A stretch of 64,000 bases of DNA from Curtobacterium flaccumfaciens (GTDB lineage: Bacteria; Actinomycetota; Actinomycetes; Actinomycetales; Microbacteriaceae): positions 3,224,001-3,288,000 of the forward strand of contig CP121450.1 in assembly GCA_029689965.1 (NCBI GenBank). The letters run 5' to 3'. This document shows, piece after piece, positions 1 to 64,000 of the stretch. The position numbers and the translations under genes were made by a program. Below the pieces are notes generated by a model. The model saw only the letters and a program-made list of their open reading frames with translations, was not told the DNA's origin and did no database searches. Each line of letters begins with the position of its first letter. Position 1 is the first letter of the stretch.

Positions 1-159
1 ATCACGTGGCCACCGCGAGCTGGTGACGACAGCTCGGCTCGGCTAGACAGATCGCGCACGTCGGCGAACAGCGCCCGGACAAGTGACGTTCGTTTGTCGC
101 GGTCGAGCACATCTGCAAGACACCCCCACTCGAGAAGATGGGGCGTTCTTCGTGGTTGG

Positions 160-869
160 TCAGTCGTTCAGGTGCGCGACCGCGTAATCGGCCTCCGACT
201 GGCTGAACTTGTCGGCGTCGCTGCTGAGCTGGTCGCGGATGGCTTCCGGCGACATGTTCATCGAGTCCTGGTAGGTCTTCGCGGTCGCGAGGGCGTTCGC
301 GTTCCAATCGGCCTTGACGTGGTCAACGGCATATGCGGCTGCCTCGTCGGAAAACTGGTCGGCGACGTCCGAGGTGAGCTGAGCCCGGATACCTTCCTTG
401 GACAGGTGCATCATGTCGGAATAGTTCTGTGCAGACTTCAGCGCCGACGTGTACTCGGCCGGGACGTCCGAGTCGGATGAACTCGAGGACGACTCGTCCG
501 CAGCTTCGGTGGAGGGTGACGGAGTCGCCGCGTCCCCTGTCGCTGCCGGCGCGGATGACTCGAGCGCATCCGAAACACTGTTGAGTGCCGCTGCGTAGAT
601 CGATGCCGTGGTGATACCGACAATCAGGGCGAGTCCGCCGAGGATGGTTCCGGCGATGGCGAGTCCGCGGGACCGGTTCTTCTGGACGAGGGCGATGATG
701 CCGAGGACCACCGCTCCCACGCCGAGGACGATCGACACGAAGTTGACAATCGGAATAGCGCATCCCACGATGGCGACGATGCCGAGGATGAGGGCAGTCA
801 AGCCGAGCGGGTTCGACCGCCTCTGCGTAGGCGGCTGCGGGGCGTAGGGGCGGGCTGATCCTGAGTCAT
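160..869 (-). CDS. Membrane-anchored Ltp-family protein with two C-terminal Ltp repeats (frameshifted)
   Basis: Predicted surface protein of about 236 aa. A short polar N-terminus leads into two hydrophobic segments (near residues 24-45 and 55-80), then a Ser/Ala/Asp-rich linker, then two similar repeats of about 45 aa (AEYTSALKSAQNYSD... and ANALATAKTYQDSMN...). This is the layout of the Ltp-type 'host cell surface-exposed lipoprotein' repeat (PF07553) behind a DUF4190-like membrane region. The start at 867-869 has an AAGGAG site and gives MTQDQPAPTP, but that frame closes after about 23 codons; one base missing in the C run near 838-843 joins it to PQPPTQRRSNPLGLTALIL. Without correction, translation would begin at 801 inside the first membrane segment. 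The molecular role is unknown. Confidence 0.75.
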
Positions 870-955
870 GGGAGCTCCTTGGTGAAAGCTATGTGGAACC
901 CCGTGAGCCTAGCCAGACGAACGTATGGTGAGTACCCCGCATAGTGGGGGCAGTT

Positions 956-1037
956 GGAGCCGCCGCCGGTCTGCTCCCGGGAGTGCTCCACTTCCCGTAC
1001 CCGTCGGCGGCTCCGAGAACGCCAGGGAGACGTTCTC
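956..1037. repeat. Two inverted repeats upstream of the AraC-type gene
   Basis: GGAGCCGCCG (956-965) is matched by CGGCGGCTCC (1005-1014). Immediately after, GAGAACG (1015-1021) pairs with CGTTCTC (1031-1037). Both lie 70-150 bases before the AraC-type start at 1106 and on the upstream side of the divergent Ltp gene. They could be operators or RNA hairpins; I cannot tell which. Confidence 0.4.
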
Positions 1038-1105
1038 ACACCCACTGTCGCGGGCCTGAGTCAGGCTATGGTGCAGGAAACAACGCGCGCACTAGTGTTC
1101 GTGAG

Positions 1106-1503
1106 ATGAGCACGAATCGTGATCTGGAACGCGCTGGCATCAACATCGCGGCGCAGACCCCGGCCGTGGCCGCGTCGCTCACGTTCATCTCCGAGCACTA
1201 CCTCGAGCCCCTCACAGCGGACCAGGTCGCTGCGGCCGGTGGCCATGCGCCCCGCACGATGCAGGAGGCGTTCCAACGTGACCTCGATCGCACAGCGACC
1301 AGCGTCATCCTCGAGCTCCGTCTCCACGCGGCCCGCGAGATCCTGCTGCGCGGCCAGGGACCGATCGTGATCAAGGACGTCGCAGCCCGCGTCGGCTGGG
1401 CGCACCCGGCCGCTTCTCCGTCCGCTACCGCGAGCTCTTCGGCGAAACGCCAAGACAGACGCTTCAGGCCCGCGCCCGCGCCCGAGTCGGCTGGCCGCGG
1501 TGA
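1106..1503 (+). CDS. Stand-alone AraC-type helix-turn-helix protein (frameshifted)
   Basis: Protein of about 132 aa that is almost entirely the AraC/XylS DNA-binding domain. The first helix-turn-helix lies around LTADQVAAAGGHAPRTMQEA and the second around VAARVGWAHPGRFSVRYREL. No N-terminal ligand-binding domain precedes it. One base is missing near 1406-1410 (CCCGGCC for CCCGGGCC); restoring it recovers the diagnostic GRFSVRYRELFGETP segment and a stop at 1501-1503. The ATG at 1106 was chosen because homology begins just after it; no strong ribosome site is visible. AraC domains without a sensor are typically either remnants or accessory regulators, and the target here is unknown. Confidence 0.75.
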
Positions 1504-1637
1504 TGCCGAATCCCTGATCCGGCATCCGGCACCACCACAGCGCACCCGCCCCTAGCAGGGTGCTAGCCCAGGAGCACGCTCAAACCGGGCCTGCGGGCGA
1601 GGTCAGTGTGTGCACTCGAGTGTGTACTGCAACTGCG

Positions 1638-1685
1638 AAAGCCCCGGCCAGCTAGTCCATAAGAACCGTCTGACCGGGGCTTTTT
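1638..1685. terminator. Terminator hairpin beside tRNA-Thr
   Basis: AAGCCCCGG (1639-1647) pairs with CCGGGGCTT (1674-1682), followed by a T run to 1685 on the plus strand. On the minus strand the same hairpin lies directly behind the tRNA-Thr 3' end, so it can serve both the tRNA and plus-strand transcription. Confidence 0.8.
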
Positions 1686-1760
1686 GGAGCCGCCTGTCGG
1701 AATCGAACCGACGACCTATTCATTACGAGTGAATCGCTCTGCCGACTGAGCTAAGGCGGC
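1685..1760 (-). tRNA. tRNA-Thr (anticodon CGU)
   Basis: Cloverleaf read on the minus strand: acceptor GCCGCCT pairs with AGGCGGC, anticodon loop CTCGTAA with anticodon CGU, T-loop GGTTCGATTCC. The discriminator U (1688) and an encoded CCA (1687-1685) follow. The threonine ACG decoder. Confidence 0.95.
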
Positions 1761-1804
1761 GGGCGCTCCGTTGCCGGAGCGGCACGGGTCACAACTATAC
1801 AGGT

Positions 1805-2433
1805 TCAGACGAGCGAACGCGAAACGAGGGCGTCGAGGTCGGCGAACGAGCGCTGCAGTTCGTCGACCAGGTGCGTGTCGGTGCCGGCGTCCGACCACTC
1901 CCACCACGCGTGACGCAGTGCGGCGAGGGCGACCAGCGACGCCAGGCGCGCCTGCCGACGGCGGACGGCGGCGTCGGCACCGGCACCCGCCCCCTCGAGC
2001 CGGGCGACCACGGCCCGTTCGATCTCGGCCTGGAACTCCTTCATCGACTCCATCCGACGGCTGAACAGCTCGGGAGCGGCACGCAGCACCTGCTGCCGCT
2101 CCTCGATCAGTCCGCGCTCCTCGATGAGCTCACGGGTCGAGTGCACGAGCAGCGCGCCGAGGTCCGCGAGCAGGTCCCCGCCGGACCACCGTCGACGAAG
2201 TCCGCCAGGGCCGCGTCGTCCGGGAGCGTCGGGTCGTCCCCGAGGATCGCGCCCTCCTTGTTCGGGAAGTAGTTGAAGAACGTGCGCGGGGAGATGTCGG
2301 CTCGTCGGGAGACCTCGTCCACGGTGACCGCCGCGAGTCCCTCCTCGATCGCGATGCGGAGCGCGGCCTGCTGGATCGCGAGTCGGGTGGCGCGGCGCTT
2401 CCGCTCGCGCAGGCCGGGTTCTGCGTCGGACAT
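1805..2433 (-). CDS. TetR/AcrR-family transcriptional regulator (frameshifted)
   Basis: About 209 aa. The N-terminal TetR helix-turn-helix is clear (AIEEGLAAVTVDEVSRRADISPRTFFNYFPNK, residues about 25-56), followed by an all-helical C-terminal domain ending WWEWSDAGTDTHLVDELQRSF. The reading frame breaks near 2175-2190, where FVDGGP should join GDLLADLGALLVHS. The ATG at 2431-2433 gives MSDAEPGL just before the DNA-binding domain. It reads away from the holB end and has no obvious divergent target gene, so the ligand and regulon are unknown. Confidence 0.85.
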
Positions 2434-2520
2434 GGGGCGATTGTCCCATGCGCGGCCGTGGGCGTGGCGGCGCGCGTCCGGGGGCGAGACCGGACGACCG
2501 TGTGATCGGCATGCGGCGGG

Positions 2521-2609
2521 CGCAACGTGCGAGGCTCCGCGCATGGTGCGAGACGTTCCGGCTCGCACACTCGCGAGGACCTCGCACACTCGCGAGGACC
2601 TCGCACACT
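2521..2609. repeat. GTGCGAG/CTCGCAC repeat with 19-bp tandem copies
   Basis: The gap between TetR and holB contains GCAACGTGCGAG at 2523-2534, then CTCGCACACTCGCGAGGAC twice in tandem (2562-2580, 2581-2599) with a third partial copy to 2609. The GTGCGAG and CTCGCAC halves are mutually inverted. A related element sits at 27551-27620. Confidence 0.7.
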
Positions 2610-2632
2610 GCGGACGACGCGGAGTGATGCGG

Positions 2633-3773
2633 TCAGCGACCCGCGCGGGAGATGGTCACGAGGAGCGCTTCGAGCGCGAGGAGCGCTGCGACGTTCGCTG
2701 CGATGCGCTGCCGCGCGAGCGCGATGGCGTCCAGGACCTCGAGCGCGGCGGCGGGCGACACGGACTGCAGCGCACGGTCGAGGTGCTCCCGCATCGCGAG
2801 GTTCACCGGTTCCGCCGGGACACCGAGCCCGAGCAGCAGCAGGTCGCGGTACAGCGAGGAGACGTCCACGAGGATGCGGTCCAACCCGTCGCGGAGGCTC
2901 CGGGTCGCTCGGCGCTTCTGGTCATCCTCGAGGGCCCGCAGTTGCGAGCGGAGTGCCGGCGGGATCGTTCCCCCGGTTCGATGCCCAGGGAGCGCAGGGC
3001 GGCGTCGCGCTCCTCGGCGTCCCGCTGCTGGGTGATGGCCTTCGCGTCCTCGTCGGCGACGGCGAGCAGGTCGGCGGCGGCCATCACGGCATCGCCGACG
3101 GTGCGGACGCCGAGCACCGTGGTGAGTGTCCGACGTCGACGGGCACGGGCGTCGTCACTCGTGGCGAGACGTTGCGCCATCCCGATGTGGCTCTGCGCCT
3201 GGCGGGCGGCGTCCACGGCGAGCGCTCGGTCGACCCGGTCCGCGCGACGATGAGGTCGGCGACCGACTCGATTCCGGGGACCCGGAGCCGCACCGACCGG
3301 ACGCGCGAGCGGATCGTCGGCAGGAGGTCGGCTTCGCTCGGGGCGCACAGGATCCACACCGTGCGCTCCGGCGGTTCCTCGAGCGCCTTGAGCAGCAGGT
3401 TCGAGGTGCGCTCGGTCATGCGGTCAGCGTCCTCGATGATGACGACCCGGTAGCGGCCCACCGAGGGCGAGTAGTACGACGAGGTGACGAGCTGCCGGAT
3501 CTCGTCGATCGTGATGATCACCCGCTGGGTGGTGAGCACCGAGACGTCCGGGTGGGTCTTCGCCGTGATCTGCTGGAGGGTGTGGTCGTCGTCCGGACCG
3601 GAGCCGACGAGCGCCGCGGCGAAGGCGGACGCGACGTTCGATCGACCGGAGCCGGGCGGGCCGGTGATCAGCCACGAGTGCGTCATGCCGCCCGTGCCGT
3701 CCGGCGACTCGGCGGCCTGGCGGAGCGACGCGACCGCTTCCTCTTGCCCGGTCAAGCCGTCCCACACGCTCAC
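2633..3773 (-). CDS. holB: DNA polymerase III delta' subunit (frameshifted)
   Basis: Clamp-loader subunit, about 380 aa, which with delta and tau/gamma opens the sliding clamp at the replication fork. Visible features: N-terminal VWDGLTGQEEAVASLRQA, a degenerate P-loop (GPPGSGRSN, Arg for the usual Lys-Thr), a Walker-B-like VIIEDADRM, and the SRC-equivalent TIRSRVRSVRL. Delta' is normally a non-ATP-binding member of its family, so the altered P-loop fits. Frame breaks occur near 3240 and near 2972 in a C run. The GTG start at 3771-3773 lies 25 bases after tmk, as in the common actinobacterial order topA-tmk-holB. Confidence 0.88.
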
Positions 3774-3798
3774 GGGACCATCCTGCCAGCCGCCACCG

Positions 3799-4433
3799 TC
3801 ATCCCTCGTCGATCCCGACCAGGGGCCCGACGGCCGCACGGATCGCACGCTGGACCTCGTCCGCGGGTGCAGCGGCGTCGACGACCAGGAAACGCTCCGG
3901 TTCGGCGACCGCCATGTCGAGGAACGCCCGACGGACGGTCTCGTGGAACGTCGCGGCCTCGGACTCGAGACGGTCGAACGTGTCGCCACGGGCCGCGGCG
4001 ACCCGGGCACGCCCCACCGTCACGTCGAGGTCGAGCAGGATGGTGAGGTCCGGGAGAGCCCGTCAGCCGCCCACTCGGAGACCGACCGGATGTGGTCGGC
4101 ACCGAGGCCGCGGGCGACACCCTGGTACGCCACCGAGGAGTCGATGTACCGGTCCTGCAGCACCACGTCCCCACGGGCGATCGCCGGGCGGACCAGCGTC
4201 TCGACGTGGTGCGCGCGGTCGGCGGCGTAGAGCAGGGCCTCGGCGCGCGGCGCGACGTGACCGCGCTCGTGGAGGACGATCTCGCGGATCCGCACACCGA
4301 GGTCGGTCCCTCCCGGCTCACGCGTGCGCACGACGGTCCGGCCGTGCTGTCCGAGCCACGTGCTCAGGAGTTCCGCCTGCGTGGTCTTGCCCGCACCGTC
4401 GCCGCCCTCGAGCGTGATGAACCGGCCGGTCAC
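3799..4433 (-). CDS. tmk: Thymidylate kinase (frameshifted)
   Basis: Phosphorylates dTMP to dTDP in dTTP synthesis; about 211 aa, the normal size. The P-loop is EGGDGAGKTTQ (residues about 9-19), followed by the substrate-binding REPGGT motif and the DRYIDSSVAYQG segment. The C-terminal half is in another frame after a break near 4050-4060 and ends GPLVGIDEG. The GTG start at 4431-4433 overlaps the topA stop as GTGA, implying translational coupling. dTMP kinase is essential, so the frame break is very unlikely to be real. Confidence 0.92.
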
Positions 4434-7238
4434 TTCTTCTTGGCCGCGGTCTTCCGCGCCGGTGCCTTCCTCTTCACCGGACCCTTGGCACGCTTGTCCG
4501 CGATGAGCTGGACGGCACGGGCGTGGTCGACCGCTTCGACGTCCTCGCCACGCGGGATGGTCGCGTTGGTCTCGCCGTCCGTGACGTACGGACCGAACCT
4601 TCCGTCCTTCATCTTGATCGGCTTGCCGGACACCGGGTCGGCGTCGAACTCCTTGAGCGCGGCGCTCGCGGCACGGCGTCCGCCGTACTTCGGCTGGGCG
4701 AAGAGTTCGAGGGCTCCGGGCAGGTCGATGTCGAAGATCGCGTCCTCGCTCGGCAGGGTCCGGGTGTCGGTCCCCTTCTTGAGGTACGGGCCGTAGCGGC
4801 CGTTCTGCGCCGTGATGTCGTCGCCGGACTCGGGGTCCTTGCCGACCGTGCGGGGCAGGTCGAGCAGCTTGAGGGCGGTCTCGAGGTCGACCGTCTGCGG
4901 GTCCATCGACTTGAAGAGCGACGCGGTGCGTTCCTTCGGCGCCGCCGCCTTCTTGGTCGTCTTCTTGGCCGGCTCCTTCTTGGTGGCAGTCACCTTGCCG
5001 GCCGCCTGTGCGGCCGGCGTTGCGGCCCTCGCGGCGGCGGAGTCGGCGTCGGCGGCCGCAGCGGTGTCGAGCACCTCGCCGGTGGCGGGGTCGACGGCCG
5101 GTTCCGGCTCCGGAGTGCGCTCGGTCACGTACGGACCGAACCGGCCGTCCTTGGCGAGGACCTCTTTCCCGGACTCGGGGTTGATGCCGACGACCCGGTC
5201 GCCGAGCACCGGCGCGTCCACGAGCTCGCGTGCCTTCTCGGCGGTGAGCTCGTCGGGCGCGAGGTCCTCGGGGACGTTCACCCGCCGGGGCTTCTCGGGG
5301 TCGTCGCCGGGACCTCGATGTAGGGGCCGTACCGGCCGATGCGCAGCGTCAGACCGGGGCGAGCTCGACGGAGTTGATCTCACGTGCATCGATCTCGCCG
5401 AGGTTGTCGATGACCGTGCGGAGACCGCGCTGGTCGCCACCGCCGAAGTAGAACTCCTTGAGCCAGTCGACCCGGTCCGCGTCACCGTTGGCGATGCGGT
5501 CGAGATCGGCCTCCATGTCGGCGGTGAACTGGTACTGCACGAGGTCGCCGAAGTAGTCCTCCAGCAGACGCACCACGCTGAACGCGATCCAGTTCGGCAC
5601 GAGCTGCGTTCCCCGCAGCGAGACGTAGCCGCGGTCGATGATCGTCGGGCTGATCGTCGGGAACGTCGACGGACGCCCGATGTCGAGGTCCTCGAGCGTC
5701 TTGATCAGGCTCGCCTCGGTGTAGCGCGGCGGCGGGGTCGTGTCGTGCCCCTTCGCGACCACGTCGTCGACACCGAGGTGTTCCCCTTGCTTGACGTCGG
5801 GCAGGGCGACGTCGGTGCCGGGGCGGTCCGAGGGCTCGTGACGGTCCTCGTCGCGGCCCTCTTCGTAGGCGTTGAGGAAGCCGCGGAACGTGATGACGGT
5901 GCCGGAGGCGGTGAACTCCGCGTCGGTACCGTTCGCCGTGGCGGCGATGCCCTCGACGGACTCGCCGGAGCTGATGCCGAGCACGATCGACGCGGTGGAC
6001 CCCTTCGCGTCTGCCATCTGGGACGCGATCGTGCGCTTCCAGATGAGGTCGTAGAGCCGCCATTCGACACCGGTCAGGGTGCCCTCGAGCTGCGCCGGGG
6101 TGCGGAAGGTGTCACCGGCCGGGCGGATCGCCTCGTGCGCCTCCTGCGCGTTCTTGCTCTTGCTCGCGTAGACCCGCGGCTTGTCCGGGACGGTCGCAGC
6201 GCCGTACAGGTCGGCCGCCTGCTTCCGGGCGGCGTCGGTCGCCTGCTTGGAGAGGTTGACCGAGTCGGTACGGATGTAGGTGATGTACCCGTTCTCGTAC
6301 AGGGTCTGTGCGGCGCGGGCGGTCTGACGCGGCGAGAGACGGAGCTTGCGCGCGGCCTCCTGCTGCATCGTCGACGTCGTGAAGGGCGCGGCCGGACGAC
6401 GCGTGTACGGCTTCGACTCGACGCTGCGGACGGTGGCGTCGCCGGCGCGCTCGAGCACCGTGGTCAGCGCGGCGGCGGCGGCCTCGTCGAGGCGGACGGC
6501 GTCGCCCTTCAGCGCGCCGCGGTCGTCGAAGTCGCGGCCGGAGGCGACGCGGGTGCCCTGGACGCGTGCGAGCCGAGCGGTGAAGGCGGTGTCGCCCGGC
6601 TTCTCGAAGCGGGCGCTGAGGTCCCAGTAGTTCGCGGACACGAACGCGAGACGCTCGCGCTCACGGTCGACGACGAGTCGGGTGGCGGCGGACTGCACGC
6701 GGCCGGCGGACAGCCCGGGGCCGACCTTGCGCCAGAGCACGGGCGAGACCTCGTACCCGTAGAGACGATCGAGGATGCGACGGGTCTCCTGCGCGTCGAC
6801 GAGGGCGGTGTCGAGCTCGCGGGTGGCCTCCTGCGCGCGCTGGATCGCCTCCTTCGTGATCTCGTGGAACACCATGCGCTTGACGGGCACCTTCGGCTTC
6901 AGGACCTGGAGCAGGTGCCACGCGATGGCCTCGCCTTCGCGGTCCTCATCAGTCGCGAGGTAGAGCTCGTCGGCGTCCTTGAGCGCTCGCTTAAGCTCGG
7001 AGACCGTCTTCTTCTTCGCGTCGGACACGACGTAGTAGGGCTCGAAGCCGTTGTCGACGTCCACCGAGAACTTGCCGAGGGAGCCCTTCTTGAGCTCCGC
7101 GGGCAGGTTCTTGGGCTCGACGAGGTCGCGGATGTGTCCGACGGACGCCTGGACCTCGTATCCGTCACCGAGGTATTGCGCGATCGTCTTGGCCTTCGCG
7201 GGGCTCTCGACGATGACGAGCTTCTTCGTGCCTGGCAC
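4430..7238 (-). CDS. topA: DNA topoisomerase I (frameshifted near the C-terminus)
   Basis: Type IA topoisomerase that relaxes negative supercoils; about 936 aa, normal for actinobacteria. The N-terminal Toprim domain starts KKLVIVESPAKAKTI, and the metal-binding DREGE lies in ATDEDREGEAIAW. The catalytic tyrosine is in GYITYIRTDSVNLS. The C-terminus has repeated GRFGPYVT/GRYGPYLK modules instead of zinc ribbons, then a basic Lys/Ala tail ending in KKK. Two breaks, near 5352 and 5308, interrupt the first module. The GTG at 7236-7238 follows AAGGAGA. The upstream TadE-like frame runs into this gene without a stop. Confidence 0.95.
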
Positions 7239-7682
7239 GTGTCTCCTTGATCGATGGTGCGCGTCGGCCCTGGACGACGAGCGCGTCCGGGTCGACCGGG
7301 GCACCGGTGACCGGGGGCCGACAGGCACACCATACACATAGTGTTCGGGCTGGTCGTCCGCCGGACCGGCGACCGCGACTGCGCCGACGGCGAACGGTCC
7401 GCCGTGGACGACGACCCGGACCCGGGCGGCGGCAGCGGCGGTCCCGCAGGCACCGACCACTGCACGGTTCGCCTCGGCCACCCGCGCCGCGACCGAGCAC
7501 GGGTCGCCGGGCAGGAGCCCCACGACGGCCGCCGCTGCCGCGAGGGCGGAGGCGTCCGCAGCGGTCTGGGCACGGACCGTCGCCACCCGGAGTACGGCAG
7601 CGGCGAGCGCCGAGGCGACCACGAGGAGAGCGACGCCGACCACCGCCGTCACGAGCACCGTGGCGGATCCGCGCTCGCTCAC
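7239..7682 (-). CDS. TadE-like pilus assembly protein of the Rv3654c type; 3' end undefined
   Basis: The GTG start at 7680-7682 overlaps the preceding TadE stop (GTGA). The N-terminus reads SERGSATVLVTAVVGVALLVV, a basic stretch then one membrane segment, followed by TVRAQTAADASALAAAAAVVG, typical of the small TadE/TadG-like proteins encoded beside Tad genes in actinobacteria. The frame has no stop and continues in phase into topA. Between 7573 and the topA start no frame contains a stop, so a single indel cannot end it before topA unless the protein is only about 36 aa. The end at 7239 is placed arbitrarily at the topA start. Confidence 0.6.
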
Positions 7683-7984
7683 CGGCCGTCCTCCGCCGCG
7701 CACCCGGTGGCCCTGAGCGGCACCGCGGAGAACGGGCCGACGCCGCCGCGCTCCGCTTCGACGCAGACGACGCCACCACCGCGGTGGATCGTCACGCCGG
7801 CCCCGGGAGCGAGCCGCTCGACCGCAGTCCGGCCGGCGTCGTCGTCGCCCCGTCCGAAGGCACGCGCCCCGGTCGCCGCCGCCAGCTGGAGTCGGCCGAG
7901 ACCGTCGACGACGAGCACCGCGGCGACGAGGGAGGTGAGCACGAGGGCCACGACGGGGAGCGCGACCGCGAACTCGACGCTCAC
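7679..7984 (-). CDS. TadE-family minor pilin-like protein
   Basis: Small protein of about 101 aa with an N-terminal membrane helix, SVEFAVALPVVALVLTSLVAAVLVV in essence, preceded in frame by RERGTV. That gives the E-F/Y motif that marks TadE/TadF pseudopilins cleaved by prepilin peptidase. A periplasmic-side domain with a Cys pair follows. The GTG at 7982-7984 is the conventional start, but homology (RERGTV) extends upstream, where only a CTG is available; the true start is uncertain. It lies between the DUF4244 gene and a second TadE-like gene. Confidence 0.7.
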   Translation of the reverse strand: MSVEFAVALPVVALVLTSLVAAVLVVDGLGRLQLAAATGARAFGRGDDDAGRTAVERLAPGAGVTIHRGGGVVCVEAERGGVGPFSAVPLRATGCAAEDGR

Positions 7985-8016
7985 GGTGCCACGCTCCCGT
8001 CCGGTCCCTCCCCGCT

Positions 8017-8223
8017 TCAGAGGGAGAGGGCGCCACGGACGAGCTCAGTGAGGATGCTCTGGACCTCGCCGGAACGCATCACCGCGACGAGTACACCTGC
8101 GAAGGCCACGGCGGCGAGGATGACGACCGCGTACTCCGCCGTGGCGGAGCCCCGGTCGTCGCGGAGCCGTCGCCGGAGCCGGGCGCCGGCGCTCGGGTGG
8201 GACGTGGTGGGTGTGTCGGTCAT
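8017..8223 (-). CDS. DUF4244 protein, probable Flp-type major pilin
   Basis: 68 aa and intact. A basic leader (LRRRLRDDRGSATAEYAVV) precedes one hydrophobic helix and a short tail ending in GALSL. The G-S-A-T-A-E-Y motif resembles the Flp/TadE processing site, with the conserved Glu at about position +5. The ATG at 8221-8223 has a good AGGAAGG site. In actinobacterial Tad loci a DUF4244 gene occupies exactly this place between the membrane F protein and TadE, so it is the likeliest fibre subunit. No other pilin gene is visible nearby. Confidence 0.8.
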   Translation of the reverse strand: MTDTPTTSHPSAGARLRRRLRDDRGSATAEYAVVILAAVAFAGVLVAVMRSGEVQSILTELVRGALSL

Positions 8224-8306
8224 GGGTCGTCCTTCCTGGTGTGGTCGTTCCAGCCTCGTGTCCCGTCGGGTTCCGCCGCGCCCCGCGGTACGGATCTGTG
8301 GAGCGA

Positions 8307-9210
8307 TCACCGGATGTCGACGACGGTGGAGGAGAGGACTCCGACCACGACCGGCACGACCCCGACGAGGACGAACGCCGGCAGGACGCACACGCCGAGC
8401 GGCAGGACGAGCCGGACGGCCAGACGTTCCGCTGCGGCCAGCCCGGCGGCCGCGGCGTCGTCGCGGACGTCCTCGGCCGCCGCACGCAGGAGCGCTGCGG
8501 CGGGCACACCGGCCCGACGGGAGAGCGCGAGGACCTCCCGCAAGCGCGCGGCCTCCGTGGCGGAACGAGCGGTCACATCGGATGATCCGTGTCGTTCGTC
8601 GAACGCCTCGCGGACCGCCGCGCCACCCGACGCCCACGCCCCGCCACCGGACACCGCGACCGCCCACGCGTCGAGCAGCACGCCCGGCACGTGACCGTCC
8701 GGGTCGCCGCGCGCACGAGGCGAGCGGTCCACGCGCGCGCGGCCGCGACGAGCAGGGCCGCCACGGCGCAGCACACCCATCCGATGGGCGACGCCACGAG
8801 CACCTGCACGGCGCCGGCACCCATGCCGTTCCGAGGGCGAGGCCGAGCGCGGGGAGCGCGAGCACGATCCGAGCGCTCGCACGCGGCCCGGCGAGCGCCA
8901 CCCGGACGGCACGGTCCGACGCCGCGGACCGCCGCAGCGCGCCCGCGAGAGAGCGGAGCGCGTCGGCCGACGGCGCTCCGGTGCGCTCCGCGACCCGGAG
9001 GACGGCGGCGACGTCCTGCCAGGCGGGATCACCGCCCGCTGGGAACCCGCCCACCAGCTCCCAGGCCCGGGGCGGCGGGACACCGGCCGCGACGAGGGTC
9101 GCGACCCGGTCCAAGGCCCGTGCCGCCGACGAGCCGTCATTCGACGCCCGCACGGGCCGAGCCGACGCCCGCCGGGACCTGGCCGCGCCCTGGAGAGCGA
9201 CACGGCGCAT
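8307..9210 (-). CDS. Type II secretion F-domain protein, TadB/TadC-like (frameshifted)
   Basis: Inner-membrane platform protein of the Tad pilus, about 301 aa. The first helical F domain is ALDRVATLVAAGVPPPRAWELVGG...VLRVAERTGAPS. Two membrane helices follow (VLALPALGLALG; SPIGWVCCAVAALLVAA), then a second helical block (LREVLALSRRAGVPAAALLRAAAEDV) and a C-terminal membrane helix. Frame breaks lie near 8828 and 8690. Its ATG (9208-9210) overlaps the tadA stop as ATGA. Many loci carry separate TadB and TadC genes; only this one F-domain gene is present here. Confidence 0.75.
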
Positions 9211-10206
9211 CACCGCGGCCGTTCCAGCGGACGCACCACGAGCCTCCCGTCCGTCCCCACCCGGAGGGTGCCGACGGCGGCGAGCCGACGTCGACCGCCG
9301 CTCCGCTCGACGTGCAGCACCAGTTCGAACGCGCTGACGGCCTGCCGGGCGAGCGCCTCGGCCCCGAACCCGGCGAGGGCACCGAGCGCTTCGAGCCGCG
9401 CGGCCACGTCCGGGAGGCCGTTCGCGTGCACCGTCCCGGCGCCACCGTCGTGCCCGGTGTTGAGCGCGGAGAGGAGCTCGCGGATCTCGGCACCGCGGCA
9501 CTCCCCACGACGATGCGGTCCGGACGCATGCGAAGGGCCTCCCGCACGAGCCGGTCGAGTCCGAGCGCACCGGCGCCCTCGGCGTTCGCCTGCCGCGCCT
9601 CGAGCGCCACGACGTGCGGGTGGTCGATCCGGAGCTCGGCGACGTCCTCCACGGTCACGATGCGCTCGTCCCGCGGCACGGCGGCGAGCAGGGCGGCGAG
9701 CATGGTCGTCTTGCCGCTCCCCGTCGCTCCGGTGACGAGCACGTTGCGCCGTTCGTCGACGGCACGTTCGACGACCGAGCGTGGGACCCGGCCGAACGCA
9801 CCGAGGGCGTCGAGCGACGCGAGCGTCGGACGTTCCGCGGCCGGCAGCCGGATCGAGACCGCGGTTCCGCCCACGGAGACGGGCGCGAGCACGACGTGCA
9901 CCCGGATGCCGTCGCCGTGCCGGACATCGGCGCGGGGGTGGTCTCGTCGACATGCCGGCCGCCGCGGGCGACGAGCTCGGTCGCGAGTTCGCGCACCCGC
10001 CGCTCGGGCAGCTCGGGCGCGACACGTTCGAGGCCGCGGCCGCGGTCGATCCACGTCCCGCGTCCGCCCACCACGAGGACGTCGGTGACGGCGGCGTCGC
10101 CGATCAGCGCGGCGAGTTCCTCGTAGTCGGCGGCAGCGACGTGCCGGGAACGGGAGGGGCGCGACGTGCCCGGCAGGAAGGGCGCGTCGGCACGGTGTCG
10201 GTGCAT
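9210..10206 (-). CDS. CpaF/TadA-type pilus assembly ATPase (frameshifted)
   Basis: Secretion ATPase that powers Tad pilus assembly, about 332 aa. Visible features: N-terminal domain (AALIGDAAVTDVLVVGGRGTWIDRG), Walker A GATGSGKTTMLAALL, the Asp box ERIVTVEDVAELRI, a Walker-B-like LRMRPDRIVVGECRGAE and the His box ALNTGHDGGAGTVHAN. Frame breaks lie near 9940 in a G5 run and near 9508. The ATG at 10204-10206 is the first candidate and gives a basic N-terminus; a start slightly downstream is possible. No Ssd/TadZ-like gene precedes it, unlike the M. tuberculosis Rv3660c-Rv3654c order. Confidence 0.85.
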
Positions 10207-10787
10207 GCGACCAGACAGTAGGGAGCGCGTCGGGTGTCGGTGTCGTCCGTGCCGACGTCTGTGCACGGTTCCGAGCATCCCCAGCAACGGACCGTTTTGT
10301 ACCCCGACACGCATTCCCGTACCCCGCTGGGTGTCGCAGCACCGGGGGTGTCCGCATCAGGTCCGTGACCGGGATCCGCAGTTGGCCAGGGCAACACGCC
10401 CGTGACCGGATGTCGCGCCGTTCGATGCATCGGTATGGACAGGTCTGTCCACCGTTCGGCATGTCCATGGGGATCGGCGTCGGGTGCCGACCGGCAGGAC
10501 GACCTGGTCAGGCGGGACGGAGCCCGGAAAACAGAAGAGGCGGCACCGGTTGGGGGAACAGGTGCCGCCTTGACATCGGTGGATTGGGGGAATCCGAACC
10601 GTTGCCGCCGGAAACGAGTCCAGCGGGAACTACTGTACCCCACGATCGCCCCTCCGGGGCAACCCCGACCACGACATCCGGGCGTGCCGCGGCGAACGCC
10701 CGGCGAGACCGCGCCACGCCGCACCGCCCGCGGCCGGAGGGGTAGTCTCCGAAGGCACCCCTGCCGCAACGACGCGAAAGGACATCG
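10207..10787. other. Gene-free region between tadA and acs with several symmetric elements
   Basis: No credible coding sequence. It holds the palindrome TGGACAGGTCTGTCCA at 10436-10451 (7-bp arms). It also holds a hairpin with arms GGCGGCACC (10539-10547) and GGTGCCGCC (10561-10569), followed on the minus strand by a T-rich stretch. Finally it holds two 12-bp direct repeats of the form GrTTGGGGGAAy at 10548-10559 and 10582-10593, 34 bp apart. It must contain the divergent promoters of the Tad operon and acs; the direct repeats and palindrome are candidate regulator sites. Confidence 0.5.
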
Positions 10788-12740
10788 ATGTCCACACCGA
10801 CCCAGGCCGATGCACGTCCCGAGGACGGCCCCACGTTCGCGCCACCGCCCGAGTTCGTCGCGGACGCGGTCGCCCACGAGGACCTCCACGAGTCCGCGGC
10901 GGCCGACCGCGAGGCGTTCTGGGCCGAGCAGTCCCGCGCCCTGCTCGACTGGCGGACCCCCTTCACGCAGACGCTGGACTGGTCCGGCGCGCCCTTCGCG
11001 AAGTGGTTCGCGGACGGCACGCTCAACGTCGCCGAGAACTGCCTCGACCGCCACGTCCGGGCCGGCAACGGCGACCGCGTCGCGATCCACTTCGAGGGAG
11101 CGCCGGGCGACACCCGCCGCATCACCTACGCCGAGTTGACCGCCGACGTGCAGCGCGCCGCGAACATGCTCACCGACCTGGGCGTGGGACAGGGGGACCG
11201 CGTGGTCGTGTACCTCCCCCTCATCCCCGAGGCCGTCGTGACCATGCTCGCGGTCGCGCGCATCGGTGCGATCCACTCCGTCGTGTTCGGCGGCTTCAGT
11301 GCGGAGAGCCTCCGGGCTCGCATCGAGGACGCCGAGGCGAAGCTCGTGGTCACGGCGGACGGCGGTTGGCGGCGCGGCGCCGTGTCAGCGCTCAAGCCCG
11401 CGGTCGACGAAGCGCTCGAGGGCGACGGCACCGAGAGCGTCGAGCACGTGCTGGTCGTCAAGCGCGGCGGCAACGACATCGCCTGGAACGACCGCGACCT
11501 CTGGTGGCACGACGAGTTCGCCAAGGCCGCACCGGACCACGAGGCGCAGGCGTTCGAGGCCGAGAACCCGCTCTTCATCCTCTACACCTCGGGCACGACG
11601 GGTCGGCCGAAGGGCATCGTGCACACGTCGGGCGGGTACCTGACGCAGGCGGCGTACACACACCGGAACGTGTTCGACATGCACCCGGAGAAGGACGTCT
11701 ACTGGTGCACGGCCGACATCGGCTGGATCACCGGCCACACCTACGTCGTCTACGGCCCGCTCGCGAACGGCGTCACCCAGGTGCTCTACGAGGGCACCCC
11801 GGACGAACCGAAGCCGGGCCGCTGGTGGGACCTCGTCGACGCGTACGGCGTCACGGTCCTCTACACCGCCCCGACCGCGGTCCGCGCCGCCATGAAGGCC
11901 GGGCGCGAGATCCCCGAGGCGCGAAGCCTCGACAGCCTCCGCCTGCTCGGCAGCGTCGGCGAGCCGATCAACCCCGAGGCGTGGCAGTGGTACCGACAGG
12001 TCATCGGCCACGACCGGACGCCGATCGTGGACACCTGGTGGCAGACCGAGACCGGGGCGATCATGATCTCCGCGCTGCCCGGCGTCACGAAGCTCAAGCC
12101 CGGCGCCGCGCAGACGCCCCTGCCCGGGATCGTCGCCGAGATCGTCGACGACGACGGGAACCGCGCCGATCCTGGCGAGAGCGGGTACCTCACGATCACC
12201 GATCCGTGGCCGTCGATGGCGCGCGGCATCTGGAACGACCCGGACCGGTTCGTCGAGACGTACTGGTCGCGCTTCGCCGGCCGCTACTTCGCCGGTGACG
12301 GTGCCCGGTTGGACGGCCAGGGCGACATCTGGGTCCTGGGCCGCGTCGACGACGTCATGAACGTCTCCGGCCACCGCCTGTCGACGGCCGAGATCGAGTC
12401 CGCGCTGGTCGGGCACGACGGCGTCGCCGAGGCGGCGGTCGTCGGCGCCGCGGACGAGACCACCGGTCAGGCCGTGGTCGCGTTCGTCATCCTCACCACC
12501 GAGGCGGCCGACGGCGTCGACCGCGACGCGGTCGCCACGGAGCTCCGCAACTGGGTCGGCAAGCGCATCGGCGCGATCGCGAAGCCCCGCCAGGTCGTGA
12601 TCGTCCCCGAGCTGCCGAAGACGCGGTCCGGCAAGATCATGCGGCGGCTGCTCCGCGACGCGGCCGAGGGCCGCCGTATCGGCGACACGACCACGTTGGC
12701 CGACCCGACGATCATGGCGACCATCGCGGATCTCATGTGA
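10788..12740 (+). CDS. acs: Acetyl-CoA synthetase (AMP-forming)
   Basis: Converts acetate, ATP and CoA to acetyl-CoA; 650 aa and intact. The adenylate-forming P-loop is YTSGTTGRPKGI (about residues 265-276). WWQTETGAIM is the ATP/AMP-binding motif, and the C-terminal catalytic lysine is in TRSGKIMRRLLRD, the site usually controlled by acetylation. The ATG at 10788 follows GAAAGGA. Together with ackA-pta at 34.6-38 kb, the window encodes both the high-affinity and the reversible acetate routes. A long inverted repeat follows the stop. Confidence 0.97.
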   Translation: MSTPTQADARPEDGPTFAPPPEFVADAVAHEDLHESAAADREAFWAEQSRALLDWRTPFTQTLDWSGAPFAKWFADGTLNVAENCLDRHVRAGNGDRVAIHFEGAPGDTRRITYAELTADVQRAANMLTDLGVGQGDRVVVYLPLIPEAVVTMLAVARIGAIHSVVFGGFSAESLRARIEDAEAKLVVTADGGWRRGAVSALKPAVDEALEGDGTESVEHVLVVKRGGNDIAWNDRDLWWHDEFAKAAPDHEAQAFEAENPLFILYTSGTTGRPKGIVHTSGGYLTQAAYTHRNVFDMHPEKDVYWCTADIGWITGHTYVVYGPLANGVTQVLYEGTPDEPKPGRWWDLVDAYGVTVLYTAPTAVRAAMKAGREIPEARSLDSLRLLGSVGEPINPEAWQWYRQVIGHDRTPIVDTWWQTETGAIMISALPGVTKLKPGAAQTPLPGIVAEIVDDDGNRADPGESGYLTITDPWPSMARGIWNDPDRFVETYWSRFAGRYFAGDGARLDGQGDIWVLGRVDDVMNVSGHRLSTAEIESALVGHDGVAEAAVVGAADETTGQAVVAFVILTTEAADGVDRDAVATELRNWVGKRIGAIAKPRQVVIVPELPKTRSGKIMRRLLRDAAEGRRIGDTTTLADPTIMATIADLM

Positions 12741-12744
12741 TCCC

Positions 12745-12860
12745 GCACACGTGAGCAGGGCCTCCAGTCCGAACTGACTGGGCCCACGCCGCCGGTTCCG
12801 GACCGACGCGCCAGCGGCGGGCCGGCCGTGCCGGTGGGGAGAGGCCCTGCTCACGTGTGC
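12745..12860. terminator. 20-bp perfect inverted repeat enclosing 76 bases
   Basis: Arms at 12745-12764 (GCACACGTGAGCAGGGCCTC) and 12841-12860 are exact reverse complements. The pair lies between the convergent acs and ridA genes. The loop itself begins with CCAGTCC, part of the dispersed GGAGGC-type repeat family, and contains GGGCCC. It probably terminates both transcripts, though the loop is unusually long and there is no T tract. Confidence 0.7.
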
Positions 12861-12878
12861 TGCGCCGCCGACGGTCCG

Positions 12879-13340
12879 TCAGTCGGTCAGTTCCACCACC
12901 AGCTCGACCTCGACCGGTGCGTCCAGCGGGAGCACCGCAACGCCCACCGCGCTGCGCGCGTGGACGCCGGCTTCGCCGAAGACCTCGCCGACGAGCGTCG
13001 AGGCGCCGTTCGCGACGCCCGGCTGCCCGGTGAACGACGGATCGGACGCGACGAACACCGTCACCTTCACGACCCGCGCGACCCGGTCGAGCGAGCCGGC
13101 GACCGACTGCACGGCGGCGAGCGCGTTGAGCGCGGCCGTGCGCGCCTGGACGGTGGCGGTCTCGGCGTCGACCGACTGGCCGACCTTGCCGGTCACCGGC
13201 AGCGCCCCGTCCACGAAGGGCAGCTGCCCGGCGGTGTACACGTACCGCCCGGTGACCACCGCGGGCACGTACGCGGCGACCGGGGCGGCCACCGACGGGA
13301 TCGTCAAGCCGAGCTCGGTGAGGCGGTCGGCGACGCTCAC
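12879..13340 (-). CDS. RidA-family protein (YjgF/YER057c/UK114)
   Basis: 153 aa, intact. RidA proteins hydrolyse reactive enamine/imine intermediates from amino acid metabolism. Features: YVPAVVTGRYVYTAGQLPFVDG near the N-terminus, the long 'NALAAVQSVAGSLDRVARVVKVTVFVAS' helix-strand region, and the C-terminal PVEVELVVEL strand. The usual catalytic Arg of canonical RidA (in the R-C/S-x-V region) is not obvious (HARSAVGVAVLP has an Arg two before the Val), so this may be one of the Rid subfamilies. The GTG start at 13338-13340 overlaps the stop of the upstream DUF4177 gene. Confidence 0.88.
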   Translation of the reverse strand: MSVADRLTELGLTIPSVAAPVAAYVPAVVTGRYVYTAGQLPFVDGALPVTGKVGQSVDAETATVQARTAALNALAAVQSVAGSLDRVARVVKVTVFVASDPSFTGQPGVANGASTLVGEVFGEAGVHARSAVGVAVLPLDAPVEVELVVELTD

Positions 13341-13494
13341 GCGTCCGCCTTCGGGCGCTTGAGGTAGGCGACGAGCCCGCCCTCCGGCCGGTGACGACCT
13401 GGACCAGTTCCCAGCCCTCGTCCCCGAAGTTGTTCAGGATCGCGGTGGTGTTGTGGATGATCAACGGGGTCGTGAGGTATTCCCAGCGAGTCAT
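13337..13494 (-). CDS. DUF4177 small protein (frameshifted)
   Basis: About 52 aa: MTRWEYLTTPLIIHNTTAIL then NNFGDEGWELVQVVTG, the DUF4177 signature. The last third continues in another frame as PEGGLVAYLKRPKADA after one base missing in the GG/CC run near 13386-13396. With this correction its TGA overlaps the ridA GTG. In actinobacteria a protein of this kind is regularly paired with ridA, which supports the corrected reading. Function unknown. AAGGATCTCC precedes the ATG. Confidence 0.8.
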
Positions 13495-13544
13495 GGAGAT
13501 CCTTGCCAGCCTTTCAGTCGGCGGTGTCGTTTAGGCTGCATCCT

Positions 13545-16106
13545 ATGTCTGCCCAGAAGACGTCTGCCTCGCGGACCAAGCCCGTCTCTGCAGTCGGCGC
13601 CTTCGTCGGTTTCGTCGGCTTCAGCGTGCTCGCCGGCCTGCTCGTCACGATCGGCGTCACGCCCGCGATCGCGGTCGCCGGGGTCACGACGACGTCCACG
13701 ATCGGCGTGTTCGAGTCCCTGCCGGAGTACATCGAGATCGGTGACCTCCCGCAGCGCAACGAGCTGTACGCGTACCAGGGCGGCAAGTCGGTGCACTTCG
13801 CGACGGTCTACGACCAGAACCGGCAGGAGCTGAAGTTCGACCAGATCAGCGACCAGCTGAAGAACGCGGCCATCGACGGCGAGGACAAGCGCTTCTACGA
13901 GCACGGCGGCGTCGACATGACGTCACTCGTCCGCGCGGGTGTGGGCAGCCTCGCGGGTGGGCTCGGCGATTCCGGCGGTGGATCGACGCTGACGATGCAG
14001 CTCGTCCGTAACATCAAGATGAACCAGGCACTCGAGCTCCCCACGAAGGAAGAGCAGCTCAAGGCCTACCAAGAGGCGACCGAGACGACTATCCCCGCAA
14101 GCTCGAGGAGATGAAGCTCGCGATCGGTCTCGCCAAGAAGTACACGAAGAAGGAGATCCTCACCGGGTACCTCAACATCGCGTACTTCGGCGACCAGACC
14201 TACGGCGTGCAGGCAGCCGCACAGCACTACTACAACAAGAGCGCGACCGACCTGACCCCGGCCGAGGCGGCCTCCATCCTGGCGATCGTGCAGTCGCCGA
14301 ACACGCGCAACCTGTCGAACCCGAAGTACTACGACGCCAACGTCGCGCGCCGCAACGTCATCCTCAAGTCGATGTACTCGCAGAAGCACCTGACGAAGGC
14401 CGAGTACGACCAGGCCGTCGCATCGAACCCGAAGGACTACGTCCACCTCACCGAGCCGACGCAGGGCTGCCGCGCCTCCGTGGGCGACGGATCGCAGTTC
14501 TTTTGCGACTACGCGGTGAAGGTCGTCAAGGAGATGTCGCAGCTCGGCGCAACGCAGAAGGAACGCGACACCGCCTGGCGCAACGGCGGCTACAAGGTCC
14601 AGACGACGCTGAACATCGACCTGAACGCGAAGCAGAAGGAAATCCTCAACACCTATGACAACAAGACCGAAACGGCGTTCAAACTCGGTTCGACCCTGAA
14701 CTCGATCGAGGCGGGACCGGTCGGATCCTCACCATGGCGCAGAACAAGGACTACGACCAGTCGCTCAAGTCCCCGCCGTCGGCGACGAGCATCAACTACA
14801 GCGTCGATTACAAGTACGGCAACTCCGGCGGGTTCCAGACGGGTTCCACCTACAAGCTCTTCACCCTCCTGGCCTGGCTCAAGGCCGGACACGGGCTGAA
14901 CGAAACGGTGAGCGGTACTCCCCGACTGATGTCGGCTGGGTGGACGCAATGCGGTCAGCCCTACTACGCGGGCGGGTACACGCCGAAGAACGACTCTCCC
15001 GGTGAGAGCGGCAACTACACCGTGGCGCGAGCCACGGCGCTCTCCATCAACGTCGCGTTCCTGAACATGGCGCAGAAGCTCGATCTCTGCGACATCAAGG
15101 ACATCGCCCAGTCGCTCGGGGTCCACCGGGCTGATGGCGGTGACCTCAAGTCGAACCCAACGTCCGTGCTCGGCATCAACGAGATCGCACCCATGACCAT
15201 GGCCGCGGCCTACGCCGCAGTCGCGAACAACGGCATCTACTGCGCCCCGATCGCGATCGAACAGATCACGAACGCCGAGGGCAAGAAGCTTGGAGGGCAG
15301 ACGAAGGACTGCAAGCAGGCGATCGAACCATCCGTCGCCCAGGCGGCCGTGTACGCCATGAAGGGCACGATCGCCGGCGGAACCGCAGCGGGTGCGCAGA
15401 CGCCTGACGGGACCCAGCTCTTCGGTAAGACCGGTACGACTGACACGGCGAACCAGATCTGGCTCGTCGGTTCGAGTTCGCGCGTGGCCACGTCGTACTG
15501 GCAGGGGAACACCGACGGCGGTTTGACGAACCTCCGCCACTACAGCAACGGGGTCAACGGCACGTACGCCGGCACGCGAGCGAGCGTTTGGCGCCTCGCA
15601 CAGACTCCGGTCAACGCCGAGTACCCGGCAGGCCCGTTCACCGACCCGGATTCCTCGACGCTCCGCGGGAACAGCAAGGCGGTCCCGACGTCACCGGTAA
15701 GAGCGCAGCTGACGCCAAGGCAGCACTGGCCGCCTCCGGCTTCACCTACGTCGACGGCGGCGCCCAGCCCGGCGTCGAGAAGGCGGGCACGGTGACCTCG
15801 TCGTCTCCGTCCGCGGGATCGCTGCTGTCGAGCGGGTCGAGCGTCACGGTGTACACCTCGGACGGATCGCAGATCACGGTCCCCTCGGTGACCGGCAAGC
15901 CGTTGAACGACGCAAGGGCGCAGCTGAACGAGGTCGGACTCACCAACGTCGCGATCGCTGACCAGTACGCGAAGGGCGGCGGCGACAAGGAGTGCCGCGT
16001 TGCTGCGGTCGACCCGGGCGTGCACACCAACGCCAGCAAAGACTCCACGGTCACGCTGACGCTGTACGGCGACAAGAACGGCAAGGCGCCCAAGGACTGC
16101 AAGTGA
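13545..16106 (+). CDS. Bifunctional class A penicillin-binding protein with PASTA domains (frameshifted)
   Basis: Peptidoglycan glycosyltransferase/transpeptidase, about 854 aa. One membrane helix (residues about 15-40) is followed by the GT51 domain with its catalytic Glu in AIDGEDKRFYEHGGVD and GGSTLTMQLVRN. The transpeptidase domain shows the active-site Ser in TGSTYKLFT, SIN in ATALSINVAF and KTG in FGKTGTTD. Two C-terminal PASTA repeats follow (DVTGKSAADAKAAL..., VPSVTGKPLNDARAQL...). Breaks near 14090, 14715 and 15685 split it into four frames. It resembles PonA-type enzymes of polar-growing actinobacteria. The TGA overlaps the next GTG start. Confidence 0.93.
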
Positions 16107-17059
16107 CCCGCGGGCGCGCCGCGCTCGGGGTCCTCGCAGCGGGTGCGGCGGTCGGTGCCGCATCGGCGGCCTGGGGTTCACTCGTCGAACGGCGTCGCTT
16201 CGGCATCCGCTGGGAGACCGTTCCGGTGCTCGCGCCGGGATCGCGCGACGTGGTCGTCCTGCACCTGTCGGACATCCACATGGCACCGTGGCAGGCGGAC
16301 AAGCAGCAGTGGCTGCGCGATCTGAGTCTCGTCGAGCCGGACTTCATCGTGAACACCGGCGACAACCTCGGCCACCCGACCGCCAACGCCGCGGTGGAGT
16401 ACGCCCTCGAGCCGTTCCGCGGTGTGCCCGGTGCGTTCGCGTACGGGTCGAACGACTTCTACGGTCCGTCGCCCCGCAACCCGTTCAAGTACTTCTCCGG
16501 GCCGAGCCAGATGCACTCCGAGCGGCGTCCCGTCGAACTCGACGTCGACCGGCAGACGGCGTTCTTCGAGTCGCTCGGCTGGCTCGACGTGAACGACCAG
16601 GCACACGCTGTGGAGCTCCGCGGCTCGCGCTTCGAGCTGTTCGGCACGTCGGACGCGCACCGCGGCTGGGACCGCCTCGACCTGCTCCCCACCAACGTCG
16701 ACGAGATGCGAAGCGACGTCCCGTGGTCGGAAGACGAGGACGGCCCCTCCCCCGTCGCGATCGGCATCACGCACGCGCCGTACCGGCGGGTGCTCGACGC
16801 CTTCGTGACGCAGGGCGCCGACATCGTCTTCGCGGGGCACACCCACGGCGGTCAGGTGCAGGTGCCGGGCGTCGGGGCACTCGTGACGAACTGCGATCTC
16901 CCGCGCCGCTACGTCAGTGGACTGCACAAGTGGCAGCACCGCGGGCACTGGTCGTGGCTCGAGGTGTCGGCGGGTCTCGGGACGTCGATCTACGCTCCGG
17001 TGCGGTTCGCCTGCCGGCCGGAGGCGGTCGTCGTCACACTGACCGCCCGGACCGACTGA
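16103..17059 (+). CDS. Membrane-anchored metallophosphoesterase
   Basis: 318 aa, intact. It begins at a GTG that overlaps the PBP stop (GTGA). The N-terminal hydrophobic stretch GVLAAGAAVGAASAAWGSL suggests a membrane anchor. The dimetal calcineurin-like site is complete: LSDIHM, NTGDNL, GSND, the His in ITHAPY, and AGHTHGGQ. The closest described relatives are YkuE/UDP-diacylglucosamine-pyrophosphatase-like phosphoesterases, but the substrate is unknown. The tight coupling to a cell-wall synthase suggests an envelope role (inference). Confidence 0.88.
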   Translation: MTRGRAALGVLAAGAAVGAASAAWGSLVERRRFGIRWETVPVLAPGSRDVVVLHLSDIHMAPWQADKQQWLRDLSLVEPDFIVNTGDNLGHPTANAAVEYALEPFRGVPGAFAYGSNDFYGPSPRNPFKYFSGPSQMHSERRPVELDVDRQTAFFESLGWLDVNDQAHAVELRGSRFELFGTSDAHRGWDRLDLLPTNVDEMRSDVPWSEDEDGPSPVAIGITHAPYRRVLDAFVTQGADIVFAGHTHGGQVQVPGVGALVTNCDLPRRYVSGLHKWQHRGHWSWLEVSAGLGTSIYAPVRFACRPEAVVVTLTARTD

Positions 17060-17162
17060 GACGGTCCGGCACGACGCGCCCGGGAGTTCACCGGATGGTC
17101 ACGAGCACCCCGGATCATCGGATAGACTTCTCGGGTTGCTCCGGTACGGAGTGACCACACCG

Positions 17163-17237
<75 letters not shown>

Positions 17238-17255
17238 ACTGTGTTGAGACAGTAC

Positions 17256-17296
17256 GCAGCAGGCCCTGGTTCTCCGGAACCAGGGCCTGCTGCTTT
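17256..17296 (+). terminator. Strong intrinsic terminator after tRNA-Pro
   Basis: Perfect 17-bp stem (17256-17272 with 17277-17293) closed by a TCCG tetraloop and followed by TTT. The clearest factor-independent terminator in the window. Confidence 0.92.
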
Positions 17297-17408
17297 CCCC
17301 GGCCCCACGGACGTGCCACCGGGCACACCTCCCCCGCATGTGTCGCCGGGCACACGTCGCCAGCGCCACGACGGAAGCCGCCCGGCCGCGGGCTACGCTC
17401 GAACCGCC

Positions 17409-18434
17409 ATGGAGATCCCCGCACCGCTCGCCGCCGTCCTCACGCAGATCGGCACGCGCTTCCCCGAGCTCGCGGACGACCCGGTGATGGCGCAGAGCCT
17501 GCTCGACAACGTCACGTCGATGATCGCCGAGGCGCACGAGCGGTACGCCGCCGGTGCCGACGGGAGCGTGGTCAGCGACCGTTTCCTGGACCCCGAGTAC
17601 CTCGCCACCGGGGTCCTGCACGCAGAACATGCCCAGCACCCCGCCGGCGCGATGCTGGCGGCCGAAGTGCTGTTCGACTCCTACCTGCCGGTGTTCGTGG
17701 GCGAGGTCGGCGCGACGACCGCCGACGAGCTGCTCCGCGCCACGAGGGCGCTGCACGCCGGGATCTGGAGCCGGTTCCCGGCGGGAGCGATCGCGTACAC
17801 CGAGGCGCTCCGGCAACGGCTGACGACGGCGCACCTCGACTCCCGTACGCAGATCGCCCGCGATCTGCACGACCGTGTCGCCCACGGCGTCCTGGCGGGT
17901 CTCCAGCGACTCGACCTGGTCCTCCTCGCGGACCCGCCCGCCGACCGCCGCACGGAACAGCTGGAGGCCGCGGGACGCCTGCTCCGGTCCGCGCTCGCCG
18001 ACGTCCAGGACCTCGCGGTGTCCCTGCACGCGCGGGTCGGCGACGACCACCTCGACGACGCGCTCCGGCGACACGTGCGCGACCTCTTCCCCGACGACGA
18101 CCGGATCACGGTGGCCACGACCGGCTCGCCCGCCCCGCTGCCGAGCTGGAGGGGCGAAGAGGCCCTCACGATCCTGCTCGAGGCGCTCACGAACCGACGG
18201 AAGCACGCCCCCGGATCGACCGCGACCGTGCGGTTCGACTGGACCGCCACCGCCGTGACGGCCACCGTCTCGGACGACGGGCCGGGGTTCGACACCTCGC
18301 ACGCCGCAGAGGGTCGACTCGGGCAGCACACGATGCGCGAGCGCGCAGGTGTCATCGGTGCACGTCTCGACGTCGAGAGCGCTCCCGGGCACGGGACCAC
18401 CGTCCGCCTCACCATCCCGAAGGGTGCGATGTGA
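17409..18434 (+). CDS. NarL-type sensor histidine kinase, cytoplasmic
   Basis: 341 aa, intact. The N-terminal 150 residues are soluble and helical with no membrane segment, so the signal is probably cytoplasmic. The HisKA_3 dimerisation box is QIARDLHDRVAHGVLAGLQRLDL (phospho-His in DLHDRVAH, about residue 156). The HATPase N-box is EALTNRRKHAPG and the G-box DDGPGFD. The C-terminal MRERAGVIGARLDVESAPGHGTTVRLTIP is standard for this family. The start at 17409 was chosen because the frame upstream runs through the tRNA. It overlaps the next gene as ATGTGA and forms a two-component pair with it. Confidence 0.9.
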   Translation: MEIPAPLAAVLTQIGTRFPELADDPVMAQSLLDNVTSMIAEAHERYAAGADGSVVSDRFLDPEYLATGVLHAEHAQHPAGAMLAAEVLFDSYLPVFVGEVGATTADELLRATRALHAGIWSRFPAGAIAYTEALRQRLTTAHLDSRTQIARDLHDRVAHGVLAGLQRLDLVLLADPPADRRTEQLEAAGRLLRSALADVQDLAVSLHARVGDDHLDDALRRHVRDLFPDDDRITVATTGSPAPLPSWRGEEALTILLEALTNRRKHAPGSTATVRFDWTATAVTATVSDDGPGFDTSHAAEGRLGQHTMRERAGVIGARLDVESAPGHGTTVRLTIPKGAM

Positions 18435-19060
18435 CCGCCACCACCACCGTGACGCACGTCGCGATCGTCGACGACCACCGCCTCTTCCGTGAGGGACTGG
18501 CGACGATCCTGTCGTCGGTCCCGACGATCCGCGTGGTCTCCCACGGCGAGCGCCCTTCCGACGTCCTCGACTCCCCCGAGGCCGCCGCGATCGACGTCCT
18601 GCTGCTCGACGTCGAGCTGGACGGGCCACCCGCGCGCACGACCATCGCGACGGTGCGGCGGAACCACCCGGGCATCGCGGTCGTCGTGCTGACGATGCAC
18701 CGGGACGCCGTCCTGCGCCGAGCCCTGCTCGACGCGGGTGCCGTGGACTTCGTGACGAAGGACACCCCGAGCCGCGAACTCGTCGACCGCATCGTCCGGG
18801 CGACGAGCGTCGACGCGGCACCGGTCACGTTCCCGGTCGACCTCGTCACCGAGGCCCGGGCGGGCTCACCCCTGAGCGACCGCGAGCTCGAGGTCCTGCG
18901 GCTGATCGCGGCCGCGCGGTCGAACGCCGAGATCGCCACCGACCTGGGGCTCGCGATCGGCACCGTGAAGCGCCACGTCTACAACGTGTTCCGGAAGCTC
19001 GATGTCGGGTCCCGTGTCGCGGCGATCGCCGCCGCGACGCGACTGGGCCTGCTCGCCTAG
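18431..19060 (+). CDS. NarL/FixJ-type response regulator
   Basis: 209 aa, intact. Receiver domain: acidic pocket VAIVDDHRLFREG, phospho-acceptor Asp in DVLLLDVELDG, and Lys in FVTKDTPSREL. The LuxR-type helix-turn-helix is LSDRELEVLRLIAAARSNAEIATDLGLAIGTVKRHVYNVFRKL. The GTG start overlaps the kinase stop by the GTGA arrangement, so the two are co-translated. The target genes are not evident; the next gene is convergent. Confidence 0.93.
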   Translation: MTATTTVTHVAIVDDHRLFREGLATILSSVPTIRVVSHGERPSDVLDSPEAAAIDVLLLDVELDGPPARTTIATVRRNHPGIAVVVLTMHRDAVLRRALLDAGAVDFVTKDTPSRELVDRIVRATSVDAAPVTFPVDLVTEARAGSPLSDRELEVLRLIAAARSNAEIATDLGLAIGTVKRHVYNVFRKLDVGSRVAAIAAATRLGLLA

Positions 19061-19120
19061 GGTCCCTCGTCCGGAGAGCAGGAATCGTCGAGCGTCGTCC
19101 GACGACCCGAGGATCGCTGC

Positions 19121-20186
19121 TCACCCGATCGGCTGCTGCGCGGCGGACACGCCGGACACGGATTCCGCACGCACGAGCCGTCCGGCACCGTGCAGCGACG
19201 CCACGACGTCGAGCGCCTGGTGCCGGTACCGCGCCTGCGCTGCCCCGGGTGCGACGATCACGCCGTCCGCGCCGGTGGACTCCACCAGGGAGTTGATCTT
19301 CGCGGCGACCTCGTCCGCGTTGCCGTACGCCTGCCGCTCCGTCCGCGCCGCGATGAACCGCCGTTCGAGGTCGGAGAACTCGTACGCCCGGGCCTCGTCC
19401 ATCGACACCGGCTCGGGCTTCGCCCCTGCCGCATCCGGATGAACGAGATCATGCCCGGGCGCTCTGCTCCTCGACGACGGCCGGGTCCTCGTCCGTGACG
19501 ACCTGCACGCCGATCAACGCGTTCGGCGAGGAACGGAAGCGCGAGGGTCGGAACGAGTCGCGGTACAGCGCCAGCGCCGCCTCGGTGTTGTCCGATGCGA
19601 AGTGGTGCGCGAAGGCGAACGACACGCCCAGGGCACCCGCGACCTGCGCGCTGTACCCGGAGGACCCGAGCAACCAGAACTCCGGCACGTCGCCGTACCC
19701 GGGCACCGCACGGATCCGGGCGAGCGGGTTGTCCGATGACATCCCCGTGAAGAACCCGATGAGGTCCGCGAGACGGTCCGGGAAGTCGTCCACGTCGAGC
19801 CGGTCGGTGCGGCGGAGCGCCATCGCCGTCGCTCCGTCGGTACCGGGAGCGCGTCCGAGCCCGAGGTCGATGCGGTCGCCGTACAGCGCCCGCAGCGTGC
19901 CGAACTGCTCCGCGACGACGAGGGGTGCGTGGTTCGGCAGCATCACGCCACCGGAGCCGATCCGGATCGTGGAGGTCGCGGCACCCACCGCGCTGAGCAG
20001 GACCGCCGGCGCGGAGGACGTGATCCCCGGCATGCCGTGGTGCTCGGCGACCCAGAAGCGCTCGTAGCCAAGCTTCTCGGCGTGCACCGCCATGTCGATG
20101 GAGCCCTGCAGCGCCTCGGTGTTGGACTGGCCGTACTCACGGGTGGCCAGGTCGAGGACGGACAGGTGCACGGATGCGTCGCTCAT
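19121..20186 (-). CDS. LLM-class flavin-dependent oxidoreductase (frameshifted)
   Basis: Luciferase-like monooxygenase of about 354 aa, probably FMN-dependent. The N-terminus is HLSVLDLATREYG, followed by GYERFWVAEHHGMPGITSSAPAVLL and IRIGSGGVMLPNHAPLVVAEQFGTL, both diagnostic of the MsnO8-like subgroup. GLGRAPGTDGAT contributes the flavin phosphate site. The frame breaks near 19450; the last 95 codons continue as DEARAYEFSDLERRFIAAR and end QQPIG. The ATG at 20184-20186 is just upstream of homology. The physiological substrate is unknown. Confidence 0.85.
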
Positions 20187-20350
20187 GTGGTCGCCAACGC
20201 CACCCGGCGCACCTGCATTCCGCACCGAACGGGCAGGTCACGCCGCCGACGATGCGCCGAGCGGGCGGAACGCGCCGCCAGCAAAGCGCCGAACGGGCGG
20301 AACCGAACGTCGATGGGTTCCGAGCGTGACGTACATCGCCCGCTCGGGGA

Positions 20351-20448
20351 AGCGAGCAGGCAGCTCGGCGCAGCGAGCAGGCAGCTCGGCGCAGCGAGCA
20401 GGCAGCTCGGCGCAGCGAGCAGGCAGCTCGGCGAAGCGAGCAGGCAGC
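20351..20448. repeat. 21-bp tandem repeat, four copies plus a partial
   Basis: Unit AGCGAGCAGGCAGCTCGGCG plus C, starting at 20351, 20372, 20393 and 20414, with a truncated copy from 20435. Copies are identical apart from one base in the fourth. It ends directly at the palindrome at 20449. Confidence 0.92.
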
Positions 20449-20490
20449 GGCCTGGAGGCGCGGTGCGGGCCCGACCCGCGCCTCCAGGCC
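20449..20490. repeat. GGAGGC-family palindrome
   Basis: GGCCTGGAGGCGCG (20449-20462) and CGCGCCTCCAGGCC (20477-20490) form a perfect 14-bp stem with a 14-base loop. It belongs to the dispersed family also seen at 35834, 51957-52099, 58066 and 63128. Confidence 0.88.
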
Positions 20491-20648
20491 GGCACACGGT
20501 CGCGTCCGCGCGACCCGACCCGCGCCCCAGTCCGGCGCTCCGTCGCGTCCGCGCGATCCGACCCGCGCCGAGCGGGCAGGACACCCCGGCGACGATGCGC
20601 CGAGCGGGCAGGACCTGCAGTTCAGGGGTACTGAGCGTGACGTATTTC

Positions 20649-20730
20649 GCCCGCTCGCGGCCGCGAGCTGACGCGTCTTGCCCGCTCGCGGCTGCGAGCT
20701 GACGTACTTCGCCCGCTCGCGGCCGCGGGC
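20649..20730. repeat. 31-bp tandem repeat before tdk 3' end
   Basis: Units begin GCCCGCTCGCGGCyGCGAGC at 20649, 20680 and 20711 (third copy truncated). Each unit contains CGCGGCCGCG-like dyad symmetry and repeats the GCCCGCTCG end of the longer element. Confidence 0.8.
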
Positions 20731-20769
20731 GGGCCGACTTGCGCGACGCGACCCGATCCGGCTCGGCCG

Positions 20770-21396
20770 TCAGTCGCCGTCGAGGCGGCCGTGGGACTCC
20801 GTGAGGTAGCAGTTCGCGCAGAGCGACTCGTAGGTGACGTCCACACCGTCGATCGCGACCTGCGATCCGTCGAAGACGAAGCGCCCGTCGACCTTGCGCG
20901 CGTTGAAGACCGCCTTGCGGCCGCAGCGGCAGATCGTCTTGAGCTCCTCGAGCGAGTGCGCGAGCTCGAGGAGGCGTGCGCTGCCCGGGAAGGCCTCGGT
21001 GCGGAAGTCGGTGCGGATGCCGTAGGCGATCACCGGGACCTCGTCGAGGACGGCGATGCGGAGCAGGTCGTCGACCTGGCGGGGTGTGAGGAACTGGGCC
21101 TCGTCCACGAGCACGCAGCTGACCGGCCGCACCATGCCGTCGAGCCGCTCCGACTCGGGGTCCGTGGCACCGGCCTCGGTCACCGCGGTGCGCACGTCGT
21201 CACCGGGGGCGAACACGAGGTCGACCGTCCGGGTCACGCCCAGACGCGACACGATCTCACGGTCACCCTTGGTGTCGACCGACGGCTTCGCCAGCAGGAC
21301 GCGGTGGCCGCGCTCCTCGTAGTTGTAGGCGGCCTGCAGCAGACCGGTGCTCTTGCCGCTGTTCATCGCGCCGTAGCGGAAGTAAAGCTTCGCCAC
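20770..21396 (-). CDS. tdk: Thymidine kinase (type II)
   Basis: Salvages thymidine to dTMP; 208 aa, intact. Walker A is GAMNSGKSTGLLQAA, Walker B CVLVDEAQFL, and the lasso/zinc region CRCGRKAVFNARKVDG with the second Cys pair in LCANCYL. The GTG start at 21394-21396 overlaps the stop of the upstream response regulator by one base (TAGTG), so it is co-transcribed with the signalling set upstream. It and tmk in this window together complete thymidine salvage to dTDP. Confidence 0.95.
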   Translation of the reverse strand: MAKLYFRYGAMNSGKSTGLLQAAYNYEERGHRVLLAKPSVDTKGDREIVSRLGVTRTVDLVFAPGDDVRTAVTEAGATDPESERLDGMVRPVSCVLVDEAQFLTPRQVDDLLRIAVLDEVPVIAYGIRTDFRTEAFPGSARLLELAHSLEELKTICRCGRKAVFNARKVDGRFVFDGSQVAIDGVDVTYESLCANCYLTESHGRLDGD

Positions 21397-22028
21397 TACG
21401 CGAGGAACCCGTCCTCGGCGGCACGACGGATCAGGTCCGACTTCTTCGAGGCGGGACGCCCGACCTTGCTGTACTTCTCACGGACCCGCCGCAGGTACGT
21501 CTTCGCGGTCTCGTACTGCACGTTCATCTGCGCGGCGACCTCGTTCGTCGAGTACCCCGAGACGTACAGGCGGAGCGCTTCTTCCTCGCCGTGGCTAAGC
21601 TTCGGCCGCTGGTGCGCGTTCGCCCCGGTCGGCAGCGGACGCCAGTCGCGCTGCGCCGGGGTCTCGCGCGCGACGCCCATGATCTCGCGTGCGACGTCCA
21701 TGACCTCGCGCATGGGCAGCGACTTCGACAGGAACGCCGCGGCACCTGCGGCCAGGGCACGATCTCGGGATTCACGGCTGTCGACGCTCGACAGGACGAT
21801 GACCTTCGCGCCGGCAGCACGGCAGGTGCGGACGCGGGCCTCGATCGAGACGGGTTCCTTCAGCTGGAAGTCGAGGAACACCAGGTCCGTCGGGAAGTTC
21901 TCGCTGTGCACCATCTCGAGCCAGGTGTGGGCCGTCAGGGCGAGGTCGAAGTCGAAGGCGTTCACCGCGATCCAACTCGACAGGCTGTCCAACAGCACCT
22001 CGTGGTCGTCGAGGATCGCCAGCCGCAC
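21396..22028 (-). CDS. Response regulator with LuxR-type DNA-binding domain
   Basis: About 210 aa. Receiver: LAILDDHEVLLDSL acidic pocket, phospho-acceptor Asp in LVFLDFQLKEP, Ser in VIVLSSVDSR, Lys in FLSKSLPMREV. The output helix-turn-helix is atypical in sequence: LSHGEEEALRLYVSGYSTNEVAAQMNVQYETAKTYLRRVREKY. GTG at 22026-22028 begins the homology but has no clear ribosome site; a longer N-terminus in another frame (MPALPNPGHD...) is possible if a base is missing. It lies 54 bases after the pseudokinase-like gene and overlaps tdk. Confidence 0.87.
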   Translation of the reverse strand: MRLAILDDHEVLLDSLSSWIAVNAFDFDLALTAHTWLEMVHSENFPTDLVFLDFQLKEPVSIEARVRTCRAAGAKVIVLSSVDSRESRDRALAAGAAAFLSKSLPMREVMDVAREIMGVARETPAQRDWRPLPTGANAHQRPKLSHGEEEALRLYVSGYSTNEVAAQMNVQYETAKTYLRRVREKYSKVGRPASKKSDLIRRAAEDGFLA

Positions 22029-22082
22029 GCGTCGTGTCCCGGGTTCGGCAAGGCGGGCATGCCCTCCGTGATCCGGCTCGGG

Positions 22083-23366
22083 TCAGTGCTGGTCATACGA
22101 GAACCTTAGTGCGAGGGCGGAGGGTCGGACCGCGACGTCCAGATCGGGGAACGTCACGCGGAGGACCGCGAAGTACGGGTCGAAGGTGCGGTGGATGCCG
22201 ACGTCGGAGTCGGCGACGGCGAGGTCGATCGCGACGGCGACGCGGCGACGGGGAGCGGAACGCGTGCCGCTCGAGCCGGAGTTCGCCGGCGCGTCGTGGC
22301 CGTCGTCCGCTTCCGGACGACGGATCGTCGCCCGGAAGCCGGCCGGATCCACCGTGGAGGCGCGGAGCGCGGCGCGCAGGAACGTCCGGACCACCGTTCG
22401 CTGGTCGACGTCCAGGGTGGCGATCAGCCCGTCCGGGTCGTCGACGACGGCGCCGGTACCGCCCTCGGCCGCGACGGCCTGCGCGAACCACGTCCGGTCC
22501 GCATCGGTGACCATCGACCGGCGGATGCCGTCCGCGATCGCACGGGCACGCGCGCGATCGGCGTCGGTGATGACCTCGCGGGTGCGGAGTTCGGCGAGGA
22601 ACGGTGCCACGTCGCGCGCCAGGATCGTCGACCGGTCCTGCTGCACGCTCGCAGCGATGCCGTCGCGTTCGGCGCGCTCCACGGAGTACGAGCCCGCCCG
22701 GATCTGCACGCGTTCGGCGAGCCCCGCGAACGTCCAGGCGAACACCGCCGACGCCGCGGTCAGCACGAGGGTCGGTGCCATCGCGAGGAACGCCGCCACA
22801 CTGATCGGGACGTGGTGCGGGAACGCCGCCGCTCCGACACCCCACGAGGCTCCTGCGATGACTGCGAGCAGGAGACCGCCCACTGCGAGGTCGCTCCACG
22901 GTCGGTACGGCGCTGCCATCACGATGCCGGTCGCCGAGAGCAGGGACATGAAGTCGTTCAGGGCGTTGCGGTCCGGACCCCACTGGGCCGCGACGCTCGT
23001 GACGGTCGCCGCGGCCAGCAGCGCCACGTGCAGGACGAACGCCCAGCGCGGGAACGGGGCGCGGAACGGGCTCGACGCCACGAGGACCACGGTGCCCGAC
23101 GCCGCGAGCAACAGCACCGTCAGCGCGCTCAGCGTCGGGCTGCCGACGATGTCGCGGTCGAAGACGGACACGATGAGGGCCCACAGGACGCCGCCCGCGC
23201 CGAGGACGACGGCCAGCGGGCGGGACCCCATCGCGCCGAGCGGATCGTACTGCTGCGCTGTGCGGGCGCCACCCGGTCCGGTGCCGCGTGGTGCGGTGCG
23301 CGTGACGATGTCGCCGGTCCGATCCGCACGGGCCCGACCGGCGCGGGCGTGGCCGCGGGGCGTCAC
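22083..23366 (-). CDS. Six-helix membrane protein resembling a degenerate histidine kinase
   Basis: 427 aa, intact, not confidently assigned to a family. About six membrane helices (residues 48-230) are followed by a cytoplasmic half. There QQDRSTILARDVAPFLAELRTRE occupies the place of a dimerisation helix but lacks the phospho-His, and RRRVAVAIDLAVADSDVG...VLRVTFPDLDVAVRPSALALRFSY resembles kinase ATPase-domain strands without N- or G-boxes. It sits between an active-looking kinase (overlap GTGA at 23363-23366) and a response regulator. I infer a pseudokinase partner or signal modulator; a stand-alone membrane sensor is the alternative. The first 40 residues are basic and low-complexity, so the true start could be a later GTG. 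Confidence 0.6.
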   Translation of the reverse strand: MTPRGHARAGRARADRTGDIVTRTAPRGTGPGGARTAQQYDPLGAMGSRPLAVVLGAGGVLWALIVSVFDRDIVGSPTLSALTVLLLAASGTVVLVASSPFRAPFPRWAFVLHVALLAAATVTSVAAQWGPDRNALNDFMSLLSATGIVMAAPYRPWSDLAVGGLLLAVIAGASWGVGAAAFPHHVPISVAAFLAMAPTLVLTAASAVFAWTFAGLAERVQIRAGSYSVERAERDGIAASVQQDRSTILARDVAPFLAELRTREVITDADRARARAIADGIRRSMVTDADRTWFAQAVAAEGGTGAVVDDPDGLIATLDVDQRTVVRTFLRAALRASTVDPAGFRATIRRPEADDGHDAPANSGSSGTRSAPRRRVAVAIDLAVADSDVGIHRTFDPYFAVLRVTFPDLDVAVRPSALALRFSYDQH

Positions 23367-24586
23367 CGGCCCGCCTCCGCGCCGTCCGTCGGCAGGACGG
23401 GGTCGAGCCGGTGGCTGCGCCGTACGGCACCGACATCATGACGCTGGTGCCGGACCCGGCGACGACCACACCTGGACGTCGCCGCCGACACGGCCGACGC
23501 GATCCCGGACGGAGCCACGCAGCCCCATCCGGTCCGGGCTCGTCGCCGATTCGTCGAACCCGCGCCCGTCGTCGACGACCATGATCGTGCACGCGACCCC
23601 GTCGTCGAAGACACTCACCTCGGCCGCGTCCGTCCCCGCGTGCTTCCGCACGTTGGCGAGGCACTGGCCCACGGCGCGGAGGACCGCCGTCATCGCCGCG
23701 TGGTCGAGTCGCGCGAGCGCCGCCGGGGTCCCCGTCACGGCGACGTCCAGACCGAGGCCACGGTGGTCGTCCACCATGCGCTCGAAGGCCTGCACCGCGG
23801 CCCCTGGTTCGGGTCGTGACGGTCGCTCGGCGGCCGCCAGCCACTCCTTGCCGATGAGCATCGCGACGTCGGCCTCGACGGTGCGCGCGAGCTGGGCGTC
23901 CATCGGTCCGTCCGGCGCCAGGGCGATCGCTCCGAGGTGGTTGAGCACGGTGTCGTGCAGGATCGCGGCCGCCTCGGCCTCGACCCGGCGCGGTACGCCG
24001 ACACGTGCTCCTCGCGCGCGGAGCGGAGCAGCTCGGGCTGCACACGCTCGGAGCGCGCCGTGTTCCGGCTGGTGAACAGCACGAGCGCGATGACGAACGC
24101 CAGGGTCACCCACGCGAGCGCGAGCGGGTGCGCGGGCCCGCCCTCCTGCGCGATCGCGATCGACGTCGCTGTCCAGCCCACGAGGAAGCCCGCGATCGAC
24201 CAGAGCGCCACGCGTCCGGCGACCGCACCGGCACCGCCGACGAGGACGAGCGGGATGATCGACAGGGAGAGCAGGTACGAAGCGACCCAGCCGGCCGGGA
24301 CCTCGCGCTGCACGACGACGGCGAACCACCAGGCGCAGACACCACCGACCACGAGGAACGCGACCGCCGAACGCCACGTGCCGAACTGCACGTGCACGGC
24401 GATCATGCCCAGCATCGGGAGCAGGGCGAGCACGGCGCCGACCACGCGGACGTCGGGCTCCGCCAGACGGTACAGCAGCAGTGCGATCGCCGCGGCGCCG
24501 AGGGAGGCGAAGGCGGCGGCGTGGAAGGCCCGCACGGTCGACCAGGCGTTCACGCGCGGAGCGAGGTGCGTGGGGATGCCGAGCAC
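23363..24586 (-). CDS. Membrane sensor histidine kinase, NarL-type (frameshifted)
   Basis: About 407 aa. Six membrane helices (FHAAAFASLGAAAIALLLY through LAWVTLAFVIALVLFTS) form the sensor. The dimerisation box is EAAAILHDTVLNHLGAIAL with the phospho-His in LHDTVLN, the N-box QCLANVRKHAGTDA and the G-box DDGRGFDES. Breaks lie near 23990, near 23455 and near 23425. The corrected C-terminus reads GTSVMMSVPYG then ends DGAEAGR, with its TGA overlapping the next GTG. GTG at 24584-24586 is preferred; ATG at 24637 is the alternative. It heads the kinase-pseudokinase-regulator-tdk run. Confidence 0.83.
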
Positions 24587-24741
24587 GAGCGGTGGATCCT
24601 TCCGGACGAGTGGGGGCGCCGCCCACGATCCAACCACCGTCGGCGCGATCGTGTACCCCGATTGACGGAGCGATCAGCGACCCGCTCGATGATACCGGCA
24701 GCGCGGCATCCCCGGTGTCCCCGAATGCGGACCCGTCGGTA

Positions 24742-25924
24742 CTAGAACAGCGTCGGCACCGACGGGATCGGCCGTGCCGTGGGCCGGCGGTCGAACCCGG
24801 GGTCGGCGCGCTTCAGCGGCGACGTCGCCGGGCGGGTCTGCTCATCGGCACCGTCCACACCAGCGACTGCCGGCGTGCCCGATCCGGTGGCGGCCGAGGT
24901 ACCCGGCCCGGTGGCAGCCGGTGTGCTCGACCGGTTCGAGAACCCCATCGACCCCGTCGCCGGGTCGACCCGTCCGAGGCCCATTCCGTGCGCCTGGAGG
25001 ATCGGGCGCATCCGCTCCGCCAACCATCGCCGGTAGTCCGCGGGCGCGTAGGTGTTGTCGAGGTACATCGACCGGTACCGCTGCACCAGGTCGGGCCGGG
25101 TGCGCTCGAGCCACGCGAACCACCACGGCTTCACGCCCGGGCGCAGGTGCAGCGCCGAGTAGGTGACGTTCGACGCACCGGCCGCGGCGGCCCGGCCGAT
25201 CGCGTCGTCGAGGTGCGCCCGGGTGTCCGTGATGAACGGCAGCACGGGCATGAGGAACACCGAACAGCCCAGGCCTGCGTCCCGGATCGCCCGCACCGTG
25301 GCCAGGCGAGCCGCGGTCGTGGGGGTGCCGGGCTCGACCTGCTGCTGCAGCTCGTCGTCGTACACCGCGATCGACATCGCCAGGTCCACCGGTACGGCCC
25401 GCGCGGCCTCGACCAGGAGCGGCAGGTCGCGCCGGAGCAGCGTGCCCTTCGTCAGGATGCTGAACGGCGTGCCCGACTCGGCGAGGGCGCGGATGACCCG
25501 GGCATCAGCCGGTACCGCCCTTCCGCCCGCTGGTACGGGTCGGTGTTCGTGCCGAGGGCGACGGGATGACGGTCCCAGCTCGGCTTGCCCAGTTCGCGAC
25601 GCAGGACCTCAGCCACGTTCGTCTTCACGACGATCTGCTGGTCGAAGTCCGCTCCCCGTCGAACTCCAGGTACGTGTGCGTCGGACGGGCGAAGCAGTAC
25701 ACGCACGCATGACTGCAGCCACGGTACGGGTTGATCGTCCACCCGTACGTCCCGCCCCCGTCGGCCGAGGGGACGCGGTTCAGGGCGCTCTTGGCCAGGA
25801 CCTCGTGGAACGTCACTCCCGCGAACTCCGGCGTCGTCACACTGCGGACGAACCCGCGGTTCGACTCGAGCCCGGGGAGCGCATCGTCCCGCGAGGCATC
25901 GATCGCCTGTCCACTCCAACGCAT
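24742..25924 (-). CDS. Radical SAM protein of the Rv2578c/COG1533 type (frameshifted)
   Basis: About 393 aa. The radical SAM cluster motif is RGCSHACVYCFARPTH (CxxxCxxC), preceded by GWTINPY. The SplB-like core continues VVKTNVAEVLRRELGKPSW, VALGTNTDPYQRAEG and PVDLAMSIAVYDDEL. The C-terminal 60 residues are a Gly/Ala/Thr-rich disordered tail. Breaks lie near 25655 and 25499. COG1533 includes spore photoproduct lyase-like proteins, but the substrate of this branch is not established. The ATG at 25922-25924 lies directly behind a perfect SOS-type palindrome, suggesting LexA control. It follows mqo by 52 bases on the same strand. Confidence 0.85.
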
Positions 25925-25931
25925 GCCGTCA

Positions 25932-25949
25932 TTCGAACACATGTTCGAA
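25932..25949 (-). promoter_or_regulatory. Perfect SOS (LexA) box before the radical SAM gene
   Basis: TTCGAACACATGTTCGAA has 8-bp arms TTCGAACA/TGTTCGAA and matches the actinobacterial/Gram-positive LexA consensus CGAAC-N4-GTTCG. It is 8 bases from the ATG at 25924, so bound LexA would block the start region. The alternative ATG at 25942 would lie inside the box, which argues for 25924. Confidence 0.85.
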
Positions 25950-25975
25950 CAGCCCGCAAGCGCGACGAGCCGACG

Positions 25976-27456
25976 TCAGTGGTGCAGCCCGAGCACCCTC
26001 GCCGTGCGCTCCAGCGTCCGGTCGGCCAGCTGCGCGTCGCTGCCCAGGTCCTGCCCGTACGTCGGGACCATCACGCGGACCGCCTCTTCCCAACGGTCCC
26101 AGCGGTCCGGGAAGCACGTGCGCAGCAGCCCGAGCATGATCGGGACCGCTGTCGACGCTCCGGGACTCGCACCGAGGAGCCCGGCCACGGACCCGTCCGC
26201 GGCCGTGATGACCTCGGTCCCGAACTGCAGCACGCCGCCCTTGTCCTTGTCCGGCTTGATGACCTGCACGCGCTGGCCGGCCGTGATCCGGTGCCAGTTC
26301 TGCGGCTCGGCGCGCGGCATGAAGTCGCGCAGCGCGTCGAACTTCGTCTGCTTCGACGCCAGGAGTTGCCCGACGAGGTAGCGCACCAGGTCGAAGTTCG
26401 AGAACGCGACGCTCAGCATCGGTCGGAGGTTGTGCGGCCGGATCGACTTGAACAGGTCGAGGAACGAGCCCTGTTTGAGGAACTTCGGGCTGAACCCGGC
26501 GTACGGCCCGAACATCAGCGACGCGTTGCCGTCCACGATGCGGGTGTCCAGGTGCGGCACCGACATCGGCGGAGCGCCGACGCTGGCCTTGCCGTAGACC
26601 TTCGCCGAGTGCTTCTGCACGACCTCGGGGTCGTCGGTCCGGAGGAACTCGCCGGACACCGGGAAGCCGCCGTACCCCCGGATCTCCGGGATGCCGGACT
26701 TCTGCAGCAGGCGCAGCGCCCCGCCGCCGGCACCGACGAAGACGAACTTCGCGGCGATGCGCTGGGAGGAGCGTCCGACCTCGTTCCGGACGTCGAGCAC
26801 CCAGCCTTCGGTCGTCTTCGACCGCGTGAGGTTCGTGACCTGGTGCGAGGGCTCGAACTCGACTCCGTCGATCTCGAGCTGGTCGAACAGCTGCCGGGTG
26901 AGCGAGCCGAAGTCGACGTCGGAGCCCGCCGCCGAGTAGGTCGCCGCGATCGGCTGGTCCTTCTTGCGGCCCGGGATGAGCGCCGGCGCCCACGTGCGGA
27001 TCCGTGCGGGGTCGTCGGAGAACTCGAGCCCGGCGAACAGCGGGTGGTCCTTCATCGCCTCGTACCGCCTGCGCATGTACTCGACGTTGTCGGCGCCCCA
27101 GACGAACGAGATGTGCGGCGTCGGGTTGATGAAGTTCGACGGCTCGGGCAGCGCGCCCGTCTCGACGAGGTACGACCAGAACTGCCGGGAGACCTGGAAC
27201 TGCTCGTTGACGTTCACCGCCTTGGCGATGTCGACGCGACCATCCGACAGCTCGGGCGTGTAGTTCAGCTCGCAGAGCGCGGAGTGCCCGGTCCCGGCGT
27301 TGTTCCACGGGTTGGAGCTCTCCTGGGCGACGGTGCCGAGACGCTCGTACACGCGGATCTTCCACGTGGGCTCCAGCCGGTGGATGATCGCGCCGAGGGT
27401 GGCGCTCATGATCCCTCCCCGACCAGGACGACGTCGATGGGGTCCACCTGCTTCAC
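25976..27456 (-). CDS. mqo: Malate:quinone oxidoreductase (frameshifted at the N-terminus)
   Basis: Peripheral membrane flavoprotein that oxidises malate to oxaloacetate and passes electrons to quinone; about 493 aa, the usual size. The FAD-binding motif is DVVLVGGGIMSATLGA, split by one base missing in the G run at 27409-27420. An uncorrected reading starts wrongly at the internal Met of this motif (27409). NPWNNAGTGHSALCELNYTP, WSYLVETGALP and GRSSQRIAAKFVFVGAGGGALRLLQKSG are characteristic. The GTG at 27454-27456 gives VKQVDPIDVV. It acts in the TCA cycle, alongside or instead of malate dehydrogenase. Confidence 0.95.
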
Positions 27457-27550
27457 TGCCACCCGACGATCCTAGCGGCGCGCGCTGACAAGCCGGTCAG
27501 CCCGGCCCGCTCTGGAGGCACGGCACACGCCCGCCATGCAGGTCCGGCCC

Positions 27551-27620
27551 GCAACGTGCGAGCTTCCGCAGACCGTGGCAGCCATGCAGGCTCGCACACT
27601 GTGCGGGACGTCGCACCATG
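27551..27620. repeat. GTGCGAG/CTCGCAC repeat, second copy
   Basis: The gap between mqo and asd contains GCAACGTGCGAGCTTCCGC at 27551-27569 and GCTCGCACAC at 27590-27599, the same halves and order as at 2523-2571. A GGAGGC-type half-repeat (CTGGAGGCACGG) is at 27512-27523. The rest of the gap (27457-27671) shows nothing else. Confidence 0.7.
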
Positions 27621-27671
27621 CGCTGTGCGCGCCCCGGCCGGACCGCGCACGCCTCCTGGCAGTACTGACCG

Positions 27672-30721
<3,050 letters not shown>

Positions 30722-30722
<1 letters not shown>

Positions 30723-33538
30723 TAGGCGCCTCCCTCGTGGAGGGAGGTCTCCTCGATGAACTGGGCGTTCAGGATCTCACGGACGACGGCCTCGCCGTAG
30801 CGCCCGGCCACCGGGGTCCGCCGGACCTGCGGAGCGGACTGCTGCGGCGGCGCCGAGGCCCGCGAGGGCGCCTGCTGCTGCGTGGGAGCGGGCGGCGTGG
30901 TCGGCTGCCCGGCGGGTCCGTCCGGGTACGGCTCGCCGTCTCCGTAGGGATCGTCATCGAGCGGGTAGTCGTCGACGGGGACGTCCGGTGCGGCGGAGCC
31001 GCCTGGAGGCACGGCTCCGGACGCCGACGTCGGCTGCGGTGCGCCGGTGGACAGCGACGACGCGGGGCGCAGCTGGGCCGCGAGGGCCGCGTCGGCCGCC
31101 GGGTTCGACACGGTCGGGGTGGGCGCGACCGGCTCGCCGGTGTCCGTGGTGCCGAAGGGAGCGGACCAGGACGGCTCGACGTGCTCGGGGGTAGCGCCGC
31201 GGGTGGGATCGGACGCGGGGATCGAGGCGACGGCCCATTCGGTCACCGGGGCGCCGGTGGGCTCCGGTGCGGTGGGCTGTCCCCGCGTCGGCGCCTCGTT
31301 CGCTGCGGCGGCGGGTTCCGGCGCGGGCGCGGACGTCCGCTGCGGGGCGGACGTCCGCTCCCGGGCGGGCGTCTGCTCCCGTGTGGACGGCTGCTCCGAG
31401 GCGGGCGTCTGCTCCCGTGTGGACGGCTGCTCCGAGGCGGGCGTCTGCTCCGGTGTGGACGGCTGTTGCGGGGACGGTGCCTGCTGCGAGGCAGCCGGCT
31501 GGTCCTGCGCTGCGGACGGCCGTCTCTGGGCCGAGGGCTGTGCTGCGAGCGGCGGCTCCGCCTCGGACGACGGCTGCGGCGGGGCCGGACGCTGCTCCGC
31601 GCGGTCCTCCTGCGGCGCACCGGTCTGCTGCGGGGCACGGTTCTGCTGCGGCGCACCGGTCTGCTGCGGCTGGCCGGGACGCTGCTGCCCGGACCGCCCG
31701 GCCCGCGCGCGACGAACTTCACCCGGAGCCCGAGCACGTCGACGATCGCTGTCCGCAGCAGTTCGCTGACGCTGGTCGACGGGTCGGACATCTCCTTGAA
31801 GGACGCGACGTCCTGCTGGCTCGGGAAGGTCAGCGTCAGGACGTCCTCGCGCAGGGCGGTGACCTGCGCGGTGACGACCACGGACCACGCCGACCGCTTC
31901 GCATGCTGCACGTGTTCCACGATCTGCGGCCACGAATCCCGGAGCTGCTGGAACCCGACCGCAGCGATCGGGCGGACGGCGGGCTCGTCGCCGGCAGCGG
32001 TGCCCTGCCCGGTCGAGGACGCGTTGGCGTTCCCGTGGGCCGGCGCGGAGGCCGGAGCCGGGGTGTCCGGTGCCTGCACAGTCGGAGCGGGGGCCGAGGG
32101 CTCGGACGGAGCCTCGGGTGCGCTCGGTACGGCCGCGGCCCAGGACGCTGCGGCGTCACGTGCAGCGGCGCCGGGGTCGGCGGACGGCTGCGTGGACGCG
32201 GACTCCGCCGCGGGAACGGACGGCGCGGATGTCGCTGCCGGTGCCGGCTCGGGAACGGGACGTGCCGATGTCTGCGCCGGAGCCGGAGCGGCGGCCACAG
32301 CCGGAGCGACCCGGCCGGTCCAGGCACCGTTGCAGGCGGGAGGGTCTCCGGGCCGGCCTGGCGCCCGCCGGCGTCCCCGACGCCGACACGGCGTTCGAGG
32401 CGCTCGACGCGGGCGAGCGCACCGCGCTGGGTGTCGTCCGCCTCGGGCACGAGCATCCGGGCCGTCATCAGCTCGAGGTGGAGCCGCGGCGAGGTCGCCC
32501 CCGTCATCTCGGTCAGCGCACGGTTCGCGATGTCCGCCGCGCGGGACAGCCCGGTCGCACCGAACACCCCTGCCTGACGGGTCATGGTAGCGAGCTTCTT
32601 CGGGCGAGACCCCCGCAGGACCGCCGCCGCGCTCTCGTTCGTCGCCGCGACGACGATCAGGTCGCGAAGACGCTCGAGCAGGTCTTCGACGAAGCGACGC
32701 GGGTCCTGCCCCGTCTGCACGATACGGTCCACCGCCGCGAAGGCCGACGCGGGATCGGCCACCGCGAGCGCGTCCACGACGTCGTCGAGCAGAGCAGCGT
32801 CCGTGTAACCGAGGAGCGCGACGGCCCGCTCGTACGCGATCGCCCCGTCCTCGCTGCCGGCCATGAGCTGGTCGAGCAGCGAGAGCGTGTCCCGGACGGA
32901 GCCGCCGCCGGCGCGGACGACGAGGGGCAGCACACCGGGGGCGACCGACACCGACTCCTGCGCGCAGAGCTGCTCGACGTACTCGAGCATCGCGGCCGGC
33001 GGGACGAGCCGGAACGGGTAGTGGTGGGTGCGCGACCTGATGGTGCCGATGACCTTCTCGGGCTCGGTCGTCGCGAAGATGAACTTGACGTGCTCCGGCG
33101 GCTCCTCGACCAGCTTGAGGAGCGCGTTGAAGCCCTGCGGCGTCACCATGTGGGCTTCGTCGAGGATGAAGATCTTGTAGCGGTCGCGCGCCGGTGCGAA
33201 CACGGCGCGGTCGCGGAGGTCGCGGGCGTCGTCGACACCGTTGTGGCTGGCGGCGTCGATCTCGATCACGTCGAGCGACCCCGCGCCCCCACGGGCGAGC
33301 TCGACGCAGCTCGGGCACACCCCGCACGGGGTGTCGGTCGGCCCTTCGGCGCAGTTGAGGCAGCGCGCCAGGATGCGGGCGGACGTCGTCTTGCCGCAGC
33401 CGCGCGGGCCGCTGAACAGGTACGCGTGGTTCACCCGGTTCGTGCGCAGGGCCGTCCGCAGGGGATCGGTTACCTGCGACTGTCCGATCAACTCGGCGAA
33501 GTTCTCGGCCGGTAACGGCGATACAGGGCTGTGACCAC
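30722..33538 (-). CDS. dnaX: DNA polymerase III gamma/tau subunit with an expanded linker (frameshifted)
   Basis: Clamp-loader ATPase, about 938 aa, long for the family. N-terminus [19 protein letters not shown]; Walker [17 protein letters not shown]; zinc-binding Cys residues in [24 protein letters not shown] Walker B; SRC-type [10 protein letters not shown]. After domain III a conserved block ([22 protein letters not shown]...[12 protein letters not shown]) is followed by more than 300 residues rich in Pro, Gln and Ser, including a 12-residue tandem repeat. The last 30 residues, [19 protein letters not shown], are conserved again. Breaks lie near 33512, 32320 and 31700. GTG at 33536-33538. 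Confidence 0.93.
31371..31466. repeat. 36-bp in-frame tandem repeat inside dnaX
   Basis: Two identical 36-bp units (31371-31406, 31407-31442) and a diverged partial third encode 12-residue repeats of the type [12 protein letters not shown] in the tau linker. The length is a multiple of three, so copy-number change would keep the frame. Confidence 0.88.
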
Positions 33539-33606
33539 GCCCCAAGGGTAGCCGGGACGACCGACACCATGGTGCCGGGGCCGGCCGCCTGTGGACGGCG
33601 GCGCGA

Positions 33607-33726
33607 GCGCAGCCCCGGTCACCCTCCCGGGACGAAGAAGGCTCGCCACGCACCCGCACCCGCACCCGCACCCGAGACAGCGCAGCCCCGGTTGCCCGGA
33701 CGAAGAGACTCCCCACGCACCCGCCA
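33607..33726. repeat. Duplicated 3' flank of the SRP RNA gene plus CACCCG microsatellite
   Basis: A block of about 48 bp starting GCGCAGCCCCGGT, containing GGACGAAGA and ending CCACGCACCCG, occurs at 33607-33656 and, diverged, at 33680-33724. Between them CACCCG is repeated four times (33651-33674). The second block overlaps the predicted 3' end of the SRP RNA. Confidence 0.7.
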
Positions 33727-33796
33727 GAGCCCGGTTACCCTTGCTGCGTTTCCGCCCTGGGGGAGTTGGCCTGGATGGCGTCACGTGAGGAGCCGC
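33705..33796 (-). ncRNA. ffs: Small signal recognition particle RNA (4.5S type)
   Basis: The minus strand carries the conserved SRP domain IV: CCAGGGCGGAAACGCAGCAAGG, here read as CAGG, a GCGGAAACGC hairpin with GGAA tetraloop, then AGCAAGGGTAA. Outer strands pair as GCTCCTCACG with CGTGGGGAG and ACGCCA with TGGCGG. It lies just upstream of dnaX, the usual actinobacterial position. The ends are estimated from the outer helix and are uncertain by several bases. Confidence 0.88.
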
Positions 33797-33834
33797 CGAG
33801 CAGTCTACCGGACGAACCGGGCAAGATCGGACAC

Positions 33835-34508
33835 ATGAAGATCGCCATCGCCGGGGGCCACGGCCAGATCGCCCTCCTCCTCGCCCGTCAGATCACCGAC
33901 GCCGGCCACGACGCCGTCGCCGTCGTCCGCAACCCCGCACACGTCGCGGACGTGGAGCAGCAGGGCGCGACGGCGATCGTCGCCGACCTGGAGCAGCTCG
34001 ACGACGACGAGCTCGCGCTCCGGCTCCGCGGCGTCGACGCGGTGGTCTTCGCAGCCGGTGCCGGCCCGAACAGCGGCGCGGAACGGAAGCTCACGGTCGA
34101 CCGTGACGGCGCGATCCTGCTCGCCGACGCCGCCGAACGCGCCGGCATCCGTCGCTACGTGATGATCTCGGCGATGGCGGCGGACTCCTACGACCCGGTT
34201 CGCGCCGTCGTCCCCGCCCGTGCGGAAGCCGACGTGTTCCAGGTGTACCTGCGCGCCAAGGCCGAGGCGGACGCGAACCTGCGCGCGCGCAGTCTCCGCT
34301 GGACGATCGTGCGCCCGGGCGGTCTGCTGGACACGCCTCCGCAGGGCACCGTCGACGTCGGCCGGACGGTCCCCGCGGCTCGATCCCCCGTGCGGACGTC
34401 GCCGCGGTGGTGCTGCACGCGCTCCTCGACGACACCGCGGTCGGAGTCCAGTTCGAGGTCACGAGCGGCAACACCCCCATCCCGGCGGCGCTCTCCGCCC
34501 TCAGCTGA
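33835..34508 (+). CDS. NAD(P)H-binding atypical short-chain reductase (frameshifted)
   Basis: About 224 aa. N-terminal Rossmann motif MKIAIAGGHGQIALLLARQL-like (here ...RQITDAG), followed by a DLEQLDDDELALRLRGVDAVVFAAGAG segment and the YVMISAMAAD strand. The YLRAKAEAD motif keeps the catalytic-type Tyr-x3-Lys. WTIVRPGGLLDTPP is typical of the NAD(P)H-binding/NmrA-like (SDR_a5) group. A break near 34372 shifts the last 45 residues (PRADVAAVVLHALLDDTAVG...). Substrate unknown. It is divergent from the ffs-dnaX transcript. Confidence 0.85.
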
Positions 34509-34602
34509 GCCAGGCGGCGGCTCCACCCACGGAACCGACGTCGAAGCGGGCCGATCGGCTGGTTCGGGGTCGAGTCCGTGGTTCGATGCGGCCCCTCGAG
34601 CC

Positions 34603-35797
34603 CTACAGGGCGACCGCGGCCGACTGCCGGGCGATCTCGAGCTCCTCGTTCGTCGGGATGACCAGCACCGCGACCCGGGAGCCGTCCGTGGAGATGAGCC
34701 GCGCCTCCTTGGACGCCAGTTCGTTCCGGTCCGGATCGATCTCGATGCCGAGGTGCTCGAGTCCGGCGAGCACACGGCGGCGCAGCAGCGCGTTGTTCTC
34801 TCCGACTCCCGCCGTGAAGACGACCGTGTCGAGACCGCCGAGCTGCGCCGTGTACGCGCCGACGTAGCGGCGGATGCGGTGCCGGTACACGGCGAGCGCC
34901 GCTTCGGCATCGTCGTCGCCGTTCAGTGCGGCGTGCTGCACGTCCCGCATGTCGCCGTTGCCGGTCAGCCCGAGCAGCCCGGACTGCTTGTTGAGCATCG
35001 TGTCGAGGTCGTCGAAGCTTATCCCGGCCTCGCGGTGGAGGTGGATGAGGACGGCCGGGTCAAGGTCCCCGAACGCGTGCCCATCACCAGACCCTCGAGC
35101 GGGGTGAGGCCCATCGAGGTCTCGATCGAGCGACCGCCGTCGATCGCCGCGGCCGACGCCCCGTTGCCGAGGTGCAGCACGATGGTCTTCAGCTCGGCGA
35201 GCGGTCGGCCGAGGAATTCCGCGGCCTGCTCGGACACGTACTTGTGGCTCGTACCGTGCATGCCGTAGCGACGGACACGGTACTTCGCCGCCAGGTCCGC
35301 CGGGATGGCGTACGTGTACGCGTGCGGCGGCATCGTCTGGTGGAAGGCGGTGTCGAAGACGGCGACCTGCGGCACGTCCGTGAACACCTGCTTCGCGGCC
35401 CGGATCCCCGCGAGGTTGGCCGGGTTGTGCAGCGGGGCGAGGCTGTCGAGCTCCTCGATCTGACGCTCGACGTCGTCCGTGACGATGGTCGCCCGGTCGA
35501 AGGTGGTGCCGCCGTGGACGACGCGGTGGCCGACGACAGCGGGCGGGTACTCGTCGAAGGACGGCCCGACCTTCGCGAACGCGTCGATCATGGCCTGGAA
35601 TCCGGCGGCGTGGTCGGGACCTCGGCCGAGTCGTTGGACGAGGACTCGCCGGTGAGCGCGTTCGTGTGCTTCCAGGCACCCGTCGACTCGCCGATGCGTT
35701 CGACGAGCCCGGAGGCGAGCGTGCGCTCCCCCTCGAGCTCGATGAGCTGGTACTTGAACGAACTCGAACCCGAGTTCACGACGAGGGCTGCGGTCAC
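34603..35797 (-). CDS. ackA: Acetate kinase (frameshifted)
   Basis: Interconverts acetyl phosphate + ADP and acetate + ATP; about 398 aa. Features: [18 protein letters not shown] at the N-terminus, [11 protein letters not shown], catalytic Asp in [38 protein letters not shown], and the C-terminal [13 protein letters not shown]. Breaks lie near 35610 and 35065. The GTG at 35795-35797 lies 65 bases after pta; that gap contains one half of a GGAGGC-type repeat. Forms the Pta-AckA pathway with the gene upstream. Confidence 0.95.
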
Positions 35798-35833
35798 TGG
35801 TGGTGTCGCTTTCTGCTCATGGCCTGGTGGGCC

Positions 35834-35848
35834 GGACTGGAGGCACGG
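35834..35848. repeat. GGAGGC-family half-repeat in the pta-ackA gap
   Basis: GGACTGGAGGCACGG at 35834-35848 is the left arm of the dispersed palindrome; the right arm is missing or diverged. A local dyad GGCCTG (35821-35826) and CAGGCC (35864-35869) surrounds it and reaches into the pta stop. Confidence 0.75.
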
Positions 35849-35862
35849 TGCGGGTCGGGCGG

Positions 35863-37972
35863 TCAGGCCACGTCGGACGCGGTGCCGGCCTGGATCGCGG
35901 TGATCGCGACCGTGTTGACGATGTCGCCGACGAGCGCGCCGCGGGAGAGGTCGTTGATCGGCTTGCGCAGCCCCTGCAGCACCGGTCCGATCGCGACGGC
36001 GCCGGCCGAGCGCTGCACGGCCTTGTACGTGTTGTTGCCCGTGTTGAGGTCGGGGAAGATGAACACCGTCGCGCGGCCGGCCACCGGCGAGTCGGGCATC
36101 TTCGTGCGCGCGACGGTCGGGTCGGCGGCGGCGTCGTACTGGATGGGCCCCTCGACGAGCAGGTCCGGCCGACGCTCGCGGACGAACGCGGTGCCGACGC
36201 GGACCTTGTCGACGTCGGCACCGGAGCCGCTGTCACCGGTGGAGTAGCTCAGCATCGCCACCCGCGGGTCGATGCCGAACTGGGTCGCGGTCTCGGCCGA
36301 CGAGATCGCGATGTCGGCGAGCTGCTCACTCGTCGGGTCGGGGATGACGGCGCAGTCTCCGTACACGAGGACCCGGTCCGCGAGGGCCATCAGGAAGACG
36401 CTCGACACGATCGAGGTCTCCGGACGGGTCTTGATGATCTCGAACGACGGGCGGATCGTGTGCGCCGTGGTGTGCTTCGCCCCGGAGACCATGCCGTCGG
36501 CCAGGCCGAAGCTGGACCATGAGCGTCCCGAAGTAGGACACGTCGGTGACGGTGTCGCGGGCGAGCTCGATGCTCATGCCCTTGTGCGCCCGCAGCTTCG
36601 TGTACTCCTCGGCGAAGCGCTCCCGGAGCTCCGGGTCGAACGGGCTGACGAGCTGCGCGGCCTCGAGGTCGAGTCCGAGCTCGGTCGCCCGGGACCGGAT
36701 GGCCACGGGATCGCCGAGGATCGTCAACTCGCACACCTGCCGCTGCAGCAGGGTCGAGGCTGCCCGGAGGATGCGGTCGTCGTCGCCCTCCGGAAGGACG
36801 ATGCGCTTCCCGTAGCCGCGCGCCCGGTCGAGCAGGCCGTGCTCGAACATGAGCGGCGTGACGACGCCGGACGGGGTGAAGCTGGAGCCGGTCGCGCAGG
36901 GCGTCGGCGTCGACGTGCTGCTCGAAGAGCGAGAGCGCGAGATCGGCCTTCCGCGGGGAGTCCGCTGCGAGCCGCCCCGTGTCTGGGTGATCCGGAGCGC
37001 GGTGTCGTACGTTCCGAGGTCGCTCTGGGCGATCGGCAGCGAGCTCGAGAGCCCCTCGAGCAGCCGGGAGATCTGCGGTGCGGTCTCGAACCCACCGTTC
37101 AGGATGACGCCGGCGAGGCTCGGGAACGTCTCCGACTGGTTCGCCAGCAGGGTGGCGATGAGGACGTCGCTCCGGTCGCCCGGTACCACGACGATCCCAC
37201 CCTCGATCAGCCGAGGGAGCACGTTCTCCATGCTCATGCCGGCGACCACCGTGCCGAGCGCTTCACGGTCGAGCAGGGCTTCGTCCCCGCGGACGAGGGT
37301 CGCCCCGGTGGCGGCGAGCAACGCCCGTACGGTCGGCGCGACGAGGACGCGGTCCTCCGGGATGGCCCACACCGGCAGGTCAGGGTGGTCGTCGCGGACG
37401 GCGTGTTCGACGCTCGAGACGACCGCGGTCAGGGAGTCCGGGTCGGCACGGTTCACCACGATGCCGAAAAGCTGCGCGTGCGCCGCGCGGAGCTCGCTCG
37501 TCGTGACGTCCGCGATCTGCGCCATGTCCTCCGGCGTGCGCGCGCCGCGTTCGGCGGTGTCGCGTCCGCCGAGCACGAGGAGCACCGGGGCGCCGAGGTT
37601 GGCCGCCACCTTCGCGTTGAACGACAGCTCCGTGGGGCTGCCCACGTCGGTGTAGTCCGAGCCGAGCACCACGACCGCGTCGCACCGTCGCTCGACCTGG
37701 GCGAACCGGGTCACGATCGTGCCGAGGGCCGCGTCCGGGTCCGCGTGCACGTCGTCGTAGGTCACGCCGACGGCGTCGTCGTACGGGATGCCGACCGCGG
37801 TGTGCTGCAGCAGGAGCTCGAGCACGTAGTCCGGTTCGTCCACCGAGCGGGCGACCGGCCGGAACACGCCGACCCGGCCGACCGAGCGTGCGAGGGTCTC
37901 GAGGACACCGAGGGCGACGGTGCTCTTGCCCGTGTGTCCTTCTGCTGACGTGATGTAGATGCGGGTCGACAC
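35863..37972 (-). CDS. pta: Phosphate acetyltransferase, long DRTGG-containing form (frameshifted)
   Basis: Converts acetyl-CoA + phosphate to acetyl phosphate; about 703 aa, the long form. An N-terminal P-loop/AAA_26 domain ([22 protein letters not shown]) and a central DRTGG domain ([19 protein letters not shown]) precede the catalytic PTA_PTB domain ([61 protein letters not shown]). Breaks lie near 36955, 36880 and 36513. The GTG at 37970-37972 begins VSTRIYI. First gene of pta-ackA. Confidence 0.95.
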
Positions 37973-38094
37973 GGGTCCAGGGTAGCCGGGCGCTTGTCGT
38001 GACATCTGGGAGCCGAAGCGGTTGTGGACGGGTGTGGTCATCCACAGCTCCGAAGACCTGTACCATGGGGTGTCGTCGTCGCGAGACGGCGCCA

Positions 38095-38181
38095 GGAGAA
38101 TTCGCCTAGTGGCCTATGGCGCACGCTTGGAAAGCGTGTTGGGTGCAAGCCCTCGGGGGTTCGAATCCCCATTCTCCGCCA
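38095..38181 (+). tRNA. tRNA-Ser (anticodon GGA)
   Basis: Class II tRNA with a long variable arm. Acceptor GGAGAAT pairs with ATTCTCC; anticodon stem-loop CACGC-TTGGAAA-GCGTG gives anticodon GGA; T-arm GGGGGTTCGAATCCCC. Discriminator G at 38178 and encoded CCA at 38179-38181. TACCAT at 38061-38066 may be the -10. Confidence 0.95.
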
Positions 38182-38487
38182 ACAGCCGTCGGGTGCACGC
38201 ACAGCACCCGCGCAGACCACCGGTTCGCGCGCTTTCGACGTTCCAGACGGTCCGACGCGTCCCCGGGTCCCCCTTCCTGCGGACTCCGCCGCACCCCGCG
38301 CCCCGTGCGCAGACCGGGAAGCGACCCGGCGGGGGTGGAACGGGCTGTCCCCGACGGGCACCGGTCGCCTAGACTGCCGGGACGGACGACCCGGGACGGG
38401 TCGGACACGGTGCACGGAGCGGCAGGGGCGTCGCTCCCCGGGCAGAAGCTGACTGCTGCCCGGGCGCCCGAAGGATGAGGAGTCCAC
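38182..38487. other. Gene-free stretch between tRNA-Ser and the PH-domain gene
   Basis: No coding sequence seen. Just before the next gene is a hairpin with arms CCCGGGCAG (38437-38445) and CTGCCCGGG (38456-38464), which could influence translation initiation at 38488 or end an upstream transcript. Nothing else is evident. Confidence 0.5.
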
Positions 38488-39132
38488 GTGGGGGACCTGA
38501 CGGCACCGGCGGGTGCTCGCACGCGCGCCACTGCGTACGACGTGGTCCTGCGACCGCGACCCTCGCTGGTGCGCTCGACGATCCTCAGCGTGGTGTTCTC
38601 CGCCGTCCCGCTCGCCGTCGCCCTCGTGTGGGTCTCACTCCCCCTGCGCCTCTGGACGTTCGTCGCGACCGTGGTGATCGCCCTGGCGGTGGTCGTCGGG
38701 CTCGTCTTCGTCCGGCTCGGCACGGCGTTCATCGGCATCGGCCCGGCCACCGTCACCGTCCGCGGTGTCGTCACCCCGAACCGCCGGGTGGAACGTGACC
38801 GCGTGCACAGCCTGGTCCTCGCGACCACCCACGGCAGCGCCGTCGAACGGACGACGCGGGAACTCGTGGCGTTCGACGAAGCCGGATCGCACCTGTTCCG
38901 CCTGCGCGCCGACACCTGGGGCGACGCCGGCCTCGACCGCGTCGTCGAAGCGCTCGGGGTGCAGGTCACCGACGAGACCCGGCCGATGCCGTTCCGCGAG
39001 TTCGTGCGGCGGTACCCGGCGAGCCGGTCCTGGTACGAGCAGCGCGGGTCGTACGTGGTCGTCGGCGGGCTCGCGGTCGCCGCGGTCGCCGGGCTGCTGT
39101 TCGTCGAGGCCGCGAACCTCGTCGGCAGCTGA
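38488..39132 (+). CDS. PH-domain (bPH-type) membrane protein
   Basis: 214 aa, intact. Two closely spaced N-terminal membrane helices (TILSVVFSAVPLAVALVWV and TFVATVVIALAVVVGLVFV) are followed by a bacterial PH-like beta domain (IGPATVTVRGVVTPNRRVERDRVHSLVLA...ELVAFDEAGSHLFRLRADTW). A final membrane helix follows (YVVVGGLAVAAVAGLLFV). GTG at 38488 has an AAGGATGAGG site. Function unknown; related proteins are membrane or envelope-stress-associated. A (CGACC)8 run follows the stop. Confidence 0.75.
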   Translation: MGDLTAPAGARTRATAYDVVLRPRPSLVRSTILSVVFSAVPLAVALVWVSLPLRLWTFVATVVIALAVVVGLVFVRLGTAFIGIGPATVTVRGVVTPNRRVERDRVHSLVLATTHGSAVERTTRELVAFDEAGSHLFRLRADTWGDAGLDRVVEALGVQVTDETRPMPFREFVRRYPASRSWYEQRGSYVVVGGLAVAAVAGLLFVEAANLVGS

Positions 39133-39155
39133 CCGCCCGTCCCGGACGGACGACA

Positions 39156-39195
39156 CGACCCGACCCGACCCGACCCGACCCGACCCGACCCGACC
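39156..39195. repeat. (CGACC)8 microsatellite
   Basis: Eight uninterrupted copies of CGACC in the 72-base gap between two convergent genes, ending nine bases before the HerA-like stop. Confidence 0.95.
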
Positions 39196-39204
39196 CGACG
39201 ACGG

Positions 39205-41246
39205 TCAGCGGCGCCGGCGCAGGGTCGAGAAGATCCCCTGCACGACCTCCTTCGCGATGGTCCCGCCGAGCCCGGACCCGAGCAGGTCCGAGAGCGGGTC
39301 GTTCGCCTTCCGGGAGGCCGCGGTCCGCGACGACTTCCGCCCGACCGCCGTGCCTCGGCAGCCCGTTCGGCGCGCTCGAACTCGCGCTGCGCCTTCTCGT
39401 ACTCCTTCTGCGCGGCGGCCCGCTCACGCGCCTCCTGCTTCTCCTTCGCCGCGGCCTCCTTCGCGGCAGCGGCAGCGGCACGAGCCGCCTCTTCTCGGCC
39501 TCGGCGGCCGCCGTCGCGGCCTCCTTCTGCGCGTCCGCCGCTGCGGCGTCCGCTGCCGCCGCCTCCATCCGCCGAGCGAGCATCTCGTACGCCGAGTCGG
39601 GGTCGAGCCGGGTGCCGTAGGTCGCGAGCAGCGGGGACGACTGCACCCGCGCCTCCAGTTCCGTCGACGGCATGGGCTCCATCGACCCCTCCGGCGCACG
39701 CAGCCGGGTCCACGCCACCGGCGTCGGCGCGCCCTTCTCGTTCATCACCGTGACGATCGCCTCGCCCGTGGCGAGCGAGGTGAGCACCTCACCGAGGTCG
39801 TAGTCGCTCGTCGGGTACGTCGACACGGTCGCGCGGAGCGCCTTCGCGTCGTCGGGGGTGTGCGCGCGGAGCTGGTGCTGGATCCGGGAGCCGAGCTGCG
39901 CGAGCACGTCGTTCGGGACGTCCTTCGGCGTCTGGGTGACGAAGAAGATGCCGACGCCCTTCGAACGGATCAGCCGGACGGTGCGGACGATCTGGTCGAG
40001 GAAGTCCTTCGACGCGCCGCTGAAGAGCAGGTGCGCCTCGTCGAAGAAGAACACGAGCTTCGGCTTGTCCTGGTCGCCGACCTCGGGCAGCTCGTTGAAC
40101 AGGTCCGCGAGCAGCCACATCAGGAACGTCGAGAACACCTCGGGCTGGTCCTGCACACCGGGGACCTCGAGCAGGCTGACGATGCCGCGCCCGTCCGCGG
40201 CGTTGCGGAGGAACACCTGCGTGTCGATCTCGGGCTCGCCGAAGAACTGGTCGGCGCCCCGGTCGGCGAAGGTGATCAGCTCGCGGAGGATGACGCCCGC
40301 GGTCTGTTTGGACAGGCCGCCGAGCTCGGCGAGCTTCCGGCTTGCCCTCGTCGCTCACCAGGAACGTGAGGACGCTCCGCAGGTCGGACAGGTCGACGAG
40401 CGGCAGCCCGGCTTACTCGGCGTAGTGGAACGCCAGACCGAGCGATGACTCCTGGGTGTCGTTCAGGCCGAGGACCTTCGACAGCAGCAGCGGGCCGAAC
40501 CCGGACACCGTCGCTCGGATCGGCACGCCCGTGCCCTGACCGCCGAGGGAGTAGAACTCCGCCTGACTCGCGACGCCCTGCCAGTCCTGCCCGAGCCCCG
40601 TCGTCCGGGCAAGGAGCTTGTCGTTCGCCTGCCCCGCCACGGCCAGCCCGGACAGGTCGCCCTTGATGTCGGCCGCGAACACGGGCACGCCGTTCGCCGC
40701 GATCTGCTCGGCCAGGACCTGGAGCGTGCGGGTCTTCCCGGTGCCGGTCGCCCCGGCGACCAGCCCGTGCCGGTTGAGCATGCCGAGCGGGATCCGGACC
40801 TGCACGTCGGGCAGCGGAGCCCCGTTCACGAGGGCGCCGAGCTGCAGGGCGCTCCCCTCGACCTCGTAGCCGGCACGGATCACGCCGACGGCATCGGCGC
40901 CGAGCGGCCCGTCCGCCGGTCCGTTCGTCGGCGCGGTCACCGGTCCGTCCGTCGGTCGGACTGGAGGCGCGGTGCCGGACGCCGACGTCGCCTCCGGCGT
41001 CGGGGTGGTCGCGTCCACCGCAGGCTCCGCGTCGGGCGCGAGAGGTGTCACCTGGCCGGTCGGCGCCGGCGATTCGGCGACCGCCGGCTCCGCGTCGGCG
41101 GCGAGCGCCGGCGTCTCCGCGGTCTCGAGTGCCGCGGCGAGCTCCTCGGCGCGCGCGGCCGCTTCGTCGGCGAGGCGACGTGCTTCGTCCGCCGCTGCCT
41201 TCGCTGCCGCCGCTGCCGCCCGTGCCTGCTCCACCGCGTCGCTCAT
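39205..41246 (-). CDS. HerA-like (DUF853) ATPase (frameshifted)
   Basis: About 681 aa. An Ala/Glu-rich coiled-coil start (EQARAAAAAAKAAADEARR) and a disordered Pro/Ala/Thr linker lead into the motor domain: Walker A GLVAGATGTGKTRTLQVL, FAADIKGDLSG, Walker B LVFFFDEAHLLF and FFVTQTPKDVP. A further Ala/Glu/Lys coiled coil and the tail GGTIAKEVVQGIFSTLRRRR end it. Breaks lie near 40412, 40345, 39495 and 39345. DUF853 proteins are HerA/FtsK-like; a role in DNA translocation is inferred, not shown. The linker contains a GGAGGC-family repeat in frame (40958-40972). ATG at 41244-41246. Confidence 0.85.
40958..40972. repeat. GGAGGC-family repeat within coding sequence
   Basis: GGACTGGAGGCGCGG lies inside the disordered linker of the HerA-like gene and is read on the minus strand as part of GTAPPVRPT. 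It is identical to the left arm of the palindrome at 58066. Confidence 0.85.
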
Positions 41247-41378
41247 GGCCACAGCATATGGACGCGCGAGTCGCCCCGTCCGGTCGCGCGAGGAGATCGA
41301 CACCGCACGTGTCGATCGACAGGTGCTTCGTCGCGAACGGGGCGCGGGCGACCCGCCCGACGTCAGCGCATCAGTGCG

Positions 41379-42623
41379 TCAGCGCGGGACGGTCCGCGGC
41401 CGGACGACCGCCCACAGCAGGACGATCGCCGTGATCGACGTGCACGCCATGACGCCGGCCATCGGCGTGGCGGTCGTGATGCCGAGCCAGCCGACCACCG
41501 GCGAGATGATCCGGCGACGCCGAAGTTCAGCGCGCCGAGGAGCGAGGCGGCGGTCCCGGCCTCCTTCCCGTGCGCGGCGAGGCCGATCACCTGGACGAGC
41601 GGGAACGAGAACCCGCACGCCGCGATGAAGAACCACAGCGGGACGAGCACCCGACGAGTCCGGCCCGAGCTCGTCGAGCACGATGATCGCGATCGCCGCC
41701 GTGAACAGCGTCGCGGTGGAGCAGGCCAGGATCCACTGCGGACCGACGCGCTGCGCCAGCCGTGAGGACACCTGCACGCCGATGACGACGCCGACCGAGT
41801 TCACGGCGAAGAGCAGCCCGTACTGCTGCGCGTCGAGCCCGTACAGCCCCTGGAACAGGAACGGTGACGCGCTCAGGTACGAGAACAGCCCGCTGAAGAC
41901 CATCGCCCCGATGAGCGCGACCCCCACGAAGATGCGGTCCGACAGGAGTGCCCGGTACCGCTGTCCGATCGTGGAGTGCCCTGCCTCGTGCCGACGGGCC
42001 GGCGGCAGCGTCTCGACGATGAGCAGGATCGATGCGATGACGACGGCGGCGCCGTAGCAGGCGAGGAACACGAACACCCCGCGCCAGCTTACGAACCGGA
42101 GCATCTGCGAGCCGATGAGCGGCGCGAGGATCGGTGCGAGGCCGTTCACCATCGCCAGACGGGAGAGCATCCGCACGAGCGGCTTGCCGCCGAAGAGGTC
42201 ACGCACCGTCGCCATCGCCACGACGCCGCCGGCCGAGGCCCCCATGCCCTGCAGGACGCGGAAGAGCGCGAGCACCTCGACGTTCGGCGCGAGGGCGGCG
42301 CCGATCGAGGCGCCGACGTGCACGCTCGTGGCGATGATGAGCGGCAGGCGACGCCCCACCTTGTCGCTCCACGGCCCGACCAGGAGCTGCCCTGCCGCGA
42401 ACCCGAGCGTGGTCGCGGTCAGGGTGAGCTGCACGGCGCCGTCGGTGATGCCGAACTCGTGCTTCAGCGACGGGAACGCCGGCAGGTAGAGGTCGATCGT
42501 GAACGGCCCGAGCGCGGTGAGCGCACCCAGGACGAAGACGTAGACGAGTCGCTGACCGCGGGAGAGCGAGTCTCCCGGGTGCAGGACGACACGGAGCGAA
42601 CCGGTGGTGGCGGGCGCGGTCAC
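41379..42623 (-). CDS. Bcr/CflA-family drug exporter (frameshifted)
   Basis: Twelve-helix MFS drug:H+ antiporter, about 415 aa. Family marks: LGALTALGPFTIDLYLPAFP in helix 1, the motif A loop GPWSDKVGRRLPLI, and the antiporter motif C-like RVLQGMGASAGGVVAMA. Helices 9-12 are in shifted frames after breaks near 41655 and 41515 (VPLWFFIAACGFSFPLVQ; GVMACTSITAIVLLWAVV). The GTG is at 42621-42623. It is divergent from a TetR regulator whose probable operator lies between them, so the regulator likely represses this pump (inference). Confidence 0.88.
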   Translation of the reverse strand: MTAPATTGSLRVVLHPGDSLSRGQRLVYVFVLGALTALGPFTIDLYLPAFPSLKHEFGITDGAVQLTLTATTLGFAAGQLLVGPWSDKVGRRLPLIIATSVHVGASIGAALAPNVEVLALFRVLQGMGASAGGVVAMATVRDLFGGKPLVRMLSRLAMVNGLAPILAPLIGSQMLRFVSWRGVFVFLACYGAAVVIASILLIVETLPPARRHEAGHSTIGQRYRALLSDRIFVGVALIGAMVFSGLFSYLSASPFLFQGLYGLDAQQYGLLFAVNSVGVVIGVQVSSRLAQRVGPQWILACSTATLFTAAIAIIVLDELGPDSSGARPAVVLHRGVRVLVPARPGDRPRRAREGGRDRRLAPRRAELRRRRIISPVVGWLGITTATPMAGVMACTSITAIVLLWAVVRPRTVPR

Positions 42624-42675
42624 GAGCGGGGTCCTTCGGCGGTGAGGGGAGGCGGGAAGTGATCGCGGCGTCGAT

Positions 42676-42687
42676 CGAATCGATTCG
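42676..42687. promoter_or_regulatory. Candidate TetR operator between divergent genes
   Basis: CGAATCGATTCG is a perfect 12-bp palindrome in the 226-bp gap between the Bcr/CflA exporter and the TetR gene. TetR-family regulators commonly bind such a site to control the divergent exporter. No other symmetry in this gap is as good. Confidence 0.6.
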
Positions 42688-42849
42688 TCCGCGGAATCAT
42701 CCTACGGGTCGAACGAGTGCCCTCGGTGCCGTTCCGCGTGTTGCCGCGCTCGCAGACCGGTCCGACGGTGCCCGTGCGGTACCGTCGGACTGCTCGGCAC
42801 CGGCGAACCGGCCGACCGGGCGCAACCGGATCGGAAGGGGGTGGGCGTC

Positions 42850-43430
42850 ATGGTGGATGCCCGGATCCTGCACACGACCGCTGCCCTGCGCGAGGCGATC
42901 CTGCGGCTCGCGGCGGAACGCCCGGTGTCCGGGATCACGGTCGCCGACGTCACCCGGGCCGCCGGCATCAACCGCGCCACCTTCTACGCGCACGCGGTCT
43001 CGCCCGGGTCGCTGCTCGCTGACGTCCTGACCCCCGAACTCGACCGCATCCGCGAGGACGACGCCGCGGCGCGACGCGCGGCCAACGACCGCGGCGCGGA
43101 CGCCGACGAACTCGCGGCGATCACACGGCGCGGCATCAACGCCGTGGTCGAGCACGTGGTGGCGCACCGCGAGATCTACTGCAAGGCCCTCCCGGACCCG
43201 GACGACGGTTCGCTGCACCGGCTGCTCGCCGAGCACTTCACGGTGTCGAGCGTGCAGCACATCCGGTCGCTCGCCGCCGCGCACCGGCCGGAACTCCTCG
43301 ACGACGTCGCGGCGGGGTTCGTGGCGCGGGGTTCGTCGGCGCGATCGAGGCCTGGCTCGCCGGCCCGCGGCGGTCCCGGAAGGCACTGGTCGACACCATC
43401 GTGCTGTCGTTCCCGTCGTGGTGGCGCTGA
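42850..43430 (+). CDS. TetR-family transcriptional regulator (frameshifted)
   Basis: About 193 aa. The helix-turn-helix is RLAAERPVSGITVADVTRAAGINRATFYAHAVS (residues about 18-50). The C-terminal ligand domain includes LLADVLTPELDRIREDD and ends GAIEAWLAGPRRSRKALVDTIVLSFPSWWR after a break near 43330. ATG at 42850 is preferred over GTG at 42841 because GGAAGGGG sits ten bases before it. Without frame correction this frame runs on into neighbouring genes for nearly 1000 codons. Confidence 0.85.
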
Positions 43431-43478
43431 GTCCGCTCCGCCCCTCGCGGTGGCGCTGAGTCCGCTCGGCCTCTCGTG
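43421..43478. repeat. 29-bp tandem duplication at the TetR 3' end
   Basis: GTGGCGCTGAGTCCGCTC occurs at 43421-43438 and again at 43450-43467, followed each time by a similar CGsCCCTC/GGCCTCTC stretch. The first copy contains the last codons and stop of the TetR gene; the second lies in the 64-base convergent gap. Confidence 0.8.
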
Positions 43479-43494
43479 CGGGCGCCGCGCGCGT

Positions 43495-44054
43495 TCAGCC
43501 CGTCGTGGGCTTCTCGCCGCGCTGCAGCGATCGGACCACGTCGACGGCCGTGCTGACCAGTTCGGCACGATCGTCGTCCGCGGGCACCCGGTAGTCGGCG
43601 GAGACCCCGTCCCCGCCGGTCCCACTCGTCGGCAGCGGCTCCCCCACGGACACCACCACGACCCCGGCGTCGTGCGCGGTCTGGATCGCGCCCGTGAGCG
43701 CCGACGCATCGACCGCCCGGACGAGCAGGGCCTTCGCGCCCTTCCGGACGAGCTGTTCGACGGCGGTGCGCTGCGCTGCCGCCGCCTCGGCACGGCTACC
43801 GGCCGGGATCCGGACGTCGGGCCGGAACCCAGCATCGGCCAGGGCGGTCCGCAGGTCCTCGCCGAGCGTCCCCTCACCGGGCTCGAGGACGACGCCGATC
43901 ACGGCGTGCTGGTCGAACCCGCCGTCGGAGCTCGTCAGGTCGGTGCTCTGGACCGGCGTGGGCGCCGTCGACGTGGTGCCCGGCACCCGGCGAGGGCGAG
44001 GGCGGTGCCGACCACGACGGCTGCGGCGACGATGCGGAGGACCACCCCTGCCAC
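43495..44054 (-). CDS. Lipoprotein with sugar-binding-protein-like fold (frameshifted)
   Basis: About 186 aa. GTG at 44052-44054 begins a signal peptide with a lipobox (LALAGC) directly before a break near 43985. The mature part (TSTAPTPVQSTDL...) contains FDQHAVIGVVLEPGEGTLGEDLRTALADAGF and LVRKGAKALLVRAVDASALTGAIQTAHDAGVVVVSVG. These are the alternating strand/helix pattern of the N-terminal half of periplasmic sugar-binding (Peripla_BP_4) proteins. It is only about half the usual length, so it may bind ligand differently or be a remnant. It starts one base after the MFS stop. Confidence 0.65.
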
Positions 44055-44055
44055 G

Positions 44056-45444
44056 CTACCCGCCGACCGTGACCGCGGACGGCGCCGGGACCGGTCCGAG
44101 GCGGCGGACCGCGGCGGCCGCGAGCACCGCGATGACCGTCATGCCGCCGAAGACGAGCGGGAACGACAGCGTCGCGCCGGCACCGCCGGTCCCGATGAAC
44201 AGGAGCCCCGTGACGGCGAGTCCGATCACGCTGCCGGAGGCGTCCGCGATCGTCAGGGCCGAGCTCGCGAAGCCGTCGTCGCCCTCGCCGGAGAACCGGA
44301 GCGTCAGCATCGAGGTCCGCGGGTAGATCGCGCCCATGCCCGCACCGCCGACGAACCACCCGGCGACGAGCAGCCACCACGGCAACCCGAACGCCGCCAC
44401 GGCGAACGCGGTGACGAGGCTGACGAGTACGAGCGCCAAACCGACCCCGAAGGTCCGGGTCGCCGTGAGACGCTGCTCCCCAGCCGACCGTGGAGCCAGC
44501 TCGACCCGGCCCAGCTGAGCGCGGCGACCGTCAGGGCCAGCCCCGCGGCCGACGCGGACAGGCCGTCCTTCGCCTGGAGCAGGAACGGCACGTACGCCTC
44601 GCTGCCGAAGAACGAGCGCCGCGACCAGCCCCCGCGACAGGATCACCGACGGCAGCCCCGGAGCGGCGCGGAAGGTCCCGACGGGCAGCAGCGGTCGGAG
44701 CGCGAACCACGTGCCGACGAGCCCGACCGTCACGGCGACGACCTGCGCCCAGGCTCCGAGGTCCGGCGCGACGTTCAGCAGCAGGATCGCCACCGCCGCC
44801 GCGACCGACCAGCCGATGCGCGACCGCTGCCACGCCGGCCGGAGCTCCGGCGCGGGCGGGTGCAGACGGCCGAGCGTCGGCACGAGCAGCGTGAAGGCGC
44901 CGACGGCGATCACGAGGGCCCCGGCGAACACCCAGTGCCAGTTCCAGAGGTCGGTGACGATGCCCGCGAGCGCCGGCCCGATGAGCGCCGGGACCACCCA
45001 CGCCGCCGCGAACCCGGCGAAGACCGGGCCGTGCAGGTCCTCGGGGAAGATCCGGGCGACGAGCACGTAGAGCACCACGTCGATGGCCCCGGCGCCGAAC
45101 CCCTCGACGAGGCGGCCGACCAGGAACGCCGCCATCGTCGGCGCCGTCATCACGACCGCGGTCCCGAGCGCGAACAGGCCGGCCGACACCCACGCGACCA
45201 CCCGCCCGCCCGCCCGGTCGGTCCAGTTGCCCGCGAGCACCATGCCGGGCACGCCCGCGGCCAGGGGCGCTGCGAACGCGAGCGCGTACAGGGTCTCGCC
45301 GTCGAGGTCACGGCTGATCTCCGGCATGATCGTCGTCATCGCGAGGTTCTGGAACGCCGCCACCGCGACGATCGCCACCATGCCGACCGTCGCCAGGGCG
45401 TACCGGCCGCTGAACAGACTGGTCCTGGTCGCCGCGGTGCTCAC
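44056..45444 (-). CDS. MFS transporter (frameshifted)
   Basis: About 463 aa with 12-14 predicted membrane helices. Marks: AFQNLAMTTIMPEISRDLDG in the first loop, the motif A region AGNWTDRAGGRVVAW, GRLVEGFGAGAIDVVLYVLV (motif C-like) and GLPWWLLVAGWFVGGAGMGAIYPRTSMLTL. Breaks lie near 44618 and 44485. The annotation as a DHA2/EmrB-like efflux protein is likely but the substrate is not inferable. The GTG is at 45442-45444. It is followed, one base away, by the lipoprotein gene. Confidence 0.82.
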   Translation of the reverse strand: MSTAATRTSLFSGRYALATVGMVAIVAVAAFQNLAMTTIMPEISRDLDGETLYALAFAAPLAAGVPGMVLAGNWTDRAGGRVVAWVSAGLFALGTAVVMTAPTMAAFLVGRLVEGFGAGAIDVVLYVLVARIFPEDLHGPVFAGFAAAWVVPALIGPALAGIVTDLWNWHWVFAGALVIAVGAFTLLVPTLGRLHPPAPELRPAWQRSRIGWSVAAAVAILLLNVAPDLGAWAQVVAVTVGLVGTWFALRPLLPVGTFRAAPGLPSVILSRGLVAALVLRQRGVRAVPAPGEGRPVRVGRGAGPDGRRAQLGRVELAPRSAGEQRLTATRTFGVGLALVLVSLVTAFAVAAFGLPWWLLVAGWFVGGAGMGAIYPRTSMLTLRFSGEGDDGFASSALTIADASGSVIGLAVTGLLFIGTGGAGATLSFPLVFGGMTVIAVLAAAAVRRLGPVPAPSAVTVGG

Positions 45445-45490
45445 CCGGTCATGCTACGGGCCGCCACCGACGGTCCGGAACGGGACCGCG

Positions 45491-45538
45491 GGCGGACGGG
45501 AGGCCCGTGGCGGCGTCGCCACGGGCCTCCCGTCCGCC
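45491..45538. terminator. 22-bp perfect hairpin downstream of metB
   Basis: Arms 45491-45512 and 45517-45538 are perfectly complementary with a GCGT tetraloop. No T run. It lies behind the cyclase-channel-cbs-metB run and before the MFS gene on the same strand. Confidence 0.85.
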
Positions 45539-45540
45539 GT

Positions 45541-45658
45541 CGGGTCGCGCCAGCGGGCGAGCGTCTGCTGCACCGCGGTGCGGTCGCGTCCAGCCGGCGA
45601 GCGCCTGCCGCACCGCCGTCCGGTCGCGTCAGCGAGCGAGCGCCTGCTGCAGGTCCGC
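45541..45658. repeat. Triplicated 3' end of metB
   Basis: Three related segments: about 45542-45575, 45583-45613 and 45622-45652, each of the form GGTCGCGTCAGCGAGCGAGC followed by GyCTGCyGCA. The third is the genuine metB C-terminus and stop (ends ...LQQALAR); the other two are downstream copies that have lost coding context. Confidence 0.75.
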
Positions 45659-46773
45659 GACGAGGTCGCCGGCGTCCTCGATGCCCACCGAGAGCCGGAC
45701 GACGTTCTCGGGCACCGCGAGCTCGGTGCCCTTCACCGACGCGTGGGTCATCTCGGACGGGTACCCGATGAGCGACTCCACCCCGCCAAGCGACTCGGCG
45801 AGCGCGAACAGCTCGGTCGACTCCGCGAAACGCCGCGCTGCCTCGGGCCCCCGGACAGCGCCACCGAGAGCATGCCGCCGAAGCCCCGCATCTGCCGCTC
45901 CGCGACGTCGTGCCCGGGATGGTCGGCGAGCCCCGGGTAGTAGACGCGCTCGACACCGTCCGCTGCGACGAGGGCCTCGGCCACGGCCTGGGCGTTCTGC
46001 GAGTGCCGTTCCATCCGGACGGCGAGGGTCTTGATGCCGCGGGTGGTCAGGAACGCGTCGAACGGCGAGGAGATCGCCCCGGCGCCGAACTGCAGGAACT
46101 GCACCCGCTCGGCGAGCTCGTCGTCCGCGAGCACCACGGCGCCGCCGACGACGTCCGAGTGGCCGCCGAGGTACTTCGTGGTGGAGTACACGACGACGTC
46201 GGCACCGAGCGACAACGGCTGCTGCAGGTACGGCGACGCGAAGGTGTTGTCCACGACGACCACCGCGCCGGCCGCGTGGCCGATCTCGGCGAGCGCCGCG
46301 ATGTCGGCGATCTTCATGAGCGGGTTCGTCGGGGTCTCCACCCACAGCACGGTCTGCGCTGGAGCTCCGTCGAGCGCGCCACGCACCTGGTCGAGGTCGC
46401 TCATGTCGACGACCACGAGCTCGACGCCCCACGGCACGTGCAGCCGGCTGACCAGGCGGTGGGTGCCGCCGTAGACGTCGTTGCCCATCACGACGCGGGA
46501 GCCCGGGGCGAGCGTGGCGCGCAGGAGGGCGTCCTCGGCGGCCAGGCCCGAGGCGAACGAGTACGCCGCCGCGCCGCCGTCGAGGTCCGCGAGGAGCGTC
46601 TGGAGCGAGTCGCGCGTCGGGTTGCCCGCACGCGAGTACTCGTAGCCGTTCCGCATGCCGCCGATGCCGTCCTGCACGTAGGTGGAGGTCAGGTGGATCG
46701 GCGGGATGACGGCGCCGGTCGGGCCATCGGGCTCCTGTCCGGCGTGGACGGCTCGGGTGCTGAACTCGGTCAT
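45629..46773 (-). CDS. metB: Cystathionine gamma-synthase/lyase family enzyme (frameshifted)
   Basis: PLP enzyme of trans-sulfuration, about 381 aa. Marks: FSTRAVHAGQEPDGPTGAVIPPIHLTSTY, YEYSRAGNPTRDSLQTLLADLDGG, VVVVDNTFASPYLQQPLSLGAD and the PLP lysine in VVYSTTKYLGGHSDV. The C-terminal LIGYPSEMTHASV and ENVVRLSVGIEDAGDLVADL follow a break near 45848. Gamma-synthase versus gamma-lyase cannot be settled from sequence alone; the neighbouring beta-synthase favours the trans-sulfuration route from homocysteine to cysteine or the reverse. ATG at 46771-46773 overlaps the cbs stop (ATGA). Confidence 0.9.
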
Positions 46774-48170
46774 GCTGCGGGGTTCCCTTTGCTCGGAGAT
46801 GACGGGGTCGCTCGGACAGGTAGGTCAGGAGGTCGTGTCGGGTCAGGACGGTGACCGGCTTGCCGTCCTCGACCACGAGGAGCGCGTCGGCGGTCTCGAG
46901 CGCGCGGCGGGCGGCGGAGACCGACTCGCCGATGCCGATCAGGGGCAGCGGCTCCCCCACGAACCCGGACAGGGCGTCCGCCATCTTCGCCGAGCCGGTG
47001 AAGACCTGCTCGAGCAGCGCCTTCTCCTCCACGGCGCCGACGACCTCGCCGATCACGACGGGCGGCTCGGCGCTCAGCACGGGCATCTGCGAGACGCCGT
47101 ACTTCGTCATGATGTCCACCACCTCGCGCACGGTGTCCGCCGGGTGGGCGTGCACGAGGTCCGGCAGGCGCCCGTCCTTGCCGGCGATGAGCGAACCGAC
47201 CGTGCGCTCGTCGTCGGTCTCGGCGAAGCCGTAGGAGCGCATCCACCGGTCGTTGAAGATCTTGCCGAGGTACCCGCGGCCGCCGTCCGGCAGCAGCACG
47301 ACCACCACGTCGTCCTCGGTGAGTTCGCGGGCGGCGCGCAGCGCGGCGACGACCGCCATGCCGCTCGACCCGCCGACGAGGAGGCCTTCCTCACGCGCGA
47401 GACGGCGGGTCATCGCGAAGGAGTCGGCGTCCGACACGGCGATGATCTCGTCCGGGACCCGGCGTCGTACGCGCCCGGCCAGAAGTCCTCGCCGACGCCC
47501 TCGACCAGGTACGGACGACCGGTGCCGCCCGAGTAGACGGAGCCCTCCGGGTCGGCGCCGACGATGCGGACGCGCCCCTCCGACGCTTCCTTCAGGAACC
47601 GGCCGGTGCCGGAGATGGTGCCACCGGTACCGACGCCCGCCACGAAGTGCGTGACGCGCTGCTCGGTGTCGCGCCAGATCTCCGGACCGGTCGTCTCGTA
47701 GTGGCTGCGGGGACCGTTCGGGTTCGCGTACTGGTTCGGCTTGTAGGCGCCGGGGATCTCGCGGACGAGCCGGTCGGACACCGAGTAGTACGACTCGGGG
47801 TGCTCCGGCGGCACGGCGGTCGGCGTGACGACGATCTCCGCGCCGTAGGCGGTCAGGACGTTGCGCTTGTCCTCGCCGACCTTGTCGGGCAGCACGAAGA
47901 CGCACCGGTACCCACGCTGCTGGGCGACGAGCGCGAGGCCGACGCCGGTGTTGCCGGAGGTCGGCTCGACGATCGTGCCGCCAGGCCGCAGGTCGCCCGA
48001 GGCCTCGGCGGCGTCGATGATCCTGGTGGCGATCCGGTCCTTCGACGAGCCCCCGGGGTTGAGGTACTCGACCTTCACGAGGACGGTCGCCCGCACCCCT
48101 CGGTCACCCGGTTAAGCTTGACGAGCGGTGTGTCGCCGACGAGGTCGACCACGGAGTTCGCGTAACGCAC
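46770..48170 (-). CDS. cbs: Cystathionine beta-synthase (frameshifted)
   Basis: Condenses serine and homocysteine to cystathionine; about 467 aa. N-terminus VRYANSVVDLVGDTPLVKLNRV, the PLP lysine in GGSSKDRIA, TSGNTGVGLALVA, and the phosphate loop VGTGGTISGTGRFLKE. A C-terminal CBS-domain (Bateman) pair follows (VHAHPADTVREVVDIMTKYGVSQMPVL; ALLVVEDGKPVTVLTRHDLLTYLS). Breaks lie near 48100, 47460 and 46815, the last restoring the end SPSKGNPAA. GTG at 48168-48170 lies ten bases after the MscS-type gene; its stop overlaps metB. Confidence 0.93.
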
Positions 48171-48180
48171 GCGGTCGAGT

Positions 48181-49612
48181 CTAGGCGGCGGACACCGTCT
48201 TCGGCTGGGACTCGACGTGCGCGGACACCGCCGCCGAGACCTCCTGCCGGCGCCGGTCGATGACCTCGCCCATGTCCCGCGCGAGGGCCGGGGTCCGACG
48301 CACGATCTGGTCGAGCGCGGTGGCGGGCACGACGAGCACCGCGACCTCGGTCAGGGCCACGGCGGTGGTGAGCAGCGCCTCCCGGGTCAGCGCCGTCTGC
48401 CCGAGGTAGTCGCCGGCCTCGACCCGGGTGACGGGCAGGTCGGCGTCCTCGAACGGGACCCGCAGGTCGACCGTGCCGGACAGGACGAACCGGACCGCGT
48501 CCGGCACCGTCCCCGCCGTCGTCATCGTCTCACCGGCCGCGTAGCGCTCGAGCCGTACGAGCGGTGCCAGCGCGGTGGCGTCGTCGCCCGTCAGGTACAG
48601 CGTCGGCGCGATCGAGGCGAGGGCTGCGTCGCGCCGGTCCTCGGTGACGAAGTCGTCGGTGTCGTCTCCGTCGAGCCCGAGGCCGGCACGGCGTGCGGCG
48701 TACCAGAGCCACATCCGGAGCTGGGCGACGGCGGCCCCCTCCTGCGACGGCCCGCGCACCTCGAAGGACACCCTGTACCCGGCGCCACCCGTCGGGACCG
48801 CGGACGGCTGTGTGCCGGGGTACCGCTGCGGCAGGCCGGACGCGACCTGCTGCAGCAACGCGACCACGGCCGCCGGCGGGTCGTCCGTCGTGAACGTGAC
48901 GTCCGTCGAGACCGGGAACGTGCCTCCCGTCCGGCTGAGGTTCGTGAACGACGCTCCCGCCAGCGAGGAGTTCGGCATGATGAGGATCCCGGCGCCCGTG
49001 TCGATGTGCACCGACCGCCAGTTCGCCTCGACGACGCGGCCACGCACTCCGCCGGCGTCGAGCCAGTCCCCGAGTCGGAACGGCTGCTCGAAGAGCAGGA
49101 AGAGTCCCGCGATCACGGGCCCGACGGCGGACTGCAGCGCGAGGCCGATGACGAGCGAGCCGACTCCCAGGGCCGTGAAGATCCGCCGACGTCGGCTCCC
49201 CACACGATCTTGCAGACCAGCGCGAGCCCGAGGGCGATGAGCACGATGCGGGCGATGTCCACGAAGATCGACGGATCTTCTCGCGCCAGCTGCCCTTCCG
49301 TGCGTTCGCGAACAGCACGATGTTCAGACCGTTCAGCACGAACACGATGACGAGGAACCCGAGCACCGTGCCGATGACCTGGTTCACCACGGGCTTGCCC
49401 GGGTCCACCGCGTCCGTGACCTGCACGGACAGGACGAGGATCGCGATGATCGGCACGACGGCGTTCCGGAGCAGCCCGATCACCTTGTGCAGCGGGTTGC
49501 CCCGGCGCTCGAGGTTCGACTGCAGCTCGGTGAGGACGAGCAGCACGAGTGGCAGACCGACGATCACGCCGATCGCCGGCCAGAACCACGGCTGCTGCCA
49601 GAACGCGGTCAC
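48181..49612 (-). CDS. MscS-type channel with C-terminal cyclic-nucleotide-binding-like domain (frameshifted)
   Basis: About 477 aa. Four or so membrane helices lead to the MscS pore helix (LGVGSLVIGLALQSAVGPVIAG) and beta domain (VEANWRSVHIDTGAGILIMPNSSLAGASF). A CNBD-like domain follows (LVRLERYAAGETMTTAGTVPDAVRFVLSGTVDLRV...VEAGDYLGQTAL...). The usual phosphate-binding cassette Glu and Arg (GExAL...RxAT) are replaced: LGQTALTREALLTTAVAL has Gln and Thr. Breaks lie near 49270 and 49190. GTG at 49610-49612 overlaps the cyclase stop. Size and order match Rv2434c beside Rv2435c in M. tuberculosis. The ligand is uncertain. Confidence 0.87.
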
Positions 49613-51835
49613 GACGCCGCTCCCGCGGCCCGCTCGAGCCGCCAGATCCGCTGCGGACCGGCCTGCGTCCGCACCTCGCCGGCGTCCTGCACACCGCCGC
49701 GGTCGCCGAGCTTGTCGACCACCCGCTGCGTCGCGTACACGCCCGGCGACGGTGCGATGCCCTGGACCCGGTAGGCCAGGCTCACCGCGTCGCCCCACAT
49801 GTCGTAGACGATGCTCGACCGGCCGACGAGTCCGCTCGTGACCTGTCCGGTGTCGATGCCGGCGCGCAGCCCGATCTTCGACCCGTGTTGCGCGTTGAAG
49901 CGCTCGAGCGCGTCCTGCGCCTCTTCCGCCCACTCGACGACCCTCCGGACGTTGTCCACGCGGGGACGCTCAGGCCGCAGCTCGCCAGGTAACCGCTGCG
50001 GGTCGTCCGGACGCGCTCGATGCCGTACCGGCCGGCCGCCTCGTCGAGCGACCGCCAGATGTCGTTGACGAGGGAGAGCGACTGTTCCGCGGTGAGCCCC
50101 GCTGCGAACTCGTCGAAGCCGACGATGTCCGCGTACACGACCGCGACGTCCTGGTGATCGGCTGCGATCGTCTCGTCGCCCTGCTTGTACCGCCGGGCGA
50201 CCTCCTCCGGCATCAGGGTCAGCAGCAGGGTGTCGTTCTGCCGTCGCTGCTCGTCGAGCAGGTCCTGCTTCACCTGCAGACTGCGGCTCATGTCGTTGAA
50301 CGCGAGCCCGAGGTCCCCGATCTCGTCGCCGGCCTTCGTCCGCACCTCGGCGCCGAGGTCGCCGGAGCTCACCCGGTTCACCGCCGTCTGCAGGCGTCGG
50401 ATCGGCCGGACGAACACCTGCGCGAGCAGCAGGGACAGCAGGCTCACGAGGACGATGATGCCGACGAGCGCGAGCCCGATGTTGCGAGCGAAGTCGTTCA
50501 CCGGCGCGAACGCCTCGGACGTGTCCATCTGGGCGACCACGACCCAGCGGAGTCCGTCCACCTCGAGCGGGGCGTACGCGGACAAGACCTCTTTCCCCGG
50601 TAGTCCCTGGAGATCGTCGTCCCAGAACGGCCCTGCAGCGCCCGAGTGACCGGTGTGGTGTTCACTTCCTGCAGCAGGACCGAACCCTTGACCTGGACCT
50701 GCCGCGCGGCCGTCGACGGCGACGTCCCCGCGGCGATGACGTCGCGCCGGTACTGCGCCGGGTGCTCGATCAGCTGGCGCGGGTAGGAGCGCATCAGGTG
50801 GTCCGCGCCGACCAGGTAGGACTCGCCCGTGTCGCCGAGACCGGCTGCCTTCCAGTGCTCGTTGCCGGTCATCACCCTGGTGATGAGGTCCACGGGCACC
50901 TGGACGGCCATCACGCCGATGATCTTGCCGTCCTCGGCGACCGGGGACATCACCCACAGGGTCGGCACGTTGAGGCTCGGCACGTAGCGGCCGAAGTCCG
51001 TCACGACGAAGCCGTCCGAGGTCGTCAGGCGGAGCGTGTCCCGGTACCCGGTCGCCAGGTTGGAGTCCCGGTACGGTCCGTCGTCGAGGTTCGTGCCGAG
51101 GTCGGCGCCGGAGTACGCCGAGTAGACGACGTCGCCGTCGGTGTCCATGAGGAGCAGGTCCTCGTACCCGGTGGACTCGACCGCCTGCTGGAAGTACGGC
51201 TGGTACTCGGCGTGCGCCGTCGACCAGCTGCTGCCGTCCCCGGCGTCGTCCTGCTCGATCGCCTTGTCGTAGTCGGTGAACGGCGCCGTGTACCGCGCCT
51301 GCAGGTACACCTGCGGGTCCTCGGTCGGTGCGAATTGCTCGGGGTCCGCCGTCCCGCCGCTGCGCTCGTCGAGCTGCGGCACGAAGCTGTCCCGGTACCA
51401 CGCCTCGACCCGGGTGTGGTCGTCGTCGGACACGGGACGCGACCGCAGCTCGTCCCACCCGGACTCGAACGCCTTCGTCGCCCCGATGACGCTCGCGTTG
51501 CGGGTCTGGGCGACGACGGTCTGCGTGAACTGCCCGAACGAGCGCTGCAGCTCGGTGATGCGGGACTCGCGCAGGGACGTCACCTGGTTGAACGCGGCGT
51601 GTTCCAGCGAGTCCCGCCCGTTCAGGTAGCCGACGACACCGACCACGAGCGCGGCCACGATGCTCACGGCCAGCAGCATCACCAGGAGCTTCGACTGGAT
51701 GTCCAGGTTGCCGCTCGCGAGGAACGCCCGGAGCTTCCCGCTCCGCCGCGGAACGTCCTCGACGACGCGCGGCGCATCGGGACCGACGGGTGCGGTCGGC
51801 GGGATGGGGTCGGACGTCGGAGGGACTGCGGTCAC
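49609..51835 (-). CDS. Membrane sensor class III nucleotide cyclase: Cache-HAMP-cyclase (frameshifted)
   Basis: About 742 aa. One membrane helix (LLVMLLAVSIVAALVVGVVGY), a large extracytoplasmic double-Cache-like domain (about residues 70-440, with WVMSPVAEDGKIIGVMAVQV), a second helix (NIGLALVGIIVLVSLLSLLLAQ), HAMP, then the cyclase domain. The first metal Asp is present (VVYADIVGFDEF), but the second position reads RTTRSGYLASCGLS where active enzymes have a GD pair, and the transition-state Asn is Ser (WGDAVSLAYR; Arg kept). The substrate-type Asp in YDMWG is kept. Breaks lie near 50610 and 49965. GTG at 51833-51835 follows GGAG. Resembles Rv2435c in layout and length. Confidence 0.88.
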
Positions 51836-51956
51836 TTGGAACTCCGCTCAGGAGACACGGCGCGCAGGTGCGCGTGCACAACTGCTACCACCGGTCCCCG
51901 TCCTGTCCGCCGTCGTCCTTCTTCCTGACGCCACGGAGTCGCGGTGGCGGGTGGCG

Positions 51957-52099
51957 GCCGGGAGGCGCGGGCCGGGCCCGCCACGCGCCTCCCGGCCGAC
52001 GTGCGCCGGGCCGGAGGCACGGGTCGGCGCCGCCACGCGCCTCCCGGCCGACGTGCGCCGGGCCGGAGGCACGGGTCGGCGCCGCCACGCGCCTCCAGT
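51957..52099. repeat. 52-bp tandem array of GGAGGC-family palindromes
   Basis: Two perfect 52-bp units (51979-52030, 52031-52082) and a third partial copy. Each contains CGCGCCTCCCGGCC and GGGCCGGAGGCACGGG, so the array can fold into several alternative hairpins. The first half-unit at 51957 reads GCCGGGAGGCGCGG. The final copy switches to the CCTCCAGTCC version. It lies between the ABC exporter 3' end and the cyclase start, on the upstream side of the cyclase operon. Confidence 0.92.
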
Positions 52100-52132
52100 C
52101 CGTACGGTGGTCGCGGACGCGCGCCGCTCGCG

Positions 52133-54012
52133 TCAGCCGTCCAGCAGGTCCACCGGTGCGTTCTGCTGGTGGTGCAGCATCGCGTAGGTGCCGTCCTGCG
52201 CGAGGAGTTCCTCGTGTGTGCCCTGCTCGACGATCCGGCCGTGCTCGAGCACGAAGATGACGTCGGCGTCCCGGATCGTGGACAGCCGGTGGGCGATCGA
52301 GATCGTCGTCCGGCCGGCGGCCGCGTTGTCGAGCGCCGTCTGCACCACCCGCTCCGAGATGGAGTCGAGCGCGCTCGTCGCCTCGTCGAGGACGAGCACC
52401 GGCGGATCCTTGAGCAGCACGCGCGCGATCGCGATGCGCTGCTTCTCACCGCCGGACAGACGGTACCCGCGCTCCCCCACGACGGTGTCGTAGCCGTCCG
52501 GGAACGACGCGATCGTCTCGTGGATGTTCGCCGCGCGCGCCGCACGCTCCAGTTCTTCGTCGGTGGCGTCGGGCTTGGCGTACCGCAGGTTGTCGCCGAT
52601 CGTCGCGTGGAAGAGGTAGGTCTCCTGGCTGACGATGCCGACGTGGGCCATGAGGTCCTCGTGCACGATGTCGCGGACGTCCTGCCCGGCGAACCGCACC
52701 GAGCCTTCCGTCGCCTCGTAGAGCCGAGGCACGAGGTACGACACCGTCGTCTTGCCGGCGCCGGACGGACCGACGAAGGCGGCGAACTGGCCGGGCTCGA
52801 GCTCGAAGGACACCCCGCGCAGGGTCGGCTTGTCCGGCTCGCCGTCCGGGTAGGCGAAGGTCACGTCCTCGAACGCCACGTGTCCGACGCGCGATTCGTC
52901 GACGGGCTTCGCGGTCGGTGCGTCCGTGATCGCCGGCTTGAGGTCGAGGTACTCGAAGATGCGGGCGAACAGCGCGCCGGACGTCTGCAGGTCGAGCACC
53001 ACCCGCAGCAGGCCCACCGTCGGGAACAGCAGCCGGGACTGCACGGTCGTGAACGCCACGATCGTGCCGGCGGTGATCGGCACGTCGCCGAGGATGAGGT
53101 ACGCGGCGACGACGTAGATGATCGCCGGGATGATCGACAGGAAGATCTGCACGATCGCGAAGAACCACTGCCCGGACATCTGCTGCCGGACCTGCAGACG
53201 GATCTGGTTGCGGTTCTCGGCGCCGTACCGCTGCGTCTCGCTGCGCTGCTGGTTGAAGCCTTCGCGAGCAGGATGCCGGAGACGCTCAGGGCCTCCTGGG
53301 TGATCGCCGTCATGTCCGACAGCGACTCCTGCGTCTGCGCGGCGATCCGGGCGCGGACCTGACCGACCCGGCGCTGCGCGATCACCAGCAGCGGTAGCAG
53401 GATCACCGCGACGAGCGTCATCTGCCAGCTGAGCAGCAGCATCGCGACGACCGCGGCGATGACGGTGACGGTGTTGCCGAGCACCGACGAGATCGTGTTG
53501 TTCAGCACGCTGGCGACGCCGCCCACGTCGTTCTGCAGGCGCGACTGGATGATGCCGGTCTTCGTGCGGGTGAAGAACGCGAGCTCCATGCGCTGCAGGT
53601 GCCCGAACAGGCGCATGCGCATCGAGCCCATGACCTTGTTGCCGACGGTGGCGGTGAGGTACGTCTGCCAGACCCCGACCCCGGCGCTCGCGATCCACAG
53701 TGCGACCATGGCGGCGACGAGGAGGTAGAGCACCGGGAGGTCGGGACCGCCCCCGCCCTTCGGGAAGAGCCCCTCGTCGAAGGCACGCTGGGTGAGCAGC
53801 GGCGGGATGACGGAGATCGCCGCACCGACCAGGACGAGCACGACCGTCAGGATGATCGAGTTCCGGTGCGGGACGAACAGCCCCGAGATGCGCTTGAGCA
53901 GGTGCGGGATCCGCGGCGCCTCGGCGTTGGCGGCCTTCTGCGCCTCGAAGTCGCCGCTCGAGATCCGGCCGCCGCGCATGCCGCCACCGCGCATCCCGCC
54001 GCCCATGCTCAC
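52133..54012 (-). CDS. ABC exporter, fused permease and ATPase (frameshifted)
   Basis: About 626 aa half-transporter of the multidrug/lipid exporter type; it should act as a homodimer or with another half. A Gly/Met/Arg-rich N-terminus (SMGGGMRGGGMRGG) precedes six membrane helices. ATPase: Walker A FVGPSGAGKTTVSYL, Q-loop VSQETYLF, signature YRLSGGEKQRIAIARVLL, Walker B VLVLDEATSALDS, H-loop IAHRLSTI. One break near 53262. GTG at 54010-54012 follows AGGAGTGA. Divergent from the amino acid permease. Substrate not inferable. Confidence 0.92.
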
Positions 54013-54079
54013 GAGGCGTCACTCCTGTCCATGCTGCAAACCTAGCCCCGGGTACGGACATCGGACGGCCGCCGCTCAT

Positions 54080-54108
54080 TTGACCCTGTTCAGGGGCATG
54101 CGACGATC
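54080..54108 (+). promoter_or_regulatory. Possible promoter of the amino acid permease
   Basis: TTGACC at 54080-54085 and, 17 bases later, ACGATC at 54103-54108, ending 33 bases before the permease ATG. The -35 is good, the -10 weak. Confidence 0.35.
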
Positions 54109-54141
54109 AGCCGTCCCCTTCCCCGCACCACTCGAGGTCCC

Positions 54142-55564
54142 ATGACGTCCGCGCCCACCCGCCCCACGTCCCTCCGCACCCAGCTCGCGCGACGGAAGCC
54201 GATCGAGCAGCTGCAGGCCGAGGCCTCGACGGGGGTGAACGGCGAACCGCTCCGCCGCTCGCTCGGCGTCTGGCAGCTGACGATGATCAGCGTCGGCGCG
54301 ACGCTCGGCACCGGCATCCTCGTGGTGCTCGGCACGGCCGTCCCGCTGGCCGGCCCCGCCGTGTGGATCTCCTTCGTCGTCGCGGGGATCGCCGCTCTGC
54401 TCTCGGCGCTGTCGTACGCCGAGATGGCGGGCGCGGTGCCCACCTCGGGATCGAGCTACTCGTACACCTACGCGACCATGGGCGAGGGCATCGCCTGGGT
54501 CTGCGGGTGGTGTCTCGTGCTCGAGTACGCGGTGTCGGTCGCCGCGGTCGCGGTCGGTGCGAGCGAGTACGTCGACGAGACGCTGCGGGTGTTCGGCCTG
54601 CACCTGCCGGCGGCGCTGTCCGCCCCACCGGGCGACGGCGGCGTCGTCAACCTGCCCGCCGCCGTGCTGGTGCTGCTCGCCACCGCGATCCTGCTGCCCG
54701 GGGCCCGCGAGAGCGCCTGGGTGAACACGGTCATGGTCATCGTGAAGATCGCCCTGCTCGTCTTCTTCGTCATCGTGGCGTTCTCGGCGTTCCGGGCGCA
54801 GAACTTCGAGCCGCTCGCCCGATGGGTGCGGCCGGTGTCACGGCCGCCGCGTCACGGCTGTTCTTCTCGTACATCGGCTTCGACGCCGCGTCGACCGCCG
54901 GAGAAGAGGCGAAGAACCCCGCCGCGACCTCCCGCGCGCGATCATCGGGTCGATCGCCCTGATCACCGCGCTGTACATCCTCGTCGCGGTCGCGGCGATC
55001 GGTGCCCGCTCGTGGACCTCGTTCTCCGCCAGCGAGGCCTCCCTCGTCCGCATCGTCGTCGAGGTCACGGGCCAGCCGCTCGTCGCGCTGGTGTTCTCGA
55101 TCGGCGCGGTGATCGCGATCGCCAGCGTCGTGCTCACCGTGCTGTACGGGCAGACCCGCATCCTGCTCACGATGGCGCGCGACGGGCTCGTGCCGAAGGT
55201 CTTCGGCCGGGTGTCGCACCGCACCGGCACCCCGGTCGCGAACACGCTCGTGGTCGGCGTCGTCGTGACGATCGTCGCGGCGCTCGTGCCCCTCGGCGAG
55301 CTCGCCGATGCGACGAGCATCGGCACGCTCGTCGCGTTCGCCCTCGTGAACGTGTCGGTCATCGTGCTGCGTCGCACCCGGCCCGGGCTCGAGCGGTCCT
55401 ACCGCGTGCCGCTGTTCCCGGTCGTGCCGATCCTCGGGGCGCTCTGCTGCGTGCTGCTCGCGGTGTTCCTCGGCATCGGCACCTGGATCGCCTTCGGCAT
55501 CTGGATGGTCGCCGGCGCCGCGCTCTACCTGGCCTACGGCCGCCGCCACAGCACGCTGCGCTGA
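54142..55564 (+). CDS. APC-family amino acid permease (frameshifted)
   Basis: About 474 aa with twelve predicted membrane helices. Helix 1 has LTMISVGATLGTGILVVLGTAVPLAGP, the APC substrate-backbone-binding motif (GATLGTGI). SYAEMAGAVPTSGSSYSYTYATMGEGIAWVCGW is the helix 2-3 region, and LFFSYIGFDAASTAGEEAKNP is the conserved helix 6-loop. Breaks lie near 54825 and 54935, either side of helix 6. The cationic amino acid transporter branch (CAT/YfnA-like) fits best. ATG at 54142 after GAGG. Confidence 0.88.
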
Positions 55565-55565
55565 C

Positions 55566-55621
55566 GCGCCGCGCGCCGCGCGCCGCGCGCCGTGCGCCGC
55601 GCGCCGCGCGCCGCGCGCCGG
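55566..55621. repeat. (GCGCCGC)8 heptanucleotide microsatellite
   Basis: Eight copies of GCGCCGC (one with a T in the last position, the last ending in G) starting two bases after the permease stop. Confidence 0.92.
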
Positions 55622-55623
55622 CC

Positions 55624-55694
55624 CGAGTCTCGGGGTGAGCGACAGTTCTCGCGCCTTTCAGCGCGAGACTTGTCGTCCTCCACGAGTCTCGCGC
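55624..55694. repeat. GAGACTTGTCG-type intergenic repeat, copy 1
   Basis: AGTCTCGGGGTGAGCGACAG, then TTCTCGCGC, a short spacer, and GCGCGAGACTTGTCG. The two halves (GCGACnGTTCTCGCG and CGCGAGACTTGTCGC) form an imperfect hairpin. Copies 2 and 3 are at 56742 and 63256. A GGAGGC-type half-repeat (CCTGGAGGCGCG) follows near 55722. Confidence 0.82.
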
Positions 55695-55795
55695 CGCCGC
55701 CACCGAGACTCGTCCACAGCCTGGAGGCGCGACGCACCCTCCACAGATCGTCCGCCCGCACACCCGTGGTCGCCACCGAACCCCACGATGTCGCC

Positions 55796-56716
55796 ATGAC
55801 GACATCACCACCGCCGCTCCTCCGTGTCGCCGAACACGATCGAGCCGCGGCCCGCGCGCTCCATCGCCGCCATCACGCCGGCTTCCTCGTTCGTGTGACG
55901 GACGGCGTCTACCTCGACGCGGCGACGTGGCGAGATCTCACGCCCGCTCAGCGGCACCTGGTGACTGCGCGGGCGCTGGCACCGACGATCCGACCGACGG
56001 CTGCGTTCTCGCACGTCACGGCGGCCCTGGCGTTCGGCTGGCCGATGATCGACCAGCTCCCGGAACGCGTGCACGTCACGGATGCGGCGACTCCGCGCAC
56101 GGAACACCGTGCGCACCTCGTACGCCATGCCGGGCCGCCGGAAGTCGGCTCGACGCCGTCGACGTTCGCCGGCTTGCCGGTCACGAGCCGGCTGCGGACC
56201 GCGATCGATCTCGTCACGACACTGGAACCCGCTGTCGCCTCGGTGGCCATCGATCATGCCGTCCGGCAGGGGGCGCTCGATGTCGAGCACTTCACCGAAG
56301 CGCTCCCTCCTCGGCCGCGTCGTGGCTCCGTGCGCGCCCATCTCGTTGCAGCAGCGCTCGACGCGGGACACGAATCCGTCGGCGAGTCGTACACCGCCAT
56401 CCGGATGGTCGAGCTGGGACTGCCGGTACCCGACGTACAGCATGAGTTCCGGCATGCAGATGGTCGGGTCGATCGCGTGGACTTCTGGTTCCCCGAGCTC
56501 GGCGTCATCGTGGAGTTCGACGGCAAGCAGAAGTACACCGATGCGGACATGCTCGACGGACGGAACCCAGGCGATGCGGTCTGGCACGAGAAGATCCGCG
56601 AGGACCGACTGCGATCGCTCCCGCGCGTCCGAACTGTCGTCCGCCCGACCTGGTGGCACCTGGTGGAGCTCGAGCGCCTCCGGACGCTGTTCCGGCAGCA
56701 CCGCGTCGTGGTCTGA
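55796..56716 (+). CDS. AbiEi-antitoxin-like N-terminus with DUF559/Vsr-type nuclease-like C-terminus
   Basis: 306 aa, intact. The N-terminus (ALHRRHHAGFLVRVTDGVYLDAATWRDLTPAQRH) resembles the AbiEi winged-helix region, followed by SHVTAALAFGWPM and a central SRLRTAIDLV...VASVAIDHAVRQG segment. The C-terminus has a PD-(D/E)xK-like core: VDRVDFWFPELGVIVEFDGKQKY (Asp, then Glu-x-Asp-Gly-Lys). Such proteins are common and multi-copy in Microbacteriaceae. No AbiEii toxin adjoins, so a toxin-antitoxin role is not supported. It is flanked on both sides by the same intergenic repeat in the same orientation. Confidence 0.75.
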   Translation: MTTSPPPLLRVAEHDRAAARALHRRHHAGFLVRVTDGVYLDAATWRDLTPAQRHLVTARALAPTIRPTAAFSHVTAALAFGWPMIDQLPERVHVTDAATPRTEHRAHLVRHAGPPEVGSTPSTFAGLPVTSRLRTAIDLVTTLEPAVASVAIDHAVRQGALDVEHFTEALPPRPRRGSVRAHLVAAALDAGHESVGESYTAIRMVELGLPVPDVQHEFRHADGRVDRVDFWFPELGVIVEFDGKQKYTDADMLDGRNPGDAVWHEKIREDRLRSLPRVRTVVRPTWWHLVELERLRTLFRQHRVVV

Positions 56717-56741
56717 CCTCGCCCGAGACTCGGCTCAGTCT

Positions 56742-56815
56742 CCCCAAGTCTCAGCGTGAGCGACCGTTCTCGCGCTCAGATGCACGAGACTTGTCGCTCA
56801 GCGCGAGACTTGCGC
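56742..56815. repeat. GAGACTTGTCG-type intergenic repeat, copy 2
   Basis: AAGTCTCAGCGTGAGCGACC, TTCTCGCGC, then CACGAGACTTGTCGCTC and GCGCGAGACTTG. It lies directly behind the AbiEi-like gene, in the same orientation as copy 1 before it. Confidence 0.82.
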
Positions 56816-56891
56816 CCGACGGCCGGCCCCGTGCACGACGAAGGCCGCCGCCCCGAGGGGCAGCGGCCTTCGCGCAGAGTTGCGCAGTACT

Positions 56892-57273
56892 TACGCGAGC
56901 TCGATCGTGGCGCCGGCGGCCTCGAGGGCCTCCTTCGCCTTGTCGGCCGTCTCCTTGTTGACACCCTCGAGGATCTTGGCGTCGGCGGTCTCGACGAGCG
57001 CCTTGGCCTCACCGAGGCCGAGCGACGTCAGGCCACGGACCTCCTTGATGACCTGGATCTCTTGTCACCAGCGGACTTGAGGACGACGTCGAACTCCGAC
57101 TTCTCCTCAGCGGCCTCGGCCGGGGCACCGGCGGCGGCCGGGGCGGCAGCGGCGACCGGGGCGGCCGCGGTGACCTCGAAGACCTCTTCGAACTTCTTCA
57201 CGAAGTCCGAGAGCTCGATGAGCGTGAGCTCCTTGAAGGCCTCGATGAGCTCGTCCTGCGAAAGCTTCGCCAT
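56892..57273 (-). CDS. rplL: 50S ribosomal protein L7/L12 (frameshifted)
   Basis: About 127 aa. N-terminal dimerisation domain ([30 protein letters not shown]), Ala/Pro hinge ([21 protein letters not shown]) and C-terminal factor-binding domain ([14 protein letters not shown] then [23 protein letters not shown]). A single base is missing near 57063, where GACAAGAAGATC should read; this is an essential, invariant protein, a clear sign of sequence error. ATG at 57271-57273; it follows rplJ by 51 bases. Confidence 0.97.
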
Positions 57274-57324
57274 GATTTTCTCCTACTACTAGCTAGTACG
57301 TGTGGTTGTGGAACGCGTGCCCGA

Positions 57325-57841
57325 TCAGGCCGCGGACTCCTGCTTCTCGCGCAGGGCGTCCACGGTGCGGACGGCCTGCGAGAGGGGTGCCTGGAACAGG
57401 TACGCAGCACCGAACAGCGAGGCCTTGAAGGCGCCGGCGAGCTTGCCGAGCAGGACTTCACGGGACTCGAGGTCGGCGAGCTTGTCCACCTCGGTCGCGG
57501 TGAGCGGGTTACCGTCGAAGTAACCGCCCTTCACCACGAGCTCGGGGTTCGCCTTGGCGAATGCACGCAGCGACTTCGCGACGGCGACGGTGTCACCGTG
57601 GACGAAGGCGAGAGCGGACGGACCGGCGAGCTCGTCGTCGAACGACGAGATGCCGGCGTTGTTCGCCGCGATCTTGGTCAGCGTGTTCTTCACCACGGCG
57701 TACGTGGCGTGCTCACGGATCGAGTTGCGGAGCTCCTTGAGCTGCGCGACCGTGAGACCGCGGTACTCGGTGAGCAGAACGGCGTTCGAGCTTCTGGAAT
57801 GCTTCCGTGAGCTCGGCGACCGCAGCTTCCTTGTTCGCCAT
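57325..57841 (-). CDS. rplJ: 50S ribosomal protein L10 (frameshifted)
   Basis: About 172 aa. N-terminus [15 protein letters not shown], then after a break near 57793 [41 protein letters not shown]. The C-terminal helix ([23 protein letters not shown]) binds L7/L12 dimers to form the ribosomal stalk. ATG at 57839-57841 with AAGGAG. First gene of rplJL, with an attenuator-like hairpin in its leader. Confidence 0.97.
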
Positions 57842-57888
57842 GGTTCTCCTTGGGGGTCTTGCCGGCAGCCCCAGGACGTCACCACATG

Positions 57889-57917
57889 AAAAAGCTCCGG
57901 CGCAGAGGCTCGGAGCT
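57889..57917 (-). promoter_or_regulatory. Attenuator-like hairpin in the rplJ leader
   Basis: On the minus strand AGCTCCG pairs with CGGAGCT (57917-57911 with 57899-57893), and five T follow directly (57893-57889). It lies 48 bases before the rplJ start. Such a leader fits autogenous control by the L10-L7/L12 complex (L10 leader). Alternatively it terminates transcripts from upstream. Confidence 0.7.
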
Positions 57918-57920
57918 GCT

Positions 57921-58200
57921 CCCCGCGAACGGAAGGAGTGGTTCGGAACACCTGCGCGGGCTGCCTCATGAGTGAGGACCTTCGCCTGCTGCGCGAGCGC
58001 ACCAGGAACCGGCGGTCTTTGGCTTCGAGAACTGTAGCACGGTGCGCCCCAGCCGACCAACCACCGGACTGGAGGCGCGGCGCGGTCCCGCCCCGCGCCT
58101 CCAGTCCGATGGTGCGAACGTTCCCATCCCGCGCGCGCTGGCATGCAGGATCGCGCGTAGGAGATCCGAACTTCCGGTCCTCCACGCGCGATTCGACCTC
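57921..58200. other. Promoter region of rplJL and end of the kinase transcript
   Basis: No gene. It contains a GGAGGC-family palindrome (58066-58107, listed separately). It also has a set of GCGCGATTCG units: CGCGCGATTCG at 58187-58197 and 58205-58215, about 18 bp apart, with an inverted partner GATCGCGCGTAGGAG at 58151-58165. The rplJ promoter should lie between about 57930 and 58060, but I cannot place it. Confidence 0.5.
58066..58107. repeat. GGAGGC-family palindrome, archetype copy
   Basis: GGACTGGAGGCGCGG (58066-58080) and CCGCGCCTCCAGTCC (58093-58107) form a perfect 15-bp stem with a 12-base loop. The most complete single copy in the window; it probably acts as a terminator or transcript-end stabiliser behind the sensor kinase. 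Confidence 0.92.
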
Positions 58201-59795
58201 CTACGCGCGATTCGGCACGTCGGACCAGGCTGGGTCGGACGAGTCCCCTGATCGGACGAGTCCCCGCGCCGGCCCGATTCGCCGGGACGGACGGCCCCGC
58301 CGGGTACGCCGTGTCCGCCGTGTCCGCTGCGGCTGCCTCCGAGGACTCCCCGCGGCGGTGCCCTGCTCCGACGGCAGGTGCACCGTGAACACGGTGTCCC
58401 CGGTTCGCTCGTCACGTCGACGGATCCGCCGTGCGCCTGCACCACCGCGTCCACGATCGCGAGCCCGAGGCCCGTCGACCCCGCCGTGCGGGAGCGCGAG
58501 CTGTCAGCCCGGGCGAACCGCTCGAACAGCTTCGGCAGGAACTCCGGGTCGATGCCCTGCCCGCTGTCACGCACGGTCAGGTCCACGCCGGACGCCGTCG
58601 GCGCGAGCCCCACGGTGATGCGCGTCCCGTCCGGCGTGTGCGTCCTGGCGTTCGTGACGAGGTTCACGATGACCTGGTGCAGGCGTGCGGCGTCGCCCAC
58701 GACGACCACGGGCGAGTCCGGCACGTCGACCTCGATCGGGTGCTCCGGCGAGGCGGCGTGCGCGTCGTTCACCGCGTCGAGCACGAGTCCGGTCAGGTCG
58801 ACGTCGTCGAACTGGATCTCACGGCCCTCGTCGAGGCGTGCGAGGAGCAGCAGGTCCTCGACCATCGAGGTCATCCGGATCGACTCGGACTCGATGCGGC
58901 CCATCGCGTACACCACGTCCTTCGGCAGGTCGCCGCCCATGCGTCTGGTGAGCTCGGCGTACCCGCGGACCGATGCCAGCGGGGTGCGGAGCTCGTGGGA
59001 GGCGTCGGCGACGAACTGCCGGACCTTCTGCTCGGAGCGCTCGCGGGCCTGCATGGCGCCCGCGATGTGACCGAGCATCCGGTTGAAGGCGCTGCCGACG
59101 CGGCCGACCTCGGTGCGGGGATCGGTGTCGGGGACGCGGACGTCCTGCAGGGCGTCGCTGCGCTCGAGTGGCATCCGCGCGACGGTCGAGGCGGTCTCGG
59201 CGACGCGCTCGAGCGGCCGCAGGGATCGGCGGACGACGACGGCGGCGACGACGGACGCGGCGACGAGCGCTGCCGCGACGACCAGGACGACCACGAGGAG
59301 CAGTGACCGGACGCTCTCGTAGACGGGTGACATCGGAAGGCCGACCACCAGGACGGCGTTGCCGAGCACCGGGTTGTCGACCTGCACGGCGGCGACGCGG
59401 TAGCGGCCCAGCGACCCGCCCAGGTCCATCGTGGCAGGGGCGACCCCCACCTTGACGTCACCCAGTCGATCGAGCTGCGAGGAGGTCAGTTGCAGGCGGG
59501 AGCTGTCCTCGGTGAGGACGATGCCACCCGCACCGCCGCCCGCGAAGTAGTACGCGGTGAGGGTGCCGGCTGCCTGTCCGAGCGGCTGCAGCAGGTCGTC
59601 GTTCGGACGACCGCTCGGGTTCTGCTGGCCCTGGCCGAACTTCGTGCTCGCGCGGCTCGTCGCCTTCTGCAGCTGCCCGTCGATCGTGCCCGTCTGGATG
59701 GACGCGAGCGCGATGATGCTGCCCGCGCCGATCACCGCGCTGACGGCGACGACGAGCGCGACGATGCTCAGGACGAGCCGGCGGCGGAGCGTCAC
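58201..59795 (-). CDS. OmpR-partner sensor histidine kinase (frameshifted near the end)
   Basis: About 531 aa. N-terminal membrane helix ([25 protein letters not shown]), a 150-residue extracytoplasmic domain, a second helix ([24 protein letters not shown]), HAMP, HisKA ([22 protein letters not shown]) and HATPase ([54 protein letters not shown]). A break near 58408 leads to [13 protein letters not shown] and then a low-complexity Arg/Thr-rich tail to 58201; the real stop may be earlier. GTG at 59793-59795 overlaps the regulator stop. TcrY/TrcS-like in layout. Confidence 0.9.
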
Positions 59796-60533
59796 GAGGT
59801 GGGCTTGATGACGTACCCGACGCCGCGGACCGTGTGGATCATCGGGGTCTCGCCGGCGTCGATCTTCTTGCGCAGGTACGAGATGTAGATCTCGACGACG
59901 GAAGCTCTTGCCGCCGAAGTCGTACGACCACACGCGGTCGAGGATCTGCGCCTTCGACAGCACGCGGCGCGGGTTGCGCATGAGGAAGCGCAGGAGCTCG
60001 AACTCCGTCGCGGTCAGCTCGATCGGCCGGCCGGCGCGGGACACCTCGTACGACTCCTCGTCGAGCACGAGGTCGCCCACGACGATGCGCGAGTCCCCCG
60101 CCTCGGAGATCGAGATCTGCGAACGACGGATGAGGCCGCGGAGCCGCGCCACGACCTCCTCCAACGAGAACGGCTTCGTGACGTAGTCGTCGCCGCCGGC
60201 GGTGAGCCCCGTGACACGGTCCTCGACGGAGTCCTTCGCGGTGAGGAACAGCACCGGGGTGTCGTCGTTGTTCTGGCGCAGCCGGCTGAGCACCTGCAGC
60301 CCGTCGAGGTCCGGCATCATCACGTCGAGCACCATCGCGTCCGGCTTCCACTCGCGCGCCGTGCTCAGCGCGTCCTGCCCACCGTTGGCGCTCTTCACGT
60401 CCCAGCCCTCGTAGCGGAGCGCCATGGACAGGAGGTCGGTGAGGCTGGCCTCGTCGTCGACGACGAGGATGCGCAACGGGGTTCCGTCGGCACGAGTGAG
60501 GCGCGGGGCTGCTGCAGGCTGGGAGATGGTCAC
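59792..60533 (-). CDS. OmpR/PhoB-type response regulator (frameshifted)
   Basis: About 246 aa. Receiver: [19 protein letters not shown], phospho-Asp in [47 protein letters not shown]. Winged-helix output: [55 protein letters not shown]. An apparent extra T near 59908 (the only clear insertion I noted) interrupts the wing; corrected, it reads [19 protein letters not shown]...[16 protein letters not shown] at 60531-60533. Divergent from an ABC transporter. Confidence 0.93.
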
Positions 60534-60554
60534 GTCTTCGAGTATCGAGAGTTT

Positions 60555-60647
60555 CCTATGAGCGGTCTGTGGACCCGCCCTCGGCGCTCTGTGGATTGCC
60601 GTGCGTTTCGGTGACGGGAGCTGGAGCTCCCTTAGACATCTCATAGG
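60555..60647. promoter_or_regulatory. Pair of matching sites in the divergent two-component/ABC promoter region
   Basis: CCTATGAGCGGTCT on the plus strand (60555-60568) matches CCTATGAGATGTCT on the minus strand (60647-60634) at 12 of 14 positions. The two are inverted relative to each other and lie in the 220-bp gap between the response regulator and the ABC permease. One site per promoter suggests binding by the OmpR-type regulator. Confidence 0.55.
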
Positions 60648-60753
60648 GACGTGCAGTGCCGTCCACAAGCGTGCTGCCTAGGTTCTCCCCCGTCGGCCCC
60701 GCCGTGCGCTCTGCACGGCCGGTGACCCCAGCCGGCCACCACCGAGGAGAACC

Positions 60754-62294
60754 ATGTTCCTGACCTACCTCAGGCGCGAACTCACGAACCGCAAGAAGCA
60801 GACCGTCATCATCGCGATCGGCATGGCGCTCGCCATCGCCCTCGTGGTCATCGTCTCCTCGATCGCGGGCGGCGTGAAGGCCGCGCAGGCGAGCGTGCTG
60901 CAGTCCGTCTACGGCGTCGGCACCGACATCACCGTGACGAAGACCGAGACCCCGACCGGTTCGAGCACCGGGCGCCCGAGCTTCGACTTCGGCAGCCAGG
61001 GCGGCTCCGGCAGCGGCAGCGGCTCGACCGACCTGTCGCAGTCCCGGCTCGCCGTGTCCCGCGGGTCCAGCACGCTGAGCGCGTCGGACGTGAAGACCGT
61101 CACGAGCACGAGCGGGGTCAAGGCTGCGACGGGCGTCCTGACCCTCGAGAACAGCACGTTCTCGGGCCAGGTGCAGCAGCAGTCGGACAGCAGCAGCTCC
61201 AGCGACAGCAGCGGCACCTCGACCCAGCAGGGGCCGCCGAGCGGTGGCGAGGGCGGCGGCGGCTTCGGCGGCGGCTCGTTCAGCGTCGACTCGTTCACCG
61301 TCACGGGCATCCCGGTGTCCGGCGACGCCGTCGGACCGCTCACCAGCACCGAGCTCACGAAGGGCCGCACGTTCAAGGCCTCCGACGCGGGCAAGGACGT
61401 CGTCGTGCTCGACACGAGCTACGCCAAGAGCGAGTCGAAGGCCGTCGGCGACACCGTCGAGATCGGGGGCAAGGACTTCACCGTCATCGGCCTCGTCGCG
61501 TCGACGGGCTCGTCGTCCACGACCGGCTCGAACACCTACATCCCGCTCGACACTGCGCAGACCCTGGCGGACCTCGACGGCAAGGTCACGTCGATCTACG
61601 TCTCCGCCGAGTCCTCGTCCGACGTCTCGACGATCAAGTCCGCGCTGCAGAAGAAGCTCACCAGCGCGACCGTCTCGACCGAGTCCGACCTCGCCTCGAG
61701 TGTCTCCGGGTCCCTGAGCACCGCGTCGAGCCTCGTCTCGAACCTCGGCACCTGGCTGTCGATCGTCGTCCTCGCCGCAGCGTTCCTCATCGCGATCCTG
61801 TTCACGATCTCCGGCGTCACCCGACGCACCCGTGAGTTCGGCACCCTCAAGGCCATCGGCTGGTCGAACGGTCGCATCACCCGCCAGGTCGCCGGCGAGT
61901 CCCTCGTGCAGGGCCTGATCGGCGGTGTCATCGGCGCCGCCGCGGGCTTCGTCGGCATCCTCGTCGTGAACGTCATCTCCCCGACGATCTCGGCGAGTGC
62001 GTCCAGCTCCACGCGAGGCGGCGCCGGCGGCATGGGCGGAGGCGGCATGCCCGGCGGCGCGGCGACGGCGGCGGCCGGAGGCGGTACGACGGGCGGTGCC
62101 CCGCCGGCGGCTTCGGCGGCGGCGGTGCGAGCTCGGCGTCCACGACCGACGTCGTCCTGCACGCACCGGTCACGGTCGAGGTCATCCTGCTCGCGATCGG
62201 TCTCGCGATCCTCGGCGGGCTCATCGCGGGCGCCCTCGGCGGCTGGCGCGCGAGCCGGCTCCGCCCGGCCGAGGCGCTGCGGAGCGTCGCCTGA
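60754..62294 (+). CDS. MacB/FtsX-type ABC permease (frameshifted)
   Basis: About 513 aa. N-terminal helix (RRELTNRKKQTVIIAIGMALAIALVVIV), a long extracytoplasmic MacB-like domain containing Ser/Gly-rich loops, then three C-terminal helices of the FtsX domain (LGTWLSIVVLAAAFLIAILFTISGVTRRTREFGTLKAIGWSNGRI; QGLIGGVIGAAAGFVGILVV; VEVILLAIGLAILGGLIAGALGGWRASRLRPAEALR). An unusual Gly/Met/Ala-rich insert lies between the last two helices; a break falls near 62110 in it. ATG at 60754 with GAGGAGA. Partner of the ATPase that follows. Confidence 0.9.
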
Positions 62295-62377
62295 TGACCG
62301 GCCCCGCCACGGGTACCACGCCCGTCACAGCACCGACCGCCCCACCGACCTCGAGCACGCGACCCCAAGGAGCACCC

Positions 62378-63110
62378 GTGACCAGCACCGAGACCGCACC
62401 GTCCACGGCGGACGCGAGCCGCGCCTCCAGTCCGATCTACCGCCTGAAGAACGTCAGCAAGACGTACAAGCAGAAGAACCGGACCGTCACCGCCCTGACG
62501 AACGTCGACCTGACGATCCCGCAGGGACAGCTCGTCGCGATCCAGGGGCCGACCGGCGGCGGCAAGTCGACGCTGCTGCAGATGCTCGGCGCCCTCGACC
62601 GGCCGAGCGCCGGGTCGATCCACCTCGGCGAGCGTGACGTCGCGAAGCTCGGCGACCGGGCGCTCACCGATCTGCGGGCCACCGAGATCGGGTTCGTGTT
62701 CCAGAAGCTTCAACCTCATCCCGACCTTGACCGCGCTGGAGAACGTCGAGACCGCGTTCGCCGGGTCCCTGGCGAACCGCGCGAGGTCGGAGATCCGCGA
62801 ACGGGCCACCGCCGCGTTGCGGGAGGTCGGTCTCGGCGAGCGCCTCGACCACCTGCCGGCGGAGCTGTCCGGCGGCCAGCAGCAGCGTGTGGCGATCGCC
62901 CGAGCACTGGTGAAGAACCCGAGCGTGCTCCTCGCCGACGAACCCACCGGCGCGCTCGACGAGGCGACCCGTGACGAGATCATGGGCCTCATCGAGAAGC
63001 AGTGGAAGGAGCGCGGGCTCACGGTCGTCATCGTCACGCACGACTCGTGGGTGGCGAAGCGGGCCGAGCGCCGGCTGCACATCAAGCAGGGCCAGGTGCG
63101 CGAGGTCTAG
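62378..63110 (+). CDS. MacB/LolD-type ABC transporter ATPase (frameshifted)
   Basis: About 244 aa. Walker A IQGPTGGGKSTLLQML, Q-loop IGFVFQ-SFNLIPTLTALENVE, signature LPAELSGGQQQRVAIARALV, Walker B VLLADEPTGALDEAT, H-loop VTHDSWVAKRAERRL. The start is GTG at 62378, with AAGGAG five bases upstream; an ATG at 62294 overlaps the permease stop (TGATG) but would add 28 low-complexity residues. A break near 62706 disturbs the Q-loop. Codons for its disordered N-terminus contain a GGAGGC-family repeat (62419-62436). Forms an exporter with the permease. Confidence 0.9.
62419..62436. repeat. GGAGGC-family repeat within the ATPase coding sequence
   Basis: CCGCGCCTCCAGTCCGAT is identical to the right arm of the 58066-58107 palindrome plus its three flanking bases. 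In frame it encodes RASSP just before the conserved YRLKNVSKTY. Confidence 0.88.
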
Positions 63111-63127
63111 TCGCCTCCGTTCCACGG

Positions 63128-63172
63128 CCGGGAGGCACGGTGCGTGACGGGCGCGCACCGTGCCTCCCGGCG
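63128..63172. terminator. GGAGGC-family palindrome behind the ABC operon
   Basis: GCCGGGAGGCACGGTGCG (63128-63145) and its exact reverse complement (63155-63172) form an 18-bp stem with a 9-base loop. It lies 18 bases after the ATPase stop, between convergent genes, a natural terminator position. Confidence 0.88.
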
Positions 63173-63255
63173 TCGTCGCGTCCAGGGCGCGTGGCAGGCT
63201 GGGCTTGATCGCCTGGCGGGCGCCTCGGGCCCCTCGCGCCCCTCGGGCGCCTCGG

Positions 63256-63330
63256 GCCCGAGTCTCGCGCTGGGCGACCGTTCTCGCGGCCCGAGGCCCG
63301 AGAAGTGTCGCTCAGGCCGTGACTCGGGTG
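63256..63330. repeat. GAGACTTGTCG-type intergenic repeat, copy 3
   Basis: GAGTCTCGCGCTGGGCGACC, TTCTCGCGG, then CCCGAGAAGTGTCGCTC and GTGACTCGGG. Same order of blocks as at 55624 and 56742 but more diverged. It precedes the stop of the beta-propeller gene by about 15 bases. A short run of GGGC(CC)CTCG units lies at 63225-63260. Confidence 0.72.
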
Positions 63331-63342
63331 CGGCGGCCCGAG

Positions 63343-64000
63343 CTACGACGTGACCGGGTAGTCGCAGTAGGCGAACCACAGCGAGTCCGGCGACCACGGC
63401 GGCACGTTCACGGTGCCCTGGCCGCCGTCGAGCACGACGAGCGTCTCCGGCACCACGGCGATCCGCGCCCCGCGGGCGAGCGCACCGGGCAGCAGCCGCA
63501 GCTCGACCCGGTGGTCCGCCGGGTGCCCCTGCACGCCGGGCTCGTACGACAGGTAGAGCAGGTGCGCGCCGTCCGGCGACACGTGCGGGAACCAGTTCAC
63601 CCGCTCGTCGTTCGTGATCTGCACCGGCTCGGTCGACCCTGGCCACAGGGCCGCGAGCTGCGCCGTGCCGGGGGTGAACCGCTCGGTGTTGAACAGGAGC
63701 ACGTCGCCGGCGAACGCGCAGCCGTCGTCGGGGAACGCGTCACGGGTGAGGAAGGTCGGCTCCCCGGTCGCCGGGTCGACGAGTGCCACGTCCGTGGTCC
63801 AGTCGCCGTCCTCGGACAGCTCACCGACGATCGCCGCGAGGGTCTCGCCGTCCGATGCGATGCCGTGCAGGTAGAACTTCCGGACGACCGGCATCGCGGT
63901 CGTCACGTCGGTGAGGGTCGCCGCCGCTCCCCGGCCGGCAGCGGGATCCGGTAGAGGTCCCCGTCGCGGCCGCTCACCACGACGGAGTTGCCCGAGGGGT
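63343..64000 (-). CDS. TolB/PD40-like beta-propeller protein, partial (frameshifted)
   Basis: The 5' part lies beyond the window. The visible 219 or so residues contain WD40-like PD40 blades: VNWFPHVSPDGAHLLYLSYEPG and VPPWSPDSLWFAYCDYP, the typical 'SPDG...l.Y' repeat of TolB-like propellers. A break near 63935 joins SGNSVVVSGRDGDLYRIPLPAGE to LTDVTTAMPVVRKFYLHGIASDG. No signal peptide can be judged because the start is missing. Stop at 63343-63345. Function not inferable. Confidence 0.75.
   Translation of the reverse strand, partial: PLGQLRRGERPRRGPLPDPAAGRGAAATLTDVTTAMPVVRKFYLHGIASDGETLAAIVGELSEDGDWTTDVALVDPATGEPTFLTRDAFPDDGCAFAGDVLLFNTERFTPGTAQLAALWPGSTEPVQITNDERVNWFPHVSPDGAHLLYLSYEPGVQGHPADHRVELRLLPGALARGARIAVVPETLVVLDGGQGTVNVPPWSPDSLWFAYCDYPVTS

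What the first reader, a model, noticed from the sequence alone, without database searches (positions are those of the whole stretch)
48181..51835. Coupled cyclase and cyclic-nucleotide-domain MscS channel, both with altered active-site residues
A Cache-HAMP class III cyclase overlaps (GTGA) a mechanosensitive channel carrying a cyclic-nucleotide-binding-like domain, suggesting that an extracellular ligand controls a channel through a local nucleotide. Seen directly: the cyclase keeps the first metal Asp but has Ser (TTRSGY) where the second Asp should be, and Ser for the catalytic Asn. The channel domain lacks the Glu and Arg that bind ribose and phosphate. Both changes are in uninterrupted frames. 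From memory, M. tuberculosis Rv2435c-Rv2434c has the same order and lengths. Inference: the pair co-evolved to use a non-canonical nucleotide or protein contact, or is a signalling unit without classical cyclase activity.
Basis: partly seen in the sequence, partly recalled or inferred. Interest (0 to 1): 0.78.

Follow-up and report, generated by a model that had tools for sequence, protein, structure and literature searches.

The report
Inactive-looking cyclase paired with channel
Many actinobacteria carry a membrane sensor that looks like a cyclic-AMP-making enzyme but has lost part of its active site, next to a channel whose cyclic-AMP pocket is also altered, so the sensor may control the channel by touching it instead of by making a messenger.

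Summary
The pair is real: a Cache-HAMP-class III cyclase overlapping (GTGA) an MscS channel with a C-terminal CNB domain, in a Curtobacterium. "Uninterrupted frames" is wrong: each gene lies in three frames of a genome scored 65.5% complete. Same-genus relatives have the cyclase in one frame in 6 of 6 and the channel in 5 of 6, with Ser or Ala at the second metal position, so that change is no error. In 80 related loci (best of 562) the second metal Asp is kept in 0 of 80 and the substrate Lys in 0 of 80; the CNB Glu in 0 of 75 readable channels. Asn->Ser is not defining (22 of 80). The channel is directly downstream in 79 of 80. In a 394-genome class sample both genes occur in the same 30 genomes, adjacent. 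In the 7 Curtobacterium genomes with the pair it holds the only class III cyclase domain and the only CNB domain found. The cyclase domain is under purifying selection. Best reading: a pseudocyclase receptor that gates its channel by contact, without a classical cyclic nucleotide; the contact is not shown. A cyclase-channel-cyclase form exists, also degenerate. The M. tuberculosis pair is in print as part of the cAMP network; I did not examine it.

The parts
50591..51835 (-). Cyclase gene, first frame piece: N-terminus, TM1 (51620-51694), double Cache-like extracellular region
   Evidence: 86% identical to residues 1-415 of intact orthologue L033; dCache_1 E 2.7e-9, below its cut-off
49962..50597 (-). 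Cyclase gene, second frame piece: TM2, HAMP (within 50271-50414), start of the cyclase domain with first metal Asp (50115-50135) and Ser AGC for the second (49995-49997)
   Evidence: 95% identical to L033 residues 414-625; HAMP and Guanylate_cyc; positions
49609..49965 (-). Cyclase gene, third frame piece with stop: PRVDNVRR (49942-49965), YDMWGDAVSLAYR (49768-49806)
   Evidence: 92% identical to L033 residues 625-742; Guanylate_cyc; positions
49609..49612 (-). GTGA stop/start overlap of cyclase and channel
   Evidence: sequence; an ATGA/GTGA/TTGA overlap in 47 of 79 related loci
49274..49612 (-). Channel gene, first frame piece: N-terminal TM helices
   Evidence: 94% identical to L033 channel residues 1-113
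49182..49298 (-). Channel gene, second frame piece (upper limit approximate)
   Evidence: aligned to L033 channel residues 106-144
48181..49182 (-). Channel gene, third frame piece with stop: MscS pore helix and beta domain (from 49179), C-terminal CNB-like domain (about 48274-48600) with GQTALTREALLTTAVA at 48355-48402
   Evidence: 92% identical to L033 channel residues 145-477; MS_channel_2nd and cNMP_binding; positions

Best explanation
A two-gene receptor-channel unit. A double Cache domain senses something outside; a TM helix and HAMP domain pass the signal to a cyclase-fold domain (probably a dimer) that has lost its second metal site and no longer makes a cyclic nucleotide; that pseudocyclase instead contacts the cytoplasmic part of the MscS-type channel, most likely its C-terminal CNB-like domain, and changes its opening. 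Shown: the anatomy; the loss of the second metal Asp, the Lys and the CNB Glu; joint inheritance; purifying selection; no other class III cyclase or CNB domain found in the Curtobacterium genomes with the pair. Inferred from recalled class III chemistry: no or negligible cyclase activity. Inferred only: the physical contact, its site, and the direction of the effect on the channel.
For: Second Asp kept in 0 of 80, Lys in 0 of 80, and in 0 of 12 pair loci found by whole-protein search; control: 23 of 23 readable other class III domains from six pair genomes keep the Asp. CNB Glu in 0 of 75. Channel adjacent in 79 of 80; both genes in the same 30 of 394 genomes. Only PF00211 domain in 7 of 7 pair-bearing Curtobacterium genomes and only PF00027 domain in the same 7. 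dN/dS 0.07-0.24 for HAMP plus cyclase part. Clean presence or absence of both genes at one site. Folds intact in models. Pair-specific PRxDNxRR (R 80, D 80, N 70, R 79, R 80 of 80) where other cyclases mostly differ, a candidate contact face.
Against: No contact was shown; no complex was modelled. The first metal position (D 56, E 24), the specificity Asp (80 of 80) and in many members Asn (48 of 80) and Arg (54 of 80) remain, so nucleotide binding or weak activity cannot be excluded. A channel Arg five residues after the Glu place is kept in 71 of 75, and 12 of 75 have an Arg near the PBC place, so the CNB fold may still bind something. One of 80 cyclases has no channel beside it (L171).
Confidence: 0.5

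Rival explanations
1. The cyclase is active in an unorthodox way and makes a non-standard cyclic nucleotide that the altered CNB domain of its own channel reads.
For: Specificity Asp kept 80 of 80, first metal position D or E in 80 of 80; the CNB part matches Pycsar effectors (PycTIR E 4e-8; PDB 8jsj E 1e-5), whose ligand in entry 8jsk is cUMP (title).
Against: Second metal Asp and Lys in 0 of 80; the replacing letters are of nine kinds, with no sign of one new catalytic residue; in cyclase-channel-cyclase loci the first Asp is gone in 8 of 8 domains. Glu absent in 75 of 75 CNB domains.
Confidence: 0.2
2. The unit senses rather than makes nucleotides: the cyclase fold binds an NTP, or the CNB-like domain binds a nucleoside or other small ligand, and this tunes the channel.
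For: Many binding residues remain; trypanosomatid PKA has CNB domains that bind nucleosides instead of cAMP, with the Arg replaced (PMC10959531, passages); those structures are among the matches of the channel model.
Against: In that precedent glutamates make the ribose contacts, while Glu is absent here. The CNB part is the least conserved part of the pair inside the genus (dN/dS 0.11-0.64). It does not by itself explain the tight link to a Cache receptor.
Confidence: 0.17
3. The odd cyclase is one half of a heterodimer with a normal cyclase made elsewhere in the genome.
For: Mycobacterium-like genomes have 14-19 PF00211 matches each; its best PDB sequence match includes the C2 half of AC9, which lacks a metal Asp.
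Against: No second class III cyclase was found in 7 of 7 Curtobacterium genomes with the pair, nor in G261 and G293. In cyclase-channel-cyclase loci the two cyclases do not complement each other.
Confidence: 0.06
4. Sequencing error or decaying genes.
For: Four frame breaks in the pair here and low genome completeness; one same-genus channel (L035) is also broken.
Against: One open frame for the cyclase in 6 of 6 and the channel in 5 of 6 same-genus relatives, the same kinds of change across the family, low dN/dS. The frame breaks are most likely artefact; the substitutions are not.
Confidence: 0.03

Closest known systems
M. tuberculosis Rv2435c-Rv2434c (an adenylate cyclase and a membrane protein in print)
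   Same: Double Cache domain reported in Rv2435c (PMC4822843, passage); mycobacterial loci have the same gene order and similar lengths.
   Different: Papers seen count Rv2435c as an adenylate cyclase and Rv2434c as part of the cAMP pathway (PMC11205783, passage); the family residues speak against the first.
bCNG channels (MscS family with a CNB domain; Caldwell et al. 2010, seen only as a reference)
   Same: MscS pore domain plus C-terminal CNB fold.
   Different: The CNB Glu is gone in 75 of 75 and the Arg in most, and the gene is tied to a pseudocyclase; that bCNG channels keep these residues is recalled, not tested.
Class III cyclases of Rv1625c type and mammalian AC9
   Same: Fold and sequence.
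   Different: No second metal Asp, no Lys, and Arg/His for the Gly before the Asp in 75 of 80.
Pycsar (cyclase plus CNB-bearing effector)
   Same: Two-gene cyclase-CNB layout; CNB part resembles PycTIR.
   Different: MscS channel instead of TIR, Cache-HAMP receptor, degenerate cyclase.
LapD-type degenerate GGDEF/EAL receptors (recalled, no call)
   Same: A HAMP-linked former signalling-enzyme domain used for protein contact; analogy only.
   Different: Different fold; here the signal would run from outside to a channel.

Membership tests
Active class III nucleotidyl cyclase | Cyclase homology domain fold | tested here: met
   PF00211 E 7e-26 for intact L033; model matches 5o5l, TM 0.83 by target length
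Active class III nucleotidyl cyclase | Two metal-binding Asp | tested here: not met
   Second Asp 0 of 80; first position D 56, E 24
Active class III nucleotidyl cyclase | Substrate-choosing Lys/Asp pair | tested here: not met
   Lys 0 of 80 (R 78, H 1, Q 1); Asp 80 of 80
Active class III nucleotidyl cyclase | Transition-state Asn and Arg | tested here: inconclusive
   Asn 48 of 80, Arg 54 of 80; window: Ser and Arg
Active class III nucleotidyl cyclase | Catalytic activity | not testable with these tools
   needs a bench assay
MscS channel family | Pore helix and beta domain | tested here: met
   PF00924 E 9e-18; Foldseek matches MscK and MscS
bCNG (cyclic-nucleotide-gated MscS) channel | C-terminal CNB fold | tested here: met
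bCNG (cyclic-nucleotide-gated MscS) channel | Phosphate-binding-cassette Glu and Arg | tested here: not met
   Glu 0 of 75; Arg within two residues of the place in 12 of 75; neither in the window
bCNG (cyclic-nucleotide-gated MscS) channel | Gating by cyclic nucleotide | not testable with these tools
   needs electrophysiology
Pycsar | Pyc cyclase plus CNB-bearing effector (PADLOC models) | tested here: inconclusive
   PycC best E 0.0017 only; PycTIR matches the CNB part (E 4e-8) but Pfam finds no TIR domain; phage defence not tested

The most novel reading that the evidence does not exclude
An ancient bacterial relay in which a cyclase and a nucleotide-binding channel were both turned into a purely protein-based ligand-gated channel: Cache receptor, HAMP, pseudocyclase, pseudo-CNB domain, MscS pore. 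It is spread over Microbacteriaceae and mycobacteria, with a cyclase-channel-cyclase version in other classes of the phylum.
Probability: 0.42. Interest if true: 0.8.

Novelty: new variant of a known kind. Interest (0 to 1): 0.6.

Why it matters
If right, proteins that papers list among mycobacterial adenylate cyclases and cAMP-pathway members may not belong to the cAMP network, and bacteria have a receptor-operated channel whose sensor and effector domains are both former cyclic-nucleotide parts. Curtobacterium offers a clean test, because no other class III cyclase or CNB domain was found in the 7 genomes with the pair.

Tried and rejected
Frame breaks as real: rejected, intact relatives. 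Asn->Ser as a shared feature: rejected. Complementary C1/C2-like halves in the cyclase-channel-cyclase loci (L081-L085): rejected, the first Asp is absent in 8 of 8 domains and Asn and Arg in 7 of 7 readable ones, although the first cyclase keeps the Lys (4 of 4) and an Asp stands at the second position in 5 of 8; my notebook entry 4 says wrongly that the second cyclase lacks all. Clean gene fusion in Leifsonia aquatica L112 (one frame of 1234 residues): set aside, the junction reads like a frame slip. PBC Arg 'absent everywhere': corrected, 12 of 75 have an Arg within two residues. In one search the six pair CNB rows were missing, truncated or in a wrong frame, so pair CNB residues rest. Mirror test: distances of cyclase and channel among 75 loci correlate at 0.94, but the nearest neighbour agrees in only 44 of 75; it adds little beyond co-inheritance.

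Residues were read for 12 of the 13 pair copies outside the window in the phylum sample (L087-L098) and not for the further genomes of the class sample. The phylum and class samples share genomes. The control took 24 of 46 other PF00211 matches, one unreadable. Left out of the CNB counts: L171 (no channel) and four truncated channels. G009 and G023 were not in the empty-site test.

Literature: nine searches on the pair or its parts and one on trypanosome PKA listed no paper on the joint loss. The most relevant one (PMC2447327, 2004 survey) is held as abstract and references only, although the index counts Rv2435c 10 times and Rv2434c 3 times in it; it may already describe the linkage or the odd residues.

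Full report
What is there. On the minus strand at 51835-48181 lie a Cache-HAMP-class III cyclase gene and, overlapping it by GTGA at 49609-49612, an MscS-type channel gene with a C-terminal cyclic-nucleotide-binding (CNB) fold.

Frames. Both genes are cut into three frames. The window's genome is one contig of 3.84 Mb scored 65.5% complete, while 22 of the 23 same-genus genomes searched have 93-100% (one has 73%), so small insertion and deletion errors in the assembly are the likely cause. The neighbouring ABC-transporter gene also runs through more than one frame. Six of the 23 same-genus genomes have the pair: the cyclase is in one frame in 6 of 6, the channel in 5 of 6 (L035 has one break).

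Substitutions. In the six, the second metal position is Ser (3) or Ala (3); the Asn position is Ser (4) or Asn (2); the Arg is kept. A scan of genome contigs with a 16-sequence profile confirmed 562 relatives, of which the best 80 were kept. In these the second Asp is kept in 0 of 80 (N 25, G 19, S 12, E 8, Q 7, A 4, T 2, K 2, R 1) and the Lys in 0 of 80 (R 78, H 1, Q 1); the first metal position is D 56 or E 24, the specificity Asp is kept in 80 of 80, Asn in 48 (S 22, D 8, T 2) and Arg in 54 (Q 22, other 4). The Gly before the second Asp is R 60, H 15, Q 2, T 2, K 1. The surroundings are rigid: PRxDNxRR and YDxWG are nearly fixed. The CNB motif could be read in 75 of 79 channels: Glu in 0 of 75 (Q 45, L 20, S 5, H 3, I 2); an Arg within two residues of the PBC place in 12 of 75; another Arg, five residues after the Glu place, in 71 of 75.

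Control. In six pair genomes 52 PF00211 matches were found, six of them the pair cyclases. Of the other 46, 24 were fetched; 23 of 23 readable ones keep the second Asp, the six pair cyclases do not. Of 25 PF00027 matches in those genomes 19 are not the channel; 14 of these 19 show the Glu.

Linkage. The channel lies directly downstream on the same strand in 79 of 80 loci; L171, a second copy in one mycobacterial MAG, has none. In the phylum sample of 396 genomes 16 have the channel (E 1e-30 or better) and all 16 have the cyclase (E 1e-40 or better) beside it. Two genomes have the cyclase alone at those cut-offs: G192 has a channel fragment at a contig end, G201 a stand-alone canonical cyclase. 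In the class sample of 394, both occur in the same 30 genomes, adjacent in all; two further channel hits (G642, G691) cover only part of the MscS region. The three genomes with two full copies have two pairs. In Curtobacterium the pair sits between the same ABC-transporter gene (PF00005) and PLP-enzyme gene (PF00291) in 6 of 6 genomes; these two are direct neighbours in 15 of 15 genomes tested without the pair. Presence is a block trait.

Nothing else found to talk to. Over 23 Curtobacterium genomes PF00211 matches only this gene in the 7 with the pair; of the 16 without it 15 have no match and one (G006) a different, weaker one. PF00027 matches only this channel in the same 7 and nothing in the three pair-less genomes tested. 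The abstract of PMC2447327 says that only class III cyclases occur in the actinobacterial genomes then available. Outside this genus it is different: mycobacterium-like genomes have 14-19 PF00211 matches and 6-8 PF00027 matches each.

Selection. NG86 dN/dS between same-genus orthologues (four comparisons): HAMP plus cyclase part 0.07-0.24, Cache part 0.17-0.30, MscS part 0.035-0.25, CNB part 0.11-0.64. The domain with the broken active site is held about as tightly as the pore; the CNB part is the loosest.

A second architecture. In G068, G122 and G344, of other classes of the phylum, the channel lies between two cyclases, and G192 looks like a copy split over two contig ends. Of the eight cyclase domains none has the first Asp, none of seven readable ones has the Asn or Arg; the first cyclase keeps the Lys in 4 of 4; an Asp stands at the second position in 5 of 8. 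So the loss pattern differs from the pair family, but no dimer of these domains has a full active site. A tree of 63 domains puts the 35 pair cyclases in one clade (100/99) and the eight others in one (97/88); their joining is weakly supported (94/52), next to four canonical domains (L086, L179-L181). In the class of G122 only 2 of 66 genomes carry such a channel at E 1e-30.

How it most likely works. From class III chemistry (recalled: two Asp hold two metals, Lys/Asp choose the base, Asn/Arg hold the transition state) the domain should not cyclise NTPs. With the CNB Glu gone too, and no other class III cyclase or CNB domain found in the Curtobacterium genomes that carry it, the simplest working unit is a receptor whose pseudocyclase touches the channel. 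The contact is inference, and ligand binding by either domain remains open. Trypanosomatid PKA shows that a CNB fold can leave cAMP for nucleosides (PMC10959531, passages).

Known or new. Passages seen treat Rv2435c as an adenylate cyclase (PMC3961136, PMC4822843, PMC3938503) and Rv2434c as a membrane protein possibly of the cAMP pathway (PMC11205783). My searches listed no paper on the joint degeneration, but I could not read the body of the 2004 survey, which names both genes.

Noticed in passing
window 45629-54079: Neighbouring genes run through several frames too (for example the ABC transporter, membrane part 54012 to about 53170 and ATPase part to 52133 in another frame). Any 'broken gene' call in this window should be distrusted.
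   Followed up: partly
window 48274-48600 (CNB domain of the channel): The CNB part also resembles the CNB insert of family 2B encapsulins (NCBIfam NF041163, E 1.8e-8) and of Pycsar TIR effectors.
   Followed up: no
   Followed up: partly
L112 (Leifsonia aquatica) 5815-9519: Cyclase and channel lie in one open frame of 1234 residues; looks like a frame slip at the junction, but could be a fusion.
   Followed up: partly
G006:C2:141849-142265: A Curtobacterium genome without the pair has a different, weak class III cyclase match.
   Followed up: no
L171 (mycobacterial MAG RYN_164): Second copy of the altered cyclase without a channel beside it.
   Followed up: partly
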